This document shows, in pieces, positions 1-64,000 of a DNA stretch of 64,000 nt. The notes beneath the pieces were generated by a model. That model was not told the origin of the DNA. It made no database searches and saw only the letters and a program-made list of their open reading frames with translations. Source of the stretch: Cloacibacterium caeni (GTDB lineage Bacteria > Bacteroidota > Bacteroidia > Flavobacteriales > Weeksellaceae); contig NZ_OU015319.1 of the NCBI RefSeq assembly GCF_907163125.1, positions 2,046,001-2,110,000 of the forward strand, given 5' to 3'. Position numbers and translations under genes: made by a program. Positions within the stretch are counted from its first letter, which is position 1. Every line of letters starts with the position of its first letter.

Positions 1-387
1 TTATTTTGCCAATTCTTCGTTTACCGTTTTGGTATTGATTCCGTTGGTTACATTTTTTATTCCATTATATTCTAGAATCGCTTTCGCTTGTCCGCTTCTG
101 TTTCCTGTTCTACAAAAAACAATTACAGAAGGTTTTCCTTTGAATTCATTCAATCTACTTTCTACTTCATCAAGCGGAATATTCACGGCTCCTTTTACGC
201 TTCCTTCTGCAAATTCTTGTGGCGTTCTTACATCTACCAAAAATGCTCCGTTTGCAACTTGTTCTTTAATCGAAACTTCTTTTTGGGCTTCAGTTTGAGC
301 ATTACTTTCTGCAGGTTTAGGAGAAGAACACTGTGTTCCTAAGATTACTAAAACTCCTAAGCTCAATATTGATATTAACTTTTTCAT
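1..387 (-). CDS. Rhodanese-domain lipoprotein
   Basis: A 128-residue exported single-domain rhodanese. Residues 1-20 form a lipoprotein signal ending in LGTQC, with the lipidated cysteine at C20. The rhodanese fold follows (about 37-125), with VDVRTPQEF near 51 and the active loop CRTGNRS, catalytic cysteine C92. Such proteins move sulfane sulfur or bind small sulfur or cyanide compounds; the substrate here is unknown. It is divergent from a YeiH-family membrane protein, and a perfect dyad lies between them, so sulfur-related co-regulation is an inference. The stop codon occupies the first three bases of the window. Confidence 0.85.
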   Translation of the reverse strand: MKKLISILSLGVLVILGTQCSSPKPAESNAQTEAQKEVSIKEQVANGAFLVDVRTPQEFAEGSVKGAVNIPLDEVESRLNEFKGKPSVIVFCRTGNRSGQAKAILEYNGIKNVTNGINTKTVNEELAK

Positions 388-432
388 TTTTTTCTATTTT
401 TTACAAAACTATTTCATTAGCGAGAGTTCTTA

Positions 433-448
433 TGTAACAAAAGTTACA
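433..448. promoter_or_regulatory. Palindrome TGTAAC-N4-GTTACA, Crp/Fnr-type candidate site
   Basis: A perfect 6+4+6 dyad (TGTAAC aaaa GTTACA) lies midway between the divergent rhodanese and YeiH genes. The geometry fits operators of Crp/Fnr-family regulators. A near copy, TGTCAC tttt GTTACT, lies at 15867-15882 between the hydrogenase and hypA operons. No regulator is identified in the window, so the assignment is inference. Confidence 0.5.
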
Positions 449-499
449 ATAGTAAATTTTGGTTTTGAATAATTTCGCAATCGATAATTCAGAAAGAAC

Positions 500-1426
500 A
501 TGCTTCAAAAAAAATTACTTCTTCAACTCCTCTTTTTAGCACTCGCTGTATTATCTTTTTCACCACTTGTTTCTCCGCCAATTGCTTTATTATTCGGAAT
601 TCTTTTTGTGAATATATTCGGAAAAGTTCTCGAGACAGATACTTTTGTTAAAAAATTATTGCAGTATTCTATTATAGGATTAGGTTTCGGAATTAACCTG
701 AATACCGCAATAGAAGCAGGAAGCCAAGGTTTTCTTTTTACTGTTTCTACGATTGCTTTGGTCATGATTTTCGGTTTATTATTAGCCAAAATTTTAAAAA
801 TTGACAAAACCATTGCTCAACTCATTTCTGCAGGAACCGCAATCTGTGGAGGAAGCGCCATCGCAGCAGTTGCACCTATTTTAAAAGCCAATAGCAAACA
901 AACTTCTGTGGCTTTAGGAATTGTTTTTGTCTTGAATGCTGTTGCACTGTTTATTTTCCCAGAAATTGGGCATTTTTTTAATTTAAGTCAAAATCAATTT
1001 GGAATTTGGAGCGCTATCGCCATTCACGATACAAGTTCTGTAGTTGGCGCTGCAAGTAAATACGGTAACGAAGCTTTACAAATTGCCACTACCGTAAAAT
1101 TAGCACGAGCTTTATGGATTATTCCGTTGGCTTTTCTTATTTCTATTTTCACCAAAAGTGAAGGGAAAATTAAGATTCCTTATTTCATTGGTTTCTTTGT
1201 TTTAGCGATTTTAGCAGGAACTTATCTTCCTTTTTTACAAAATTTCAATTCTATCATTTCTGAAATTTCCAGAGACACACTCAAGGTTGCTCTTTTCTTA
1301 ATTGGAGCAGGATTATCTTTACAAAATCTCAAAAATATAGGTATTAAGCCTCTTCTTTTAGGAATTATTCTTTGGATTTTCATTTCTAGTATTTCACTTT
1401 ACGCTGTTTTAGAATTTTTGAAGTAA
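500..1426 (+). CDS. YeiH-family (UPF0324) membrane transporter
   Basis: A 308-residue polytopic membrane protein with about 9-10 hydrophobic segments. It matches the YeiH/UPF0324 family, annotated as putative sulfate exporters. The family's glycine-rich segment is present (AGTAICGGSAIAAVAP, about 113-128), as is the conserved AIHDTSSVVGAA segment (about 174-185). The ligand is not established. It is divergent from the rhodanese lipoprotein across a Crp/Fnr-like dyad, which suggests a shared sulfur-related role. A TAnnTTTG-like box with one mismatch (TAATTTCG, 470-477) lies just upstream. Confidence 0.85.
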   Translation: MLQKKLLLQLLFLALAVLSFSPLVSPPIALLFGILFVNIFGKVLETDTFVKKLLQYSIIGLGFGINLNTAIEAGSQGFLFTVSTIALVMIFGLLLAKILKIDKTIAQLISAGTAICGGSAIAAVAPILKANSKQTSVALGIVFVLNAVALFIFPEIGHFFNLSQNQFGIWSAIAIHDTSSVVGAASKYGNEALQIATTVKLARALWIIPLAFLISIFTKSEGKIKIPYFIGFFVLAILAGTYLPFLQNFNSIISEISRDTLKVALFLIGAGLSLQNLKNIGIKPLLLGIILWIFISSISLYAVLEFLK

Positions 1427-1452
1427 GTATCGGTAGAATAAAAAGTTTGGTT

Positions 1453-1460
1453 TAAATTTG
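1453..1460 (+). promoter_or_regulatory. -7 box TAAATTTG for the small lipoprotein gene
   Basis: Exact match to the Bacteroidota -7 element TAnnTTTG, 31 bases before the ATG at 1492. No TTG -33 element is seen at normal spacing. Confidence 0.5.
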
Positions 1461-1491
1461 TATTCAAACAATACAAATTAATTTGATAACC

Positions 1492-1995
1492 ATGAAAAAA
1501 ATATTTTTTATTCCTTTGATGCTCATCGCTTTCTCGTGCAACAAAACCGGAGAAAATAATTCTAAAGATGTAGACAGCACTAAGATTATTGATTCCATCA
1601 ATGCGGTGAGAATGAAGTACAATGACAGCATCAGAGCATTGAACAACAAAAATAATTACAGTGATTTAAGCGGAAAACATAAACTTACTTTCGTATCTGA
1701 CGATGGCGTTTCATTAACTGGAACCGTGAATTTCAAAAAAATTATGAGTGATGGTTACGAAGTAAAAGGAAATGCAAAATCTGGAAAAAACATCCTCATC
1801 ATTGACGGAAAAGCTGATAGAGTATCGCCAAAACACATTAATTTTTACGGAAAAATCACACAAACTATCAATGGTAAAACGGAATCTAAGAGCAACAGCA
1901 ATACGTTCAGAGATGAAGGAAAAGGAGAGTTCTTTAGACTTCAACAGAAAATAAACGCTCAAGGTTTTGTAGATTACATTGATATTTGGAAATAA
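1492..1995 (+). CDS. Small lipoprotein of unknown function
   Basis: A 167-residue protein read from the ATG at 1492; an in-frame TTG three codons earlier is less likely. The signal peptide ends in IAFSC with the lipidated cysteine at residue 16. The mature part is charged and polar, rich in Lys, Asn and Ser, and looks beta-structured after residue 55. I do not recognise a family. It has its own -7 box and is followed by a tandem-repeat tract, so it is probably monocistronic. Confidence 0.7.
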   Translation: MKKIFFIPLMLIAFSCNKTGENNSKDVDSTKIIDSINAVRMKYNDSIRALNNKNNYSDLSGKHKLTFVSDDGVSLTGTVNFKKIMSDGYEVKGNAKSGKNILIIDGKADRVSPKHINFYGKITQTINGKTESKSNSNTFRDEGKGEFFRLQQKINAQGFVDYIDIWK

Positions 1996-1999
1996 ATTG

Positions 2000-2095
2000 A
2001 GGTAAAGGTAAAGGTAAAGGTTGAAAAATTTGAAATCTTTAATCTCGTATCTCAAATCTCGTATCTCGTATCTCGCATCTCTCATCTCTCATCTA
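2000..2095. repeat. Tandem AGGTAA and ATCTCGT repeats
   Basis: The gap between the lipoprotein and the hydrolase gene is almost all simple repeat. It has three AGGTAA units at about 2000-2019 and then a run of ATCTCGT/ATCTCAA/ATCTCGC/ATCTCTC units with a period of 7-10 bases (about 2040-2095). A related tract in the opposite sense lies at 3505-3605. Confidence 0.8.
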
Positions 2096-2109
2096 AAAAA
2101 TTAAAAATT

Positions 2110-2892
2110 ATGCTACATCACGAAATTTCAGGAAACGGCAAAAAACCATTGGTTTTACTTCATGGTTTTATGGAAAATACTACCATTTGGAACGAAATGG
2201 AAGCTCATCTTTCTAAAGATTTTACGTTGATTAAAATAGATTTACCTGGACATGGAAAATCTAAAGTTTATCAAGAAATTCACACCGTAGAATTGATGGC
2301 AGAAAAAGTAAAAGAAGTAATTGATGCTCTAAAATTAGAGAAAATCAATTTGCTAGGACATTCTTTGGGAGGTTATGTTTCTTTGGCTTTTGCAGAAAAT
2401 TTTCCTGAAATTTTAGAAAGCATGACTTTATTTTTCTCGACTACAGTGGCAGATGATGAAGAGAAAAAGCAAATCCGTAAAAGAAGTATCGCAGTAATTG
2501 ATGAAAATTTTGAAACTTTCGTCAAAACTTCTATCCCCAATCTTTTTAGCAATAATGAAAAAGATATTTTAGAAGGCAAAATAGAATTGGCGAAAAACAT
2601 TGCAAAATCTACTGATAAAGAAGGCGTAAAAGCAGCTCAATTAGGAATGGCAGAAAGACCAGACCGAACTGAAATTTTAGAAAATTTAGATGCAAAAATC
2701 CTCATCATTGCTGGGAAATATGACAATGCTGTAAAAACCGAAAATCTTCTCAAAATTATTCCAGAAAAGACCAACATCAAAACGTATGTTCTCGATTGCG
2801 GGCACAATGGTCATTGGGAAAAACCAACCATTTGCGCAGAAATTATTAACACGGAATTGTTGCATAACTTACCGAAGCATTTTTTACTCTAA
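2110..2892 (+). CDS. Alpha/beta-hydrolase
   Basis: A 260-residue cytoplasmic alpha/beta-fold hydrolase with no signal peptide. It has the oxyanion motif LLHGF (16-20), the strand-turn PGHGKS (46-51), the nucleophile elbow GHSLGG with Ser85, an acid candidate in AGKYDNAV (about 202-209) and a late histidine in CGHNGHWEKP. It resembles the MenH/BioH-like group, but the substrate cannot be read from the sequence. It ends 3 bases before the convergent nickel permease gene. Confidence 0.85.
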   Translation: MLHHEISGNGKKPLVLLHGFMENTTIWNEMEAHLSKDFTLIKIDLPGHGKSKVYQEIHTVELMAEKVKEVIDALKLEKINLLGHSLGGYVSLAFAENFPEILESMTLFFSTTVADDEEKKQIRKRSIAVIDENFETFVKTSIPNLFSNNEKDILEGKIELAKNIAKSTDKEGVKAAQLGMAERPDRTEILENLDAKILIIAGKYDNAVKTENLLKIIPEKTNIKTYVLDCGHNGHWEKPTICAEIINTELLHNLPKHFLL

Positions 2893-2895
2893 ATT

Positions 2896-3501
2896 CTAAA
2901 GCAACCCTAAATTTTCAACCACCACTTTTCCACCGTAAACGATACAAAGTATAGAGGAAATAATCACCAAACTGGCTTGTAATTTTTTAGATTTCAAGAG
3001 ACTTTTAGTGTAAGGAATACTGAACAAGTACGCCGCTAAAAACATCCCAAAAATAGAGCCTAACCCGAAAATAAGAATGTACATCAATCCTTCTAAAGGT
3101 GTTTTCATCTGAGAAATTACCAAAACAACCAATGCTCCACTCCCAGCCAAACCGTGAATTAATCCCACACCAAAAGCTGCTCTAGAAGTGTTATGAGTAT
3201 GGGTATGTTCTTTCGGAAAATAGAGTTTGAAAACTCTATAAAGCCCCAAAATAATAAGCATAACGCCAACTCCAGCTTCAAAATTTTTAAAAACTTCTTC
3301 CCCAATATTGAACTTAAACCCAATCATTAAAATTCCAATAAAAAAAATAGTTGCGGTATGACCAATTCCCCAATAAATTCCATCTTTCATGGATTGTTTC
3401 AGATTTTCGCGGTGAGAAACGAGCGTATTCACCGCCAATAAATGGTCGGCTTCAAAAGCGTGTTCTAAACCTGAATAGATGGTAAGAAATATTTTAAACA
3501 T
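2896..3501 (-). CDS. UreH/NicO-type nickel permease
   Basis: A 201-residue inner-membrane protein with about six hydrophobic segments. The first helix carries HAFEADHLLAV (about 13-23), the HxxxxDH signature of nickel/cobalt permeases, followed by WGIGHT (about 44-49). A short histidine loop, HTHTHN, lies near 98-103. Family members import Ni2+ for urease or hydrogenase. No urease gene is visible, while hydrogenase, hyp genes and nikR lie just upstream on the same strand, so nickel supply to the hydrogenase is the natural reading. It is the last gene of the leftward set, 106 bases after hypD. Confidence 0.8.
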   Translation of the reverse strand: MFKIFLTIYSGLEHAFEADHLLAVNTLVSHRENLKQSMKDGIYWGIGHTATIFFIGILMIGFKFNIGEEVFKNFEAGVGVMLIILGLYRVFKLYFPKEHTHTHNTSRAAFGVGLIHGLAGSGALVVLVISQMKTPLEGLMYILIFGLGSIFGMFLAAYLFSIPYTKSLLKSKKLQASLVIISSILCIVYGGKVVVENLGLL

Positions 3502-3504
3502 TTT

Positions 3505-3605
3505 TTAAGATTTGAGATATGAGACTTTAGATATGAGATAATCATTAAATGAGATGTAATTTTTTTAAAGAAAAATCTGAAATCTCACTTCTTGAATCTC
3601 ACTTC
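3505..3605. repeat. GAGAT/ATCTC simple-repeat tract
   Basis: The hypD-permease gap consists of repeated AGATTTGAGATATGAGA-like units and then AAATCTCACTTCTTGAATCTCACTTC. The two halves are partly complementary and could fold back. It is related to the ATCTC tract at 2040-2095. Confidence 0.7.
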
Positions 3606-3607
3606 TA

Positions 3608-4684
3608 TTAACTGTAATGATAATACGCTGCACAAGCTCCCTCTGAAGAAACCATTGGTGCTCCTAAAGGATTCCCAGGATTGCAAAGTTTCCCAAAATG
3701 CGGACATTCAACTGGTTTTTTTATTCCTTTCAGGATTTCACCAGCAACACAAAGATTTTCTTCTTTTTTATCTAAATTTTCGATGTCAAATTTCTTAGAA
3801 GCATCAAAATCTTTGTACTTTTCTTTCATGACTAAACCAGAATTTGGAATTTCGCCAATTCCGCGCCATTCTTGAGTTCCAATTTCAAAAATTTCGTTTA
3901 CCACTTTTTGAGCAGGAACATTTCCTTCATCTTTTACCAAACGTTCGTAGCAATTTTCTACTTTATGTTCGCCTTTTTCTAATTGCAACACAGCGTGATA
4001 AATGGCTTGAAGTAAATCTGCAGGTTCAAATCCAGAAATCACAATCGGGATTTTATATTTTTCTGCCAAAGGAAAATATTCTGAAGTTCCCATAATGGTA
4101 CAAACATGACCCGCTCCGAGAAACGCATCAATATTACAAAATTCGTCATCTAAAATGGCTTCCATTGCAGGCGGAACCAAAACGTGGGAAACCAAAAGGG
4201 AGAAATTTTTAAGACCTAATTTTTGGGCATGAACCACGCTTAAAGCATTACTTGGAGCTGTAGTTTCAAAACCTACTGCGAAAAACACCACTTCTTTATT
4301 TGGATTTTGCTCTGCAATTTGAACCGCTTCTAACGGAGAATACAAAATTCGCAAATCGCCACCATCAGCTTTGGCTTGAAGTAAGGATTTTTTACTTCCC
4401 GGAACTCTTACCATATCTCCAAAAGAACACAAAACTGCGCCTTTTTCCATTAAAGCTACTGCTTTATCAATCAACGAAATCGGGGTAACACAAACTGGAC
4501 AACCAGGACCGTGAATCATTCTCACTTTGTCTGGAAGCAGTTCTAGCAAACCATTTTTTACTAAAGAATGGGTTTGTCCGCCACAAATTTCCATGATATT
4601 CCAAGGTTTTGTGACGATTTTTTCGATTTCGTTTAAATAAAACTTTACGAGTTCTGGATTGCGGTATTCTGTGAGAAATTTCAT
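3608..4684 (-). CDS. hypD: Hydrogenase maturation factor HypD
   Basis: A 358-residue iron-sulfur scaffold which, with HypC, holds the Fe(CN)2(CO) group before insertion into the hydrogenase large subunit. The diagnostic motifs are present: EICGGQTHS with C34 and GPGCPVCV with C62 and C65. Four more cysteines near the C-terminus (in ECPHFGKLCNPG and SEGACAA) fit the [4Fe-4S] ligands. Length is normal for the family. It lies 13 bases downstream of a BRO-N gene on the same strand, away from hypABCE, which run rightward from 15979. Confidence 0.95.
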   Translation of the reverse strand: MKFLTEYRNPELVKFYLNEIEKIVTKPWNIMEICGGQTHSLVKNGLLELLPDKVRMIHGPGCPVCVTPISLIDKAVALMEKGAVLCSFGDMVRVPGSKKSLLQAKADGGDLRILYSPLEAVQIAEQNPNKEVVFFAVGFETTAPSNALSVVHAQKLGLKNFSLLVSHVLVPPAMEAILDDEFCNIDAFLGAGHVCTIMGTSEYFPLAEKYKIPIVISGFEPADLLQAIYHAVLQLEKGEHKVENCYERLVKDEGNVPAQKVVNEIFEIGTQEWRGIGEIPNSGLVMKEKYKDFDASKKFDIENLDKKEENLCVAGEILKGIKKPVECPHFGKLCNPGNPLGAPMVSSEGACAAYYHYS

Positions 4685-4697
4685 TTTAAGTCAAGAT

Positions 4698-5543
4698 TTA
4701 AGATTCAAGATTTTTTGGTGGTTTATTCTTATTTAAAAGAGCTTTTGCATTTTGAGAAGTTACTACTTTTTTGCCTGTAGATTCTTCTAATTTTTCTCTT
4801 GCAACTTTTGCAACATCCCCACCTTTTTTGGCAACCTCTACATTTTCTTCAAAATTTTGTGGATTAAATGACTGAGAAATATCTTTCGTGGACGCTTCCG
4901 CTAACATATTCAAAATCAATTCTGTATTCGTCATATGATCACGAAGATTTTCCTTTTTTAAATCTTTCAACTTTTTATATTCTTTGGTTGATTTTCCTGA
5001 CCAAGTTTTGGTAATAATATCCGTTAAAACAGCAAATTGAAGTCCTTCTTTCATTCCTCGCTTCTTCCATTCATCTGTTAATTCTTTACGAATTTCAATA
5101 CTTTTTAATCTTTGATTAATCCAATTTTCAGAATATCCTAATTGCAAATATTCTTGCATAGCACGTTCTACGGTGAGCTCAGGATTTTGCATTTCATCTA
5201 ATCTTTCATTAGCGATTTTCGCCAACCAAAGTTTAAAAGGTTCTGCTTTTGGTGATGGAATAGACTGAATTAAACGGAAAAGTTGTTCGGTATCAGTAAC
5301 ATCGGTTTTATAAAATTTACCATCCGAAGATTGCATTTTCAGTTGACTACAATTTGTAGCCAACTCACTTCCTTCTTTTTTAAGTCGAGTTTTTAGAACA
5401 CTCCAATACTTTCTAGCATTTGGAGATTCCGTCAAAACTTCTATTACATCTACAATAGAAAAATACCATTTTTCTTGTTCATCATCCCAAATAGTGCGAA
5501 TTTTTTTGGATTCAAAAATTTGTAAAGCGTTTTGCTGTGTCAT
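4698..5543 (-). CDS. BRO-N domain (DinD/antirepressor-like) protein
   Basis: A 281-residue protein. The N-terminal 110 residues match the BRO-N fold of phage antirepressors and DinD-like proteins: KKIRTIWDDEQEKWYFSIVD, a WSVLK segment, then FRLIQSIPSPKAEPFKLWLA. The C-terminal half is helical and highly charged. Such proteins are usually found on mobile elements or in damage-induced loci, and there is no known role in hydrogenase assembly. It sits in line with the TonB receptor (36 bases upstream) and hypD (13 bases downstream). The last codons and stop overlap a tandem AAGATT repeat, so the 3' end may have been remodelled on insertion. Confidence 0.8.
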   Translation of the reverse strand: MTQQNALQIFESKKIRTIWDDEQEKWYFSIVDVIEVLTESPNARKYWSVLKTRLKKEGSELATNCSQLKMQSSDGKFYKTDVTDTEQLFRLIQSIPSPKAEPFKLWLAKIANERLDEMQNPELTVERAMQEYLQLGYSENWINQRLKSIEIRKELTDEWKKRGMKEGLQFAVLTDIITKTWSGKSTKEYKKLKDLKKENLRDHMTNTELILNMLAEASTKDISQSFNPQNFEENVEVAKKGGDVAKVAREKLEESTGKKVVTSQNAKALLNKNKPPKNLES

Positions 5544-5579
5544 TAGTTTTCAAAATTTATAAACCAAATATACTCATTT

Positions 5580-7835
5580 CTAAAAGAAATAAGTGTAACT
5601 TAATTTACCAAAAAACGGAGTTCCTGGCGTAAAGTGAATCTCTGAAACAGGCTGAATTTCGTTATACAATCTACTTTCTGTATCAAATTGGGTTTCTTTC
5701 CATTTCACATTAAAAATGTTCTGAACAGAAACTCCCAATTCCCATTTTTTAGTGGTATAATTTACCGTTCCATCCCAAACAAAGTATCCTTTTGCCACCA
5801 CAGAATTATCTTCATTTGCAGGTCTATCTCCCATCAATCGGTAACGCAAACTTCCGTTGAAACCCATTTGTTTTCTGTAGGTAATTCCTCCTGTGCTTAC
5901 TAATTTTGGAGCTAGAGGAATGAAATTTTCATCAGCAGGAAAATTTAAACTTCTTGGTTTCGCTATACTTAAATTAAAATCTGCAAACCAATTTTGGTAA
6001 ATTTCGTAGCGAGCAGTGATGTCAATTCCCATTCTTTCGGTTTTCCCACCTTCTTCTACCACCGCTTCATCGCCTACATAAACGAATTCTTGGTCTAACC
6101 AAAGATACCAAACCGCCGATTGAAGAATGAGTTTTTTGCCAATTTTAAAAACTCCACCAAAATCTGCTCCTAAAGCAGGAGGCAAAACTTTTTTACCGTT
6201 TTCTACAACTGCAACTCTGGTGTCATTGCTGTGGAAACCTTTTCCAAAATAAGAATACAATTGCACATTTTCATTGAAACGATAATTCATTCTTAATTTT
6301 GGACTGAAAATATTGGAATTTGATTTTAGTTTTTGCTGAAGAAGTTTGTCATTATACTGATTATCAAAATAATCAAATCTGATAGAAGGCGTAATATCAA
6401 AATTTTGATTTAAAGCAATTTTTTGACTCCAAAAAGCACCGAAATTCATTTCATTTACGTCACCAAATTTTAAAGCTTCTGTAGTGATGGTTCTGTCTTT
6501 GGTTCTGGAAAGTTCTAAATCATTTACATCATCATAACGCAATTGAATTCCTGCAATAGTCTCTGATTTAAAACCAAAAATTTTTGTAGATTTTTCGTAA
6601 GTAGAATTAAAACCGTACAAATTTCTATCTTCTTTTTGGCGAATTTGGTCGCCGTTAATTGGGTCATTTAAGAAAAATGTAAAATTAGAATACAACTCAA
6701 ACTGATATTTAGAATAAAAAATCTGATTGGTGAATTTTCCTCCATTATTGAGATAAGATTTCATGTTGGCAGTGAAATTATATCGAGAAGTTTTGCCACC
6801 TTCATTGTCATCAATTGCACCAAACCAACCAATTGTTCCATCTTCTATCGCTCTATCAGGTATTTGACCCGAAGCGTTCCATTTACTGGAAAGTCCAGAT
6901 AAATAAGCGGTTAAGAAATTATTATCATTCAACTTTCCATGATATTTCAGCATTCCATTAAAACGGTTAAAATCTTGAGGGCTGTCAAAATATCCATCTG
7001 TAAAATAAGCTTCTGTAGCTAAAAATAAGCTATGGTCTTTTATTTCTTTATTGTTTTTCAAAAGGTTTAAACCCAAAACACCACGGTACGTTTTGAATTG
7101 CCCAACTTCTAATTTGGCAAAATTATTTTCCAGAAAATCTTTGGTTTTGAAATCTACAAAACCTGCGGTGGTAAAATTTCCTTTTTCCGCAAAATAAGGA
7201 CCTTTATCAAAATTTACTTTATCAATAAATTCAGGAATCACGAAATGCAAATCTGCATAACCTTGTCCGTGAGCGTGAGAAACCATATTCACGGGAATTC
7301 CGTCCACAGAAATGCTTACATCCGTTCCGTGATCTACATCAAAACCACGAATAAAAAGCTGCTCCGCTTTTCCGCCTCCAGCGTGTTGACCGATGAAAAG
7401 CCCTGGAACAGAACGCAAAATTTCTTGCGAATTGTTAATCGGACGAAGATGAATATCTAATTCTGATATGGTTTGAAAAATATTATTTCTTACAGAATTT
7501 TTCAATTGAACTTCCGCAATACTTACCACTTTTGGGTTGAGAAAAATGTAGCCAAAATCTTTTTCTTTTTTAATGGAATCTAAGTTAAACTCTTCTTTCT
7601 CATAACCAATTCCAGAAACATAAATTTTTTGATTTTCCGAATTGAAATTTTGAAGACTCACAAAACCATTTTCGTCTGAAACTTCTTGAAAACCATCATT
7701 AAAATCACTTATTAATACTGATGAAATTGGCTTTTTTGTAATTTCAATTAAAACATAAATTCCTTTTAAATTTTGTGCAAAAAATTCATTAATTGAAATT
7801 AAAATTAATAAAAAAAGAAAGATTTTTAACCTCAT
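5580..7835 (-). CDS. TonB-dependent outer-membrane receptor, probably nickel-linked
   Basis: A 751-residue receptor: signal peptide (about 1-20), a carboxypeptidase-like carrier domain (about 22-100), a plug domain (about 115-230) with SVPGLFIGQHAGGGKAEQLF and VDGIPVNMVSHAHGQG, then a beta-barrel ending in aromatic SYTYFF. The plug histidines (SHAHGQG) could bind metal. Gene order is nikR then this gene, and both share a 21-bp-period repeat immediately before the start codon. This supports a role in Ni2+ or Ni-chelate uptake, as known for NikR-controlled receptors of Helicobacter. Substrate specificity is inferred from context only. Confidence 0.85.
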   Translation of the reverse strand: MRLKIFLFLLILISINEFFAQNLKGIYVLIEITKKPISSVLISDFNDGFQEVSDENGFVSLQNFNSENQKIYVSGIGYEKEEFNLDSIKKEKDFGYIFLNPKVVSIAEVQLKNSVRNNIFQTISELDIHLRPINNSQEILRSVPGLFIGQHAGGGKAEQLFIRGFDVDHGTDVSISVDGIPVNMVSHAHGQGYADLHFVIPEFIDKVNFDKGPYFAEKGNFTTAGFVDFKTKDFLENNFAKLEVGQFKTYRGVLGLNLLKNNKEIKDHSLFLATEAYFTDGYFDSPQDFNRFNGMLKYHGKLNDNNFLTAYLSGLSSKWNASGQIPDRAIEDGTIGWFGAIDDNEGGKTSRYNFTANMKSYLNNGGKFTNQIFYSKYQFELYSNFTFFLNDPINGDQIRQKEDRNLYGFNSTYEKSTKIFGFKSETIAGIQLRYDDVNDLELSRTKDRTITTEALKFGDVNEMNFGAFWSQKIALNQNFDITPSIRFDYFDNQYNDKLLQQKLKSNSNIFSPKLRMNYRFNENVQLYSYFGKGFHSNDTRVAVVENGKKVLPPALGADFGGVFKIGKKLILQSAVWYLWLDQEFVYVGDEAVVEEGGKTERMGIDITARYEIYQNWFADFNLSIAKPRSLNFPADENFIPLAPKLVSTGGITYRKQMGFNGSLRYRLMGDRPANEDNSVVAKGYFVWDGTVNYTTKKWELGVSVQNIFNVKWKETQFDTESRLYNEIQPVSEIHFTPGTPFFGKLSYTYFF

Positions 7836-7838
7836 ACC

Positions 7839-7867
7839 GTATTACTTTTTTATATTTTCGTGTTACT
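7839..7867 (-). promoter_or_regulatory. Candidate NikR operator before the TonB receptor gene
   Basis: On the plus strand it reads GTATTAC, then an AT-rich spacer, then TGTTACT; the two TTAC cores (7842, 7863) are 21 bases apart. The same layout lies before nikR at 8321-8349. It ends 3 bases before the ATG, so binding would block initiation of transcription or translation. That NikR is the binder is inference. Confidence 0.55.
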
Positions 7868-7881
7868 TTTTGCAAATTAAA

Positions 7882-7914
7882 AACCCTTTCAGAGTTTGAA
7901 ACTCTGAAAGGGTT
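7882..7914. repeat. Perfect 16-bp-arm palindrome, REP-like, bidirectional terminator
   Basis: The arm AACCCTTTCAGAGTTT and its exact complement flank a single G. It lies 3 bases past the nikR stop codon and upstream of the receptor operator. It probably ends nikR transcripts, leaving the receptor to its own promoter. This palindrome type looks like a dispersed element of flavobacterial genomes. Confidence 0.8.
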
Positions 7915-7917
7915 AGT

Positions 7918-8319
7918 TTATATCATTTTACTGGTTACCAATTTCCCATGAATAATCCCTTTTAAACCAATTAATTTATTGGCTAAATCGGTTAAACGAT
8001 TTGCGTTTCCTTTTACTGCAATAATTTCTAAGCAATTATCATGATCCAGATGAAAATGTTGTGCTGAAAGAATTTCTTTGTAAAATTCATGCTGAATATC
8101 ATTCATCTTTACTCCTACATCACCTTTATGATGATCAAAAAGCAACACGATAGCACCAGAAACCACATCATTTTCTTTCCATTTCTTTTCTACAATTCGG
8201 TTTTCTACCAAATGTCGAATCGCTTGTGAACGGTTTGGCAAATGATTATCCAGAACGAATTGGTCTAATTCTTTCAAAACTTCTTCGTCTAAACTTACGC
8301 CAAATCTTACTTGCGCCAT
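7918..8319 (-). CDS. nikR: Nickel-responsive regulator NikR
   Basis: A 133-residue ribbon-helix-helix repressor. The N-terminal 45 residues form the RHH DNA-binding domain (RFGVSLDEEVLKELDQF). The C-terminal ACT-like domain carries the nickel site at the family's spacing: H77, H88, H90 and C96 (IQHEFY, QHFHLDHDNC). Length matches family members. It lies between the FKBP gene and the TonB receptor gene. Its own start and that of the receptor are preceded by the same direct repeat, which suggests autoregulation and control of nickel uptake. Confidence 0.95.
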   Translation of the reverse strand: MAQVRFGVSLDEEVLKELDQFVLDNHLPNRSQAIRHLVENRIVEKKWKENDVVSGAIVLLFDHHKGDVGVKMNDIQHEFYKEILSAQHFHLDHDNCLEIIAVKGNANRLTDLANKLIGLKGIIHGKLVTSKMI

Positions 8320-8320
8320 C

Positions 8321-8349
8321 GTGTTACTTTTTAAATATTTCTTGTTACT
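8321..8349 (-). promoter_or_regulatory. Candidate NikR operator before nikR
   Basis: GTGTTAC (8321-8327), an AT-rich spacer and TGTTACT (8343-8349), TTAC cores 21 bases apart, end one base from the nikR ATG. Apart from a few substitutions it equals the sequence before the TonB receptor gene. Confidence 0.55.
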
Positions 8350-8384
8350 AAAATAATTAAATTCCAGAGAGTGAATAAATTATT

Positions 8385-9011
8385 TTACATGATTTTATTC
8401 AGTTCTATCACAAAAACCAAAGTTGCATTCGGTTGAATCATTGGTGGCGCTCCGTTTTCTCCGTAAGCTAAATGTGGCGGAATATACACTTTCCAACGAG
8501 AACCTTCTTGCATTTTAGTCAACACTTCTTTCCATCCTTCTATCATTTCTGAAATTCTAAAAACTTGCGCACCTACATCTCTAGTAGAATCAAAAACCTG
8601 CTTATCTAGCAAATAACCTTCATATTCTACTTCTACCTCATCGGTTATTTTTGGAATTTCTCCGTTTCCTTCTACCAAAATTTCGTATTGCAAACCGCTT
8701 TCTAATTCTGTAATTTTAGGATTTTCTTTATTTTTTTCGAGAAAAGCTTGTCCTTCATCTGCATTTTTTTGCAACATTTCGCCACGAAGCAACAGCACAT
8801 AATTGTTGAAGATATCAATAGATTTTTTTGGCGAAATTTTTCCCATCTCATTATTGAAAACAGTTTTCATTCCCTCCGTAAAATCATCATATTTAATATC
8901 TTCAAAGCCCATATCTTTCAAGCTCATCGCCATTACCACACCAGCAGAATAAGAAACTTTGTCTTCGTCTTCGGTGTGGTCTATTTTTCCTAATAAATCG
9001 TAAATGTCCAT
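8385..9011 (-). CDS. Cytoplasmic FKBP-type peptidyl-prolyl isomerase (FklB/Mip-like)
   Basis: A 208-residue protein without a signal peptide: an N-terminal helical dimerisation domain (about 1-95), then an FKBP domain (about 105-208) with EVEVEYEGYLLDKQVFDST, GWKEVLTKMQEGS and IPPHLAYGENG. It lies between hypF and nikR, on the same strand. In Escherichia coli another FKBP protein, SlyD, helps deliver nickel to hydrogenase. This one lacks SlyD's histidine-rich tail and insert domain, so an analogous role is only suggested by position. Confidence 0.88.
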   Translation of the reverse strand: MDIYDLLGKIDHTEDEDKVSYSAGVVMAMSLKDMGFEDIKYDDFTEGMKTVFNNEMGKISPKKSIDIFNNYVLLLRGEMLQKNADEGQAFLEKNKENPKITELESGLQYEILVEGNGEIPKITDEVEVEYEGYLLDKQVFDSTRDVGAQVFRISEMIEGWKEVLTKMQEGSRWKVYIPPHLAYGENGAPPMIQPNATLVFVIELNKIM

Positions 9012-9038
9012 TTATTTTAAATTTTAGATTTTTTTAAT

Positions 9039-9119
9039 GTCATTCTGAATGCAGCAAAGCGAAATGAAGAATCTTTTACCATTAGATTCTTCACTACATT
9101 TCATTTCGTTCAGAATGAC
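9039..9119. repeat. Long imperfect hairpin, REP-like (GTCATTCTG...CAGAATGAC)
   Basis: Nested inverted segments pair in order: GTCATTCTGAA with TTCAGAATGAC, GCGAAATGAA with TTCATTTCG, and AGAATC with GATTCT. It fills the gap between hypF and the FKBP gene. It resembles a palindromic element widespread in flavobacterial genomes and could act as terminator or processing site. Confidence 0.8.
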
Positions 9120-9132
9120 AGTATTCATTTTA

Positions 9133-11412
9133 TTATTTTAAGTTTAAGTAATAATTCAATTGCCCGAAACTGATGTTCTCATCATTTGGAGAAAGTATTT
9201 CGTGGAAATGAAGTTCAAATTTATCTCCCAAAAATTCTATTGCCAAATCTACTAACAAAGCATTTTGCCAAACTCCACCAGAAAAAGTGATTTCTTTCAC
9301 CGCAAAACGCTGTGCTATTTTTTCAATCGCTTTAATTAAAGTAAAATGAAAATTCAGTCCGATTTCGCCAGCGCTTTTTCCTGATTTTTTTTCTTCCAGA
9401 ATTTTAGAAAACAGTTTTTTTGTAGGGATATTTTCAAATTCATCATTTTTCAAATAATCTTTCAATCTGTGAAAATCTGTGAAATCTGTGGGAAACTTTT
9501 CCTGAGAAATTTTCTCCAACCACATAGCAGATTCTCCCTCAAAAAAAATGTTTTTTTCATAACCTAAAACAAAAGCAACCGCATCGAAAAACCTTCCCAT
9601 AGATGAAGTTTTCACTTCTGACTTCTCTATAAGATTGGTGTAGATTTTCCATTCGTTTTCATCAAAAGCAAATTTCAAATCTTCATTATTTTCCGAAATA
9701 GAAAGTGCTGAAATTTTGGGAGATTTCGACATTTTATTGCCTAAAATCCAAGCGAAATTTTCGAGTTGAGCCACTCTTTCCATTTTTTGATTTTCAAAAA
9801 GGAAAAATTCTCCGCCCCAAATTTCTGTAGAAGTTCCGAAACCAATTCCGTCCCAAATAATGCCCAAAACTTTATCTTTTTTCCAGAGTTTTTTTTCTCC
9901 TAAAATGGAGGCGAAATGTGCTTTATGATGCTGGATTTTATTATTTCCCACAGATTCCGCAGATTTCCACAGATTTTTTATAATTTTTTGGTTTTCGTAT
10001 TTAGGATGTAAATCGGAAAGAATTAAATTGGGTTCAAAATTGAAGATTTTTTGATACGATTTTACAGTATTTTCAAATCTTTCGTAGGTTTCAAAATTGG
10101 CTAAATCACCGATAAATTCTGAAATGTAAACGTGATTGTTTGGAACAACGGCGAAAGTATTTTTAAGATCTCCGCCTAAACACAGAATCTTGTTTTTTTC
10201 TTTATTGAGTTCCGAAAGTTCTTCGGCAAAGAAATAATTGGGAGCAAAACCTCTGGAACGACGAAAAACAATTTTCTGCTGATGTTTTGGAGAAAATTTA
10301 ATCACAGAATCGTCTTGAGGATGCTGAATTTCTAATGTATTATGCAAAAAATAATCTGCAATTTTACCTAAAATTTGCTCAGCTTCTTCTGTAGTAGAAC
10401 AAATTGGCGAACCATGGAAATTTCCACTGGTTGCGATGAGCGGTTTTCCGAAAGTTTTCGAAATCAATTTCAACGTGCCAGAATAGGGAAACATCGCGCC
10501 AACAGAATTCATATTCGGTGAAATCTCTTCAATTGCCAAATCTTTTACCTCCTTAATTTTAGTAACAATTATAGGACTTTCAGAGGATTTAAAATGCTGA
10601 ATTTGCAGTTCTGACACCTCTAAATATTCCTGCATTGTTGAGATTCCAGAAAATAAAACGGCGAAAGGTTTCGTAGGTCTGCGTTTTCTTTTTCTCAACT
10701 CTGAAACGGCTGCTGAATTGGTGGCATCACACATCAATAAATAACCTGCTGTATTTTTGAGCGCTACGATTTTTCCTTTGGATAATTCTTTGGCTAATTT
10801 TTCAAAAATTTCTTTGTTGGAGCCTTTGAATTTGTTTCCTTGGTTGCCTTTTAACCAAATTTGAATACCACAATTCGGACAAGAATTGGTTTGAGAATGA
10901 AATCTTACATCATCTGGATTTTTATATTCTGCTAAACAATTCGGGCACATTTTGAAAACTTCAATCGCTGTATTTTCCCTTTCGAAAGGGAATTTTTTGG
11001 TTATAGAATATCTCGGTCCGCATTGTGTGCAAGTGGTAAAAGGGTAAAAATAACGAGGATTTTTCTCATCAAAAAGTTCAGTTTCACAAGATTCGCAAGT
11101 TGCAAAATCAGGCGTTAACGGAATATCTACCACAATGTTTTTTTCGGTAGGTTTGATGAAAAATCTATCAAAAATTTCTGCTGTTTCAATTTCTTTGATT
11201 TCAGAAAAAATGATTTCAGAAGATTTCGGTTTTCTGTGATGAATATCATTAAAAAATTGCTCAGAATTTTCACCTTGACAAACAATAATTACGCCCAACT
11301 CGTCATTCGAAACGTAGCCTTTTAGTCCGAATTCTTCAGCCAAATTGAAAATAAAAGGACGAAAACCCACTCCTTGAACTCGCCCTGAAATATGTATTTC
11401 GTATGATATCAT
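9133..11412 (-). CDS. hypF: Carbamoyltransferase HypF
   Basis: A 759-residue enzyme that carbamoylates HypE from carbamoyl phosphate and ATP, the first step in making the cyanide ligands of the active-site iron. Domains in order: acylphosphatase (1-90, GRVQGVGFRPF), paired zinc fingers (CESC, CTQC, CPNC, CPNC; about 105-180), a YrdC-like nucleotide-binding domain (about 205-385) and a Kae1-like domain (about 400-759) with HHKAH and LGIIWDGIGFG. Two surface-loop segments are encoded by a dispersed DNA repeat (9463-9495 and, inverted, 9944-9976). The frame is intact, so the enzyme is probably functional. Confidence 0.95.
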   Translation of the reverse strand: MISYEIHISGRVQGVGFRPFIFNLAEEFGLKGYVSNDELGVIIVCQGENSEQFFNDIHHRKPKSSEIIFSEIKEIETAEIFDRFFIKPTEKNIVVDIPLTPDFATCESCETELFDEKNPRYFYPFTTCTQCGPRYSITKKFPFERENTAIEVFKMCPNCLAEYKNPDDVRFHSQTNSCPNCGIQIWLKGNQGNKFKGSNKEIFEKLAKELSKGKIVALKNTAGYLLMCDATNSAAVSELRKRKRRPTKPFAVLFSGISTMQEYLEVSELQIQHFKSSESPIIVTKIKEVKDLAIEEISPNMNSVGAMFPYSGTLKLISKTFGKPLIATSGNFHGSPICSTTEEAEQILGKIADYFLHNTLEIQHPQDDSVIKFSPKHQQKIVFRRSRGFAPNYFFAEELSELNKEKNKILCLGGDLKNTFAVVPNNHVYISEFIGDLANFETYERFENTVKSYQKIFNFEPNLILSDLHPKYENQKIIKNLWKSAESVGNNKIQHHKAHFASILGEKKLWKKDKVLGIIWDGIGFGTSTEIWGGEFFLFENQKMERVAQLENFAWILGNKMSKSPKISALSISENNEDLKFAFDENEWKIYTNLIEKSEVKTSSMGRFFDAVAFVLGYEKNIFFEGESAMWLEKISQEKFPTDFTDFHRLKDYLKNDEFENIPTKKLFSKILEEKKSGKSAGEIGLNFHFTLIKAIEKIAQRFAVKEITFSGGVWQNALLVDLAIEFLGDKFELHFHEILSPNDENISFGQLNYYLNLK
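9463..9495. repeat. CACAGATT repeat inside hypF, copy 1
   Basis: Its reverse complement has three CACAGATT units headed by TTTCCCACAG. It is an inverted copy of 9944-9976, matching about 30 of 33 bases. It codes for FPTDFTDFHRL in a variable loop of the Kae1-like domain. Confidence 0.75.
9944..9976. repeat. CACAGATT repeat inside hypF, copy 2
   Basis: TTTCCCACAGATTCCGCAG followed by another CACAGATT unit, inverted relative to copy 1 and 450 bases away. It codes for KNLWKSAESVG in the loop before the conserved HHKAH motif. Confidence 0.75.
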
Positions 11413-11424
11413 TAAATTATTTCT

Positions 11425-11488
11425 CGCTGATTGCGCCGATTAAGCAGATTTTTTTATCAATTTGAAATAAACTTTTGTAAAATCAGCG
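11425..11488. repeat. REP-like hairpin CGCTGATT...AATCAGCG
   Basis: CGCTGATT at 11425 pairs with AATCAGCG at 11481, with GATTAAGCAGATTTTTTT between. It fills the gap between the hydrogenase protease gene and hypF. A related element lies at 57420-57495. Confidence 0.65.
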
Positions 11489-11493
11489 GAATT

Positions 11494-12030
11494 CTAATTA
11501 TTTCTAATTTTTTGAACTAATTCTAGAGCCATTTCGGTTACTTTTGGAATAGCAGCCGCTACTTTTGGTGAAAGCTCAAGATACATAGGCTCCATTTTAG
11601 AAATGGTAACCGTAAAAAGATAAATATTAGGCATTTTATCCATAAAAGTAAGAATATCTACCATGTCTTTTAATCCAAAATTATGACCGCTCAACGAAAC
11701 GGGGAAATCGTCTGAAAATTTAGGGGTAAGAAGTGTAATGGTTCCTTCTTCTTTTCCGTCCATCGTAGCATCTACAATGATGACATGCTCATGACTTTCT
11801 ATGTAGGGAACAAGTGAAAATCCGCCAGTTCCTCCATCTAAAAAACTGATATTTTTTGGAAATCTAGAAGTGTCTAAATTTTTAACAAATTGAACACCAA
11901 TTCCTTCGTCTCCCATCAAATAATTCCCTATTCCCAAAACGAGAATATCATTTCCGTCAGAATGAAATTCGTCTACGGTATATTGGAAAGTTTCTGTATT
12001 ATTTTTCAAAATTTTAAATTTTTGAGGCAA
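11494..12030 (-). CDS. Hydrogenase maturation protease (HyaD/HybD family)
   Basis: Cleaves the C-terminal peptide of the hydrogenase large subunit after nickel insertion. Family motifs: ILVLGIGNYLMGDEGIG with E42, DATMDG with D87 and SGHNFG with H116. Their spacing matches the nickel-sensing Glu, Asp and His of HybD. There is no ATG upstream of the first motif. The start is a TTG at 12030 or the TTG at 12009, either giving an N-terminal extension of 20-28 residues. The 12030 start lies directly behind a terminator-like hairpin. The cognate large subunit is two genes upstream. Confidence 0.9.
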   Translation of the reverse strand: MPQKFKILKNNTETFQYTVDEFHSDGNDILVLGIGNYLMGDEGIGVQFVKNLDTSRFPKNISFLDGGTGGFSLVPYIESHEHVIIVDATMDGKEEGTITLLTPKFSDDFPVSLSGHNFGLKDMVDILTFMDKMPNIYLFTVTISKMEPMYLELSPKVAAAIPKVTEMALELVQKIRNN

Positions 12031-12067
12031 AAAATTCCCCGAAAATGATCATTATTTCAGGGAATTC
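12031..12067 (-). terminator. Intra-operon hairpin between cytochrome b and protease genes
   Basis: On the minus strand AATTCCCTGAAA pairs with TTTTCGGGGAATT (one G-U pair), and a run of six T follows. Its T-run merges with the proposed protease start. It could reduce transcription of the protease and hypF relative to the structural genes. Confidence 0.65.
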
Positions 12068-12081
12068 GGTTTAGTTTAATA

Positions 12082-12834
12082 TTAATGTTTCTCCTCTTCT
12101 TTATAATCTTCAAATCTTTCTGTACGACAGAATTTATAACCACTTACCATCGCTGAAGATTCACCACGACCTTCTAACCAATCGTGGAATAAGACTAGGT
12201 AAAAATGTACTGCAATGAACAATATAAATGCCCACATTACAATATGGTGAATTCTTCTGATTAAAAATTCATCTGTAGTAATCAACGAGGTAGCCCAAGC
12301 AAAAAACTTAGGGAAAAACCATGTAGATGTAGGCGCATACAATGCAAATCCGGTAAACACCATTACTACTGCTAGAATGAACATTACCAAATAAGATGCT
12401 GCAGCAACTGCATTATGACCAATAGGAATATTGGTAAATTTATATTCTTTTTCGTTGAATAAAAAGATATCATACTTGATTACGTGCCACATTTTTTCTC
12501 TTCCTTTTTTATCAAAAGGTACAAATTGTCTCCAATTGGCAAATCTGTTTCCTACAAAAGCCCAATAAACTCTCATAAACATTACAGCAACCATTGCATA
12601 AGCACTTATGAAATGTACTTGTCTGATTAGTCCCATCCAGAATTGTCCTGACGCTTCTTTTGCGGTCATAATTGCAGGAGGATTTGCGATTAAAAACCCT
12701 GTAATAATGAGAAAAGTAATTGCAAAACCATTAATCCAATGGAAAAAACGAACGGGCAATTGCCAAATGTACGCTCGTCTGAAGGTGACCGTTTTAATAG
12801 GAACGCCTTCTTGAATTTGAGTTGTGTTTTCCAT
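12082..12834 (-). CDS. hyaC: [NiFe] hydrogenase cytochrome b subunit
   Basis: A 250-residue inner-membrane dihaem cytochrome that passes electrons from the periplasmic hydrogenase dimer to quinone. Four hydrophobic helices (about 33-52, 74-94, 140-166, 195-217) carry conserved histidines that can ligate haem: H32, H74, H196/H197 and H210. Family segments RFFHWINGFAI and RRIHHIVMWAFILFIAVHFY are clear. It starts 17 bases after the large subunit gene. Confidence 0.92.
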   Translation of the reverse strand: MENTTQIQEGVPIKTVTFRRAYIWQLPVRFFHWINGFAITFLIITGFLIANPPAIMTAKEASGQFWMGLIRQVHFISAYAMVAVMFMRVYWAFVGNRFANWRQFVPFDKKGREKMWHVIKYDIFLFNEKEYKFTNIPIGHNAVAAASYLVMFILAVVMVFTGFALYAPTSTWFFPKFFAWATSLITTDEFLIRRIHHIVMWAFILFIAVHFYLVLFHDWLEGRGESSAMVSGYKFCRTERFEDYKEEEKH

Positions 12835-12851
12835 TTTAAAATATTTTTAGA

Positions 12852-14588
12852 TTAAACGGTACAAACAGAAACGTCATTAATTTCTTTGATGATATTTCCT
12901 TTTTCGTCATACAAATGCACTGCACAAGCAATACAAGGGTCAAAAGAGTGAATCGTTCTAATGATTTCTAATGGAAGTTCTGTGTCTGCAACTGGAGTAT
13001 TAATCAATGTACTCTCGTAAGGAGAGCGTTGTCCTTTTGGATCACGTGGTGATGCATTCCAAGTAGAAGGTACAATTTGTTGGTAATTTTCTGTTTTACC
13101 GTCTTTTATTACAATCCAGTGGCTTAATCCTCCTCTTGGAGCCTCTACTCTACCTACACCTTTGGCTTCGGCTGGCCATGTAGAAACTTCCCATTTCTCC
13201 ATATTTGCCATTCTTTCGTCTCCTCCTTTGATGTTTTCAATTAATTTATCATAGAATTCTAAATTCCACTGAGCTACTAATTGAGTTTCTAAACCTCTAG
13301 CTGCTGTTCTACCTAAAGTAGAGAATAATGCTTCTGCAGGAACATCTAATTTCGTTAATGCAGAATCTACTACTTCTTTGAAATCTTCTCTTCCTGAAGC
13401 ATAACCTAATAACATTCTCGCTAATGGGCCTACTTCCATCGCTTGACCTTTCCAACGAGGAGTTTTGATAAAGCTGTATTTATTTTCTACATCTAAGAAT
13501 TCATAAGGAGGTTTCGGACCTGTATAATTGATATTCGTTTCTCCACTCCATGGTTGTTTTCCAGCATTTGGATCACCTGTATAATCGTACCAAGAGTTAT
13601 TCACATGCTCTTCTACTGTTTTCAGATTTTCTAAATCTACATCATGTACTTTAGATAAATCTTTATTAAGAATTACACCTGCTGGGAATTTGTAGGTACT
13701 CATGTCTTTATTTCCGTAACCAGCCATTGGGAAATCTCCGAAAGCCATAAAATTATGGAAACCACCAATTGCGCCCCAATCTTTGTAGAAACTAGCAATC
13801 GTTAATAAATCTGGAAGATAAACTTGTTCTACAAATTCTTTTCCTTGAATTAATAATTTCTGAACTAGAGCAAGTCTCTCTGCGTTAATACCACTTGCGT
13901 CATCTACATTAATTGCACAAGCCATTCCTCCTACTAAGAAATTAGGGTGTGGATTTTTACCTCCGAAGATAGCGTGAATTTTTACGATTTCTTTTTGCCA
14001 TTCTAAAGCTTCAAGGTAGTGAGCTGTTGCCATTAAATTCGCTTCTGGTGGAAGTTTCATAGCTGGGTGTCCCCAATATCCGTTTGCGAAGATTCCTAAT
14101 TGTCCGCTGTCTACAAATTTTTTCAAACGTTTTTGTAAATCAGCAAAATATCCTGGTGAAGATTTTGGCCAATTAGAGATGGATTGTGCTAATTGTGATG
14201 TTTTTATAGGGTCTGCACTTAAACCATTGACTACATCTACCCAGTCAAATGCATGAAGATGATAGAAGTGTACAATATGGTCATGTAAATATAATGAACC
14301 CAGCATTATATTTCTTACCATTTCTGCATTAGGTGGTACATTAATTCCTAATGCGTTTTCTACTGCTCTAATAGAAGCAATAGCGTGGGTAGTAGTACAT
14401 ACTCCACAAGTTCTTTGTACAAAAGCCCAAACATCTTTTGGGTTTCTGCCTTTTACAATATTTTCTAAACCACGCACCATTGTTGATGAAAGGAATGCGT
14501 CTCTGATGGTTCCGTCTGTGATTTCTACCTCTGCTCTTAAATGACCTTCAATCCTTGTAATAGGATCTACTACTATTCTATTTGCCAT
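12852..14588 (-). CDS. hyaB: [NiFe] hydrogenase large subunit
   Basis: A 578-residue catalytic subunit holding the Ni-Fe(CN)2CO site. The two cysteine pairs are intact: RTCGVC (C61, C64) near the N-terminus and DPCIACAVH (C552, C555) near the C-terminus. The maturation protease should cut after H558, releasing 20 residues. Motifs place it in group 1, the membrane-bound uptake enzymes. It is exported as a complex by the Tat signal of the small subunit, whose gene ends 11 bases upstream. Confidence 0.96.
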   Translation of the reverse strand: MANRIVVDPITRIEGHLRAEVEITDGTIRDAFLSSTMVRGLENIVKGRNPKDVWAFVQRTCGVCTTTHAIASIRAVENALGINVPPNAEMVRNIMLGSLYLHDHIVHFYHLHAFDWVDVVNGLSADPIKTSQLAQSISNWPKSSPGYFADLQKRLKKFVDSGQLGIFANGYWGHPAMKLPPEANLMATAHYLEALEWQKEIVKIHAIFGGKNPHPNFLVGGMACAINVDDASGINAERLALVQKLLIQGKEFVEQVYLPDLLTIASFYKDWGAIGGFHNFMAFGDFPMAGYGNKDMSTYKFPAGVILNKDLSKVHDVDLENLKTVEEHVNNSWYDYTGDPNAGKQPWSGETNINYTGPKPPYEFLDVENKYSFIKTPRWKGQAMEVGPLARMLLGYASGREDFKEVVDSALTKLDVPAEALFSTLGRTAARGLETQLVAQWNLEFYDKLIENIKGGDERMANMEKWEVSTWPAEAKGVGRVEAPRGGLSHWIVIKDGKTENYQQIVPSTWNASPRDPKGQRSPYESTLINTPVADTELPLEIIRTIHSFDPCIACAVHLYDEKGNIIKEINDVSVCTV

Positions 14589-14599
14589 TTTTTAAATTT

Positions 14600-15736
14600 T
14601 TAAATCTTGTCTTTAGCTAATTTTTTTTCACTTTCTTCTGCTTCTTTTATTCTTCTTTCTAAATCTTTTCTCTTAGAAATATTAGAAGCTACGGCATGTA
14701 TTGCAGCTCCGGCAACTACACCACCAAGAGCAACTTTACCAACAGTATCAGCATTGCTCTCTGCGAAACCGCCTATTGCAGAAATGTCTCTAGAATAGAA
14801 ACTATCTGCTGCATCCCAGAATTTATCTGCACTACAACCTAGACATCCGTGACCAGACTGAATTGGGTAAGAGATACCACCATTCCATTTCATATTACCA
14901 CAGGTATTATAAGTAGATGGTCCTTTACAGCCTACTTTATATAGACAATATCCTTTTTTAGCATTTTCGTCATCGAAACTTTCTACGAATAGACCTGCAT
15001 CAAAATAAGGTCTTCTGTAGCAACTATCGTGTACACGTTTAGAATAGAAAGCTTTTGGTCTTCCTGCAGCATCTAATTCTGGTAATTTACCAAATGCTAC
15101 ATAATGTACAATCACTCCAGCCATTACCTCACCAATTGGCGGACATCCTGGAACATTGATAATTGGTTTATCTGTAATAATTTTATTAATAGGAACCGCA
15201 CCAGTAGGATTAGGTTTTGCTGCTTGTACACAACCTGTAGTTGCACAGCTTCCCCATGCTATGATAGCAGCAGCGTCTTTAGCAGACTCTTTTAGAATAT
15301 CTATAGCTGTTCTTCCTGCAATTACACAATAATTACCATCATCTCCTAGTGGAACAGAACCTTCTACACAAAGAATATATTTTCCTTTGTATTTCTCCAT
15401 CGTAGATTTTTTCGCAGCTTCTGCTTGATGACCACTTGCCGCCATCAATGTTAAAGTGTAATCTAATGAAATCTTATCAAGAATTATATCCGCTACGATA
15501 GGATGGTCTGAACGGATAAAAGACTCACTGCAACAGGTACATTCTTGGAAATGTTCCCATATTACAGGTAATCTTGGTGTAGTAGCTAATGCTTTGGCTA
15601 CTTGACCAAGAGCTGAACTTTCGATACCCATGTATGCGCCAATGAAAGCAACAAATTTCATGAAATCTCTTCTAGAATATCCTTGTCTCTCAATACTCTG
15701 AAGATAAGTTTCATTGGTTGAAGTTTTAGTCCCCAT
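14600..15736 (-). CDS. hyaA: [NiFe] hydrogenase small subunit, O2-tolerant type
   Basis: A 378-residue electron-transfer subunit read from the ATG at 15736; an in-frame ATG 16 codons earlier is less likely because it would bury the Tat motif. SRRDFMK (21-27) is the twin-arginine signal. The proximal-cluster segment is ECTCCSESF with C66, C68 and C69, and SCATTGC gives C164 and C169. C68 and C169 are the two additional cysteines that make the [4Fe-3S] cluster of O2-tolerant enzymes such as E. coli Hyd-1. Distal and medial ligands follow (HDSC, CLYKVGC, TCGN, HGCLGC). A C-terminal helix (about 330-350) anchors it in the membrane. Confidence 0.96.
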   Translation of the reverse strand: MGTKTSTNETYLQSIERQGYSRRDFMKFVAFIGAYMGIESSALGQVAKALATTPRLPVIWEHFQECTCCSESFIRSDHPIVADIILDKISLDYTLTLMAASGHQAEAAKKSTMEKYKGKYILCVEGSVPLGDDGNYCVIAGRTAIDILKESAKDAAAIIAWGSCATTGCVQAAKPNPTGAVPINKIITDKPIINVPGCPPIGEVMAGVIVHYVAFGKLPELDAAGRPKAFYSKRVHDSCYRRPYFDAGLFVESFDDENAKKGYCLYKVGCKGPSTYNTCGNMKWNGGISYPIQSGHGCLGCSADKFWDAADSFYSRDISAIGGFAESNADTVGKVALGGVVAGAAIHAVASNISKRKDLERRIKEAEESEKKLAKDKI

Positions 15737-15848
15737 ATTATTTTTTATTAATCCTTCTAAAATTAGAAAAATTTTGAAATACAACCGAAAAGAATTACGT
15801 TATTTATAATTATTTTAAATTTATTTTAAACAAAACATCCCATAAACA

Positions 15849-15882
15849 GTGACTTCATTAAACACATGTCACTTTTGTTACT
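15849..15882. promoter_or_regulatory. Overlapping dyads in the divergent hydrogenase/hypA promoter
   Basis: GTGAC (15849) and GTCAC (15868) form a symmetric dyad with a 14-base spacer. TGTCAC-tttt-GTTACT (15867-15882) overlaps it and nearly matches the dyad at 433-448. The region is 113 bases before the hydrogenase start and 97 before hypA, so both operons could be controlled. The binding proteins are not known. Confidence 0.5.
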
Positions 15883-15948
15883 GATTAAAATCATATAAAA
15901 GTCCTATTAAAAACACAAAAATCATTTAAAAAATTAATCAGAAAAGTG

Positions 15949-15956
15949 TAGATTTG
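15949..15956 (+). promoter_or_regulatory. -7 box TAGATTTG for the hyp operon
   Basis: Exact TAnnTTTG match 22 bases before the hypA ATG. No TTG is found at normal -33 spacing, which would fit a promoter needing an activator. Confidence 0.5.
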
Positions 15957-15978
15957 TTACATATCATTTAACAAAAAA

Positions 15979-16320
15979 ATGCACGAACTTTCTATTGCAA
16001 CCTCTATTTTAAAAACTGCCACTCAAGAAGTTGAGAAAATTAACGGCAAAAAAGTAGAAGAAATTTACCTAGAAATTGGCAAAATTTCTGGTATTGAAAT
16101 TCCTTCTTTAGAATTTGCGTGGGAACAATGCATGAAGGATAGTGTTTTAGAAAACGCCAAAGTTCACATTACAGAACCCGATGGTTTTGCGAGATGCGCA
16201 GAGTGCAATCATGAATTCGAGATTTCTAAAATTTATGATTCCTGTGAACGCTGCGGAAGTCCTTTTAAGGAAATTATTACAGGACAAGAAATGAAAATAA
16301 AAAAATTAATTATCAGCTAA
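15979..16320 (+). CDS. hypA: Nickel metallochaperone HypA
   Basis: A 113-residue protein that carries nickel to the hydrogenase large subunit together with HypB. It starts MHELS, with the nickel-binding H2 directly after the initiator. The structural zinc site is C73, C76, C89 and C92 (CAEC, CERC). First gene of a rightward operon, 11 bases before hypB. Confidence 0.96.
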   Translation: MHELSIATSILKTATQEVEKINGKKVEEIYLEIGKISGIEIPSLEFAWEQCMKDSVLENAKVHITEPDGFARCAECNHEFEISKIYDSCERCGSPFKEIITGQEMKIKKLIIS

Positions 16321-16331
16321 AATTTAAACAT

Positions 16332-17216
16332 ATGTGCTCAACTTGCGGATGTAGCTCCAACGAAAACGGAATTACTTTAACAAAAATGGGAGAAAACCAT
16401 CATACACACCATCATCACGACGGTCATACTCATTCCCACGAACACCATCATGGAGATCACTCTCACAGTCATGAACACCATCACGAACATGGACATGAAC
16501 ACAATCATAACCACGAACATCATCATCACGACCACAATCATGGTCATCACCACCATCATGATGTAAATATCGTAGAATTAGAAAAAGATATTCTTCATCA
16601 AAATCAATTGGGTGCAGAAAGAAACCGTGGATTTTTTGAAGCGTTGAATATTTTCGCAATGAATTTGGTTTCTTCACCTGGTTCTGGGAAAACTTCGCTT
16701 TTAGAAAGAACCATCGCTGACTTAAAAGGTGAAATAGAATTTTCTGTAATTGAAGGTGACCAACAAACTACCAATGACGCAGCCAGAATTCACGCGTTAA
16801 ACGTTCCTGTTCTTCAAATCAACACTGGAAAAGGTTGTCACCTCGATTCAGAAATGATTGCCAAATCTTTAAAAGAACTAAAACCGAAGCAAAATTCTAC
16901 ACTCATGATAGAAAATGTAGGAAACTTAGTTTGTCCTGCCATGTTTGATTTAGGAGAAAACCAAAGAGTAGTCATTATTTCTACCACTGAAGGAGAAGAT
17001 AAACCTCTGAAATATCCAGATATGTTTTTCAGTTCTAACATCTGTATCATCAATAAAATTGATTTATTGCCATACTTAAAATTTGATGTAGAAAAACTGA
17101 AAGAAAATACCAAAAAAGTAAATCCAAATACCCAATTTTTTGAAGTTTCAGCTACTTCAGGAGAAGGAATGGAAGCTTGGTATGAGTTTTTAAGAAGCAA
17201 AATTGTAAAATCGTAA
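16332..17216 (+). CDS. hypB: Nickel-storing GTPase HypB
   Basis: A 294-residue GTPase that drives nickel insertion. The N-terminus MCSTCGC matches the high-affinity CxxCGC nickel site of E. coli HypB. Residues 23-77 are a histidine tract (about 34 His, with Asp, Glu, Asn, Gly, Ser and Thr) that should store many nickel ions. The G domain follows, with SSPGSGKTS (114-122) as Walker A, a conserved EGDQQT and NKIDLLPY for base recognition. A protein with both high-affinity and storage sites fits an organism meeting scarce or fluctuating nickel. Confidence 0.96.
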   Translation: MCSTCGCSSNENGITLTKMGENHHTHHHHDGHTHSHEHHHGDHSHSHEHHHEHGHEHNHNHEHHHHDHNHGHHHHHDVNIVELEKDILHQNQLGAERNRGFFEALNIFAMNLVSSPGSGKTSLLERTIADLKGEIEFSVIEGDQQTTNDAARIHALNVPVLQINTGKGCHLDSEMIAKSLKELKPKQNSTLMIENVGNLVCPAMFDLGENQRVVIISTTEGEDKPLKYPDMFFSSNICIINKIDLLPYLKFDVEKLKENTKKVNPNTQFFEVSATSGEGMEAWYEFLRSKIVKS

Positions 17217-17281
17217 AACCTCGAAAGAACTATTTTTACAGTTTTACAACTTTACAAATCATCAACTTAACAAAGAAAATT

Positions 17282-17536
17282 ATGTGTTTAGCCATTCCAG
17301 GAAAATTAGAAAACATTACTTCTCAGCTAGACGAAGTCTTTAGAATAGGAAGTGTAGATTTTGAAGGCATCAGAAAAGAGGTAAATCTCGCTTTGGTTCC
17401 AGAAGCGAAAGTTGGCGATTATGTTTTGGTTCACGTAGGTGCCGCTATCGGAATAATCGATGAAGATGAAGCCAAAAAAACGATGGATGCCCTGAAATTA
17501 ATGGGAGAAGATTTAGAATTAGAGCCGGAAAACTAG
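17282..17536 (+). CDS. hypC: Hydrogenase assembly chaperone HypC
   Basis: An 84-residue partner of HypD that carries the Fe(CN)2CO group to the large subunit precursor. It begins MCLAIPGK with the essential N-terminal cysteine C2 and ends in an acidic tail, both typical of the family. It lies 65 bases after hypB. Confidence 0.95.
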   Translation: MCLAIPGKLENITSQLDEVFRIGSVDFEGIRKEVNLALVPEAKVGDYVLVHVGAAIGIIDEDEAKKTMDALKLMGEDLELEPEN

Positions 17537-17600
17537 GTAATCATCATGATTTTCTTATTTTTGTTAAAACTTTATAAGAATTTTGTGATAAAACTTAAAA

Positions 17601-18359
17601 ATGATTCACCTAAAAAAAGCAGTTCGTTCCTTTGTGCAATCTAAATATTTAGACCTATTCGGAGCAGCATTAGTCCTCGTTATCAGCATTTATAATCAAT
17701 ATCATCTCACTTATTATTTTCAAGGAAATGTAAAGTTCGAAGTTCCTTTTTCAGAGCAAATCGCACTCATAAAACAAGGCGCTTTTCCTCTAGGAATTTT
17801 CTCCACAATTGGAGCCGTTTTTTCTTTACTTTCTACCAGATTTGTAGGCAAACAAAATAATGTGGGCAATATTATTAGCGTTTTTACTACTATAAATTCG
17901 GGAACTATTGATTACTTTTTAGGAAATCATTCCGCAGCAATTACCTATCCTTTAACATTTATCATCACTTATTTCGCAGTGATTAAATGGAAAAAAGGTG
18001 AAAAAATTAGAAAAATAGACTTCAACTATTACCTCATCAATAGCGTAGGCTTAGTTTTAGGATACTTATTGGTTTACATAGGAACAGAAATCTTCGGAGG
18101 AAGAGACGATTTATTGTTTTTCAACATTGTTTCTATCACTTTCGGACTTTCTTTAGGAGCCAATTTCAGTTCGGCGCTTAAATATGAAACCACGTTTTTA
18201 AGTTGGACCATTTATAACGTTGTACAGCTGATTAAAGCATTTTTACAACTGAATATTGCAAATATTGCCAAATATATTTTCTATATGATAAACGCTGCCA
18301 TCACTTTGGGAGACTGGATTTGGAACAGAGATGTTAGAAAAAAAGCAGCATTATCTTAA
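17601..18359 (+). CDS. PnuC-like membrane protein inside the hyp operon
   Basis: A 252-residue protein with about seven hydrophobic segments and positively charged ends. The pattern resembles the PnuC vitamin-transporter family: GIFSTIGAVFSLLST, then a small-residue helix, YPLTFIITYFAVIKWKKG, and a final NAAITLGDWIWNRD. PnuC proteins import nicotinamide riboside or related precursors, but no NAD-salvage kinase lies nearby. The gene is 64 bases after hypC and 23 before hypE, on the same strand, so it is a fixed part of this operon. A role linked to hydrogenase is inference, and the substrate cannot be read from the sequence. Confidence 0.65.
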   Translation: MIHLKKAVRSFVQSKYLDLFGAALVLVISIYNQYHLTYYFQGNVKFEVPFSEQIALIKQGAFPLGIFSTIGAVFSLLSTRFVGKQNNVGNIISVFTTINSGTIDYFLGNHSAAITYPLTFIITYFAVIKWKKGEKIRKIDFNYYLINSVGLVLGYLLVYIGTEIFGGRDDLLFFNIVSITFGLSLGANFSSALKYETTFLSWTIYNVVQLIKAFLQLNIANIAKYIFYMINAAITLGDWIWNRDVRKKAALS

Positions 18360-18382
18360 TTAAAATTTAAAAATTAAGCATC

Positions 18383-19384
18383 ATGCCAGAAAGCATTAAC
18401 CTTCAACACGGAAGCGGTGGCGAAAAAATGACCGAACTTCTCAATAACCTTATTTTTAAAAATTTAGGAAACGAAATCTTAAACAAAAAACATGATGGTG
18501 CTTTTCTAGAATTATCTGGAAGGTTAGCATTTTCTAGCGACAGTTTCGTGGTTTCTCCTATTTTTTTCAAAGGGGGAAATATTGGCGAATTGGCAGTTTT
18601 CGGAACGGTAAATGATATTTCGATGTGTGGTGCAGAACCCAAATATTTATCGCTTTCGTTTATTATTGAAGAAGGTTTTGCAATGGAAGATTTTGAAAAA
18701 ATCATTCATTCTATAAAATTAGCCACCGAAAAAGCAGGTGTACAAATTGTAACAGGCGACACTAAGGTGGTAGAACGCGGAAAAGGCGACAAAATCTACA
18801 TCAACACCTCCGGAATTGGTGTAATTTATGACAATGCAAAAATCGGAATTGAATACATAAAACCTAACCAATCCATCATCATCAATAGAGATATAGCTTC
18901 TCACGGAATGGCGATTATGAGCGAAAGAGAAGGTTTAAAATTTGATTCTGAAATCTTGAGCGATACTAAAAATCTCAACTTTGAAATTAAAAAACTCATC
19001 GAAAATTTTGGCGCAAAAATTCATTTCCTACGAGACGCAACAAGAGGCGGTTTAGCTTCTGTTCTCAATGAAATTACCTCGGAAAGCAACCTCGGAATTC
19101 ATCTTTTTGAAGAAAAAATTCTAGTACAAAGACAAGTAAAAAGCGCTTGCGAATTGCTAGGTTTAGACCCAATGTACGTTGCGAATGAAGGAACATTTCT
19201 TTGTGTTTGCGACGATGAAATTGCCGATGAAGTTTTAGAAATTTTACAAAGAGTAAACCATCACGCTTCGAAAATCGGTTACATCACCGAAGAACACGCT
19301 GGAAAAGTCATTATGGAAAGTGCTTTTGGTGGAAAACGCGTGGTAAATCCTTTGATTGGGGAACAATTGCCGAGGATTTGCTAA
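18383..19384 (+). CDS. hypE: Cyanide-ligand synthesis protein HypE
   Basis: A 333-residue PurM-like ATPase that dehydrates the C-terminal thiocarboxamide made by HypF to a thiocyanate, the source of the CN ligands. The obligatory C-terminus PRIC is present, with C333 the modified cysteine. HGSGG near the start and FLRDATRGG in the middle are conserved nucleotide-binding motifs. Last gene of the rightward operon; a hairpin follows. Confidence 0.96.
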   Translation: MPESINLQHGSGGEKMTELLNNLIFKNLGNEILNKKHDGAFLELSGRLAFSSDSFVVSPIFFKGGNIGELAVFGTVNDISMCGAEPKYLSLSFIIEEGFAMEDFEKIIHSIKLATEKAGVQIVTGDTKVVERGKGDKIYINTSGIGVIYDNAKIGIEYIKPNQSIIINRDIASHGMAIMSEREGLKFDSEILSDTKNLNFEIKKLIENFGAKIHFLRDATRGGLASVLNEITSESNLGIHLFEEKILVQRQVKSACELLGLDPMYVANEGTFLCVCDDEIADEVLEILQRVNHHASKIGYITEEHAGKVIMESAFGGKRVVNPLIGEQLPRIC

Positions 19385-19391
19385 AATATGC

Positions 19392-19433
19392 CACGAATGC
19401 ACGAATTCAATTAAAAATATTTGTGCATTCGTG
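19392..19433. repeat. CACGAATGCAC hairpin, REP-like bidirectional terminator
   Basis: A perfect 11-base stem CACGAATGCAC/GTGCATTCGTG with a 20-base AT-rich loop lies between the convergent hypE and the outer-membrane protein gene. The same CCACGAATGCACGAAT motif recurs at 57368. Confidence 0.8.
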
Positions 19434-19442
19434 ATGAAATTT

Positions 19443-19976
19443 TTAGAAGCTATATCCAAAACTACTACCGATAGTAGGATAAATTACTCCAAATCCTTGT
19501 GCCAGATTAAATCCTAATCCCAAACCAACATGATATCTGTAAATCCAATGTTTCCCTAAAGGCAGTTGTTGTCCAAAATAAATGTCATTAGTTAAAACAT
19601 CATCCACATTTTTGTTAAAAACCATTTTCGATTGAAACCCTACAAAAGAACCTGTATTATTCAGTAGTGAATGTCCTCTTTCTTCTCTCTTATCTCTATT
19701 AAAATAATAACGCAGTTGTGCTCTTAAAAAAGGCGAAAGATAAGTTTCTGATGCCGTAACTCCCATTTGATAATTAATACTACTACCTTCAGGAATTTCT
19801 ACTACGCCTCCAACTCCAGCATTAAAATCTAACAAAAGTTTATTAGAAACAGGTTTCTCATAGCCAAAATTTAAGCCTTGAAACCCTATTTCAATTTTAA
19901 ATTTCTGGTTTAAATCTTTAGATTGAGAAAATAGAAAAGAGGAAAATAAAAGAAGAGAAATTTTAATGAATTTCAT
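19443..19976 (-). CDS. Small outer-membrane beta-barrel protein
   Basis: A 177-residue protein with a cleavable signal peptide (about 1-18, ending FLFSQS), then alternating polar/aromatic strands and a C-terminal aromatic residue (FGYSF), typical of an 8-strand barrel. No family is recognised. Its promoter contains six TTTG tetranucleotide repeats, so expression may be variable. Confidence 0.7.
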   Translation of the reverse strand: MKFIKISLLLFSSFLFSQSKDLNQKFKIEIGFQGLNFGYEKPVSNKLLLDFNAGVGGVVEIPEGSSINYQMGVTASETYLSPFLRAQLRYYFNRDKREERGHSLLNNTGSFVGFQSKMVFNKNVDDVLTNDIYFGQQLPLGKHWIYRYHVGLGLGFNLAQGFGVIYPTIGSSFGYSF

Positions 19977-20001
19977 AATTATTGTTTTTGTTGATTAATT
20001 A

Positions 20002-20009
20002 CAAATATA
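20002..20009 (-). promoter_or_regulatory. -7 box TATATTTG next to the TTTG repeat
   Basis: Exact TAnnTTTG match, 25 bases before the ATG at 19976. The upstream repeat supplies TTG triplets at spacings of 17 and 21 bases. Confidence 0.65.
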
Positions 20010-20010
20010 A

Positions 20011-20034
20011 CAAACAAACAAACAAACAAACAAA
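20011..20034 (-). repeat. (TTTG)6 tetranucleotide repeat in a promoter
   Basis: Six perfect TTTG units (CAAA on the plus strand) occupy the -33 to -7 interval of the outer-membrane protein promoter. Slipped-strand changes in copy number could add or remove the -33 TTG. Confidence 0.85.
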
Positions 20035-20062
20035 TAATTAATCAACTTTTTTCATTTTTTCC

Positions 20063-20335
20063 TCAAGAAAAAAAATTCAAAATCCAAAAAACAATATAAA
20101 AGTTCAATAAAAAGACTAGAACTAAAACAAGATATCGTATCAATCTATTGATCGTTTTAGGCAAATTTTTAATAAAACTTGGTTGATGATCTTTCCAAAC
20201 AAAAATTAAGAAAATAAAAATTAAAATAAAACTTACAAATCCAGCAACTCTAGCTAACCAAAGTTCCCTTTCCGCACTAAACCATTGTTGTAAATATTCT
20301 TTTAACTCTGCGAAAAATTGATTAAAAATCTTCAT
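20063..20335 (-). CDS. Small membrane protein of unknown function
   Basis: A 90-residue protein read from the ATG at 20335 (MKIFNQFFAELKEYLQQW). It has an amphipathic N-terminus and two hydrophobic helices (about 28-47 and 68-88). The start overlaps the end of nrnA by 14 bases, so the two are translationally coupled. No family is recognised. Confidence 0.65.
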   Translation of the reverse strand: MKIFNQFFAELKEYLQQWFSAERELWLARVAGFVSFILIFIFLIFVWKDHQPSFIKNLPKTINRLIRYLVLVLVFLLNFYIVFWILNFFS

Positions 20336-21326
20336 TCTCAATCTTCGATTTAAAATCTTCGATGGTTTCGTAGATATTTTTGAAATATTTACCACCAGAT
20401 GCATTGATATGTCCACCTCCGTGGAAATGAGCTCTCGCAAATGCATTGGTATCTACATCGTCTTTGCTTCGGAAAGAAATTTTGATAAAATCTTCATATA
20501 AATCTTCCATGAAAAAAGCAGACATTTTAGTTCCTGCAATACTCAATCCGTAGTTTACAAACCCTTCTGTATCGCCTTTTTCGAAGCCAAATTCTTTCAG
20601 CTCGTCACGTTTTAAATAAAGAATCGCCACTTTTCCATCTTTTACCAATTCTATTCTTCCTAAAATCAATGACAGAAGATGCAATCTAGAAACGGTATTG
20701 GTATCCCAAGTATTAGACGTAATCATAGACGGATCAGCGCCTTTTTCTATCAAATTCGCAACAATTCTGTGCGTATCTGCAGAAGTAGAACGAAAACGAA
20801 AACCTCCCGTATCGGTCATAATTCCCGTATAAAGACATTCTGCCACGTCTTGATTTACCAAATCTTCTTTTCCCAAAGCTTCAATGAAATGATACACCAT
20901 TTGACAAGTTGCAGGAATACTGGTATTAGAATACACATAATCAAAATGCTCAGGTTGCTGATGATGGTCTATCAAGATTTTTTTCGCCCAAGATTTTGAG
21001 AGCCAATCTCCTAACATTCCAATTCTAGAAGGAGCATTAAAATCTAAACAAAAAATTACATCTGCATAATAAATTGCTTCGCCAGCAATTTTACGTTTGT
21101 ACTCTGCGATGACTATTTTTTTCGCTTCGGGCATCCATTTTAGAAATTTCGGAAAATCATTTGGAACAATTACCGTAGCATCTACTCCTAAATTTTTAAG
21201 AAAATGTTTTAAACCAAGACTACTCCCAATTGCATCACCATCTGGATTGTAATGCGTGATAATCACTACATTTTTATTCGGTTGCAAAAGGCTTTTGATT
21301 TCTGTTAGTTGGTTTTCTGTAAACAT
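20322..21326 (-). CDS. nrnA: DHH-family phosphoesterase NrnA (nanoRNase/pAp phosphatase)
   Basis: A 334-residue DHH/DHHA1 protein. It has the metal motifs HYNPDGDAIGSS (about 20-31), CLDFN, LIDHHQQPEHFD (DHH) and a DTGGFRF segment. The C-terminal DHHA1 domain ends in HFHGGGHINASG. These enzymes degrade short RNA fragments and dephosphorylate pAp. A downstream small membrane protein is coupled to it. Confidence 0.9.
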   Translation of the reverse strand: MFTENQLTEIKSLLQPNKNVVIITHYNPDGDAIGSSLGLKHFLKNLGVDATVIVPNDFPKFLKWMPEAKKIVIAEYKRKIAGEAIYYADVIFCLDFNAPSRIGMLGDWLSKSWAKKILIDHHQQPEHFDYVYSNTSIPATCQMVYHFIEALGKEDLVNQDVAECLYTGIMTDTGGFRFRSTSADTHRIVANLIEKGADPSMITSNTWDTNTVSRLHLLSLILGRIELVKDGKVAILYLKRDELKEFGFEKGDTEGFVNYGLSIAGTKMSAFFMEDLYEDFIKISFRSKDDVDTNAFARAHFHGGGHINASGGKYFKNIYETIEDFKSKIENEDF

Positions 21327-21343
21327 TGTAAAAATTTATGGTG

Positions 21344-21351
21344 CAAAGATA
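21344..21351 (-). promoter_or_regulatory. -7 box for nrnA
   Basis: TATCTTTG on the minus strand, an exact TAnnTTTG match, 17 bases before the nrnA ATG. Confidence 0.6.
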
Positions 21352-21539
21352 ATTTTTTTACTCCAAAATCCCGAAACCTCAAAGATGATGTTTGAACGCT
21401 CAACATTTATAAAATGATTTTCAGAATCATATTAAACAGAATTTAAAGAAGTTCAATCATTAAAATCGCTTGAAAATAGTCATTGATAAAAGTTTTATCT
21501 CATAGATTCAAAAAAAACTTAATTATTTCTAAAATTAAT

Positions 21540-21569
21540 TTGCAGAAAATAAAAAAAAACATATCTTTG
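21540..21569 (+). promoter_or_regulatory. rpmH promoter (TTG-N19-TATCTTTG)
   Basis: TTG at 21540 and TATCTTTG at 21562 are 19 bases apart, the full Bacteroidota promoter pattern, about 47 bases before the rpmH start. The rest of the 290-base gap between nrnA and rpmH is AT-rich with no recognisable feature. Confidence 0.75.
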
Positions 21570-21616
21570 CAACCTCAAAAAGAAGAATAATTACGGACCC
21601 ATTATAAATTGAAGTA

Positions 21617-21772
21617 ATGAAAAGAACATTCCAGCCATCAGAAAGAAAGAAAAGAAACAAACACGGTTTCAGAGAAAGAATGTCTACTCCAAATGGTAGA
21701 AGAGTATTAGCTGCTAGAAGAGCAAAAGGCAGAAAGAGATTAACTATTAGCGACGCAAGAGCTAAGAGATAA
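21617..21772 (+). CDS. rpmH: 50S ribosomal protein L34
   Basis: A 51-residue, very basic protein: [18 protein letters not shown], then STPNGRR and RRAKGRKRL, the standard L34 sequence. It is not linked to rnpA or dnaA here, which is usual for flavobacteria. A strong promoter precedes it and a terminator follows. Confidence 0.97.
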
Positions 21773-21801
21773 TAATTTCTTTTGATTTTATTATAAAAGA
21801 C

Positions 21802-21834
21802 ATGCTTGGAAATTTACTTTCCGAGCATTTTTTG
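21802..21834 (+). terminator. rpmH terminator
   Basis: ATGCTTGGAAA pairs with TTTCCGAGCAT (one G-T pair) and TTTTTTG follows. Confidence 0.8.
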
Positions 21835-21951
21835 TTGTTAAAATTTCCTTAAAATTTAGGATAAAAAAAAGGTTTTCCTTATTTTTGAAAGTTGATAAAA
21901 AAGTAGGCTTTATTATCAACCAGAAAAAATCAACCATCATTTATAATCATT

Positions 21952-22662
21952 ATGCCACATCATAACACCTACGGAGAAGACATTATTACTCTGCAAGACG
22001 CGAAAATTGTACAAAAAAACTTTACCGTTTTATCTCATGTGAATTTACACATTAAGAGAGGTACTTTCTGTTACCTTATTGGTAAAACAGGCTCTGGAAA
22101 GAGTTCATTGTTAAAAGTTTTGTACGGACACTTGCCTCTAAAAGAAGGAAACGGAGAAGTAGTAGGATTTGATTTACAGAAATTAAGAGCATCAGATATT
22201 CCTAACCTTAGAAGAAGATTAGGCATTGTTTTTCAAGATTTTCAATTATTGACGGATAGAAGTGTAGAAAGAAACCTACGCTTCGTACTAGAAGCTACTG
22301 GTTGGAAGGATAAAAATCTGATGGACGACAGAATAAACGAGGTTCTAGACAGTGTAGACATGAAAACGAAAAAGCACAAAATGCCTCACGAACTTTCTGG
22401 TGGTGAACAGCAGCGTATTGCTATTGCAAGAGCTTTACTAAATCATCCAGAATTGATTCTTGCAGACGAACCTACTGGAAACCTAGACCCAGAAACTTCT
22501 AACGATATTATGAATTTATTGAAAAAAGTATCTTTAGAAAGAAACTGTGCAGTTCTGATGGCAACTCACGATTATCACATGATTCAAAATTTCCCTGGAG
22601 AAGCGATTAAATGCGAAGATGGCGGAGTTAAGGTAATGAATACCGTAGAACTTTTTGAATAA
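21952..22662 (+). CDS. ftsE: FtsE-like ABC ATP-binding protein
   Basis: A 236-residue ABC ATPase with GKTGSGKSS (Walker A), LSGGEQQRIAIARAL (signature), LILADEPTGNLDP (Walker B) and ATHDYHM (H-loop). The sequence fits FtsE, which with the membrane protein FtsX controls peptidoglycan hydrolases during division. No ftsX lies beside it, so a LolD-like assignment cannot be excluded. It ends 3 bases from the convergent trmN6. Confidence 0.8.
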   Translation: MPHHNTYGEDIITLQDAKIVQKNFTVLSHVNLHIKRGTFCYLIGKTGSGKSSLLKVLYGHLPLKEGNGEVVGFDLQKLRASDIPNLRRRLGIVFQDFQLLTDRSVERNLRFVLEATGWKDKNLMDDRINEVLDSVDMKTKKHKMPHELSGGEQQRIAIARALLNHPELILADEPTGNLDPETSNDIMNLLKKVSLERNCAVLMATHDYHMIQNFPGEAIKCEDGGVKVMNTVELFE

Positions 22663-22665
22663 ATC

Positions 22666-23361
22666 TTATTTTCCAAAAACGTGAAACTCTTTGGTGAGTT
22701 CTAAATATTGGTCCGAGTATTTTCTCGGACTTTTTTCTATCGTAAAATCAAGAGTTTCCAATGCTGATTTTTTCTTAGAAAATTCTAAAACATTTCGTTT
22801 TAAAACACCGTTTTCAATACCGAAAATATTTACTTTTCTTACCAAATATAAATCAAAATCTTCAGCTAAGTTTTCAAATTCTTGTGCAGATTCCGATGGA
22901 ATAATTACCGAAAAAATTCCTTCTGAAGATAAAATTTTCGAAGCTTTTTCTATTAAACTTCTAAAAGTAAGTTCTACTTGTTGTCTCGCTAAAATATCTT
23001 TCACAGAATTATTTTCCTCAAAAAAAGGTGGATTACAAACCACAAAATCATATTCTTTTTGTGATGCAAAAGTTTTAAAATCTTGATGAAAAACTTGTAA
23101 TCTTTCTGAAAACGGAGAATTTTTAAAATTTTCTTGTGCCAATTTCACCGCATCTTCATTTAAGTCTAAAGCAGTAATCTCAGCATTTGGATTTCGCTGA
23201 GCTAGCATTAGAGAAATCAAACCTGTTCCCGTTCCTACTTCCAAGATTTTCTGAGCGTTTTCAACTTGACACAAAGCTCCAAGCAAAACACCGTCTGTCC
23301 CTACTCGGAAAACATTTTTATGCTGTAAAATATCAAATTTTTGAAATCGAAAAGGTTTCAT
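22666..23361 (-). CDS. trmN6: tRNA1(Val) (adenine-37-N6)-methyltransferase
   Basis: A 231-residue SAM-dependent N6-adenine methyltransferase of the TrmN6/YfiC type. It has EVGTGTGLISLMLA as SAM loop and VVCNPPFF as the NPPF catalytic motif, with the family start FRFQKFDILQHKNVFRVGTD. Length is normal. Confidence 0.88.
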   Translation of the reverse strand: MKPFRFQKFDILQHKNVFRVGTDGVLLGALCQVENAQKILEVGTGTGLISLMLAQRNPNAEITALDLNEDAVKLAQENFKNSPFSERLQVFHQDFKTFASQKEYDFVVCNPPFFEENNSVKDILARQQVELTFRSLIEKASKILSSEGIFSVIIPSESAQEFENLAEDFDLYLVRKVNIFGIENGVLKRNVLEFSKKKSALETLDFTIEKSPRKYSDQYLELTKEFHVFGK

Positions 23362-23397
23362 TGTAAAGGAATATAGTAAATGAGAAAAGTAAAAAGG

Positions 23398-24849
23398 TTA
23401 AACGTTTGTTGGAAGAATGATGGTGAATTTGGTTCCTTTTCCTTCTTCGGATTTCACAGAAATATCGCCTTTATACTCTTCTATCATTTTTTTGACCATG
23501 GTTAAACCGAGTCCCATTCCAGAATTTTTGGTCGTAAAATTAGGCTCGAAGATTTGCTCTAATTTATCTTTAGGAATACCAATTCCGTTGTCTTCTATAA
23601 CGATGATGATTTTCTTATTGAAAAGTTCTGCATCTATATTGATGATGGATTTTCTTTGTTCAGAAACCGCTTGTTTTGCATTGGTAATCATATTGGTGAA
23701 AATCCTAGAAAGATAAATTCTATCCATTCTCACAGGCATCATATCTTTATTCGCATGGAAATAAATATTACCATCATCATTGAAAACTCTTACCAAATTT
23801 TCTAATTCTTCTTTTAAGTTAAAAGATTCATCATTTTTTGGTGGCAACTTGGCAAATTCTGAAAAAGCACTTGCTACAGTAGCTACTAAATCGATTTGAT
23901 CAACCAAACTTCGACTTAGATTTCTAACTTTTTGGTCAATTTCTGGGTCATTTTTATCAAATTTCCTCTCAAAATTCTGAATGAGCAACTTCATTGGCGT
24001 GAGCGGATTTTTCACTTCGTGGGCAACTTGTTTCGCCATTTCTCTCCACGCTTCTTCTCTTTCTTTATTAGCCAAAAGCATTTTTTGGTCTTCAATTTGG
24101 TAAATCATTTTGTTATAAGATTTTACCAAACCACTTAATTCATCATTTTGAAAATACTTAATCGGTTTCATTTCTCTACCAAAAAGCGTAGTTCTGGTAA
24201 TGAGCTCAGAAATCCTTGTAATCGTTTTGGTCAAATTTTTAGAAATCACCCAACTTAGCCAAATACTCAACAAAATGAGGAAAAGATTGACCAAAATAAT
24301 GTACTGAACATATTTATTAAATGCACCTGCATAAATATTATCATTGTGATAAAAAGGAAAATACACAATCGCAATAGGCTCTAACATGTTATTCCTAAGA
24401 ATCATATAAGAAGAGGTGACATTACTGCCCACTTTTTGATCGTATTCTTGTACATCTACTCTTTTGTCAGACTCCAAAACATTCATTAACGTTTCATGAG
24501 GAATTTTTTTCTGCGCTACAAGATTCAGTTCCTTATTGGAAACCAAATAATTACCTTGTAAATCATAAAGAATTACATCATGTTTATTAATATCTGAAAT
24601 CTCGTAAATTTCGTTTTGGAGAATATTGACTAAATCTTTGTCTTGAGTAATATTAGTATGGCTTACTGCGTAATCTAGCGTTTTCATTAATGCTTCAAAC
24701 TTATTTTGCATTTCTGTAACGCTCTGTTCATCTGTAGATTTTTTGATGATAAGATAAGACATAGCTGTAGAACCTATGATACTGAAAAAACAGACTACCA
24801 TAAATCCTATAAAAATTTTAGTTCTTAAGCTATAGCTATGTAATGCCAT
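23398..24849 (-). CDS. NtrY-like sensor histidine kinase
   Basis: A 483-residue membrane kinase: helix (about 12-35), periplasmic sensor (36-180), second helix (181-203), HAMP linker (to about 255), HisKA box AHEVKNPLTP with H277, and HATPase domain with NMITNAKQAV, DNGIGIP and GMGLGL. The H-box form HEVKNPLTP is that of NtrY-type kinases. No response regulator gene is adjacent, so the partner is elsewhere. The gene ends with typical TIILPT and starts 3 bases after ribE. Confidence 0.9.
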   Translation of the reverse strand: MALHSYSLRTKIFIGFMVVCFFSIIGSTAMSYLIIKKSTDEQSVTEMQNKFEALMKTLDYAVSHTNITQDKDLVNILQNEIYEISDINKHDVILYDLQGNYLVSNKELNLVAQKKIPHETLMNVLESDKRVDVQEYDQKVGSNVTSSYMILRNNMLEPIAIVYFPFYHNDNIYAGAFNKYVQYIILVNLFLILLSIWLSWVISKNLTKTITRISELITRTTLFGREMKPIKYFQNDELSGLVKSYNKMIYQIEDQKMLLANKEREEAWREMAKQVAHEVKNPLTPMKLLIQNFERKFDKNDPEIDQKVRNLSRSLVDQIDLVATVASAFSEFAKLPPKNDESFNLKEELENLVRVFNDDGNIYFHANKDMMPVRMDRIYLSRIFTNMITNAKQAVSEQRKSIINIDAELFNKKIIIVIEDNGIGIPKDKLEQIFEPNFTTKNSGMGLGLTMVKKMIEEYKGDISVKSEEGKGTKFTIILPTNV

Positions 24850-24852
24850 GTT

Positions 24853-25437
24853 TTATCTCTTCATAAGCTTGGCTACATATTTTCCAATAATATCGAATTC
24901 TAAATTTACACGGTCTCCCACTTTTAAAGTATTCATATTGGTATGTTCCCAAGTGTACGGAATTATCGCCACAGAAAACTGATTTTCTTTGCTATCAGCA
25001 ACAGTCAAACTAATTCCATTTACAGTAATAGAACCTTGCGGAACTGTGGTAAAAGAACCATCTTCTTCGTAAGTAAATGTTAAATAATAACTTCCGTTAA
25101 TATTTTCGATAGCAACAATTGAGCCAGTTTTATCTACATGACCTTGTACAATATGACCATCTAACCTGCCATCCATTTTCATACAACGCTCTAAGTTTAC
25201 TATGCTACCTACTTTCAATTCGCCCAAATTGGTTTTTTCTAGCGTTTCATTTATTGCCGTAACCGTGTACAAATCACCATCTATTGATTCCACAGTAAGA
25301 CAACAACCATTATGCGCTAAACTCTGGTCTACTTTAAGTTCTTGTGTAAAAGGACCGCTAAAAGTAAAGACAACATTAGTCCCTTGTTTTTCCAATTTTT
25401 CTACCTTTCCTGTCGCTTCAATTATTCCTGTAAACAT
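24853..25437 (-). CDS. ribE: Riboflavin synthase alpha subunit
   Basis: A 194-residue enzyme that dismutates two lumazines to riboflavin. It has the hallmark start MFTGIIEATG and two tandem lumazine-binding halves (about 1-95 and 96-190), each with a GxVNLE strand. No FMN riboswitch is seen in the 107-base gap upstream. Its stop is 3 bases before the kinase start, so the two are probably cotranscribed. Confidence 0.95.
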   Translation of the reverse strand: MFTGIIEATGKVEKLEKQGTNVVFTFSGPFTQELKVDQSLAHNGCCLTVESIDGDLYTVTAINETLEKTNLGELKVGSIVNLERCMKMDGRLDGHIVQGHVDKTGSIVAIENINGSYYLTFTYEEDGSFTTVPQGSITVNGISLTVADSKENQFSVAIIPYTWEHTNMNTLKVGDRVNLEFDIIGKYVAKLMKR

Positions 25438-25500
25438 ATTTTGTTTATATAAGTTAAAGTTTTAAAATATTAGATTAAAGATTTATAAATTAAAAATCAC

Positions 25501-25508
25501 TAAATTTG
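25501..25508 (+). promoter_or_regulatory. -7 box for pdxA
   Basis: TAAATTTG, exact TAnnTTTG match, 36 bases before the pdxA ATG. Confidence 0.55.
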
Positions 25509-25544
25509 TAACAATCTTTTTTTAAAATTCAAAGATAATTAAAA

Positions 25545-26633
25545 ATGAATTCTAAACACCATAAAATTAAGGTAGGAATTTCAGTGGGAGATTTTAACGG
25601 AATAGGCGTAGAAATCATCCTAAAAGCACTGAAAGACAAAAATATTACTGACTTTTTCACTCCAGTAATTTTCGGTTCTGGAAAATTATTTTCTTACCAA
25701 AAAAATGTGTTTAAGATTAACACCACTTTTAATTATGTACAAAGTGCCAAAGAAGCCGCTAATGGAAAACTCAACATTGTCAATCTCTGGAAAGACAATG
25801 TAAATGTAGACTTCGGGACACCTACTGAAGAATCAACTAAAATGGCTATAGATTCTTTAGAAGCAGCTACAGATGCTTTAATGAAAGGTGAAATAGATGT
25901 TTTGGTAACCGCTCCTATCAATAAAGACGAGATGATGAAGCAAGGCTTCAAACATGCCGGTCACACTGGTTATTTTGAAGAAAAATTTGGCAAAAAAGGA
26001 CTTATGTTTCTCGTTACAGAAGGATTAAAAGTTGCCGTTTCTACCCATCATATTCCTGTTTCAGAAATTTCTAAAAATATTTCTAAACAAAAAATAAAGG
26101 AACAAGTAAGAGTTCTCAACCAATCATTGATTGAAGATTTCTGCATTCAAAAACCCAAAATTGCTATTCTAGGCCTTAATCCTCATGCTGGAGACGGCGG
26201 TGCAATTGGCAAAGAAGAAATAGAAATTATAGAACCTGCTATTAAAGAATTATTTAATGAAGGAATTTTAGCTTTTGGCTCTTTCCCTGCAGACAGCTTC
26301 TTCCAACCAGAGAAATACAGTTCATTTGATGCTGTTCTAGCAATGTATCATGACCAAGGATTAGCTCCTTTTAAAACATTAGCTTATGAAGAAGGCGTAA
26401 ATTACACTGCTGGATTGCCTTTCATAAGAACTTCGCCAGATCATGGAGTAGCGTATGACATTGCAGGTAAAAATTTAGCAGATGAGCAATCTTTTTCTGA
26501 GGCTATTTTTACAGCGATTAAAATTTTTAAAAATAGAAACGAGTATCAAGACCTCATAGAAAACCGCTTGAAACCAAGAGTTTTAGCTCACGACAATGGT
26601 ATAGATGAAGATTTACCAGAAGAAAATGAATAA
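25545..26633 (+). CDS. pdxA: 4-hydroxythreonine-4-phosphate dehydrogenase PdxA
   Basis: A 362-residue enzyme of pyridoxal phosphate synthesis. Metal-binding histidines lie in KHAGHTGYFEE, LNPHAGDGGAIG and MYHDQGLAPFK, all family signatures, as is TAPINKDEM. Length is slightly above the usual 330 because of an acidic C-terminal tail. It opens the conserved order pdxA-yceD-rpmF-accB-accC. Confidence 0.95.
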   Translation: MNSKHHKIKVGISVGDFNGIGVEIILKALKDKNITDFFTPVIFGSGKLFSYQKNVFKINTTFNYVQSAKEAANGKLNIVNLWKDNVNVDFGTPTEESTKMAIDSLEAATDALMKGEIDVLVTAPINKDEMMKQGFKHAGHTGYFEEKFGKKGLMFLVTEGLKVAVSTHHIPVSEISKNISKQKIKEQVRVLNQSLIEDFCIQKPKIAILGLNPHAGDGGAIGKEEIEIIEPAIKELFNEGILAFGSFPADSFFQPEKYSSFDAVLAMYHDQGLAPFKTLAYEEGVNYTAGLPFIRTSPDHGVAYDIAGKNLADEQSFSEAIFTAIKIFKNRNEYQDLIENRLKPRVLAHDNGIDEDLPEENE

Positions 26634-26638
26634 AACTT

Positions 26639-26668
26639 TTGTTATTTAAAAAAATTAACTTATTTTTG
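26639..26668 (+). promoter_or_regulatory. yceD-rpmF promoter (TTG-N19-TATTTTTG)
   Basis: TTG at 26639 and TATTTTTG at 26661, 19 bases apart and 13 bases before the yceD ATG. Both elements match the Bacteroidota consensus. Confidence 0.75.
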
Positions 26669-26681
26669 CACACCATTTTTT

Positions 26682-27206
26682 ATGGACAAATTTAGAAATT
26701 ATGACGTAGCATTTTCAGGGCTTAAGACTGGAAAGCACGAATTTAAATTTGAAGTAGAACAAGCGTTCTTTGATTTATTCGAGACTGAACAAGAGTTTTC
26801 AGGCGCTAAAATAGACGTAGATGCACTATTAGAAAAGCACTCTACATTTTTAGATTTCCTGATTAAAATCCATGGAATAGTAAATTTAGTTTGTGACATC
26901 ACCAGCGAAACATTTACTCATCCTATAGAAAACGAAATAAAATTCTTGGTAAAATTCGGAGAAGAATATGATGATAGTAATGAAGAAGTAATTACCATCC
27001 CACAAGGAGATAGTGCTTTTAACATTTCTCAGGCAATTTACGAAGCAGTAATATTATCTATTCCTATGAAAAAAATCTCTCCTAATGTAAAAGAAGAAGA
27101 TTTTGAACTCATCGAAAAATTCAGTCCCAAAGAAATTGAAGAAGAAGAAACCCTCGAAATAGACCCTCGTTGGGAAGCTTTGAAAAAATTAAAAGACAAA
27201 AAATAG
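26682..27206 (+). CDS. yceD: YceD/DUF177 family protein
   Basis: A 174-residue acidic protein of the DUF177 family, linked to rpmF in most bacteria and implicated in 23S rRNA processing or large-subunit assembly. Family features seen here are the LVCDITSETFTHPI segment with its single cysteine (the family's usual second pair is degenerate) and the C-terminal IDPRWEALKKL. It is 31 bases before rpmF. Confidence 0.88.
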   Translation: MDKFRNYDVAFSGLKTGKHEFKFEVEQAFFDLFETEQEFSGAKIDVDALLEKHSTFLDFLIKIHGIVNLVCDITSETFTHPIENEIKFLVKFGEEYDDSNEEVITIPQGDSAFNISQAIYEAVILSIPMKKISPNVKEEDFELIEKFSPKEIEEEETLEIDPRWEALKKLKDKK

Positions 27207-27237
27207 AAATCTTACATAAAGTTTAAAGAATTACAAA

Positions 27238-27438
27238 ATGGCACATCCTAAAAGAAGACAGTCATCTACTAGAAGAGATAAAAGAAGAACTCACTACAAA
27301 GCTGTGGTTCCTCAATTAGCAAAAGATGCAACTACAGGTGAATTACACTTGTATCACAGAGCACATTGGCATGAAGGAAAACTATACTACAGAGGAAAAG
27401 TAGTATTAGAGAAACAAGTAGAAACTACTGAAGACTAA
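27238..27438 (+). CDS. rpmF: 50S ribosomal protein L32, zinc-free form
   Basis: A 66-residue protein starting [20 protein letters not shown], standard for L32. The C-terminal ribbon has no cysteines ([19 protein letters not shown]), so this is a form without the zinc site found in many other phyla. Confidence 0.96.
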
Positions 27439-27443
27439 TTAAG

Positions 27444-27466
27444 AAAAAGCGTAGCTTTTTTCTTTT
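27444..27466 (+). terminator. rpmF terminator, first hairpin
   Basis: AAAAAGC-GTA-GCTTTTT followed by TCTTTT. Confidence 0.6.
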
Positions 27467-27473
27467 CGATAAA

Positions 27474-27512
27474 AAAACCATTCTCTTTTTATGAAAAATT
27501 GAATGGTTTTTT
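27474..27512 (+). terminator. rpmF terminator, second hairpin
   Basis: AAAACCATTC pairs exactly with GAATGGTTTT, followed by TT. Confidence 0.75.
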
Positions 27513-27525
27513 GTTGTTTTATTAC

Positions 27526-27533
27526 TATATTTG
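27526..27533 (+). promoter_or_regulatory. -7 box for accBC
   Basis: TATATTTG, exact TAnnTTTG match, 21 bases before the accB ATG. Confidence 0.6.
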
Positions 27534-27554
27534 AAGCCGTAAAAAATTATATAT

Positions 27555-28031
27555 ATGGACTCTAAAGAATTATTAAATCTTATAAGATTCGTAGCAAAAG
27601 CTGGTGTTTCTGAAGTGAAATACAAAACAAAAGATTTCGAAATCAACATAAAAACTCCACTTGCTGGTAGTGAAGCAGTAAGTTATGTACCTCAACCTGT
27701 AGCTTATCAAGCTCCTGCAGCTCCAGTTGCCGCACCTGCTGCCGCTCCAGCTACCGAAACAAACGCTGAATCAACTTCTGACGACAGCAAATATATCACT
27801 ATCAAGTCTCCTATGATTGGTACTTTCTACAGAAAACCATCTCCAGACAAAGATGTATTCGTAAATGTAGGTAGTGAAGTAAAAAATGACACAGTGGTTT
27901 GTGTAATCGAAGCAATGAAATTATTCAACCAGATTGAAGCAGAAGTTTCTGGAAAAATTGTTAAAATTTTGGTAGATGACGCTTCTCCTGTAGAATATGA
28001 CCAACCGTTATTCTTAGTAGACCCATCATAA
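27555..28031 (+). CDS. accB: Biotin carboxyl carrier protein of acetyl-CoA carboxylase
   Basis: A 158-residue carrier. The N-terminal 45 residues form a helical region, then an Ala/Pro-rich flexible linker (about 45-80), then the biotinyl domain with IEAMKLF, biotinylated at K122. It swings carboxybiotin between AccC and the AccAD transferase. accC follows after a 96-base AT-rich gap with no terminator, so they form an operon. Confidence 0.96.
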
Positions 28032-28127
28032 GTAATTTTAAATTATAAATTATAGATTTTAAGTGAATCTTTTTCATTTTAAAATAATTTAAAATTCAAA
28101 AATTTAAAATTTAAAATTTCTAAAAAG

Positions 28128-29486
28128 ATGTTCAAAAAAATATTAATTGCCAATCGTGGAGAGATTGCTATGAGGATTCTTCGTACTTGTAAAGAAATGG
28201 GAATCAAAACAGTAGCAGTTTATTCTACTGCAGACAAAGACAGCTTGCATGTGAGATTCGCAGACGAAGCTGTTTGTATAGGACCTCCTGTAAGTAAAGA
28301 TTCTTATCTTAAAATTTCTAATATCATTGCTGCTGCAGAAATTACCAATGCAGATGCTATCCATCCTGGTTACGGATTCTTATCAGAGAATGCAAATTTC
28401 TCAAGAATTTGTGAAAAAAATGGAATAAAATTCATTGGTGCCACTCCAGAACAAATAGAAAAAATGGGAGACAAAGCTACGGCTAAATCTACCATGAAAG
28501 AAGCTGGTGTTCCTTGCGTTCCTGGTTCTGATGGCTTAGTTCCTAACTATGAAACCGCTGCTAAATTAGCCGAAGAAATTGGCTATCCTGTAATGATTAA
28601 AGCTACAGCTGGTGGTGGAGGAAAAGGAATGCGTGCTGTTTGGAAGGCAGAAAACCTAAGAGATTTATGGGATTCTGCTGTACAAGAAGCTACTGCAGCT
28701 TTCGGAAATGGAGGTATGTATATGGAAAAACTTATTGAAGAACCAAGACATATTGAAATTCAAATTGCTGGAGACCAATATGGTAAAGCATGTCACCTTT
28801 CAGAAAGAGATTGCTCTGTTCAGAGAAGAAATCAAAAACTAACTGAAGAAACTCCATCTCCATTCATGACCGAAGAATTGAGAGAAAAAATGGGAGAAGC
28901 TGCTGTAAAAGCTGCAGAATATATTGGTTATGAAGGTGTAGGAACTATAGAATTCTTAGTAGACAAACATAGAAATTTCTATTTCATGGAAATGAATACC
29001 AGAATTCAAGTAGAGCACCCTATTACTGAACAAGTAGTTGATTTTGACTTGATTAGAGAGCAAATTTTATTGGCGGCTGGTCAACCAATTTCTGGTAAAA
29101 ATTACTATCCAAAATTACACTCTATAGAATGTAGAATTAATGCGGAAGATCCTTTTAATGATTTCCGTCCGAGTCCAGGAAAAATTACTGAATTGAACAT
29201 TCCTGGAGGTCACGGAGTAAGAGTAGATACTCACGTTTACAAAGGATATACCATTCCTTCTAACTATGACTCTATGATTGCTAAAATTATTACTACAGCG
29301 CAAACTAGAGAAGAAGCAATTGCAAAAATGAAACGTGCTTTAGAAGAATTCTACATTGCAGGAATTAAAACAACCATTCCTTTCCATAGACAATTGATGG
29401 AGCATCCTGATTATCTTGCAGGAAACTACACCACTAAATTTATGGAAGATTTTGTAATGGATAAATCTTACGAAAACATTATTTAA
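28128..29486 (+). CDS. accC: Biotin carboxylase subunit of acetyl-CoA carboxylase
   Basis: A 452-residue ATP-grasp enzyme that carboxylates biotin on AccB. It has [11 protein letters not shown] at the start, the glycine-rich loop [12 protein letters not shown], the bicarbonate-site [11 protein letters not shown] and the usual full length. A clear terminator follows. Confidence 0.97.
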
Positions 29487-29503
29487 AACATTTTAAATAA
29501 ATG

Positions 29504-29537
29504 AAAAAGTTGTCTTGAAAAAGGCAACTTTTTTTAT
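29504..29537 (+). terminator. accC terminator
   Basis: AAAAAGTTG pairs with CAACTTTTT across a 12-base loop, with a T run. Confidence 0.8.
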
Positions 29538-29560
29538 TGAAAAATTCTAAAATTAAAATG

Positions 29561-29568
29561 TACATTTG
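29561..29568 (+). promoter_or_regulatory. -7 box for rocD
   Basis: TACATTTG, 21 bases before the ATG, with a TTG 21 bases upstream (29537-29539). Confidence 0.65.
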
Positions 29569-29589
29569 TAAAAATTCAATAATACATTT

Positions 29590-30828
29590 ATGTCTACAAA
29601 AAACGCTCAATATTATATAGATTTAGAAGATAAACATGGTGCTCACAACTATCATCCGCTTCCTGTTGTATTAGATAAAGGAGAAGGTGTATATGTTTGG
29701 GATGTGGAAGGGAAACAATATTTTGATTTTCTATCGGCATATTCTGCTGTAAATCAAGGACATTCTCACCCAAAAATTGTAAAAGCACTTACAGACCAAG
29801 CTCAGAAACTTTCTCTTACTTCTAGAGCGTTCTACAATTCAAACTTAGGAGAATACGAGAAAAAAATCACTTCGCTTTTCGGATTTGACAAAGTTCTCCC
29901 GATGAATTCTGGTGCAGAAGCCGTAGAAACTGCCATTAAACTCGCTAGAAAATGGAGCTACGAAGTCAAAGGAATTAAAGATGGTTATGCTAAAATAATC
30001 GTTTGTGAAAACAACTTCCACGGAAGAACTACCACGATTGTTTCTTTTTCTAATGACAAAGATGCACACAATAATTACGGACCATTTACACCCGGATTTT
30101 TAAGAATTCCATACAACGATATTGAAGCACTAGCAAAGGTTTTAGAAGATGAAGCAGAACACATCGCTGCATTTTTAGTAGAGCCTATTCAAGGGGAAGC
30201 TGGTGTATATGTTCCAGATGAAGGATATTTAAAAAATGCTTCAGAATTATGTAAAAAGTACAATGTTCTTTTCGTGGCAGACGAAGTTCAAACAGGTATT
30301 GCTAGAACAGGAAAATTAATCGCTTGTCACCATGAAAATGTACAACCAGATATTCTTATTTTAGGAAAAGCACTTTCTGGAGGAATGTATCCAGTTTCTG
30401 CTGTTTTGGCAAATGATAACATTATGCAAGTTATCCATCCTGGTCAGCATGGTTCTACTTTTGGAGGGAATCCATTAGCTTGCGCAGTTGCAGTAGCAGC
30501 TTTAGATGTAGTAGAAGAAGAAAAACTATCAGAAAGAGCAGAAGAATTAGGAAAATTTTTCCGTGCTGAAATTCAGAAAATCATTGCTAAGACAGATTTG
30601 ATTTATCAAGTGAGAGGAAAAGGCTTATTGAATGCTATTTTAGTGAATGACACTCCAGAGTCACCTACTGCATGGAATCTTTGCATGCAATTTGCAGAAA
30701 ATGGTTTATTAGCAAAGCCTACTCATGGTAATATTATAAGACTAGCTCCACCATTGGTAATTACCAAAGAACAATTGCTAGAATGTGTAGCCATTATAGA
30801 AAAAGTAATCTTGAATTATAAAAAATAA
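29590..30828 (+). CDS. rocD: Ornithine aminotransferase
   Basis: A 412-residue class III aminotransferase (PLP-dependent) converting ornithine to glutamate semialdehyde. It has the [17 protein letters not shown] cofactor segment, [24 protein letters not shown] with the cofactor aspartate, and [14 protein letters not shown] with the PLP lysine. The sequence fits ornithine aminotransferase better than acetylornithine aminotransferase. Its original terminator hairpin has been split by an insertion sequence. Confidence 0.92.
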
Positions 30829-30873
30829 AAAAATCCCGAGTATTTTAGACTGCACCCAAAAGTTTAGACAAAA

Positions 30874-31662
30874 TTAAACAATATTTTCAAAGGAAAGAGT
30901 TCGGTACTGTACCGGACTCTTTCCTTTGAGATTGAGTCTTATTCTATCATTGTTGTAATAGTGAATGTACTTCACTATTTCCATCTTAAGTTCCTGAATG
31001 GAACCAAACTTTCTGGCATAAAACATTTCTGATTTTATCGTTCCAAAAAAGTTTTCTATCACCGCATTGTCCAAACAGTTTCCTTTTCGGGACATACTTT
31101 GAATAATACCTTTTTCTTTTAACAAGTTTTGGTAATGTTTCATTTGATATTGCCAACCTTGATCAGAATGTAGAATGATGTTTTGTGTAGATTTTACTTT
31201 TCTGAATGATTTCTTTAGCATTCTGATGATTTGGCTAAACACAGGTCTTTCAGATAAGTCAAAACTGACAATTTCACCATTAAATAAATCGATGATTGGA
31301 GATAGATAAAGTTTATTACCCGATACATTAAACTCTGTAACATCGGTTGCCCATTTCTGATTAGGAGTGTCCGATTTGAAATTCCTCTGTAGAACATTGG
31401 GCGCAATTTTCCCTTGCTCTCCCTTGTAAGATTTATATTTCTTCACTCGGATAATACTCTTTAAACCTAATATTTTCATAAGTCGTAAAACAGTTTTGTG
31501 ATTAATCAAAATTCCTTTTTCTTTCAAAAGCAAAGTAATTCTTCTATAGCCCAACCTTCCTTTGTGACGATGATAAATCTGCTTAATCATTTCTTTTATT
31601 TCCGCATATTTATCTTTCATTTGAAAGCGTTTTTGATAGTAATAAAAACTGCTTCTTGCCAT
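30874..31662 (-). CDS. IS3-family transposase OrfB (DDE integrase domain)
   Basis: A 262-residue catalytic part with an HTH_21-like N-terminus and rve integrase core. The triad is D107 (WATDVTE), D167 (HSDQGWQY) and E203 (IENFFG), with the 60- and 35-residue spacings of the IS3 family. The frame is open upstream of the ATG to the slippery site, so the active product is an OrfAB fusion. Confidence 0.95.
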   Translation of the reverse strand: MARSSFYYYQKRFQMKDKYAEIKEMIKQIYHRHKGRLGYRRITLLLKEKGILINHKTVLRLMKILGLKSIIRVKKYKSYKGEQGKIAPNVLQRNFKSDTPNQKWATDVTEFNVSGNKLYLSPIIDLFNGEIVSFDLSERPVFSQIIRMLKKSFRKVKSTQNIILHSDQGWQYQMKHYQNLLKEKGIIQSMSRKGNCLDNAVIENFFGTIKSEMFYARKFGSIQELKMEIVKYIHYYNNDRIRLNLKGKSPVQYRTLSFENIV

Positions 31663-31703
31663 CGATGTACAATGCAGCAGTACTGCTAAATCAAAGTCCT
31701 GCC

Positions 31704-32228
31704 TTAACTCTTCGATGGCTTTGGATTTTTCCTTTCCTGAATTAAGGCGTCTAACTTTTTTAAAATGGCGTTCTCGGCTTCTAAATAATAAATCCTCTCC
31801 AACAGTTCTTCCTCCCTTGTTAAGGGCTTGCCTGTTTTCTTTTTTTTTCGCTTGTAATTACTCATGGTTTTAGGTCTTCCTCTGGGTCTGTTTTCTAAAC
31901 CTAAAATACCATTTTTTTTGTAATTTCGCTGCCAACTAAGAATACTGGACTCCGCAGGAATATTAAACCTTCTCGACGCTTCTTTTAAACTTAAATTCTC
32001 TTTCTCAATTACTGATAAAATCTTTAATTTAAAATCTTTTGTGTAATGCGTATTGGAAAGCCGAACAAGTCCTGAAACTCCATAAAGTTCATAAAATTTT
32101 ATCCATTTACGAACCAAGGAACCACAAACTCCAATGCGTTTTCCTAAATCGTCTGTTCCAATATCCCCTTTGTGATATCTCTTTATAGCTTTTAATTTAA
32201 AGTCTACTGAATATTTACTTTTCCCCAT
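31704..32228 (-). CDS. IS3-family OrfA (DNA-binding subunit)
   Basis: A 174-residue protein read from the ATG at 32228 (MGKSKYSVDFKLKAIKRY); an earlier in-frame ATG would translate the inverted repeat. It has two helix-turn-helix modules (about 5-60 and 65-115) and a C-terminal leucine zipper (LLERIYYLEAENAILKKL). It binds the element ends. Its coding region overlaps the OrfAB frameshift site. Confidence 0.92.
   Translation of the reverse strand: MGKSKYSVDFKLKAIKRYHKGDIGTDDLGKRIGVCGSLVRKWIKFYELYGVSGLVRLSNTHYTKDFKLKILSVIEKENLSLKEASRRFNIPAESSILSWQRNYKKNGILGLENRPRGRPKTMSNYKRKKKKTGKPLTREEELLERIYYLEAENAILKKLDALIQERKNPKPSKS
31755..31761 (-). other. Programmed -1 frameshift heptamer A-AAA-AAG
   Basis: On the minus strand the OrfA codons TTA AAA AAG contain A AAA AAG. 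After a -1 slip the frame stays open through VRRLNSGKEKSKAIEELRQ and on into OrfB, which is the usual way IS3 elements make the OrfAB transposase. Confidence 0.85.
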
Positions 32229-32290
32229 AAAAAATGCCCCTAAAAAGTGTCTAACTTTTTGGGGGCAGTCCATTTTCGGGATTTTCTATT

Positions 32291-32635
32291 TTAATTTCTT
32301 TCGTAATCGTCTTGTATTCTTACGATATCATCTTCGCCAAAATAAGTTCCAGTTTGTACTTCTACAAAAACCAAAACTTTATCACTGCGATTCTCTATTC
32401 TATGTTTAGCTCCTTGAGGAATAAAAATACTCTGCCCATATTGTAAGAAATTTTCTTCCCCGTCTAATACTACTACCGCCTCTCCTTCTACGATTGTCCA
32501 AAATTCTTGACGATGATGATGGTATTGATAAGAAAGTCTTTGATTAGGTAAAACTTCTATTCTTTTTAATTTAAAATTAGGTTCATCTTGTAATACAAAA
32601 TACTTTCCCCAAGGTCTTTCACCAATTTCTAGCAT
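32291..32635 (-). CDS. Cupin, mannose-6-phosphate isomerase type II-like
   Basis: A 114-residue single cupin domain similar to the C-terminal isomerase domain of bifunctional mannose-1-phosphate guanylyltransferases. Metal ligands fit YQYHHHRQEFWTIVEGEA and GAKHRIENR; RPWGKYFVL is the family's opening motif. Free-standing versions are common and their substrate is uncertain. The IS element starts 18 bases beyond its stop codon. Confidence 0.8.
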   Translation of the reverse strand: MLEIGERPWGKYFVLQDEPNFKLKRIEVLPNQRLSYQYHHHRQEFWTIVEGEAVVVLDGEENFLQYGQSIFIPQGAKHRIENRSDKVLVFVEVQTGTYFGEDDIVRIQDDYERN

Positions 32636-32718
32636 GTTTTTAAAGTTTAAATTATATTACAAAATTAAGAAATAAAAATTTTAGGTACTCCATAATAATC
32701 AGAAAACTATAAAAATCG

Positions 32719-32726
32719 TAAATTTG
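32719..32726 (+). promoter_or_regulatory. -7 box for gltX
   Basis: TAAATTTG, exact TAnnTTTG match, 20 bases before the gltX ATG. Confidence 0.6.
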
Positions 32727-32746
32727 CAACTTAAAATTTCTAAAAA

Positions 32747-34258
32747 ATGAGCAAAGTAAGAGTGCGTTTTGCACCAAGTCCGACTGGACCTTTACATTTA
32801 GGTGGTGTAAGAACAGCGTTATACGATTATCTTTTTGCCAAAAATCAAGGCGGAGATTTCGTGCTGAGAATAGAAGATACAGATACAGCAAGATATGTAG
32901 AAGGTGCAGAAGAATACATTATGAAAGCTCTAGAATGGTGCGGCATTATTCCAGATGAATCCCCAATTCATGGAGGAAACTACGGACCTTATAGACAATC
33001 AGAAAGAAGACATATTTACGACAAATACACCGCAGAAATCCTGAAAACGGATTATGCATATATTGCTTTTGACACTCCCGAAGAATTAGAAAAAGTAAGA
33101 GCAGAATACGAAGCAAAAGGCGAAGTTTTTTCATACAATAATTTCACCAGAAATAGTATGAGAAATAGTCTTACACTTTCTGAACAAGAAACTCAGGAAC
33201 TCATCAATCAGAACGTTCCTTATGTAGTAAGATTTAAAATGCCGATTGATAGAATTGTAAATTTAGATGACATCATCAGAGGAAAATCTTCTGTAAACAC
33301 CAATACTTTAGATGATAAAGTTTTGGTAAAAAATGATGGAATGCCAACTTATCATTTCGCCAATATTATAGACGACCACGAAATGGAAATCACACACGTA
33401 ATCCGTGGTGAAGAATGGCTTCCTTCAATGCCTTTACACATTTTATTATATGAAGCAATGGGTTGGACTGCTCCAGAATTTGCACACCTTTCTCTGATTC
33501 TAAAACCAGAAGGAAAAGGAAAATTAAGCAAAAGAGACGGCGCAAAATTTGGATTCCCTGTTTTCCCGATGAATTTTTATGACGAAGCAACTGGCGAAAC
33601 GTACAAAGGTTACAAAGAAGAAGGTTATTTACCAGAAGCTTTTGTAAATTTCTTGGCACTTCTTGGTTGGAGTCCTTCTGATGATAAAGAAATCCTAAGT
33701 CTAGAAGAAATGGCTGCTGAATTTGATTTGCATAAAGTACACAAAGCAGGCGCAAGATTTTCTAAAGAAAAAGCAGAATGGTTTAATCATCAATATCTTC
33801 AGAGACAGTCTAATGAAGAGCTTTTAGAAGGTTTTAAAAATTTAGAAGAAACCAAAAATATCAATCTTTCAGACGAAAAATTATTAAAAATCATTGGCTT
33901 AATGAAAGAAAGAGCCACTTTCGTGAAAGATATTTATACACAAGGAAAATTCTTCTTCGAAGCACCTGCTTCTTACGATGAAAAAGCAGTAAAAAAAGCT
34001 TGGAACGAAGAAACAGCTTCCATCATGACAGAACTTTCTGAAAAATTAAACACTACAGAATTTAAATCCGAAATTTTGAAGGAAGAAATTCATCATTTAG
34101 TAGAAGAAAAAGGTTTAGGTTTTGGGAAAGTCATGATGCCTCTTAGACTCGCTCTAGTAGGGGAATTAAAAGGACCAGACGTGCCAGATTTATTAGAAAT
34201 TTTAGGCAAAGAAGAAAGTTTAACAAGGCTAAAATTAGCCATAGAAAAAATAAAATAA
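32747..34258 (+). CDS. gltX: Glutamyl-tRNA synthetase
   Basis: A 503-residue class I synthetase. The HIGH-type motif is PSPTGPLHLGGVRTALY and the KMSKS-type motif is KLSKRDGAKF. The catalytic domain is followed by the all-helical anticodon-binding domain (about 340-503). Whether it is discriminating or also charges tRNA-Gln cannot be decided here. accA follows 52 bases later with its own -7 box. Confidence 0.97.
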   Translation: MSKVRVRFAPSPTGPLHLGGVRTALYDYLFAKNQGGDFVLRIEDTDTARYVEGAEEYIMKALEWCGIIPDESPIHGGNYGPYRQSERRHIYDKYTAEILKTDYAYIAFDTPEELEKVRAEYEAKGEVFSYNNFTRNSMRNSLTLSEQETQELINQNVPYVVRFKMPIDRIVNLDDIIRGKSSVNTNTLDDKVLVKNDGMPTYHFANIIDDHEMEITHVIRGEEWLPSMPLHILLYEAMGWTAPEFAHLSLILKPEGKGKLSKRDGAKFGFPVFPMNFYDEATGETYKGYKEEGYLPEAFVNFLALLGWSPSDDKEILSLEEMAAEFDLHKVHKAGARFSKEKAEWFNHQYLQRQSNEELLEGFKNLEETKNINLSDEKLLKIIGLMKERATFVKDIYTQGKFFFEAPASYDEKAVKKAWNEETASIMTELSEKLNTTEFKSEILKEEIHHLVEEKGLGFGKVMMPLRLALVGELKGPDVPDLLEILGKEESLTRLKLAIEKIK

Positions 34259-34281
34259 TTCTTTCAAACAAGAAATTTTAC

Positions 34282-34289
34282 TACATTTG
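34282..34289 (+). promoter_or_regulatory. -7 box for accA
   Basis: TACATTTG, exact TAnnTTTG match, 21 bases before the accA ATG. Confidence 0.6.
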
Positions 34290-34310
34290 GAGGATTAATT
34301 CTAAACAAAA

Positions 34311-35267
34311 ATGGAATATTTAGATTTTGAATTACCAATTAAGGAGTTAATGGAACAATACCAAACTTGTTCTTTAGTTGGTGAAGAAAGCGGTGTAGAT
34401 ATGAAATTGGCTTGCAGCCAAATTGAAGACAAAATCATCGAAAAAAAGAAAGAAATCTACGGAAATCTTACGCCTTGGCAAAGAGTTCAACTATCACGTC
34501 ATCCAGACAGACCATACACATTAGATTTTATTAATGGAATAGTAGACAAAGATAGTTTTGTAGAATTACACGGTGATAGAAATTTTGCTGATGATCCTGC
34601 AATGGTAGGTGGTCTTGCAAAAATAGACGGTCAAAGTGTAATGATTATCGGAACTCAAAAAGGAAGAACTACTAAGGAAAGACAGCGCAGAAGATTCGGG
34701 ATGAGTAATCCTGAAGGTTACAGAAAAGCGCTTAGATTAATGAAATTGGCAGAAAAATTCAGAATTCCTGTTGTTACTTTCATTGATACTCCTGGAGCTT
34801 ATCCTGGTTTAGAAGCCGAAGAAAGAGGTCAAGGTGAAGCCATTGCTAGAAACATCTATGAAATGTGCCAAATGAAAACGCCTATTATCACCATTATCAT
34901 TGGAGAAGGTGCTTCTGGTGGTGCTTTAGGAATTGGCGTAGGAAATAAAGTATACATGCTAGAAAATACTTGGTATTCTGTAATTGCTCCAGAAAGTTGC
35001 TCTTCTATTTTATGGAGAAGCTGGGAGCACAAAGAAACTGCTGCCAATGCATTAAAACTTACTCCACAAGATATGCTGAAAGAGAAAATCATCGATGGTA
35101 TTATAGAAGAACCACTTGGTGGAGCTCATTACGACCCACAAATAGCTTATAATAATGTAAAGAAAAATATTTTAACCAATATTAAATCTCTCAAAAATTT
35201 CACTGGTGATGAATTAGTAAATCACAGACAAGAGAAATTTATTGCAATGGGTAGATTTGTAGGTTAA
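34311..35267 (+). CDS. accA: Acetyl-CoA carboxylase carboxyltransferase subunit alpha
   Basis: A 318-residue crotonase-fold subunit that, with AccD, moves the carboxyl group from biotin to acetyl-CoA. It has [40 protein letters not shown] and [11 protein letters not shown], all characteristic. It is apart from accBC in this window, and accD is not present. Confidence 0.97.
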
Positions 35268-35290
35268 TTTTTCTAAAAAATTTTAAATTA

Positions 35291-35322
35291 AAAAAGTCAG
35301 AAATTATTTTCTGACTTTTTTT
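35291..35322. terminator. Bidirectional terminator between accA and a secreted protein gene
   Basis: AAAAAGTCAG pairs with CTGACTTTTT across a 10-base loop. The minus-strand gene's last codons (KKVRK) and stop lie inside this hairpin. Confidence 0.85.
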
Positions 35323-35879
35323 GCTGCATTCAAGTTGATTTCTATATCTTGAGTAACATTTTTTACAGATGCGTATTGCGCATTACAAATCATCGTGGTA
35401 ATTCTGTACGTCCCTTTCTGCACCAGAATATAATTTTCACCCATTTTAGGAACATCTAGATTATAGAATTTTTTTCCTTCGAATTTTACAATGAGGTTAC
35501 ATTCAGATTTATTTCTAATCAAAACGTAAGCATCTTTTTTATTGGGGTCATTATTAAATAAGTGCGTAAGAACTTCGGCAGTACGTTTTGCTTTAGCATC
35601 TGGTTCTCCTTTCGCCTCACTTTTTTCTACCTGTTTTTCTAATTTTTCTGTATTCAACGGTTGTATACTCGGTTTAGCGGCTGCATTTCCACTCCCAGTC
35701 ATACTGTTTAGCTTTCTCTGTAGAAAAGGAGTGTTTTTATTATTAGGATATTTTTTAATAAATTCTGCAATCACTTTAGTGTCTTTACTCAGCATTGCTT
35801 TGTCTAATTCCTGAGAAGTTTGCGAAAACGAAAAGGTGGAAAAGACTAGCAAAATAAGAAGTAAAAGTTTGTTTTTCAT
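35304..35879 (-). CDS. Secreted protein of unknown function
   Basis: A 191-residue protein with a signal peptide (about 1-19, cut after FSFSQ). A helical stretch follows (20-60), then a Lys/Glu-rich linker (about 60-110) and a beta-rich C-terminal domain (about 115-191) containing DAYVLIRNKSECNLIVKF. No family is assigned. The C-terminal five residues are encoded by one arm of the terminator shared with accA. Confidence 0.7.
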   Translation of the reverse strand: MKNKLLLLILLVFSTFSFSQTSQELDKAMLSKDTKVIAEFIKKYPNNKNTPFLQRKLNSMTGSGNAAAKPSIQPLNTEKLEKQVEKSEAKGEPDAKAKRTAEVLTHLFNNDPNKKDAYVLIRNKSECNLIVKFEGKKFYNLDVPKMGENYILVQKGTYRITTMICNAQYASVKNVTQDIEINLNAAKKVRK

Positions 35880-35949
35880 TTCAGTTTATTATCAATTATT
35901 TTTAGAAATATAACGCAAAAACCCTATTTTTAGTTTACACGAAATTTCA

Positions 35950-35957
35950 TATCTTTG
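35950..35957 (+). promoter_or_regulatory. -7 box for tsf
   Basis: TATCTTTG, exact TAnnTTTG match, 44 bases before the ATG. Confidence 0.65.
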
Positions 35958-36001
35958 CATCTCAAAATTTATGCCACAATAATAAACAAAAAATTTCAAT
36001 T

Positions 36002-36826
36002 ATGTATACACCAGTTGCTGCAGACGTAGCTAAACTTAGAAACACGACAGGTGCAGGTATGATGGACTGCAAAAAAGCGCTTACAGAAGCTGAAGGAGAT
36101 TTCGAAAAAGCTATTGAAATCCTTAGAAAAAAAGGACAAAAAGTAGCTGCTAACAGAGCAGATAGAGAATCTACAGAAGGAGCTGTAATTGCTAAAGTAA
36201 ATGCTGACCACACTGCAGGTGTTGTAATCGCATTAAACTGCGAAACTGACTTCGTTGCTAAAAACGAAAGCTTCGTAAAATTAGCTCATGATTTCGCTGA
36301 AAGAGCGCTTAATTTTGACTCTAAAGAAGATTTCTTAGCTTCTGACTATAATGGTATTTCAGTTGCTGAAAAATTAATTGAACAAACAGGAGTAATCGGT
36401 GAGAAAATTGAAATCGGTGCTTTTGAAAAATTAGCAGGTGATTTCGTAGGTTCTTACATCCACGCTGGTAATAAAATCGCTACTCTTACTTCTCTTTCTG
36501 CTAACGTAGAAGGTGCAGAAGATGCTGCTAAATCTGTAGCAATGCAAGTTGCTGCTATGAACCCAATCGCTTTAGACGAAACTCAAGTTTCTCAAGAAGT
36601 TATTGACAGAGAATTAGAAATCGAAAGAGATATCTTAACTAAAGAAGGAAAACCTGCAAACATTATTGACAATATCCTTAAAGGAAAAATGCAGAAATTC
36701 TACAAAGAAAACACTTTAGTACACCAAGCTTTCATTAAAGATGGAGGTATGTCTGTAGCTGATTTCGTAAAATCTGTAAACGGAGACTTAAAAGTAACAG
36801 GATTCAAGAGAGTTGCTCTTTCTTAA
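36002..36826 (+). CDS. tsf: Translation elongation factor Ts
   Basis: A 274-residue exchange factor for EF-Tu. It has the N-terminal UBA-like domain with LRNTTGAGMMDCKKAL, then the TDFVAKNE segment and coiled-coil core. It normally follows rpsB, but here rpsB lies 17 kb away (53136) and tsf has its own promoter and terminator. Confidence 0.97.
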   Translation: MYTPVAADVAKLRNTTGAGMMDCKKALTEAEGDFEKAIEILRKKGQKVAANRADRESTEGAVIAKVNADHTAGVVIALNCETDFVAKNESFVKLAHDFAERALNFDSKEDFLASDYNGISVAEKLIEQTGVIGEKIEIGAFEKLAGDFVGSYIHAGNKIATLTSLSANVEGAEDAAKSVAMQVAAMNPIALDETQVSQEVIDRELEIERDILTKEGKPANIIDNILKGKMQKFYKENTLVHQAFIKDGGMSVADFVKSVNGDLKVTGFKRVALS

Positions 36827-36850
36827 TTCTTTTTAAATACTTAACTCATA

Positions 36851-36886
36851 AAAAACTCTGTAAGAAATTCTTACAGAGTTTTTTTT
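36851..36886 (+). terminator. tsf terminator
   Basis: AAAAACTCTGTAAGAA pairs perfectly with TTCTTACAGAGTTTTT around a single A, followed by more T. Confidence 0.9.
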
Positions 36887-36934
36887 ATGCATTATTGATA
36901 ATAATAAAGTAAATTTGCTGTCCATTTTATAAAA

Positions 36935-39241
36935 ATGAATTCATCTAAGAATCTTAGTTTCATATTATTACTATTCATCACGTTCATTAATGCTCAATAC
37001 ATTAATGTAAACACTTCTTTTTCGGCAAATGATTTAGTCGATAAACTTATTGGCACAAATAATAATTGTTTATTAATATCTAATGTTTCAATTTCTGGAT
37101 GGGATTTTGGCGCTGGTGATACTAGCTATGGATTTTTCACTAAAGGATCTAGCAATTTTGAAATAGATGAAGGCATTATATTATCTACTGGAAAAGCTAA
37201 AAAAGCTGAAGGTCCTAAAAATGATACACAAAGTGAATACAATTTTTATTGGGGAAAAGATCAAGATTTGATTGATATACTAAATAAATATCATTTAGAC
37301 ACGACAAATATCCGAAATGCAACATCTTTAGAATTTGACTTCATCGCCAATACTGACAAAATAAGTTTCGAGTATATGTTCTTATCTGAAGAATATAGAC
37401 CCAGAAATTGTTACTATTCTGATGCATTTGCCTTTTTGATTAAAAAAGCCGACAACTCCGAAGCATATCGAAATATTGCAATTGTACCAAACACTACATC
37501 GCCCGTTACCTCTCTTACGATAAGTGGAGCAAACACCTGCCCACAAAACATTAATTATTTCGGAGGATACCTAGGAATTGACGACCCGAACAACTCGCCG
37601 ACAAATTTCAATGGACAAACCAAAGTACTGAATGCAGAATCTAGCATTGAAAAAGGTGTAAAATACCACATAAAACTTGTAATTGCTGACCATGGAGACT
37701 CCAGTGGTCGCTATGATTCTGCTGTTTTCCTGAAAGCAGGAAGTTTTGTAGGCAGTAAAGATATTGGTACAGATAGATTAATTTCAACCAACAATCCGCT
37801 TTGCGAGGGAGATAATTTGACTTTAGATGCTACTGAACCCGGATCAACTTATCAATGGTACAAAGATGGAAATATACTCTCAGGGGAAACATCTGCTACT
37901 TATACAGTTAATTCGCCTGGCAAATATGAAGTCTATATTTCTAATTCTAGTTGCAATTTAAGAGGCGCAATTCTAGTAGAATATCTAGAAAAAGTAATAG
38001 TAGCTCCTACAACATTCACGAATTGCGATACTAATTTTGACGGAAATATTCCCATTAAATTAGATGACTTAAATACTACTATCATTACCAATTACAAACC
38101 TGAATTTGTAGTAAAATATTATCAAAATTTAACAGACGCTACCCTTAGTAACACCAATACTTTGCCCAACAATTGGTCATACAATACAGACACTACCATT
38201 TATGTAAGAGTAGAAAACGGTGTTTGCGCGCCAGAAATTCAACCTATTGAATTTAAATTAGGAACTACGCTAAATCTTTTAACAAATGAGGCTACACCTC
38301 CATCTATTTGTGATGATGATTTAGATGCTATAAAATCTGTAAATCTTAAAACATTTGAGCCTTTCTTTACCACAGACAATAGCGTTTCCATCACTTATTT
38401 CAACTCTGAAAATGATGCTAAAAATAATGTCAATCCTATTTCGAGCACACAAAATATTACTTCAACCGGATCTTATTTCTTAAGATTCGAAAAAGCTAAT
38501 TTTTGTCCGAATTGGGCCAAAATTACCGTAAATATTAAAGCTCCAAAAGCTTCTACTGATTTACAAAACAAAACCATTTGTAAAAACACCACCGCTGAGG
38601 TAGATGCAGGTACCAATTTCATTTATTACAAATGGAGCAACGGAACCGAAGGAGAAACGCTCCACAATGCTACTTATGGAATAGGAACGCATTATGTAGA
38701 ACTTACTTCTACAAATGGTTGTGTTTACAAGCAATCTTTTACGATTTCAGAAGCAGTAGACCCTGTAATTGACAGCGTGATAGAACAAGGAAACAGGATT
38801 ACCATAAATGTTTCTGGCGGAACTGCACCTTATGAATATTATTTAGACCAGAGAAATTGGCAGAATTCTAATGTTTTTTATAATCTTAATAGAGGTATAC
38901 AAAAAGTCTACGTAAGAGATGCATATGTCTGTACACCTGTTGAATATGAATTTACCATTATTAATATTATTAATGCCATTACTCCAAATGGTGATGGAAT
39001 AAATGACGTCTTAGATTACTCAGATTTACGAGTGAAAAAAGACGTGAAAATTTCTATTTTTGATAGATTTGGGAAAAAAGTGTACTCTAGTGAAAAACAA
39101 TCCAATTACATTTGGAATGGAACAGAAAACGGAAGAAGCATCGTCACGGGAACATATTGGTATGTTTTAGAATGGACAGAGCCTGATACCAACACTAAGG
39201 TTACATATAAAAACTGGATTATTGTGAAAAACAGGAATTAA
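36935..39241 (+). CDS. Large secreted protein, choice-of-anchor L and T9SS type B sorting domain
   Basis: A 768-residue exported protein. Signal peptide about 1-20. Residues about 25-280 match the choice-of-anchor L domain (ISGWDFGAGDTSYGF, EGIILSTG, FEYMFLSEEY). Ig/PKD-like beta domains follow (about 290-650). The C-terminal 90 residues are the gliding-associated sorting domain of type B type IX secretion substrates (ITPNGDGINDVLDY, ISIFDRFGKKVYSS, GTYWYVLEW). It is probably displayed on or released from the surface as an adhesin. It carries its own terminator. Confidence 0.9.
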   Translation: MNSSKNLSFILLLFITFINAQYINVNTSFSANDLVDKLIGTNNNCLLISNVSISGWDFGAGDTSYGFFTKGSSNFEIDEGIILSTGKAKKAEGPKNDTQSEYNFYWGKDQDLIDILNKYHLDTTNIRNATSLEFDFIANTDKISFEYMFLSEEYRPRNCYYSDAFAFLIKKADNSEAYRNIAIVPNTTSPVTSLTISGANTCPQNINYFGGYLGIDDPNNSPTNFNGQTKVLNAESSIEKGVKYHIKLVIADHGDSSGRYDSAVFLKAGSFVGSKDIGTDRLISTNNPLCEGDNLTLDATEPGSTYQWYKDGNILSGETSATYTVNSPGKYEVYISNSSCNLRGAILVEYLEKVIVAPTTFTNCDTNFDGNIPIKLDDLNTTIITNYKPEFVVKYYQNLTDATLSNTNTLPNNWSYNTDTTIYVRVENGVCAPEIQPIEFKLGTTLNLLTNEATPPSICDDDLDAIKSVNLKTFEPFFTTDNSVSITYFNSENDAKNNVNPISSTQNITSTGSYFLRFEKANFCPNWAKITVNIKAPKASTDLQNKTICKNTTAEVDAGTNFIYYKWSNGTEGETLHNATYGIGTHYVELTSTNGCVYKQSFTISEAVDPVIDSVIEQGNRITINVSGGTAPYEYYLDQRNWQNSNVFYNLNRGIQKVYVRDAYVCTPVEYEFTIINIINAITPNGDGINDVLDYSDLRVKKDVKISIFDRFGKKVYSSEKQSNYIWNGTENGRSIVTGTYWYVLEWTEPDTNTKVTYKNWIIVKNRN

Positions 39242-39251
39242 ATACGATACA

Positions 39252-39280
39252 AAGCTTCCTAAAATTTAGGAAGCTTTTTT
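39252..39280 (+). terminator. Terminator of the T9SS substrate gene
   Basis: AAGCTTCCTAAA pairs with TTTAGGAAGCTT, then TTTTT. Confidence 0.88.
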
Positions 39281-39319
39281 ATTAAGAAAATTTAATTTTC
39301 ATGATTAAAAAAAAACGTT

Positions 39320-39327
39320 TAATTTTG
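39320..39327 (+). promoter_or_regulatory. -7 box for guaB
   Basis: TAATTTTG, exact TAnnTTTG match, 14 bases before the ATG. Confidence 0.6.
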
Positions 39328-39341
39328 CAAAGAAAGTAAAG

Positions 39342-40802
39342 ATGTCTATTCACAACAAAATCGTAGAAACCGCCATCACTTTCGATGATGTGCTTCTTAT
39401 CCCTTCTTACTCAGAAGTTTTACCCAATCAAGTTTCTCTTAAATCTAGAATTTCAGACAAAATCACGCTCAATGTCCCTATCGTTTCTGCAGCGATGGAC
39501 ACCGTTACAGAAGCAGATTTGGCGATTGCTATTGCCAGAGTTGGAGGTTTAGGTTTTATTCATAAAAATATGCCTATTCCAGAACAAGCTGCACAAGTAA
39601 ACCGTGTAAAACGTTCAGAAAACGGAATGATTGCTGATCCTGTTACGCTTTCTAAAGATCATACTTTGGCTGAAGCCAAGGAACTTATGGCGAAATATAA
39701 AATCTCTGGACTTCCAGTAGTAGATACAGACAATAAATTAATTGGAATCATCACCAATCGTGATGTAAAATATCAAGAAAATCTTTCTGCAAAAGTAGAA
39801 GAATTGATGACCAAAGAAAATCTTATCACTTCTGATAAATCTACCAACTTAGAGCAAGCCAAAGAAATTTTACTCAAAAACAGAATAGAAAAACTACCGA
39901 TTGTAGATTCAGAAAATCATTTGGTAGGATTAATTACCATAAAAGATATAGACAATCAATTAGAATATCCTCAAGCCAATAAAGACCAAAACGGAAGATT
40001 AATCGTAGGAGCTGGAGTTGGTGTAGGAGATGACACGATGACTAGAGTTGCTGCATTAGTAGAAGCTGGTGTAGATATTATCGCAGTAGATTCAGCGCAT
40101 GGTCATTCTAAAGGTGTTCTCGATAAAATTACAGAAATTAGAAATGCTTTTCCAGATTTAGATATTGTAGGCGGAAACATCGTAACAGCAGATGCAGCTG
40201 AAGCTTTAATTAAAGCTGGAGCTAACGTATTAAAAGTAGGAGTTGGTCCTGGTTCTATTTGTACAACAAGAGTTGTAGCTGGAGTTGGTGTTCCTCAACT
40301 TTCGGCGATTTATAACGTTTACGAAAAAGCTAAAGAATATAATGTAGCTGTAATTGCCGATGGTGGAATTAAACTTTCTGGTGATATTGTAAAAGCTATC
40401 GCTTCTGGAGCTGGTGCAGTAATGCTTGGTTCACTTTTAGCAGGAACGGAAGAAGCACCAGGTGAAGAAATTATTTTCCAAGGTAGAAAATTCAAATCTT
40501 ATCAAGGAATGGGAAGTCTTTCTGCCATGAAACGTGGTGGAAAAGAAAGATATTTCCAAAGTGAAGCCAAAAAATTTGTTCCAGAAGGAATTGAAGGAAG
40601 AGTTCCATACAAAGGAAAATTAGAAGACGTTATCTTCCAATTAACTGGAGGAATTAGAGCTGGAATGGGCTATTGCGGAACAAAAGATATTGAAACTTTA
40701 CAAAAAGACGGAAAAATGGTGATGATTACAGGTTCTGGATTGAAAGAATCTCATCCTCACGATGTAATTATTACGCAAGAAGCTCCGAATTATTCACTAT
40801 AA
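39342..40802 (+). CDS. guaB: IMP dehydrogenase
   Basis: A 486-residue enzyme oxidising IMP to XMP, the committed step of GMP synthesis. It has [12 protein letters not shown], two CBS domains (about 93-205) inserted in the TIM barrel, the catalytic loop [10 protein letters not shown] with its cysteine, and [11 protein letters not shown]. Length is normal. Confidence 0.97.
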
Positions 40803-40823
40803 TTCCTAGAAACTTTAAAATAG

Positions 40824-40860
40824 AAATCTCTCAAAAATTTTTGAGAGATTTTTTTTTATC
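40824..40860 (+). terminator. guaB terminator
   Basis: AAATCTCTCAAAAA pairs perfectly with TTTTTGAGAGATTT, then a T run. Confidence 0.88.
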
Positions 40861-40880
40861 TTTACTAAAAACTTAAAACT

Positions 40881-41378
40881 ATGATTGAATTAATATGGGG
40901 AATATTAAATTTTGCTTTAATCTTCTATTTATTTTATATATTACTTTACTCTGTAAAACTAATAAAAGAAAAATTTGGAATTTTTGCTTCATTTATTTTT
41001 GTTTTTGGGATAATGTCTCTTGCTTCTTCAGAAAATAAAGAAAATGACTCAAAAGAATTTCCTTTAGAGAAAAAAATAAATTCTGAAATAAACAAAATAA
41101 GTAGTTTTAAAATAATTAGAATAGATAAGCAAATTTCTACATCAAAAAATTTATTTATTTATTTTAAAAACATCAATGGAAGTATCGCTCCAGTCAAATA
41201 TTCAAGTACTTATGATGGCTTTGTTTCTGGAAAATATTGGGATGTTTCTGATATTAATTTAACAAAAGTTCAAAATAATACATATAGGTATAAAGTTGAT
41301 GGAACTCTTAAATGGAGAATTTTTGGTTTAGAATTATATTCACAACCAAAGTATTATTTTGGAACAGTAAATTTTTAA
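40881..41378 (+). CDS. Membrane protein of unknown function
   Basis: A 165-residue protein with two N-terminal hydrophobic helices (about 5-25 and 33-50), then a polar, Lys/Ser-rich domain. The second half (SDINLTKVQNNTYRYKVDGT) looks beta-stranded. No family is recognised. It is even richer in A+T than its neighbours. The next gene starts 16 bases after its stop. Confidence 0.6.
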   Translation: MIELIWGILNFALIFYLFYILLYSVKLIKEKFGIFASFIFVFGIMSLASSENKENDSKEFPLEKKINSEINKISSFKIIRIDKQISTSKNLFIYFKNINGSIAPVKYSSTYDGFVSGKYWDVSDINLTKVQNNTYRYKVDGTLKWRIFGLELYSQPKYYFGTVNF

Positions 41379-41394
41379 ACCAGAACTTAAAAAT

Positions 41395-41766
41395 ATGAAA
41401 ACAGTTTACAACATTTTATGCATTCTCTTCGGAGTGGGAATGATTATTTTCGGGGCAAATAAATTTTTCAACTTTATGCCAACGCCAAAACTAACTCCAC
41501 AACAACTAGAAATGTTCAATGCTTTTGGCAAAATTGGTTGGTTAATGCCTCTCATTGCGATTACAGAAATTCTAGGAGGACTTTTAGTATTACTTCCAAA
41601 AACTAGAGCAGTTGGCGCATTAGTAATATTGCCTATCATCATTGGAATTTTAGCGCATCATTTTCACCATGATCCTGCTGGAATTGTTCCAGGATTGGTT
41701 TTCGCGGTGATTTTACTTTGGATTTTGTGGGAAAACAGAAAAAAATATGCTCAACTGATGAACTGA
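41395..41766 (+). CDS. DoxX-family membrane protein
   Basis: A 123-residue protein with four hydrophobic helices. Typical DoxX pattern: GVGMIIFGANKFFNF, then ITEILGGLLVLLPKTRAVGA and a final WENRKKY. The biochemical role of this family is not settled. Confidence 0.8.
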   Translation: MKTVYNILCILFGVGMIIFGANKFFNFMPTPKLTPQQLEMFNAFGKIGWLMPLIAITEILGGLLVLLPKTRAVGALVILPIIIGILAHHFHHDPAGIVPGLVFAVILLWILWENRKKYAQLMN

Positions 41767-41772
41767 TATTCT

Positions 41773-41800
41773 AAAGCTCAATTTTTATTGAGCTTTTTTA
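41773..41800. terminator. Bidirectional terminator, DoxX gene and MFS gene
   Basis: AAAGCTCAAT pairs with ATTGAGCTTT across a short T-rich loop between converging genes. Confidence 0.8.
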
Positions 41801-43020
41801 TTTTTCACAAAAAACGATAACCCAATTCCCAAAGCTATTAAAACCAAAGCTACTTTATAAGCATATAACCCTGCGTTTTCGGCGAAATGATCTTTCATGT
41901 AAGCGGTAATTTGTGGGCCTAAAATTCCTCCAACTCCCCAAGCTGTAAGTGCTGCTCCGTAAACTATCGGCATCAGTTTTGTTCCAAAAAAATCTTTGAT
42001 TAAAGACGGTAAAACGCCGAAACCTCCTCCATAATTGAGTAAAATCAAACAAACTCCTACAGAAAATAAAATGGGTGATTTAATAAAAATCAAAGAAGCA
42101 AAAACGCACATTTCTATTAAAAGTAATAATCTGAAAGTGGTTACTCTTCCTAATTTATCTGAAATACTTCCCCAGAAAAATCTTCCTAAACCATTGAATA
42201 ATGCACTAATTGCAATTAAAGTGGCTCCACTTTTTTCTAGCGTTGCGGTGTCTATATTTACGTTTTCGGCTTTCAATAAATCTTGTAATAAAGGTGATTG
42301 AAACGATATGAAAATCATTCCTGCAACTACATTAAACATGAAAATCAACCAAATGAAAATAAAATTTGGAGAGAGAATTTCTTTGGTAGCACTTAATTTT
42401 TCGGCTGAAATTTCTGTCGATTTTTCTTCTGTTGGCAAGTTCAGAAAATTGGCAAAAAACGGAAGAAGAACCAAAAGAGTAATCCCAATTGCAAGGAAAG
42501 TTTTGGCTAAATCTTTTTCAAAATATTCTAAAAATATCGGAGCCAAAAGTTTTGACATGAGCAAAGCGCCCAATCCAAATCCCATTACTACCATTCCCGT
42601 TACTAAGCCTTGCTTATCTGGAAACCATTTAGAAACCGTAGCAACTGGCGTTACATAAGCCAAACCTAAACCAATTCCTCCTACAATTCCATACCCGAAA
42701 TACAGCAACCACAAACTTTCGTTTTGTAAAGCAAAATAAGAAATAATATAACCGAAAGCGTAGAGAAAAGCTCCTATTAACGCTAATTTTCTCGGCCCAA
42801 ATTTCTGTAAATTTTGTCCACCCCAACTTGCAGTGACCCCCAACATAAAAATGGCTAAACTAAATGCCCAAGCTGTTTCTGAATTGCTCCAACCAAAAGT
42901 TTCGGAGACGGTTTTCTGGAAAAAACTCCACGCGTAAACTGTTCCTAAACACAGATGTACCAAGGTAGCCATCACGGCAATAAACCATCTTTTTCCCGAA
43001 TTCTGCATAGCACTTTTCAT
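41785..43020 (-). CDS. MFS transporter, OFA (oxalate/formate antiporter) family
   Basis: A 411-residue, 12-helix major facilitator. The first helix and loop (LCLGTVYAWSFFQKTVSETFGWS) and the following GGQNLQKFGPRK match the OFA family, as does the AYVTPVATVSKWFPDKQGL segment. Substrates in this family are small carboxylates, but the one here is not evident. Confidence 0.85.
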   Translation of the reverse strand: MKSAMQNSGKRWFIAVMATLVHLCLGTVYAWSFFQKTVSETFGWSNSETAWAFSLAIFMLGVTASWGGQNLQKFGPRKLALIGAFLYAFGYIISYFALQNESLWLLYFGYGIVGGIGLGLAYVTPVATVSKWFPDKQGLVTGMVVMGFGLGALLMSKLLAPIFLEYFEKDLAKTFLAIGITLLVLLPFFANFLNLPTEEKSTEISAEKLSATKEILSPNFIFIWLIFMFNVVAGMIFISFQSPLLQDLLKAENVNIDTATLEKSGATLIAISALFNGLGRFFWGSISDKLGRVTTFRLLLLIEMCVFASLIFIKSPILFSVGVCLILLNYGGGFGVLPSLIKDFFGTKLMPIVYGAALTAWGVGGILGPQITAYMKDHFAENAGLYAYKVALVLIALGIGLSFFVKNKKAQ

Positions 43021-43036
43021 ATATAATTTGACGATG

Positions 43037-43044
43037 CAAAATTA
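43037..43044 (-). promoter_or_regulatory. -7 box for the MFS gene
   Basis: TAATTTTG on the minus strand, exact TAnnTTTG match, 16 bases before the ATG. Confidence 0.55.
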
Positions 43045-43103
43045 TCACTTGAAAAAACTTCCAGAAATTTTATGTGGCTGAATTATCGCAGGTTTTCGAA
43101 ATT

Positions 43104-44195
43104 TTATTTTCCCAGATTATTTTTAAAATTCTCTATTCTAAAATCTGTAGCGGCATTTCCTTTTTCTATTTTTTCCTTAGAATATAGTCGGTAATCGTTT
43201 TCGGTTTTATCGAGAAGATAATCATAAGGTCCAACTGATGAAATTAGCTTCACCAAAACAGGAGAAATTTCTAGCGTAATAAACATCATCATAATGAAAA
43301 ATGAGGCAAGAGCCATAATTTCATTGGTTTTCCCAAGTTCGTCTAAAGCTTGTAATCTCGCAGCAAAACCATCAAATTTATTTTCTGCTTGTTCAGAATT
43401 TTTCTGTTCGGTTTGTAGATTTTGATACACACCAGAAATTTGAGAATCCAAATATTTCAATCTCGGCTCCATTTGTTTTTGGTAATTTTCTAAATCTTTT
43501 CTGCGTTGTTCTTTCAATTCAGATTTTCTTTTAGCATTCGTTCCGAAGCCTACTTTTCCTGAAGTTAATCCCGTTTTTGTTCCTAGAATTTCTTTTTCTA
43601 ATTCCACCGCAGCAGAATCATAAGAAGCTTGATATGTAGCAATTTGTTTCTGAATCTTCTGTTTTTCTTCAGCAAAAGGACCAGATTGTTGCAAAATTCT
43701 ACCATTCATGGTTTTCTGCAATTCGGTTTTATTTCTTTGGATGATAGTGTTCAACTGCTTATTGACTTCTTTTTCAAAAATTTTCAATTCCAAAGGTTTT
43801 GAAATCACAATTCCAAGAAAAGTTGCCAAAATCAAACGCGGAACCGCCATGAAAAATTGATTCCAAAAACTACCCGTTTTTTTGATGGAAGAGACAATAT
43901 ATCTATCGAGATTAAAAATCATGAGTCCCCATAAAATTCCAAATCCAGTCGAAATCCAAACATCTTCGAAAACCGTAAACATGGCATAACTCGCTGAAAG
44001 TGTAGCAAAAACGGCAGTGAAAAGTACAATTCCGCCAATTCCTGCGTATTTATTCCATTCGCTAGGAGATTTTTGTAAAATATGTAGATTAGAACCAGAA
44101 CACATCATCAGAAATTTCTGAAATCCGTTCATCTGATGATATATTCCGCTTTTGGTAGGAATATTTTTATCTGGAGTTTGCGTTTTATTTTCCAT
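43104..44195 (-). CDS. DUF4407 membrane protein
   Basis: A 363-residue protein read from the ATG at 44195 (MENKTQTPDKN). It has three or four hydrophobic segments (about 50-110 and 275-300) around a long coiled-coil region rich in Lys, Glu and Gln (about 140-265). SGSNLHILQKSPSEWNKYAGIG and IFNLDRYIVSSI are DUF4407 features. The function of the family is unknown. Confidence 0.8.
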   Translation of the reverse strand: MENKTQTPDKNIPTKSGIYHQMNGFQKFLMMCSGSNLHILQKSPSEWNKYAGIGGIVLFTAVFATLSASYAMFTVFEDVWISTGFGILWGLMIFNLDRYIVSSIKKTGSFWNQFFMAVPRLILATFLGIVISKPLELKIFEKEVNKQLNTIIQRNKTELQKTMNGRILQQSGPFAEEKQKIQKQIATYQASYDSAAVELEKEILGTKTGLTSGKVGFGTNAKRKSELKEQRRKDLENYQKQMEPRLKYLDSQISGVYQNLQTEQKNSEQAENKFDGFAARLQALDELGKTNEIMALASFFIMMMFITLEISPVLVKLISSVGPYDYLLDKTENDYRLYSKEKIEKGNAATDFRIENFKNNLGK

Positions 44196-44351
44196 AGGAA
44201 TATTTTTTGATTGGTCGAATAATAACGCAACAATGTTACGAATAGTATTAGGTTTTACACAGTAAAATATTTGTAAAATCATTTTACAATTTTAAAATAT
44301 TGAATTACAGTAAACTAAAATTTAATTTTACAAGATTTAGAACTCTAAAAA

Positions 44352-44906
44352 TTACTTAATTCTATCAGGATTTTGTTTCAAAAAACTTGCCCAACCCGTG
44401 TAATTTTTATCATTTTCAGGTTTTCCTAGATTGAAACTGTGACAAACCGCCACTGCTAAACCATCAGAAGCATCTAGATATTTGGTAGGAAATTCTTTCA
44501 TTGCAAGAAGATTTTGCAGCATTCCTGCTACTTGTTCTTTACTAGCGTTTCCGTTTCCAGTAATCGCCATTTTTACTTTTTTTGGAGAATATTCGGTGAT
44601 GGGAATATCACGATGAAGACTTGCAGCCATTGCCACTCCTTGAGCTCGTCCTAGTTTGAGCATAGATTGTACATTTTTCCCATAAAATGGAGCTTCTAGA
44701 GCAACTTCGTCTGGATGAAATTCGTCTATTAAAGCTAAAGTTTTGTCAAAAATCCTTTTGAGTTTCGTTTCATGATTGGGTTCTTTTTTCATTACCAATT
44801 CATCTATGGCAATGAGTTTCATTTTTCCTTTATGAACAGAAATAATCCCGAAACCCATTACAGAAGTTCCCGGGTCGATTCCCAAAATGATTTTTTCGGC
44901 TTGCAT
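44352..44906 (-). CDS. ruvC: Holliday junction resolvase RuvC
   Basis: A 184-residue endonuclease resolving Holliday junctions. The catalytic acids are in LGIDPGTSVMGFG, ALEAPFYGKN and KYLDASDGLAVAVCH, at family spacing. No ruvA or ruvB is adjacent. Confidence 0.96.
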   Translation of the reverse strand: MQAEKIILGIDPGTSVMGFGIISVHKGKMKLIAIDELVMKKEPNHETKLKRIFDKTLALIDEFHPDEVALEAPFYGKNVQSMLKLGRAQGVAMAASLHRDIPITEYSPKKVKMAITGNGNASKEQVAGMLQNLLAMKEFPTKYLDASDGLAVAVCHSFNLGKPENDKNYTGWASFLKQNPDRIK

Positions 44907-44910
44907 AAGG

Positions 44911-44918
44911 CAAATGTA
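44911..44918 (-). promoter_or_regulatory. -7 box for ruvC
   Basis: TACATTTG on the minus strand, exact match, only 4 bases before the ATG, which implies a very short leader. Confidence 0.45.
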
Positions 44919-44943
44919 GAGAATTTTTTCTTTAGAAATAAAG

Positions 44944-45993
44944 CTATCTCACGTTAGAATTATTATAATTTCTAATCACGAAATTGAGTCCAGTTTCTAG
45001 AATTTCGCCCATAGATTCACATTTTTTGAACTGAATGCTATAAGTAAGTTTGTGTAATCCTGCTTTCAATTCTTCTACATGTTCTGGTTTAGAAATCTCA
45101 TCTCTTTTCATAATTTCTAGCAAATGAGGCAATCTTCCGTCTGTACTGGCGCGTTTTGCAATGGCAGAACGAACTTCTTTACGGTATTGTTCGATGGAAT
45201 TGGGTTTAAGTCTATCATAAACCATTTCTACCATTTTTTTATTTTCTTTGAAATATTGAGGCAGATAAATTTTGAGATTTCCTTCGTAGCATTGCTGGTC
45301 AAAATCAATCGGACGAATTCTATACACCACTTGGTCAAAATCATGCGCAGGAATCACCACGTAATTGTAAGAACGCATATCTCCAAGTAAACCAATAAGA
45401 CATCTTTCGTTAAATTTCACAAACTCTTTGGCAATTTGAGCTTTTTCTTGAGGTGAACATTGGTCTAAATGCTTTTCTATAAAGACATCTCCAGGAATTC
45501 CTAAAATATGTTCCTCAATTAAAGTGTCTTTGTACAAAAGGAAATTAATACGATTTGGAGACAAAATTTCTTCTAGTTCCAGTCCATAAATCCTAGAAGC
45601 ATCTGCTTTTTTGATGTAAAAATTGGTGTAATTATCATTCAGAATATTTCTTACTCTAATTCTGAACGGTTTAGAATTCCCAAACGTACAAAAATGAATA
45701 GAATCTACCTTCAAAAAAGGAAGTACATCTACATCTCCATCAGAATGTAAAAGCGTGTAAATTTTATTGAGATTGGCTTCGATTTCGGCGTGTTCAAATT
45801 CTGGGTAATACACATTGAGCCAAAGTGTGTCCTTGCCTTCTTTATCATGAACAGGCATATAATCTGAAAAACGCAATAAATCATCATAATAAAATCTGAT
45901 ATTGGTAAGTCGATGATTTTTTTCCAAATAATCCATCAATTCTGGATTTACGGGATACATTGGTTTTCTGAATTCTATTTTTACGTCTTTCAT
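44944..45993 (-). CDS. Unrecognised protein with possible protein-kinase-like fold
   Basis: A 349-residue soluble protein with no signal peptide. GDMRSYN (204-210) followed by IDFD (229-232) resembles the catalytic loop and metal-binding segment of kinase-fold enzymes. FYIKKADASRIYGLELEE (126-142) could hold the ATP lysine and helix-C glutamate. The N-terminal 110 residues look like a separate domain. No named family is assigned, and the kinase idea rests only on motif order and spacing. Confidence 0.55.
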   Translation of the reverse strand: MKDVKIEFRKPMYPVNPELMDYLEKNHRLTNIRFYYDDLLRFSDYMPVHDKEGKDTLWLNVYYPEFEHAEIEANLNKIYTLLHSDGDVDVLPFLKVDSIHFCTFGNSKPFRIRVRNILNDNYTNFYIKKADASRIYGLELEEILSPNRINFLLYKDTLIEEHILGIPGDVFIEKHLDQCSPQEKAQIAKEFVKFNERCLIGLLGDMRSYNYVVIPAHDFDQVVYRIRPIDFDQQCYEGNLKIYLPQYFKENKKMVEMVYDRLKPNSIEQYRKEVRSAIAKRASTDGRLPHLLEIMKRDEISKPEHVEELKAGLHKLTYSIQFKKCESMGEILETGLNFVIRNYNNSNVR

Positions 45994-46012
45994 CCTCCTG
46001 AATTTGTCTTTT

Positions 46013-46020
46013 CAAAGATA
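46013..46020 (-). promoter_or_regulatory. -7 box for the kinase-fold gene
   Basis: TATCTTTG on the minus strand, exact TAnnTTTG match, 19 bases before the ATG. Confidence 0.55.
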
Positions 46021-46106
46021 CAAAATCTTTTGCAGGGCTTTTCTTTAACCTCAACAAAAAACCTCCAAGAAAATCTTGAAGGTTTGAAATATCATGTGAA
46101 ATAATT

Positions 46107-47162
46107 TTATGCTTTTACAGGAATGGTTTTCAGTTGTCTGAAAGTAATCATTCTGTAATTTTCTTCGTCCCAAAGCGTATAAAAAGCATATTTTACACTG
46201 CTTAATAAAGTAATAGTGGTCACATATTTTTGGAAAATTGGATTCTCCTTGCTGCATTTTTCTAATTTATAGAAAGGAACTTTCGGAGCCAAATGGTGAA
46301 TATGATGATACCCAATATTTCCTGTGAAAAAGTTGAAAATTTTTGGCAGTTTATAATAAGAACTTCCTTTAATTGCTGCTAAAAGATATTGCCAATCTTC
46401 TTTCCATGCTTTGTAATTTGGGTCGTGCTGATGTTGCATGTAAAAAAACCAAATTGCTGTAAAAGCAAACGTGATAAGGATAGGAATGTATAAAAGTGCT
46501 AATTTTTTAAAACCTTCGATAAGGTCAAAAGTCGGCAAACTTAAAATCATTCCTAAAATGGCAAAAAATCCTAATAAGTATAAATTAGTTCTCAACAGAG
46601 TTAAACGCTCTTTTTCCCAACCTTTAAATTTGATAAAAGGAATTCTGTTGTGAATAAAAATGTAGTAAATAGGCCCCAAAACAAACATCACGGGTACCGA
46701 ACGATAAATTCTGTATTTAATCTTTCCCCAATTAGAAAGTTCGTTGTATTCTCTCACTGTCAACAAAGTAACATCTCCAATGGTTCTGGTATCTAATTGA
46801 CCTTGGTGTGCATGATGATGATTATGAGAGCGTGCCCAATATTTGTAAGGAATACACGTCATCAAACTCATTAGAAATCCTGTTCTATCGTTTTTAGTTC
46901 TGTCCGGAAAAAAAGATTGATGCCCGCAATCATGCTGAATAATAAAAATTCTGGTTAAAAATAATCCTGCCAAAAAGCAAATTCCTAAAGCGCCCCAAAA
47001 TTGAAATTCATAAACTATGGCTGCCGCTATAAAAAGCAAACCGAAAGGTAAAACTGTTTTCCAAACCTCTTTTCTTGCTAATTTTACTTCAGGTGTAGCA
47101 TAAGGTTTGATGAGTTCCTTCCAGTTTTTTAAGTCGTTAATGATGTTTTGTTCTCCTCTCAT
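46107..47162 (-). CDS. Membrane fatty acid desaturase
   Basis: A 351-residue di-iron membrane enzyme with the three histidine boxes HDCGHQ, HNHHHAH and HHIHH, and four to five hydrophobic helices around them. It resembles the omega-3/omega-6 or delta-12 type of acyl-lipid desaturases; regiospecificity is not readable. It would adjust membrane fluidity using O2. Confidence 0.9.
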   Translation of the reverse strand: MRGEQNIINDLKNWKELIKPYATPEVKLARKEVWKTVLPFGLLFIAAAIVYEFQFWGALGICFLAGLFLTRIFIIQHDCGHQSFFPDRTKNDRTGFLMSLMTCIPYKYWARSHNHHHAHQGQLDTRTIGDVTLLTVREYNELSNWGKIKYRIYRSVPVMFVLGPIYYIFIHNRIPFIKFKGWEKERLTLLRTNLYLLGFFAILGMILSLPTFDLIEGFKKLALLYIPILITFAFTAIWFFYMQHQHDPNYKAWKEDWQYLLAAIKGSSYYKLPKIFNFFTGNIGYHHIHHLAPKVPFYKLEKCSKENPIFQKYVTTITLLSSVKYAFYTLWDEENYRMITFRQLKTIPVKA

Positions 47163-47183
47163 TTAATTATTATGTTAAAAAGA

Positions 47184-47191
47184 CAAAGATA
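47184..47191 (-). promoter_or_regulatory. -7 box for the desaturase gene
   Basis: TATCTTTG on the minus strand, exact match, 21 bases before the ATG. Confidence 0.55.
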
Positions 47192-47266
47192 TTATTCTAT
47201 GAATAAAAATTTTAAATTTTAAGACTATTTAACGTATAAATAATTAAATTCGTGAAAAATAAAATC

Positions 47267-48187
47267 ATGAATCGCAAAGAATTTCTTACCACTTCTCTTG
47301 GCGCAACTTTAGGTGTAGCATTTTTACCTCAACTGTTGGCTTGTACTTCACAGAGAAACATTTACAATGCATTACTTCCTTTAAAAGGCGAGGTTTCTAA
47401 AATCAGAGGAAATGTAAGCAGCTTTACCAATCGTGGTGGAACTGTAGGTTTGTTAGAAACCAAAGATTCATTTGTAGTTATTGATGCTCAATTTCCAGAT
47501 TTTATTCAACCTTTAATTGACTCTATTTCTCAAGTCAAAGGAAAACCGATTGAGTTTCTTTGCAACACGCATCATCACGGAGATCACACTGCAGGAAATT
47601 TCGCTTTTAAAAATTTGACTCAAAAAATTGTGGCACAAAAGAATGTTCCAGAATTGCAGAAAAATGCAGCAGAACTCGCTAAAAATGTAGACAAACAAGT
47701 TTACGCCAATATTTTATTTGAAGACCAATACCTCATCAAATCTGGTGGAGAAAGAGTAACTGCTTATCATTTCGGAGCGGGACATACTTTTGGTGACGCG
47801 ATGTATCATTTCGAAAAAGACAATGTGGTTCACATGGGAGATTTAATGTTCATCAACATGATTCCTGTTTATCGCGTAAAAGATGGTTCTAATTTTAGAA
47901 GTTGGATTTCTGTTTTAGAAAAAGCCATTTCTACTTTTGACAAAGACACTTTATTTATTTTCGGACATGCTCCAGATAAAAATCTCACAAAAGGAAACCT
48001 AGAAAATCTCACCGAAATGAGAAATTTCTTAGAAGCCAGCGCAGATTTTATTAAAAAATCTCTCGCCGAAGGAAAAACCACAGAACAACTCACCGAAAAT
48101 CTAGTAGTTCCAAAATTTGAACACCGAAAAGCCATGAACAAAGATTTCACCAAAACCTTTGTAGAAGGAATTGCTAGTCAGTTGTAA
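47267..48187 (+). CDS. Metallo-beta-lactamase-fold lipoprotein
   Basis: A 306-residue exported hydrolase read from the ATG at 47267 (MNRKEFLTTSLGATL). The leader ends in LLAC, a lipobox with the cysteine at about 26. The zinc motifs are NTHHHGDHTAGN, a histidine in FGAGHTFGDAM, HMGDLMF and the final FGHAPDK. It is in the wider metallo-beta-lactamase superfamily; whether it acts on beta-lactams is unknown. Confidence 0.82.
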   Translation: MNRKEFLTTSLGATLGVAFLPQLLACTSQRNIYNALLPLKGEVSKIRGNVSSFTNRGGTVGLLETKDSFVVIDAQFPDFIQPLIDSISQVKGKPIEFLCNTHHHGDHTAGNFAFKNLTQKIVAQKNVPELQKNAAELAKNVDKQVYANILFEDQYLIKSGGERVTAYHFGAGHTFGDAMYHFEKDNVVHMGDLMFINMIPVYRVKDGSNFRSWISVLEKAISTFDKDTLFIFGHAPDKNLTKGNLENLTEMRNFLEASADFIKKSLAEGKTTEQLTENLVVPKFEHRKAMNKDFTKTFVEGIASQL

Positions 48188-48190
48188 CAA

Positions 48191-48220
48191 AAAAACTCCA
48201 GAGAATTCTCTGGAGTTTTT
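48191..48220. terminator. Perfect palindromic bidirectional terminator
   Basis: AAAAACTCCAGAGAA and its exact complement, adjacent with no loop base, lie between two converging genes. A second hairpin, AGCCGAA/TTCGGCT, lies at 48232-48246. Confidence 0.88.
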
Positions 48221-48244
48221 AAATTTTTGGAAGCCGAACTTCGG

Positions 48245-51200
48245 CTACATGTTTCTTCTGTATTTTCCACCCACTTCGAAAAGTGCGTTGGTTATTTGTC
48301 CGAGAGAGCAATATTTCACCGCTTCCATCATCACTTCGAATAAGTTTTTCTGATTGATCGCAGCCATTTGAAGTTTCTGCAACCATTCATGAGTTTTATC
48401 TTCGTTGGATTTCTGGAAATTCTCTAAATTCTGAATCTGCAATTGCTTTTCTTCTTCAGTAGAACGAATTACTTCTCCTGGTAAAACCGTTGGCGAACCA
48501 TCTTTTCCGAGGAAAGTATTCACGCCGATAATTGGATATTCTCCTGTATGTTTTAACCATTCGTAATGCATGGATTCCTCCTGAATTTTAGAACGCTGAT
48601 ACATGGTTTCCATTGCTCCTAGAACTCCGCCTCGTTCTGTAATTCTGTCAAATTCTGCATAAACTGCTTCTTCTACCAAATCCGTCAATTCTTCAATAAT
48701 GAAAGAACCTTGAAGCGGATTTTCATTTTTCGCTAAACCTAATTCTTTGTTGATAATCAACTGAATCGCCATTGCTCTACGTACAGATTCTTCAGTTGGC
48801 GTGGTAATCGCTTCATCATAAGCATTGGTATGCAACGAGTTACAGTTGTCATAAATTGCGTACAACGCTTGAAGCGTAGTTCTGATATCGTTAAAATCAA
48901 TTTCTTGTGCGTGAAGTGAACGACCAGAAGTTTGAATGTGGTACTTCAACATTTGACTTCTTTCATCAGCTCCATATTTAAGTTTCATGGCTTTTGCCCA
49001 AATTCTTCTCGCTACTCTACCGATTACCGCATATTCTGGGTCGATTCCATTGGAGAAGAAGAACGATAAATTCGGAGCAAAATCATTGATATTCATTCCT
49101 CGGCTCAAATAATATTCCACATACGTGAAACCATTTGCCAATGTAAATGCCAACTGAGAAATTGGATTTGCGCCAGCTTCGGCAATATGGTAACCAGAAA
49201 TAGAAACCGAGTAGAAATTTCTCACTTTATTTTGAATGAAATATTCCTGAACATCGCCCATCAATCTCAAAGCAAATTCTGTAGAGAAAATACAAGTATT
49301 CTGCGCTTGGTCTTCTTTCAAAATATCCGCTTGAACTGTTCCACGAACCGTTGCAATAGTTTCTGCTTTTATCTTTTGATACGTTTCTGCATCTACAATT
49401 TCATCACCAGTTAAACCTAGAAGTTTTAAACCCAATCCGTTATTAGATTCCGGCAAATTACCGTTATAAACTGGTCTTTTTAAGCCTTTATCATCGTATT
49501 TTTCTTTCAACTTTGCCTCGACCTTGTTCTCAAACTCTGCCTTAACCTCTGCCTCAACCTGATTAATATATTTTTCTACGTTTTGGTCGATGGCTGCATT
49601 CATGAAAAACGCTAAAATCATAGGAGCTGGCCCGTTAATCGTCATCGACACTGAAGTCAATGCATTGATTAAATCAAAACCTGAATATAATTTTTTAGCA
49701 TCATCTAAAGTCGCGATAGAAACTCCAGCATTCCCAATTTTTCCGTAAATATCTGGCGGGTAAGCAGGATCTTGACCATATAAAGTCACAGAATCAAACG
49801 CTGTAGAAAGTCTTTTCGCAGGCATTTCCGCCGAAACATAGTGGAATCTTCTGTTGGTACGTTCTGGACCACCTTCACCTGCAAACATTCTGGTAGGATC
49901 TTCACCCGTTCTCTTGAAAGGATAAATTCCCGAAGTATAAGGAAACGCACCTGGAACGTTTTCTTGACCTTTCCAACGAATTAAATCGCCCCAATCTTGG
50001 AATTTTGGCAAAGCAATTTTTGGAATTTTAAGATGAGAAAGCGATTCATATTTGGTTTCTACCTTAATTTCTTTTCCACGAACCAAATAAGAGAAACTAT
50101 CTTGTTGCATTTCTTCTTTGAAATGATGCCAACCTTGAAGGAACAACCTGTTTTCCTCCGAAAGTTCTTTTTTCGTTTTTAGGAAAACTTTTTCAAGTTT
50201 ATCTGTAGTATGTTCATCATCTGTAATCAGCGCTTTCGCTCCTTCAATAAGGTACATTTTCTTAGCAATTAGCGCTTGTTCCTCAACTTGTTTATCGTAG
50301 TTTTTGTTATTATCTACGATTTCTGAAAGATAACGAACTCTTTTCGGTGGAATAATGGTAGATTCTTCCGAAACGTTTTGTTCTTCGTATGATTTTAAAT
50401 CTAATGAAGTGAATTTAGCATTTACTTTTTCAATCAATGCATTGTACAAAGCGGTAGTTCCCCAATCGTTAAACTGACTTGCCTTCGTAGAAAAAACTGG
50501 CATTTCTTCTAATGGCGTTTCCCATAATTGGTGGTTACGCTGAAACTGTTTTCTCACCGCTTGAATAGCATCTAAAGCTCCTCTTTTGTCAGATTTATTC
50601 AATGCGATTAAATCTGCATAATCTAGCATATCAATTTTTTCTAACTGAGTAGAAGCACCGTATTCTGGCGTCATTACATACATAGAAACGTCTGCAATTT
50701 CAGTAATTTCGGAACCAGATTGACCAATTCCAGAAGTTTCTAAAATGATAATATCTGGACTAGAAATTTTAAGAACATCTAATGCAGAATGAATGTAAGG
50801 CGAAACCGAAACATTATTCTCACGAGTAGCCATAGAACGCATGTAAACTCTAGAATCATTGATGGAATTCATTCTGATTCTATCGCCTAAAAGAGCGCCT
50901 CCTGTTTTCTTTTTAGAAGGGTCTACAGAAATAATTGCGATTTTTTTATCCGCGTTAGCTCTTAAAAATCTACGCACCAATTCATCTGTTAATGAAGATT
51001 TACCAGCGCCTCCAGTTCCTGTAATTCCGATGATGGGAATATTGAAATGTTTTGCTTTTTCTTTTAATGCTTCCACCAATTCTGGTTTTTCATCTGAAAA
51101 GTTTTCTACTGCAGAAATCACTTGCGCAATAGATTTAGCATCTTCAAATTTAATTTTTTCAATATCAGTAACCGAAATGCTTTCGCCCGTTGCAAAATCA

Positions 51201-51625
51201 GATTTCTTCACCAAATCGTCGATCATTCCTTGCAATCCCATTTCTCTACCATCATCTGGAGAATAAATTCTGTCGATTCCGTACTCCATTAAATCTTTAA
51301 TTTCTTCAGGAAGAATTACTCCACCACCTCCACCAAAAATTTTGATTTGAGGAGAGTTCTTCTCACGAAGTAAATCATAGATGTATTTAAAATATTCATT
51401 GTGACCGCCTTGATAAGATGTAAGTGCAATAGCGTTTGCATCTTCTTGAATAGCACAGTTTACTACTTCTTCTGCGGATTTATCATGGCCAAGGTGAATA
51501 ACTTCGCATCCTGTTCCTTGAATCACTCTTCGCATAATGTTAATGGCAGCGTCATGTCCGTCAAAAAGTGAGGCTGCAGTAACTACTCTTACCTTATTGT
51601 TAGGTTGATATTTTTGGGTTTCCAT
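48245..51625 (-). CDS. icmF: Fused isobutyryl-CoA mutase IcmF
   Basis: A 1126-residue protein read from the ATG at 51625 ([10 protein letters not shown]). Order: B12-binding domain (about 1-130, with SLFDGHDAA supplying the cobalt-ligand histidine), a MeaB-type GTPase chaperone (about 180-420, with GTGGAGKSS and [10 protein letters not shown]), a linker, and the TIM-barrel mutase domain (about 560-1126, with [20 protein letters not shown]). This arrangement defines IcmF, which interconverts isobutyryl-CoA and butyryl-CoA and can accept related acyl-CoAs. The host therefore needs adenosylcobalamin. Confidence 0.92.
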
Positions 51626-51646
51626 AAATAACTTTTCGATAGGTCT

Positions 51647-51654
51647 CAAAGATA
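51647..51654 (-). promoter_or_regulatory. -7 box for icmF
   Basis: TATCTTTG on the minus strand, exact match, 21 bases before the ATG at 51625. Confidence 0.55.
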
Positions 51655-51705
51655 GAAAAATCCCGATAATTGAAAAATTAAGTATTTTTGTAAAAATTTT
51701 AAAAC

Positions 51706-52038
51706 ATGAAGAGAGCTTTATTGTATACAATAGCAGGAACCTTAATCAGTTTTTTAATCAATCATTTTTTACTAGAAAGTGGTGGATTATGGCTAGAACT
51801 TTTTTACAGTTTTGCTTTCGGATTAGCTTGGGGAATGGCTTTTTATTTAGACAATCCTGTTATTTCTTTACCGAAAAAACTAGTAATTTCTTTTGGCGCG
51901 ATGATTTTTTTAGTACTGATTGGCGCTTTCATTTTTGATTTAGAAAAGGCTTTACCTTCTGTTTTTAAGTTTTCTATAGTATTTGTGGGGTATTATTTAC
52001 TGGCAAGTTTCAGAAACAACAAGTCATTAAGAGATTGA
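51706..52038 (+). CDS. Small membrane protein of unknown function
   Basis: A 110-residue protein with four hydrophobic segments (about 5-22, 28-48, 55-75, 82-102) joined by short loops. It is divergent from icmF, with TATTTTTG (51683-51690) 15 bases before the ATG. No family is recognised. Confidence 0.65.
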
Positions 52039-52107
52039 AAATTAATTTTTTAAGGTTAAATTTACGTTTAAATCTTGATAAAGTTTTTCAATTCCAAAAA
52101 AAATTAA

Positions 52108-52115
52108 TACCTTTG
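52108..52115 (+). promoter_or_regulatory. -7 box for rplM-rpsI
   Basis: TACCTTTG, exact TAnnTTTG match, 46 bases before the rplM start. It presumably serves rplM and rpsI. Confidence 0.6.
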
Positions 52116-52161
52116 CACACCTTTTTAGGGGAAAATTATGTTTAATCGTAAACGATAATAA

Positions 52162-52617
52162 GTGAATACATTAAGTTACAAAACCGTATCAGCTAACAAA
52201 GCTACCGCTAAGAAAGAATGGGTTGTGGTAGATGCAGCTGGGCAACCGTTAGGAAGATTAGCTTCTAAAGTTGCAAAGATTTTGAGAGGTAAGCACAAAA
52301 CGAATTACACTCCACACGTAGACTGTGGTGATAACGTAATCGTTTTGAATGCAGAACAAGTTGCTTTATCTGGCAACAAGTGGGCAGACAAAGAATACAT
52401 TTGGCATACTGGATATCCAGGTGGTCAAAAATCGTTAACTGCTGAAGAAGTGCACAAAAAAGACAATTGTAAATTGGTAGAAAAATCTGTAAAAGGAATG
52501 TTACCAAAAAACAAATTAGGAAGTGTTATCTACAAGAATTTGTATGTATACGCTGGGTCTGAGCATAAGCACGAAGCACAGCAACCAAAAGTTATTAACC
52601 TTAACGAAATTAAATAA
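52162..52617 (+). CDS. rplM: 50S ribosomal protein L13
   Basis: A 151-residue protein with the L13 signatures [23 protein letters not shown] and [10 protein letters not shown]. The start is a GTG: no ATG fits, and the N-terminus [16 protein letters not shown] is typical of flavobacterial L13. Two bases separate it from rpsI. Confidence 0.97.
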
Positions 52618-52619
52618 TT

Positions 52620-53006
52620 ATGTCTATAGTTCACAAGATTGGAAGAAGAAAAACTTCTGTAGCTAGAGTTTACGTGAAACCAGGTACTGGTAACATCACT
52701 GTAAATGGTAAAGATGCAAAAACTTACTTCTGTACTGACATGTTAGTATATAAAGTAAACCAACCGTTCTTATTAACTGAAACTGTAGGTCAGTACGATG
52801 TTACTGTAAACGTTTTCGGTGGTGGAATTACAGGTCAAGCTGAAGCAATTAGACTAGGGATTTCTAGAGCACTATGTGCAATTAATGAAGAAAACAGATT
52901 AGCGCTTAAGCCAGCTGGTCTTCTTACTAGAGACGCTAGAATGGTAGAAAGAAAAAAACCAGGTCAGAAAAAAGCAAGAAAGAGATTCCAATTCTCAAAA
53001 CGTTAA
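52620..53006 (+). CDS. rpsI: 30S ribosomal protein S9
   Basis: A 128-residue protein with [32 protein letters not shown] and the basic C-terminal [12 protein letters not shown], whose last residues reach the ribosomal P site. Confidence 0.97.
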
Positions 53007-53135
53007 TCTTTTTTCTCGGTTTATTTACAAATTATTACAAAAATTGCCCGTTATGTTTAGCACCCAAACTTTACTCCCATCCAACGTAAAGTTGATTGCT
53101 TAAAAGCGGAACGTAAACTAACAAAAATTAAAAAA
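53007..53135 (+). other. 129-base leader of rpsB
   Basis: No terminator and no clear TAnnTTTG box are seen between rpsI and rpsB. Short complementary pieces (CAACGTAAAGTTG, and AACGT twice) could fold. It may be an untranslated leader for S2 autoregulation, but this is speculative. Confidence 0.3.
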
Positions 53136-53894
53136 ATGGCAAAAGCACAAGTTAAAGACTTATTAGAAGCAGGCGTACACTTTGGTCACATGACTAGAAA
53201 GTGGAATCCTAATATGGCTCCATACATTTTCATGGAGAAAAACGGTATTCACATTATCGATTTGCATAAAACTGCAGTGAAACTAGATGAAGCTTGCAAC
53301 GCTTTAGAAAAAATTACTTCTGCAGGAAAAAAAGTTCTTTTCGTGGCTACTAAAAAACAAGCTAAAGAAGTAGTAGCAAAACACGCATCAGAACTTAACA
53401 TGCCTTACATCACTGAAAGATGGCCAGGTGGAATGTTAACTAACTTCGTTACAATCAGAAAAGCGGTTAAGAAAATGAACGCTATCGATAAAATGAAGAA
53501 AGATGGTACATTCGAAACTTTATCTAAAAAAGAAAGATTACAAGTAGACAGACAAAGAGCTAACTTAGAGAAGAACTTAGGTTCTATCGCTGACATGGTT
53601 AGACTTCCTTCTGCTGTATTCGTAGTAGATATCATGAGAGAACACATCGCTGTAACTGAAGCTAAAAAATTAGGTATTCCTGTATTTGGTATCGTAGATA
53701 CTAACTCAGATCCTAGAAAAGTAGACTTCGTAATTCCAGGAAACGATGATGCTTCTAAATCTATTGACATGATTCTTTCTGTAGTATCAGAATCTATCAA
53801 AGAAGGTCAATCTCAAAGAAAAGCTGATAAAGAAAAATCTAAAGAAGGTGAAAAAGTAACTGCTGATGCAGATAAAGACTTTGACGCTGAATAA
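53136..53894 (+). CDS. rpsB: 30S ribosomal protein S2
   Basis: A 252-residue protein with LLEAGVHFGHMTRKWNP, ERWPGGMLTNF and GIVDTNSDPRKVDFVIPGND. The C-terminus ends in an acidic-basic tail. tsf, its usual partner, does not follow; a terminator and the convergent trmB do. Confidence 0.97.
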   Translation: MAKAQVKDLLEAGVHFGHMTRKWNPNMAPYIFMEKNGIHIIDLHKTAVKLDEACNALEKITSAGKKVLFVATKKQAKEVVAKHASELNMPYITERWPGGMLTNFVTIRKAVKKMNAIDKMKKDGTFETLSKKERLQVDRQRANLEKNLGSIADMVRLPSAVFVVDIMREHIAVTEAKKLGIPVFGIVDTNSDPRKVDFVIPGNDDASKSIDMILSVVSESIKEGQSQRKADKEKSKEGEKVTADADKDFDAE

Positions 53895-53914
53895 TTTTTC
53901 GAAGATCAACAACA

Positions 53915-53947
53915 AAAAACTCTCAAGAAATTCTTGAGAGTTTTTTT
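53915..53947. terminator. rpsB terminator, shared with convergent trmB
   Basis: AAAAACTCTCAAGAA pairs with TTCTTGAGAGTTTTT around a single A, then more T. Confidence 0.9.
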
Positions 53948-54629
53948 ATTTTTGATTCAATCTAAATTTAATATAGGTAATGGTTTTGCCTTTAGCAGAA
54001 AATAATTCCTCATAATAAGTTTTTATTTCCCTTAGATAGAGAGTATCTGGTTCATATTCTGGCGCTCCATATATATCATGGTGAGCGGTTAGAATTTCGT
54101 GGCCATATCCTTGTAAAATCCCCAAAGTATAACCATGCAGAAACTCAGAATCTGTTTTCAAATGAATAATTGCGGAAGGTTTCAGAATTTTTTTGTAGCG
54201 ATTTAAAAAATCTGGATGGGTGAGTCTATGTTTCCCTCTTCTGTATTTAATCTGAGGGTCTGGAAAGGTAATCCAGATTTCATCAACTTCATTTTCATCA
54301 AAAAAGCAATCTATCAATTCTATTTGGGTGCGTAAAAAAGCTGCGTTATTTAAACCTTTTTCTACTGCTTCTTTTGCTCCAAACCAAAATCTTGCTCCTT
54401 TAATATCTACTCCGATAAAATTTTTCTCAGGAAAAGCTTTTGCCATTCCTACACTATACTCACCTTTACCACAACCAAGCTCTAGAACAATAGGATTGTC
54501 GTTTTTAAAAACCTTTTCTCTCCATTTGCCTTTGAGTTCAAAATTACCTAAAGCTTCTTCTCTAGTTGGTTGTATTACATTTGAAAGTCTTCTATTTTCT
54601 TCAAATCTTGCTATTTTATTCTTCCCCAC
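53946..54629 (-). CDS. trmB: tRNA (guanine-46-N7)-methyltransferase
   Basis: A 227-residue TrmB enzyme with the SAM loop VLELGCGKGEYSVGMA, FIGVDIKGAR and the substrate motif WITFPDPQIKYRRGKHRL. A fitting final segment, KITYIKFRL-like, closes the protein. Confidence 0.95.
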   Translation of the reverse strand: MGKNKIARFEENRRLSNVIQPTREEALGNFELKGKWREKVFKNDNPIVLELGCGKGEYSVGMAKAFPEKNFIGVDIKGARFWFGAKEAVEKGLNNAAFLRTQIELIDCFFDENEVDEIWITFPDPQIKYRRGKHRLTHPDFLNRYKKILKPSAIIHLKTDSEFLHGYTLGILQGYGHEILTAHHDIYGAPEYEPDTLYLREIKTYYEELFSAKGKTITYIKFRLNQK

Positions 54630-54648
54630 AAGTCAATTTTTAAGAAAG

Positions 54649-54656
54649 CAAAGATA
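54649..54656 (-). promoter_or_regulatory. -7 box for trmB
   Basis: TATCTTTG on the minus strand, exact TAnnTTTG match, 19 bases before the ATG. Confidence 0.55.
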
Positions 54657-54709
54657 TAATTATTTTAAATTTAATAAAAATTAGGAAGATGGAATTGCCC
54701 TATCATTGT

Positions 54710-55501
54710 TTAATTTAAAACTTCTTGAAGGTGAGAGTTGCGTAATCTTTTTTGATAAATAGGCAAATATTTTTCTATAGAGACTTTTACAGCCTCATAA
54801 TTAGCCACATCTAAATAAATTTTCAAATTATCAGAAGTATATACAAATTGCAGAAAATTATCAACTAAATGTACGGGAACTTTTAATCTGGTAAAATAAT
54901 CATCACCCAAATATGCTTTAATATTTTTAATGCCAATTTGCATTCTTTCATATTCTTGAAGGCGTTGTTTTTTCTTGGCTTGCCCAGAAATTACATCATA
55001 AAGACTCTCTAAACCAATGCTTAAACCACCATTCGCTAAGCTTGCAACAGGCGTTATTGGCGGAGTTCCATCGCCTTTTGGAGCTGGCAAACCTATTATT
55101 TTCGCTATTTCAAGAGAAGATTTTTTAGAATCTAAAGTACGAACATCTTTTCTAAGATTTCCTGTAGGTTTAAATCTACTCAAAATCACTTCTTGAATTT
55201 CTCTATAAGCCACTTCGAGTTCTATCAAATTTCGAGGATTTTCAAGCAATTGAGGAGTAATTTTGATGTCTTTTCGCTCCGAAACAATTGAGGTAAATCT
55301 TATTACATCTCCTACTTTTGCAGGAATTTTAAATTCTCCAGTGTAAGAAGTAAGATACGTTCTCTGTTCATTGAGATTGGTAACGTAAATCTGGTTGAGA
55401 TAGAAAGAAGATTTATCTCGCATAAATAGAGTTCCAGAAAAAGTTTGAGCGCTTATTGAAGTTAAAAACAGCAAACAGCTTAGTAATAAAATTCGCTTCA
55501 T
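54710..55501 (-). CDS. Exported protein with carboxypeptidase-like regulatory domain
   Basis: A 263-residue protein with a signal peptide (about 1-18), then a CarboxypepD_reg-like beta domain (about 19-100: YLTSYTGEFKIPAKVGDVIRF) as found at the N-terminus of many TonB receptors. The rest is helical and charged. No enzyme motif is seen; stand-alone proteins of this type are common in flavobacteria. Confidence 0.75.
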   Translation of the reverse strand: MKRILLLSCLLFLTSISAQTFSGTLFMRDKSSFYLNQIYVTNLNEQRTYLTSYTGEFKIPAKVGDVIRFTSIVSERKDIKITPQLLENPRNLIELEVAYREIQEVILSRFKPTGNLRKDVRTLDSKKSSLEIAKIIGLPAPKGDGTPPITPVASLANGGLSIGLESLYDVISGQAKKKQRLQEYERMQIGIKNIKAYLGDDYFTRLKVPVHLVDNFLQFVYTSDNLKIYLDVANYEAVKVSIEKYLPIYQKRLRNSHLQEVLN

Positions 55502-55511
55502 AAATATGGAG

Positions 55512-55519
55512 CAAAAATA
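55512..55519 (-). promoter_or_regulatory. -7 box for the carboxypeptidase-like gene
   Basis: TATTTTTG on the minus strand, exact match, 10 bases before the ATG. The rest of this 196-base gap is AT-rich with no other clear feature. Confidence 0.5.
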
Positions 55520-55697
55520 CTTTGTTTTTCGGACTAAATAAAACGTTGATAACTAAAATTATAGTTAAACTTCTATTAAACTTTTTTTTCAACTGTTAAT
55601 AATTGTTAGAAGAAACTCAAGGATTCTAAAAAAAATTAACATTCTGGGAATTTCGCTTTATTTTAAAGCAATTTAGAGAATTTTTTTTTGGAGAAAT

Positions 55698-57302
55698 TTA
55701 AAACTTACTGATGATTCCCCAATGAATTTTAGTGTCTTGGAATTTAAATGGATTATTAAATTCTTGTCCGTTGGAAATCTGAAAAGTCATCAAACCAATC
55801 GGTAATAAAAAATTAAAACCCAGTCCGAAACTATAGAGTTTAGAGGTAGTTTTCAATGAAGAATTTCTCACATTAGCCAATTGCCCGAAAACATCAAAAA
55901 ATGCTTGATTACTCACCAAATAACGATATTCTATTCCACCAAAAGCATAAAAATCGGTAAAAAGAGACTGTTCATTAAAACCTCGAAATGAATTATAACC
56001 ACCAATTCTGAAAAGTTCATTAGTAGTAATTTCTCCATCTGAATCCAGCATTGCAGATTCTGCTTTCACATTGAAATAATGATTTCCTTTGAGGTGAAAA
56101 TTACGCTCTGCAAAGAGAAAATAACGGGTTTGTTGAAAAGTTTTATCTAAATTTTGATAAAAAGAACTGAGTAAATCTGCCTCGCCAATAATTTTGGTTT
56201 TGTAAATAAAAAGCGGTTCTTCCGAAGTATCTGTAAATTCGTAAAAAGCTCCAATTCCTTTTTTGCTAAAGTCTTGTCCCGAAGTATAAGTGTCATCTAA
56301 AACCGAAGAAATCTCGAAATTTCCTCTCGCTCCAATTTTTTGTTTGGACGAGAGATGAAAATACAACGCTGGACGAAATTTCACATTGGCAAAAGTAGAA
56401 TCTTGACGGTAAATATTCATATTGAGATTCGTGCCGATGTTAGAACCAAAAAGATACGGAATATCGGCTTGTAAATCGAAGTTTTGTCCACTCTGTTGGT
56501 TTCTTTGCCAATACAAAGAAATGGTCTCAAAACTATTAAAAACGTTCTTCAGATTGAGATTAATGCTTCCTGTAAAAGTAAATTTCTTCTTATCATTATT
56601 CCCAAAACCGATAATCCCGTCAAAATTATTGGATTTTTTCTTCTGAAAAGTAAGGTAAATTTGCGTAGAATCTTTGGTGAAAAGGGTTTGCGGAGTTTTT
56701 TCTAGAACCAAAAAAGGATGGTTTTCTAACCGAGAATTGATTTTGAGCAGATTACCATCATCATACGTTTTTCCTACAAATTCTTTTTCTAAATTCTTCA
56801 CAAAGCGTTTCGGAACTTTGGTGAATCCTTGCAAAACAAAACCATTGATTACTCTTTTATCACCTTTAAAAATAGAGATTTCAACTTTCGGAACATCGTT
56901 TTCAAAGCCTAAAAATTGTGTTTTCACTCGGTTAAAAGCAAAACCTTCGTCTGTATATTTTTGATTGATGACTTGTTTAAGAGAATCTAGATTTTTGGCG
57001 AAAATTTCGGGTTTTGATTTTAAAAATTCTGCGGTTTCTGTCGAAAATTTCACTTTGGCTTCATAGAAATTTTTTCCTTTGTCAAAAACGATTTTTGTGA
57101 TTTTCTCTACTTTTTCAACGTTTAAAATTTTAGTGAAATAGTAATTGTTTTCCGCCAAAGAATCTAGAAATTTCACTGCAGAAAGTGAATCTCTTTTCAC
57201 GAATTCTTTTTGGGTTTGAACATCAATTAAGATGAATTTTTTCTGTTGGGATTTCAGAAAAAAAGGAAGAAAAATTAGGAATATGTACAGATTTTTTTTC
57301 AC
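55698..57302 (-). CDS. Omp85-family outer-membrane protein (BamA/TamA-like)
   Basis: A 534-residue protein read from the GTG at 57302 (MKKNLYIFLIFLPFFLKSQ), which gives a clean signal peptide; an earlier TTG adds four residues and spoils it. After about 50 residues a POTRA-like region follows (about 60-210), then a 16-strand-type barrel with the family motif FRIGGYNSFRGFNEQSLF. It probably inserts or exports outer-membrane components and is much shorter than BamA. The start codon lies in a dispersed TTGCGTGAAAAA repeat. Confidence 0.82.
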   Translation of the reverse strand: MKKNLYIFLIFLPFFLKSQQKKFILIDVQTQKEFVKRDSLSAVKFLDSLAENNYYFTKILNVEKVEKITKIVFDKGKNFYEAKVKFSTETAEFLKSKPEIFAKNLDSLKQVINQKYTDEGFAFNRVKTQFLGFENDVPKVEISIFKGDKRVINGFVLQGFTKVPKRFVKNLEKEFVGKTYDDGNLLKINSRLENHPFLVLEKTPQTLFTKDSTQIYLTFQKKKSNNFDGIIGFGNNDKKKFTFTGSINLNLKNVFNSFETISLYWQRNQQSGQNFDLQADIPYLFGSNIGTNLNMNIYRQDSTFANVKFRPALYFHLSSKQKIGARGNFEISSVLDDTYTSGQDFSKKGIGAFYEFTDTSEEPLFIYKTKIIGEADLLSSFYQNLDKTFQQTRYFLFAERNFHLKGNHYFNVKAESAMLDSDGEITTNELFRIGGYNSFRGFNEQSLFTDFYAFGGIEYRYLVSNQAFFDVFGQLANVRNSSLKTTSKLYSFGLGFNFLLPIGLMTFQISNGQEFNNPFKFQDTKIHWGIISKF

Positions 57303-57304
57303 GC

Positions 57305-57523
57305 AATGTCGCAAAGATGATTACGCAAAGAACGCAAATTTTTATTGAATTAGTATTTGGCAATCGCCACGAATGCACGAATAAACATTATAAAAATAAA
57401 ATTTAACTGCTTTTTAAAATTAAACTCTCGCTGATTTAGCAAATTTTGCTAATTGAAACTGTTAATAAATCAGCACAATCAGCGAAAAAAATCTATAAAT
57501 TTATTCGTGTATTCTTGGCAACC
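57305..57523. repeat. Nested inverted REP-like repeats
   Basis: The whole 220-base gap is repeat: GCAAAGATGATTACGCAAAG at the left, then GCCACGAATGCACGAATAAA facing TTTATTCGTGTATTCTTGGC, enclosing TCGCTGATTTAGCAAATTTT facing AATCAGCACAATCAGCGA. The same cores occur at 19392 (CACGAATGCAC) and 11425 (CGCTGATT). Confidence 0.8.
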
Positions 57524-58315
57524 TTAATCCATTTTATTATACTTCTTCATCAAATTTTCAAACGTTTTCTGAGGAAGAATCCATTTCAAAGGAACGCCAA
57601 TTTTCTGCCCGAACTTCCCGAAATAATAATGTGCTTTCCAAGATTTTTTTTCTAATAATTTTTCGATGTAAAGTGCCACTTCCAAAGGTTCGGTTCCTTC
57701 GTCAACGTGAGCGTTCATTAAAGAATATACCTTGTCAAAAACGTTTTTATACGATTCTGAAACTTGAGTTTTCACTCTATTTTCTGCAATTTTGGTTTTA
57801 ATATCTCCCAAATGTAAACTGCAAACCTCTACATTCCATTGATAGACTTCGTAACGCATTGCTTCTACCACTTTATCCAGTGCAGATTTTGAAGCCGAAT
57901 AAAATCCACGAAACGGAAGTCCCATTTCACTACCAATACTCGAAATATTGATTATTTTTCCGAATTTTTGTTCACGCATTTTTGGCATTACTGCGCTCAT
58001 CATTTGCACAGCTCCTACTAAATTTAGGTTAAACAATTCTGTGATATTTTCTTTGGTAGAATCTTCTACAGCGCCTACCATTCCCATTCCTGCATTGTTG
58101 ATGAGCACATCTATTCTGCTTTCGGTTTTTAGAATTTCTGAAATCGCAGCTTGAACTTGTGTGTTATCAGTAATATCGGTTGGAATCGAAGTAAAATATT
58201 GATTTTCCACATTTTTTCGACTTAAGCCAAAAACTTTATGTCCTTTTTCTCCGAAATATTCAGCGAGTGTAAAACCAATTCCTGTGGAAGTTCCTGTTAT
58301 TATTATTGTCATCAA
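57524..58315 (-). CDS. Short-chain dehydrogenase/reductase
   Basis: A 263-residue SDR with the cofactor motif TGTSTGIG (about 8-15), NNAGMG, and catalytic S, Y and K in ISSIGS and YSASKSALDK. The substrate is unknown. The second methionine may be the true start. Both flanks are REP-like repeats. Confidence 0.88.
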   Translation of the reverse strand: MMTIIITGTSTGIGFTLAEYFGEKGHKVFGLSRKNVENQYFTSIPTDITDNTQVQAAISEILKTESRIDVLINNAGMGMVGAVEDSTKENITELFNLNLVGAVQMMSAVMPKMREQKFGKIINISSIGSEMGLPFRGFYSASKSALDKVVEAMRYEVYQWNVEVCSLHLGDIKTKIAENRVKTQVSESYKNVFDKVYSLMNAHVDEGTEPLEVALYIEKLLEKKSWKAHYYFGKFGQKIGVPLKWILPQKTFENLMKKYNKMD

Positions 58316-58324
58316 TTTTGTTCG

Positions 58325-58452
58325 TTTTTATATCACAAAGTTCTCAAAGCATTTCACAAAGTTCACTAATTTTAGATTATTGAGACGCTTTGCTTTTTGA
58401 AGAGAAATATTAAAAACCTTTGTGCTCTCCGTGCAAAACTCTGTGAACTCTA
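58325..58452. repeat. CACAAAGTTC repeat with inverted partner
   Basis: Units CACAAAGTTCTCAAAGC and CACAAAGTTCAC (58334-58366) face CTTTGTGCTCTCCGTG and CTCTGTGAACTC (58421-58450). It fills the gap between aroA and the SDR gene and is of the same style as the other dispersed palindromes. Confidence 0.7.
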
Positions 58453-58454
58453 TG

Positions 58455-59711
58455 TTACAACTTCTCTGTAATTTCAAAAAAATCCCTCCAAAAATCTGGA
58501 TAAGATTTTTCTACCACATCTTCGTTTTGTATGTCTAATTCTTTTACCAAAGCAAACGGCGCAAAACTCATCGCCATTCTGTGATCATTGTACGTGGCAA
58601 TAGAAATATCATTTTTTTGTTCAAAAAATTCTAAAGATTTGATGGAATTTTCGGAAATTTCTGTTTTGCAACCAATTTTTTCTAATTCGTTTTGAAGTGC
58701 GACTAGTCTATCTGTTTCTTTCACTTTCAAAGTTCCTAAACCTGAAATTTCAAAAGGCAATTTCAGTGCAACACAAGTCACACAAACCGTTTGTGCAATA
58801 TCTGGACAATCATTCATATCCAAAACGAATTTTTCTGGATATTGAAAATGAGTATCTGGAAGTAATGTAATTTTATTCTCTCCTGCGTCAGAAATGGTAT
58901 TTACTCCAAAAAATTTCAAATAAATTTCTTTTAAAGCTGAATCTCCTTGTAATGAATGAGCATAAAAACTCTTGAGATGTATTTTTTTCTTACCAATCGC
59001 CACCAAAGAATAAAAATAAGAAGCAGAACTCCAATCACTTTCTACGGTGTAATGCTTAATCTTAGAAGAGTGATAATGCCTATCTAATTTTTGATTCGAT
59101 AAAGACGACTCCGCACTTAATATTTTTATAGTATTTCCTTCAAAACGTGTTTCAATTCCAATGTCTTTTAAGATTTTAAGTGTCATTTTAATATAGGAAC
59201 GAGAGGTAATTTCGCCTTGCAAATCTATTTCTAAACCGTTTTCCAGACTAGCGCCAATTAACAAAAGCGAAGTAATAAACTGTGAAGAAATATTGGCAGG
59301 AATTTTTACAAAATTCTTCTCAATTTTCTTTCCTTGAATTTCTATAGGCGGAAAACCTTCATTTTCCAGATAATTAATTTCCGCGCCTAATTCTCTTAAT
59401 GCGTCAACCAATGGTTTTATGGGTCTTTGCTTCATCCTTTCCGAACCCGTAAGAATGGTTTTTCTTCCTTCTTGAATGGCATAAAATGAGGTCAAAAAAC
59501 GCATTGCCGTTCCGGCGTGATGAATATCTACCGTTTCAGCATCTTCGTTCAGTGCTTTTTGTAAAAGTTGAGTATCTTGGCTATTTGAAAGGTTTTCTAT
59601 TTTTAAATCTCCGAATAATTTTCCCAAAATAAGCAAACGATTCGAGATGCTTTTCGAACCTGTTATGGAAATGGTTTTTCCGTCTAAAAGATGTGATTTT
59701 GAAATTTTCAT
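58455..59711 (-). CDS. aroA: 3-phosphoshikimate 1-carboxyvinyltransferase (EPSP synthase)
   Basis: A 418-residue enzyme of the shikimate pathway. It has SKSISNRLLILGKL near the start, HAGTAMRFLTSF, SERMKQRPIKPLVDALRELG, LKVKETDRL and YNDHRMAMSFA. The GTAMR form is seen in place of the GNAGT-MR loop, and only some class II enzymes deviate there. No other aro genes are adjacent. Confidence 0.93.
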   Translation of the reverse strand: MKISKSHLLDGKTISITGSKSISNRLLILGKLFGDLKIENLSNSQDTQLLQKALNEDAETVDIHHAGTAMRFLTSFYAIQEGRKTILTGSERMKQRPIKPLVDALRELGAEINYLENEGFPPIEIQGKKIEKNFVKIPANISSQFITSLLLIGASLENGLEIDLQGEITSRSYIKMTLKILKDIGIETRFEGNTIKILSAESSLSNQKLDRHYHSSKIKHYTVESDWSSASYFYSLVAIGKKKIHLKSFYAHSLQGDSALKEIYLKFFGVNTISDAGENKITLLPDTHFQYPEKFVLDMNDCPDIAQTVCVTCVALKLPFEISGLGTLKVKETDRLVALQNELEKIGCKTEISENSIKSLEFFEQKNDISIATYNDHRMAMSFAPFALVKELDIQNEDVVEKSYPDFWRDFFEITEKL

Positions 59712-59807
59712 AATTTATAGAAATGCTAAATTATAAGGAAATTTAATCAAATGCAATTATATGATGTTCGAATTTTAAAATTTCTTACTTTTATAAAAAT
59801 TTAGATT

Positions 59808-60101
59808 ATGAATTTAATTTTTGAAAATCATAAAAACGGAAACGGAGGCTTTATTTCTCTTAAAAATGAAAGCGAAGAAATCGGGAGGCTGACTTATACA
59901 ATTCAGCCAGAGAAAAACACACTGATTATTTCTTATGTAATGGTTTTTCCTAAATTCGAGGGAATGGGAATGGGGAAAAAACTCGTAGAAAAAGGCATAG
60001 AGTTTTCGAGAGAAAACGATTGGACTATTGTTCCGCATTGTTCTTATGCTCGTTCTGTAATGCTTAGAATGAAAGATATAGAAGATGTATTTCCTCAATA
60101 A
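59808..60101 (+). CDS. Small GNAT-like N-acetyltransferase (YidJ/Gcn5-type)
   Basis: A 97-residue protein of the short GNAT class. FEGMGMGKKLVEKGIEFSRE supplies the acetyl-CoA pyrophosphate loop, and VPHCSYARSVM is the family's conserved C-terminal segment. The acceptor is unknown. Confidence 0.82.
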   Translation: MNLIFENHKNGNGGFISLKNESEEIGRLTYTIQPEKNTLIISYVMVFPKFEGMGMGKKLVEKGIEFSRENDWTIVPHCSYARSVMLRMKDIEDVFPQ

Positions 60102-60131
60102 GAAAGCCGCAAAATTTGCGGCTTTCTTATT
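60097..60131. terminator. Bidirectional terminator between GNAT gene and yebC
   Basis: AATAAGAAAGCCGCAAA pairs perfectly with TTTGCGGCTTTCTTATT around a single A. Confidence 0.9.
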
Positions 60132-60132
60132 T

Positions 60133-60873
60133 TTATAGAGAATTCATCAGTTCATCTGTAATTTCCATATTGTGGTAAACGTTTTGCACATCATCATCAT
60201 CTTCGAAACGTTCTAGCATTTTCATATTGGCTTTGAACTGTTCTTCGTTTACTTCTTTGGTATTATTTGCTATTCTTTGTAGTTCCGCACTTTTAGCTTC
60301 TATTCCAAGCTCATCTAATTTATGAGACATAGAACCAAAATCTTCAAATGCAGTGGTAATCATCACTTCTTCTTCATCGCTATCAATTTCTTCTGCACCT
60401 CCATCAATCATTTCCATCTCGAAATCTTCCCAATCCATTTTGATTAAAGATTTATCTATGGTGAAAATTCCTTTTCTGTCAAAGATGAAAGCTAACTCTC
60501 CGTTCTTACCTAAATTACCATCAAATTTATTGAAAATTGCTCTTACGTTTGCAACCGTTCTGGTAGAGTTATTGGTTGTACATTCTACAAAGAAAGCTAC
60601 ACCACCTTGTCCATAACCTTCATAAGTAACTTCATCATAATGTTCTGCATCTGCACCAGAAGCTTTCTTAATCGCTCTTTCTACATTGTCTTTAGGCATA
60701 TTTGCCCCTTTTGCATTTTGGATACATCTTCTAAGAGCAGGGTTAGAATCTGGATCTGGACCGCCAGCTTTTACTGCAATAGCGATATCTTTCCCAATTT
60801 TAGAAAACGTTTTGGCCATTTTATCCCAACGAGCCATTTTTGAAGCTTTTCTATATTCGAATGCGCGTCCCAT
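60133..60873 (-). CDS. yebC: YebC/PmpR-family protein
   Basis: A 246-residue protein read from the ATG at 60873 (MGRAFEYRKASKMARWDKMA). YebC proteins are known as transcription regulators, and some members relieve ribosome stalling. Signatures: GGPDPDSNPALRRCIQNAKGANMPKDN and YEGYGQGGVAFFVE. The acidic region (about 165-180) is typical. Confidence 0.93.
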   Translation of the reverse strand: MGRAFEYRKASKMARWDKMAKTFSKIGKDIAIAVKAGGPDPDSNPALRRCIQNAKGANMPKDNVERAIKKASGADAEHYDEVTYEGYGQGGVAFFVECTTNNSTRTVANVRAIFNKFDGNLGKNGELAFIFDRKGIFTIDKSLIKMDWEDFEMEMIDGGAEEIDSDEEEVMITTAFEDFGSMSHKLDELGIEAKSAELQRIANNTKEVNEEQFKANMKMLERFEDDDDVQNVYHNMEITDELMNSL

Positions 60874-60892
60874 AATTATAAATTTACGAATG

Positions 60893-60900
60893 CAAAAATA
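60893..60900 (-). promoter_or_regulatory. -7 box for yebC
   Basis: TATTTTTG on the minus strand, exact match, 19 bases before the ATG. Confidence 0.55.
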
Positions 60901-60913
60901 CAAAATTTAGTGC

Positions 60914-60940
60914 AAAAAAACACCCCCAAAATTGAGGGTG
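60914..60940 (-). terminator. Terminator of the OmpA-family gene
   Basis: On the minus strand CACCCTCAA pairs with TTGGGGGTG (one G-T pair), then a run of seven T. Confidence 0.8.
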
Positions 60941-60964
60941 CTTATTATTTTGAAAAATAATTAA

Positions 60965-62401
60965 TTATTTTTTCTTTTTAGCTGGAGCTTTTTTAGCTGG
61001 AGCAGGAATATCATGTTTAGGTAATGATTCCCAAAGTGTAGTAATTTCTTCTACTACTACTTTTCTGTCTTTCAATCTAGCTTCATCAGATGCAGTTGCA
61101 GGCTCTGTAGCTTGAGCAGATCCAACTCCTCTAGATTTTAATTGATCAGCAGATACACCTCTAGCTTCTAGAGCTTTTACTACAGCAGCAGCTCTTTCTC
61201 TTGAAAGTTTTAAGTTGTAAGCATCAGTACCTTTTTTATCAGTATGACCGATTACTAAATATTTACCGTTACCATATTGTTTAAGATATGCAGCAGCAGC
61301 ATCTAATTTAGGTTCAGATTCTGGTCTTAAAGTAGCTTTGTTAAAGTTGAATAAGATATCTTTAAGTTGACCTGTTACATCTTCAGCTACTTTTCTAGGG
61401 CATCCGTTAAGTTCTTTTAATCCAGGAACTGTAGGACAAGCATCATCTTTATCAAGAACACCGTCACCATCTGTATCTGGCCAAGGGCAACCATTGTTTG
61501 CAGCAGGACCTGCTACTGACGGACAAGCGTCGTCTTTATCAAGAACACCGTCACCATCTGTATCTGGCCAAGGACAACCGTTATTTTCTACTGGACCAGC
61601 AACTTCTGGACAGTTATCATCTTTATCAGCAACACCGTCACCGTCTGTATCTGGACAACCTTGGAATTGAGCAAGACCTGGTTCATCTGGACAAGCATCT
61701 TCGCTATCTTTGATACCATCTTTATCTCTATCTGTATTACCGAATCTGAACATGAGAGAAGCAGAAGCTTGCCAGAAATCAGGTACATTTGTATTATCTC
61801 CAGGTGTAGCTACATAATCTCCTTGTAAATTAAATCCAAAGTTTTTAGTTAACCATAAGTTTGCACCTAACCCCGCTGCAGCTGAGAAATGGTTCGCTTT
61901 TCCAGTTACATCATCACTATTATAAGTCCCTCTTAATACATCATTTGCATTGTCATATCTTGGAAAGGTAAGACCTGAGTAATCATGTCTTAAGTAGTTA
62001 GCCCCAACTCTTGCATATGGATCAAACCAAGATTCTTCATTCCAAAGACCTGCAAATTTAAATTGTAAACCAAGACCTGTTTGTAGGAAAAATTCTTTCC
62101 CCATATCAAATCTCTTGTTATCAATATTTCCTACTGAAGTTTGCCAATCAAGAACAAAATACTTGTTAAGGTTTCTTGCAATAGTTAATTTTGATAATGG
62201 AGGTGTAATAGTATAGTTGTTAAGCGTGAAAACTTGATCGAAGTTGTCAAATACTTTGTCAACACCACCGTTAGCAACACCCATGTGATTCACTCCATGT
62301 GCACCAACTCCGATAACCCAAGGGTTAGAAGTAGTTTGAGCGAAAGCAGTAGAGGCAAGTGTAAGTGCCAATGCTGAAATTCCTAATTTTAGATTTTTCA
62401 T
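60965..62401 (-). CDS. OmpA-family protein with thrombospondin type 3 repeats
   Basis: A 478-residue outer-membrane protein: signal peptide (1-21), N-terminal beta-barrel (about 25-220), calcium-binding TSP3 repeats DTDGDGVxDKDD (about 225-330), and a C-terminal OmpA peptidoglycan-binding domain (about 340-450) with ILFNFNKATLRPES and VIGHTDKKGTDAYNLKLSRE. The tail is Ala/Lys-rich (APAKKAPAKKKK). It links the outer membrane to peptidoglycan and is usually abundant. Confidence 0.93.
   Translation of the reverse strand: MKNLKLGISALALTLASTAFAQTTSNPWVIGVGAHGVNHMGVANGGVDKVFDNFDQVFTLNNYTITPPLSKLTIARNLNKYFVLDWQTSVGNIDNKRFDMGKEFFLQTGLGLQFKFAGLWNEESWFDPYARVGANYLRHDYSGLTFPRYDNANDVLRGTYNSDDVTGKANHFSAAAGLGANLWLTKNFGFNLQGDYVATPGDNTNVPDFWQASASLMFRFGNTDRDKDGIKDSEDACPDEPGLAQFQGCPDTDGDGVADKDDNCPEVAGPVENNGCPWPDTDGDGVLDKDDACPSVAGPAANNGCPWPDTDGDGVLDKDDACPTVPGLKELNGCPRKVAEDVTGQLKDILFNFNKATLRPESEPKLDAAAAYLKQYGNGKYLVIGHTDKKGTDAYNLKLSRERAAAVVKALEARGVSADQLKSRGVGSAQATEPATASDEARLKDRKVVVEEITTLWESLPKHDIPAPAKKAPAKKKK
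61446..61660 (-). repeat. 87-bp in-frame repeats in the OmpA-family gene
   Basis: TCTTTATCA starts recur at 61446, 61533 and 61620, exactly 87 bases (29 codons) apart. The first two units are nearly identical at DNA level, so unit number could change by recombination without breaking the frame. Confidence 0.85.
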
Positions 62402-62468
62402 AGAATTAAATGATTAAATAATTGATAATGCAAAATAAACACAAAATATCGTTAAAAACAAAGTTTTT

Positions 62469-62927
62469 TTAGGTTTTCTTTAATATTCTGTCTAAATTTC
62501 TTTTATTTTCTCTGTTTTTTATTGTTTCTCTTTTATCAAAAAGTTTTTTTCCTCTACCTAAAGCAATCAACATTTTTGCTTTTCCTCGGTCATTTATGTA
62601 GAGTTTTAGGGGCACTATAGTCATCCCTACATCTTTCAACTTTCTTTGAAACTTTTGCAATTCTTTTTTGTGTAATAAGAGTTTACGCTCTCTTTTGATT
62701 TTATGATTATAAAAAGTTCCCAATTTATACTCATCAATACTCATATTCACAACGAATAGCTCATTTTCTATAAACTGACAAAAACTCTCTGTAATAGAAG
62801 CTTTAGACGAACGAAGCGCTTTAATTTCGGTTCCCGTAAGAACAATTCCTGCTTCTATCTGCTCTAAAATTTCATATTCGAATTTTGCTCGTTTATTTAA
62901 AATATTTATGGTTTTTTCTATCTTCAT
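62469..62927 (-). CDS. smpB: tmRNA-binding protein SmpB
   Basis: A 152-residue protein read from the ATG at 62927 (MKIEKTINILNKRAKFEYEI); an upstream TTG would add four residues. It brings tmRNA to stalled ribosomes. Signatures: GIVLTGTEIKALRSSKASI, FYNHKIKRERKLLLHKKEL and the basic tail KRETIKNRENKR. No tmRNA gene was recognised in the window. Confidence 0.95.
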   Translation of the reverse strand: MKIEKTINILNKRAKFEYEILEQIEAGIVLTGTEIKALRSSKASITESFCQFIENELFVVNMSIDEYKLGTFYNHKIKRERKLLLHKKELQKFQRKLKDVGMTIVPLKLYINDRGKAKMLIALGRGKKLFDKRETIKNRENKRNLDRILKKT

Positions 62928-62939
62928 TGTATACTGCAA

Positions 62940-64000
<1,061 letters not shown>

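Follow-up and report, generated by a model that had tools for sequence, protein, structure and literature searches.

In the window, by which we mean the whole stretch of 64,000 nt of Cloacibacterium caeni DNA that was analysed, a nikR gene and a gene for a TonB-dependent receptor lie within a hydrogenase gene cluster, each preceded by a short repeat. Transcription runs through the genes for the hydrogenase small and large subunits, a cytochrome b subunit, a maturation protease and hypF, and continues through an FKBP-type isomerase gene, nikR, the TonB-dependent receptor gene, a BRO-N ORF and hypD. The features that concern us here are as follows:

12852-15784, minus strand: genes of the large and small [NiFe]-hydrogenase subunits (nickel consumers), upstream within the cluster
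9133-11412, minus strand: hypF, hydrogenase maturation
8321-8348, minus strand: candidate NikR operator 5' of nikR, a direct repeat, GTAACAAgaaatatttaaaaaGTAACAC
8342-8348 and 8321-8327, minus strand: half-sites GTAACAA and GTAACAC of that operator, N14 spacer, 1 base from the nikR ATG
7918-8319, minus strand: nikR, nickel-responsive ribbon-helix-helix regulator, 133 aa, assigned by its domains and a NikR equivalog
7839-7866, minus strand: candidate NikR operator 5' of the TonB-dependent receptor gene, a direct repeat, GTAACACgaaaatataaaaaaGTAATAC
7860-7866 and 7839-7845, minus strand: half-sites GTAACAC and GTAATAC of that operator, N14 spacer, 3 bases from the ATG
5580-7835, minus strand: TonB-dependent receptor, 751 aa, plug (PF07715) and barrel (PF00593) domains above cut-offs

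The FKBP-type peptidyl-prolyl isomerase gene (8385-9011, minus strand) separates hypF from nikR; in the Cloacibacterium genome G089, other sequence was found by eye 5' of nikR. The BRO-N domain ORF (4698-5543, minus strand), between the receptor gene and hypD, was assigned by PADLOC to the candidate defence family PDC-S13 (E 1.6e-138).

The product of the 133-codon gene carries the RHH_1 (PF01402) and NikR_C (PF08753) domains, both above their cut-offs, and also exceeds the cut-offs of the NikR equivalog NF003381 and of NF002815, while falling short of TIGR02793 (81.8 bits, cut-off 175). All 12 of its 12 PDB matches are nickel-responsive regulators, and its nearest named relative is the NikR of C. 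normanense (99% identical). The N-terminus, MAQVRFGVS, contains the pattern R5-x-G7-x-S9, in which R5 and S9 are invariant among 15 aligned NikR proteins and G7 occurs in 13 of them; a Geobacter NikR with an Arg-Gly-Ser strand reportedly binds GTGTTAC-type sites. In E. coli NikR, nickel is bound by H76, H87, H89 and C95, and the candidate ligands here, equated by motif, are H77, H88 and H90, each in at least 90% of the 15 aligned proteins, and C96, present in 15/15. The receptor, for which no NCBIfam model scored above its cut-off, is predicted to take up a nickel species across the outer membrane, a substrate that we infer from the operator and the neighbouring genes.

All four TTAC cores that a sequence-only reading of this DNA had placed at 7842, 7863, 8324 and 8345 are present, and a repeat search of the window returned both sites as two-copy repeats with a period of 21, in agreement with the identical 21-base spacing that it had described; the distance of 1-4 bases to the start codons was likewise correct (1 base for nikR, 3 for the receptor gene). 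On the coding strand the sequence runs GTAACAAgaaatatttaaaaaGTAACACg and then ATG for nikR, and GTAACACgaaaatataaaaaaGTAATACggt and then ATG for the receptor gene. Both sites follow the pattern GTAACA-N15-GTAAYAC, and each combines one perfect half-site with one that is a single base off GTGTTAC/GTAACAC. Where the earlier reading had left the choice between a direct and a quasi-palindromic operator, the arrangement proved to be a direct repeat, of which each half-site is in addition pseudo-palindromic (GTRNYAC). Within the window, GTAACA-N15-GTAACAC with 0 or 1 mismatch matched these two sites and no other. At up to 3 mismatches the pattern matched 20 times (mean of 100 shuffles 11.6, largest 20, reached in 2/100), a total so weakly above the shuffles that the loose pattern alone says little. 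An operator at the hydrogenase genes, where two of the 3-mismatch matches fell within 12852-15784 and none in 15785-15978, was rejected.

The half-site itself has been described before. As given in the excerpts of Rodionov et al. (2004, PMC545781) available to us, the NikR signal of delta-proteobacteria is GTGTTAC-N13/14-GTAACAC, with an everted form, GTAACAC-N13/14-GTGTTAC. It shares with the window the 7-base half-site (GTGTTAC being GTAACAC on the other strand), a spacer of 13-14 bases (N14 at both window sites), the period of 20-21 and targets in nickel uptake, but the excerpted rows of Table 4 hold converging or diverging pairs, whereas both half-sites of each window site point one way. 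Converging or diverging half-sites were found neither at the two window sites nor in five members of the genus, all of which have the direct repeat, and the window sites were therefore classed as a variant rather than as a standard GTGTTAC-type operator. An inverted reading was rejected, as no GTGTTAC-type partner lies in the inverted position. The E. coli operator, quoted in the same excerpts as GTATGAT-N13/14-ATCATAC, resembles the window sites in being bound by NikR and in having two half-sites with a 13-14 base spacer, and differs in half-site sequence and in its inverted orientation; with no GTATGA half-sites at either window site, an operator of that type was rejected as well. The sequence-only reading had made its comparison with the E. 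coli operator alone and overlooked that this half-site had been published. With the word and the spacer known, the head-to-tail pairing of these putative operators is a third arrangement. A direct-repeat NikR site was not found described in the literature searched (most subscription papers lay outside its scope), and neither PMC545781 nor a paper on the Helicobacter pylori NikR regulon (PMC5385501) contains the phrase 'direct repeat'.

Parts of the latter paper offer a second comparison: pentamer centres 20 nt apart are read there as the binding of one tetramer over two turns, and the regulon resembles the window in that a tetramer occupies a pair of half-sites separated by two turns and in having receptor genes among its targets (FecA3/FrpB4 appear in the title of a reference), whereas the H. 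pylori sites are A/T-rich and pseudo-palindromic and the phylum is a different one. In Caldithrix abyssi, according to the portion of PMC5317091 seen, a NikR-like motif is common to loci with nikR, TonB receptors and the nikMNQO nickel transporter. By this description, the loci are like the window in joining nikR to TonB receptors.

Conservation in relatives had been proposed as a check on the earlier reading, and it bore the reading out. Among seven Cloacibacterium genomes, nikR, both repeats, the receptor gene and the [NiFe]-hydrogenase all occur in the same five, while the two genomes lacking nikR also lack the repeat. A search of the seven whole genomes for AGTAACA-N12-AAAGTAAYAC with one mismatch returned 9 sites, every one at nikR or the receptor gene (reversed control, 0); the tenth expected site, 5' of nikR in G089, reads by eye GTAGCAA-N14-GTAACAC, one mismatch more. 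The spacers vary between species, and the words and the 21-base step are constant. A chance origin of the repeats was rejected on this conservation and on the shuffles.

To look beyond the genus, we surveyed 80 loci (L047-L126, three of them Cloacibacterium), the best 80 by similarity of 563 confirmed stretches, a choice that biases the set towards NikRs close to that of the window. Pairs of GTRNYAC with at least 11 of the 12 specified bases were found in the 60 bases 5' of nikR at 46/80 loci and in the 130 bases 3' of its stop codon at 49/80, as against means of 0.1 and 0.07 (largest 1 in either case) in 30 rounds of dinucleotide shuffles, the loci being related sequences and not independent draws. 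Periods of 20 and 21 accounted for 16 and 30 loci upstream and for 15 and 35 downstream, and any other period from 10 to 32 for at most 3. In 39 of these 46, a single base separated the upstream operator from the start codon. No pair scoring at least 11 lay in the 60 bases 5' of nikR at the other 34 loci, among them a Bergeyella nikR 75% identical to that of the window (L050, the same place as L014). An earlier scan of 250 bases at 118 loci had found a pair at 57 (simple-shuffle mean 1.12, largest 5), a set that includes one short weak match that probably holds no nikR (L017) and in which L047-L050 duplicate L011-L014. Of the 24 loci L023-L046, most of them from one family, which we would guess to be Chlorobi, 23 had no pair in the 250 bases 5' of nikR. 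At one locus (L106:3424-3493), four half-sites precede a receptor gene in 21-base steps (GTGTTAC, GTGTTAC, GTGCTAC, GTGTTAC), leaving room for two NikR tetramers.

The link to the receptor also recurred. Five of the 80 loci had no downstream ORF by the rule used, and among the remaining 75 the gene after nikR was receptor-like in 44, as scored with a profile that had been built from 18 of the same proteins. An operator lay in the gap after nikR before 40/44 of the receptor-like genes vs 11/31 of the other genes. A Pfam scan of 71 next genes (leaving out L048, L049, L053 and L059) detected the plug domain in 41, and CbiM in 2 of the rest, in keeping with nickel uptake. Head-to-tail in one sense was the commonest arrangement before receptor genes (26/40), such that a search for NikR sites limited to inverted repeats would miss these. 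On these sequence comparisons, the head-to-tail putative operator is more general than first claimed, being part of a recurring nikR-receptor unit. The resulting rule, namely two GTRNYAC at a period of 20 or 21, in any orientation, beside nikR, would tie a group of TonB-dependent receptors to nickel and yields candidates for outer-membrane nickel uptake in Bacteroidota.

The orientation of the half-sites varied widely among the surveyed loci. Upstream of nikR we found 17 direct pairs (GTAACAC-like twice), 14 inverted pairs (GTGTTAC-like then GTAACAC-like), 3 direct pairs in the other sense (GTGTTAC-like twice) and 12 in which a half-site such as GTGCCAC could not be assigned; the downstream pairs comprised 32 direct, 10 everted (GTAACAC-like then GTGTTAC-like) and 4 inverted ones, with 2 more that were direct in the opposite sense and 1 left undecided. 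Both operators could be strictly classed in 26 genomes; the arrangements differed in 16 of these and agreed in 10, and one NikR should therefore be reading both. On a weakly resolved NikR tree, class changes numbered at least 8 among 34 upstream loci (shuffled mean 13.3) and at least 11 among 50 downstream loci (shuffled mean 17.5), indicating that orientation is labile but not random and that lineages keep an arrangement. Half-site orientation thus seems to be free, which the two-fold symmetry of a ribbon-helix-helix dimer would permit, and we infer that such a dimer reads the pseudo-palindromic word either way round. Given that symmetry, a half-site could flip in place with its centre unmoved, and head-to-tail, inverted and everted pairs would be equivalent as long as the spacing of 20-21 bases is kept. 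Differently oriented pairs read by one protein in the same genome would offer a clean test of what ribbon-helix-helix symmetry does to operators. Other proteins of this fold, as far as excerpts of the respective papers go, tolerate or use direct repeats too: ParB of pSM19035 gives similar ATPase stimulation on two orientation arrangements of four heptads (PMC9499535), and the motif of CdbA is a direct repeat (PMC7156744). They differ from the window NikR in their spacing and in not being metal sensors.

Taken with the published half-site (PMC545781, in excerpt), the identity of NikR, the conservation in the genus and the recurring layout of nikR, operator and receptor gene, these patterns agree with what the sequence-only reading had proposed, a candidate NikR operator common to nikR and an outer-membrane receptor gene. 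Judging from the sequences, we regard it as highly probable that the NikR of the window uses both repeats as its operators, head-to-tail sites through which nickel would control nikR and the receptor gene. With ample nickel, the NikR tetramer, made of two ribbon-helix-helix dimers, would put one dimer on each GTRNYAC, 21 bases or two helix turns apart, and the bound protein would repress both nikR and the receptor gene; under nickel shortage, the cell would make the receptor, which would feed nickel to the hydrogenase. Nickel-dependent binding, repression and nickel as the substrate of the receptor are the predicted parts of this scheme.

A perfect form of the repeat bears on whether the head-to-tail arrangement could instead be a decayed inverted repeat, with NikR needing a single good half-site. 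One half-site is indeed often the weaker (GTAACAA and GTAATAC in the window), but perfect GTAACAC-N13/14-GTAACAC recurs at nikR, and the spacing stays at 20 or 21, which makes decay an unlikely account. In the nikR-bearing genomes of 50 of the 80 loci, we found 17 such perfect sites in 16 genomes (reversed control, 2), of which 16, in 15/50 genomes, are by their letters the sites already seen beside nikR. The 17th (L143, in the genome of L107) lies 5' of a receptor-like stretch that is split over reading frames in the assembly and shares 40-45% identity with the Cloacibacterium receptor over three segments; no nikR match was present within the 3 kb examined there.

Away from nikR, the motif carries little weight. 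A search of 395 Bacteroidia genomes picked without regard to nikR gave 31 perfect direct repeats in 25 genomes, and the reversed control about 70 matches, 33 of them in two genomes; the perfect repeat is thus at background in this set, and the motif without nikR nearby is no evidence. Four of the 31 were examined (the site in the window's own genome, L164, L165 and L178), of which L165 and L178 lie at nikR, L178 being the site of L082. The genome of the window contains GTRNYAC-N14-GTRNYAC in 2 places, the receptor site and C1:1513384, the nikR site being one base short of it. The repeat at C1:1513384-1513411 (L136) is a perfect GTAACAC-N14-GTAACAC with a G+C-richer spacer, shortly 5' of an outer-membrane-like ORF, and is probably background. 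Whole-genome scans with two short loose patterns gave at least 83+90 and at least 60+66 matches, as against at least 181+206 and at least 99+98 in their reversed controls, and were set aside.

The repeats might also bind another regulator of the hydrogenase or nickel cluster, with NikR a chance neighbour. This would suit the 34/80 nikR genes that have no upstream pair, but it leaves aside that the half-site is the published NikR half-site (PMC545781, as excerpted), that pairs lie directly 5' of nikR in 46/80 loci and that their presence tracks nikR in the genus (5/5 with it, 0/2 without), and we consider it improbable. Least credible of all is an element acting in RNA, that is, a leader motif read by an RNA-binding factor or the ribosome, as its abutment on the start codon (39/46 loci) and the A-rich spacer before the start might suggest, since the word of either strand (GTAACAC or GTGTTAC) is found at equivalent positions, an exchange that a factor reading RNA should not tolerate, and since the distance between downstream operator and start varies.

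The housekeeping promoters of Bacteroidota have a -7 box, TAnnTTTG or TAnnTTYG, and a similar box adjoins the nikR operator:

8348-8355, minus strand: -7-like box, TATTTTAG, with 5 of the 6 specified TAnnTTYG bases by eye

The operator begins with the last G of this box. Across the survey, TAnnTTYG ended on the first base of the operator at 26/49 upstream sites, and full matches at 36 other offsets totalled 7; as the last base of the box is common to the operator, the in-register count is inflated, and the other box positions are unaffected. At 13 of those 26 sites, TTG started 25-33 bases upstream (4 and 2 in equal-width control stretches). This in-register box at upstream sites suggests that NikR probably covers the transcription start point of nikR. 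At the downstream sites, TAnnTTYG occurred in register at 0/51 and TAnnTTTG, from -60 to +20 of the operator, at 2/51; a -7 box serving the receptor gene that follows nikR was looked for here and not found.

The downstream operators were often preceded by a tract of T residues. Counted, like the -7 box, in the same loci in which it had been noticed, a tract of 6 or more T within the 11 bases that follow the nikR stop codon was present at 32/51 loci with a downstream operator, 0/29 without one and 3/308 control ORFs; within 60 bases of the stop, at least 6 T occurred at 41/51, 4/29 and 40/308, respectively. Where there was a run of at least 5 T, it ended 9 bases before the operator in 32/39 loci; 12/51 had no run. 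In L101, L085 and L063, for example, 6-9 T directly follow the stop codon of nikR.

One reading of the T-tract, to which we give a chance somewhat short of even, is that it belongs to the receptor's own promoter, as a promoter or DNA-bending element, rather than being a termination signal. T runs also occur before the operator of a receptor-looking ORF divergent from nikR (L100) and near four operators upstream of nikR (L074, L084, L101 and L121), all of which count against termination. Strong hairpins ahead of the T-tracts are not a general feature (41 loci; mean z -0.78, with 7 below -8 kcal). Against a promoter element stand the scarcity of the TAnnTTTG box at the downstream operators (the same 2/51 loci) and the stand-alone receptor in L143, which has a -7-like box and no T-tract.

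Alternatively, the T-tract that is often found 5' of the second operator perhaps marks nickel-dependent roadblock termination. Termination by DNA-bound proteins acting as roadblocks is known (review, PMC10310618, in excerpt). Polymerase leaving nikR would meet NikR on the second operator and stall with the end of its RNA in the T-tract, where the weak U-A hybrid would let the stalled polymerase fall off. We put forward as a tentative, rather doubtful proposal that the second operator of the nikR-receptor unit is a nickel-switched terminator, the first operator blocking the nikR promoter and the second read-through, with orientation free in both. If it were a true roadblock terminator, the T-tract by the second operator would make a simple metal-switched attenuation device.

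In the window, the place of the T-tract is taken by a perfect hairpin that ends in a short T tail:

7882-7914, minus strand: perfect inverted repeat with 16-nt arms, 1 nt between them, followed by T-rich sequence; terminator-like, located after nikR and ahead of the receptor operator

Within the genus, neither a T run nor a hairpin was seen by eye at this position in G039, and in C. rupense (L048) a T7 run stops 9 bases short of the operator. By eye, 3/5 Cloacibacterium genomes (G000, G080 and G089) have a comparable hairpin at this position and the other two have none. One more identical copy of the window hairpin occurs in the genome, at C1:1429159-1429187.
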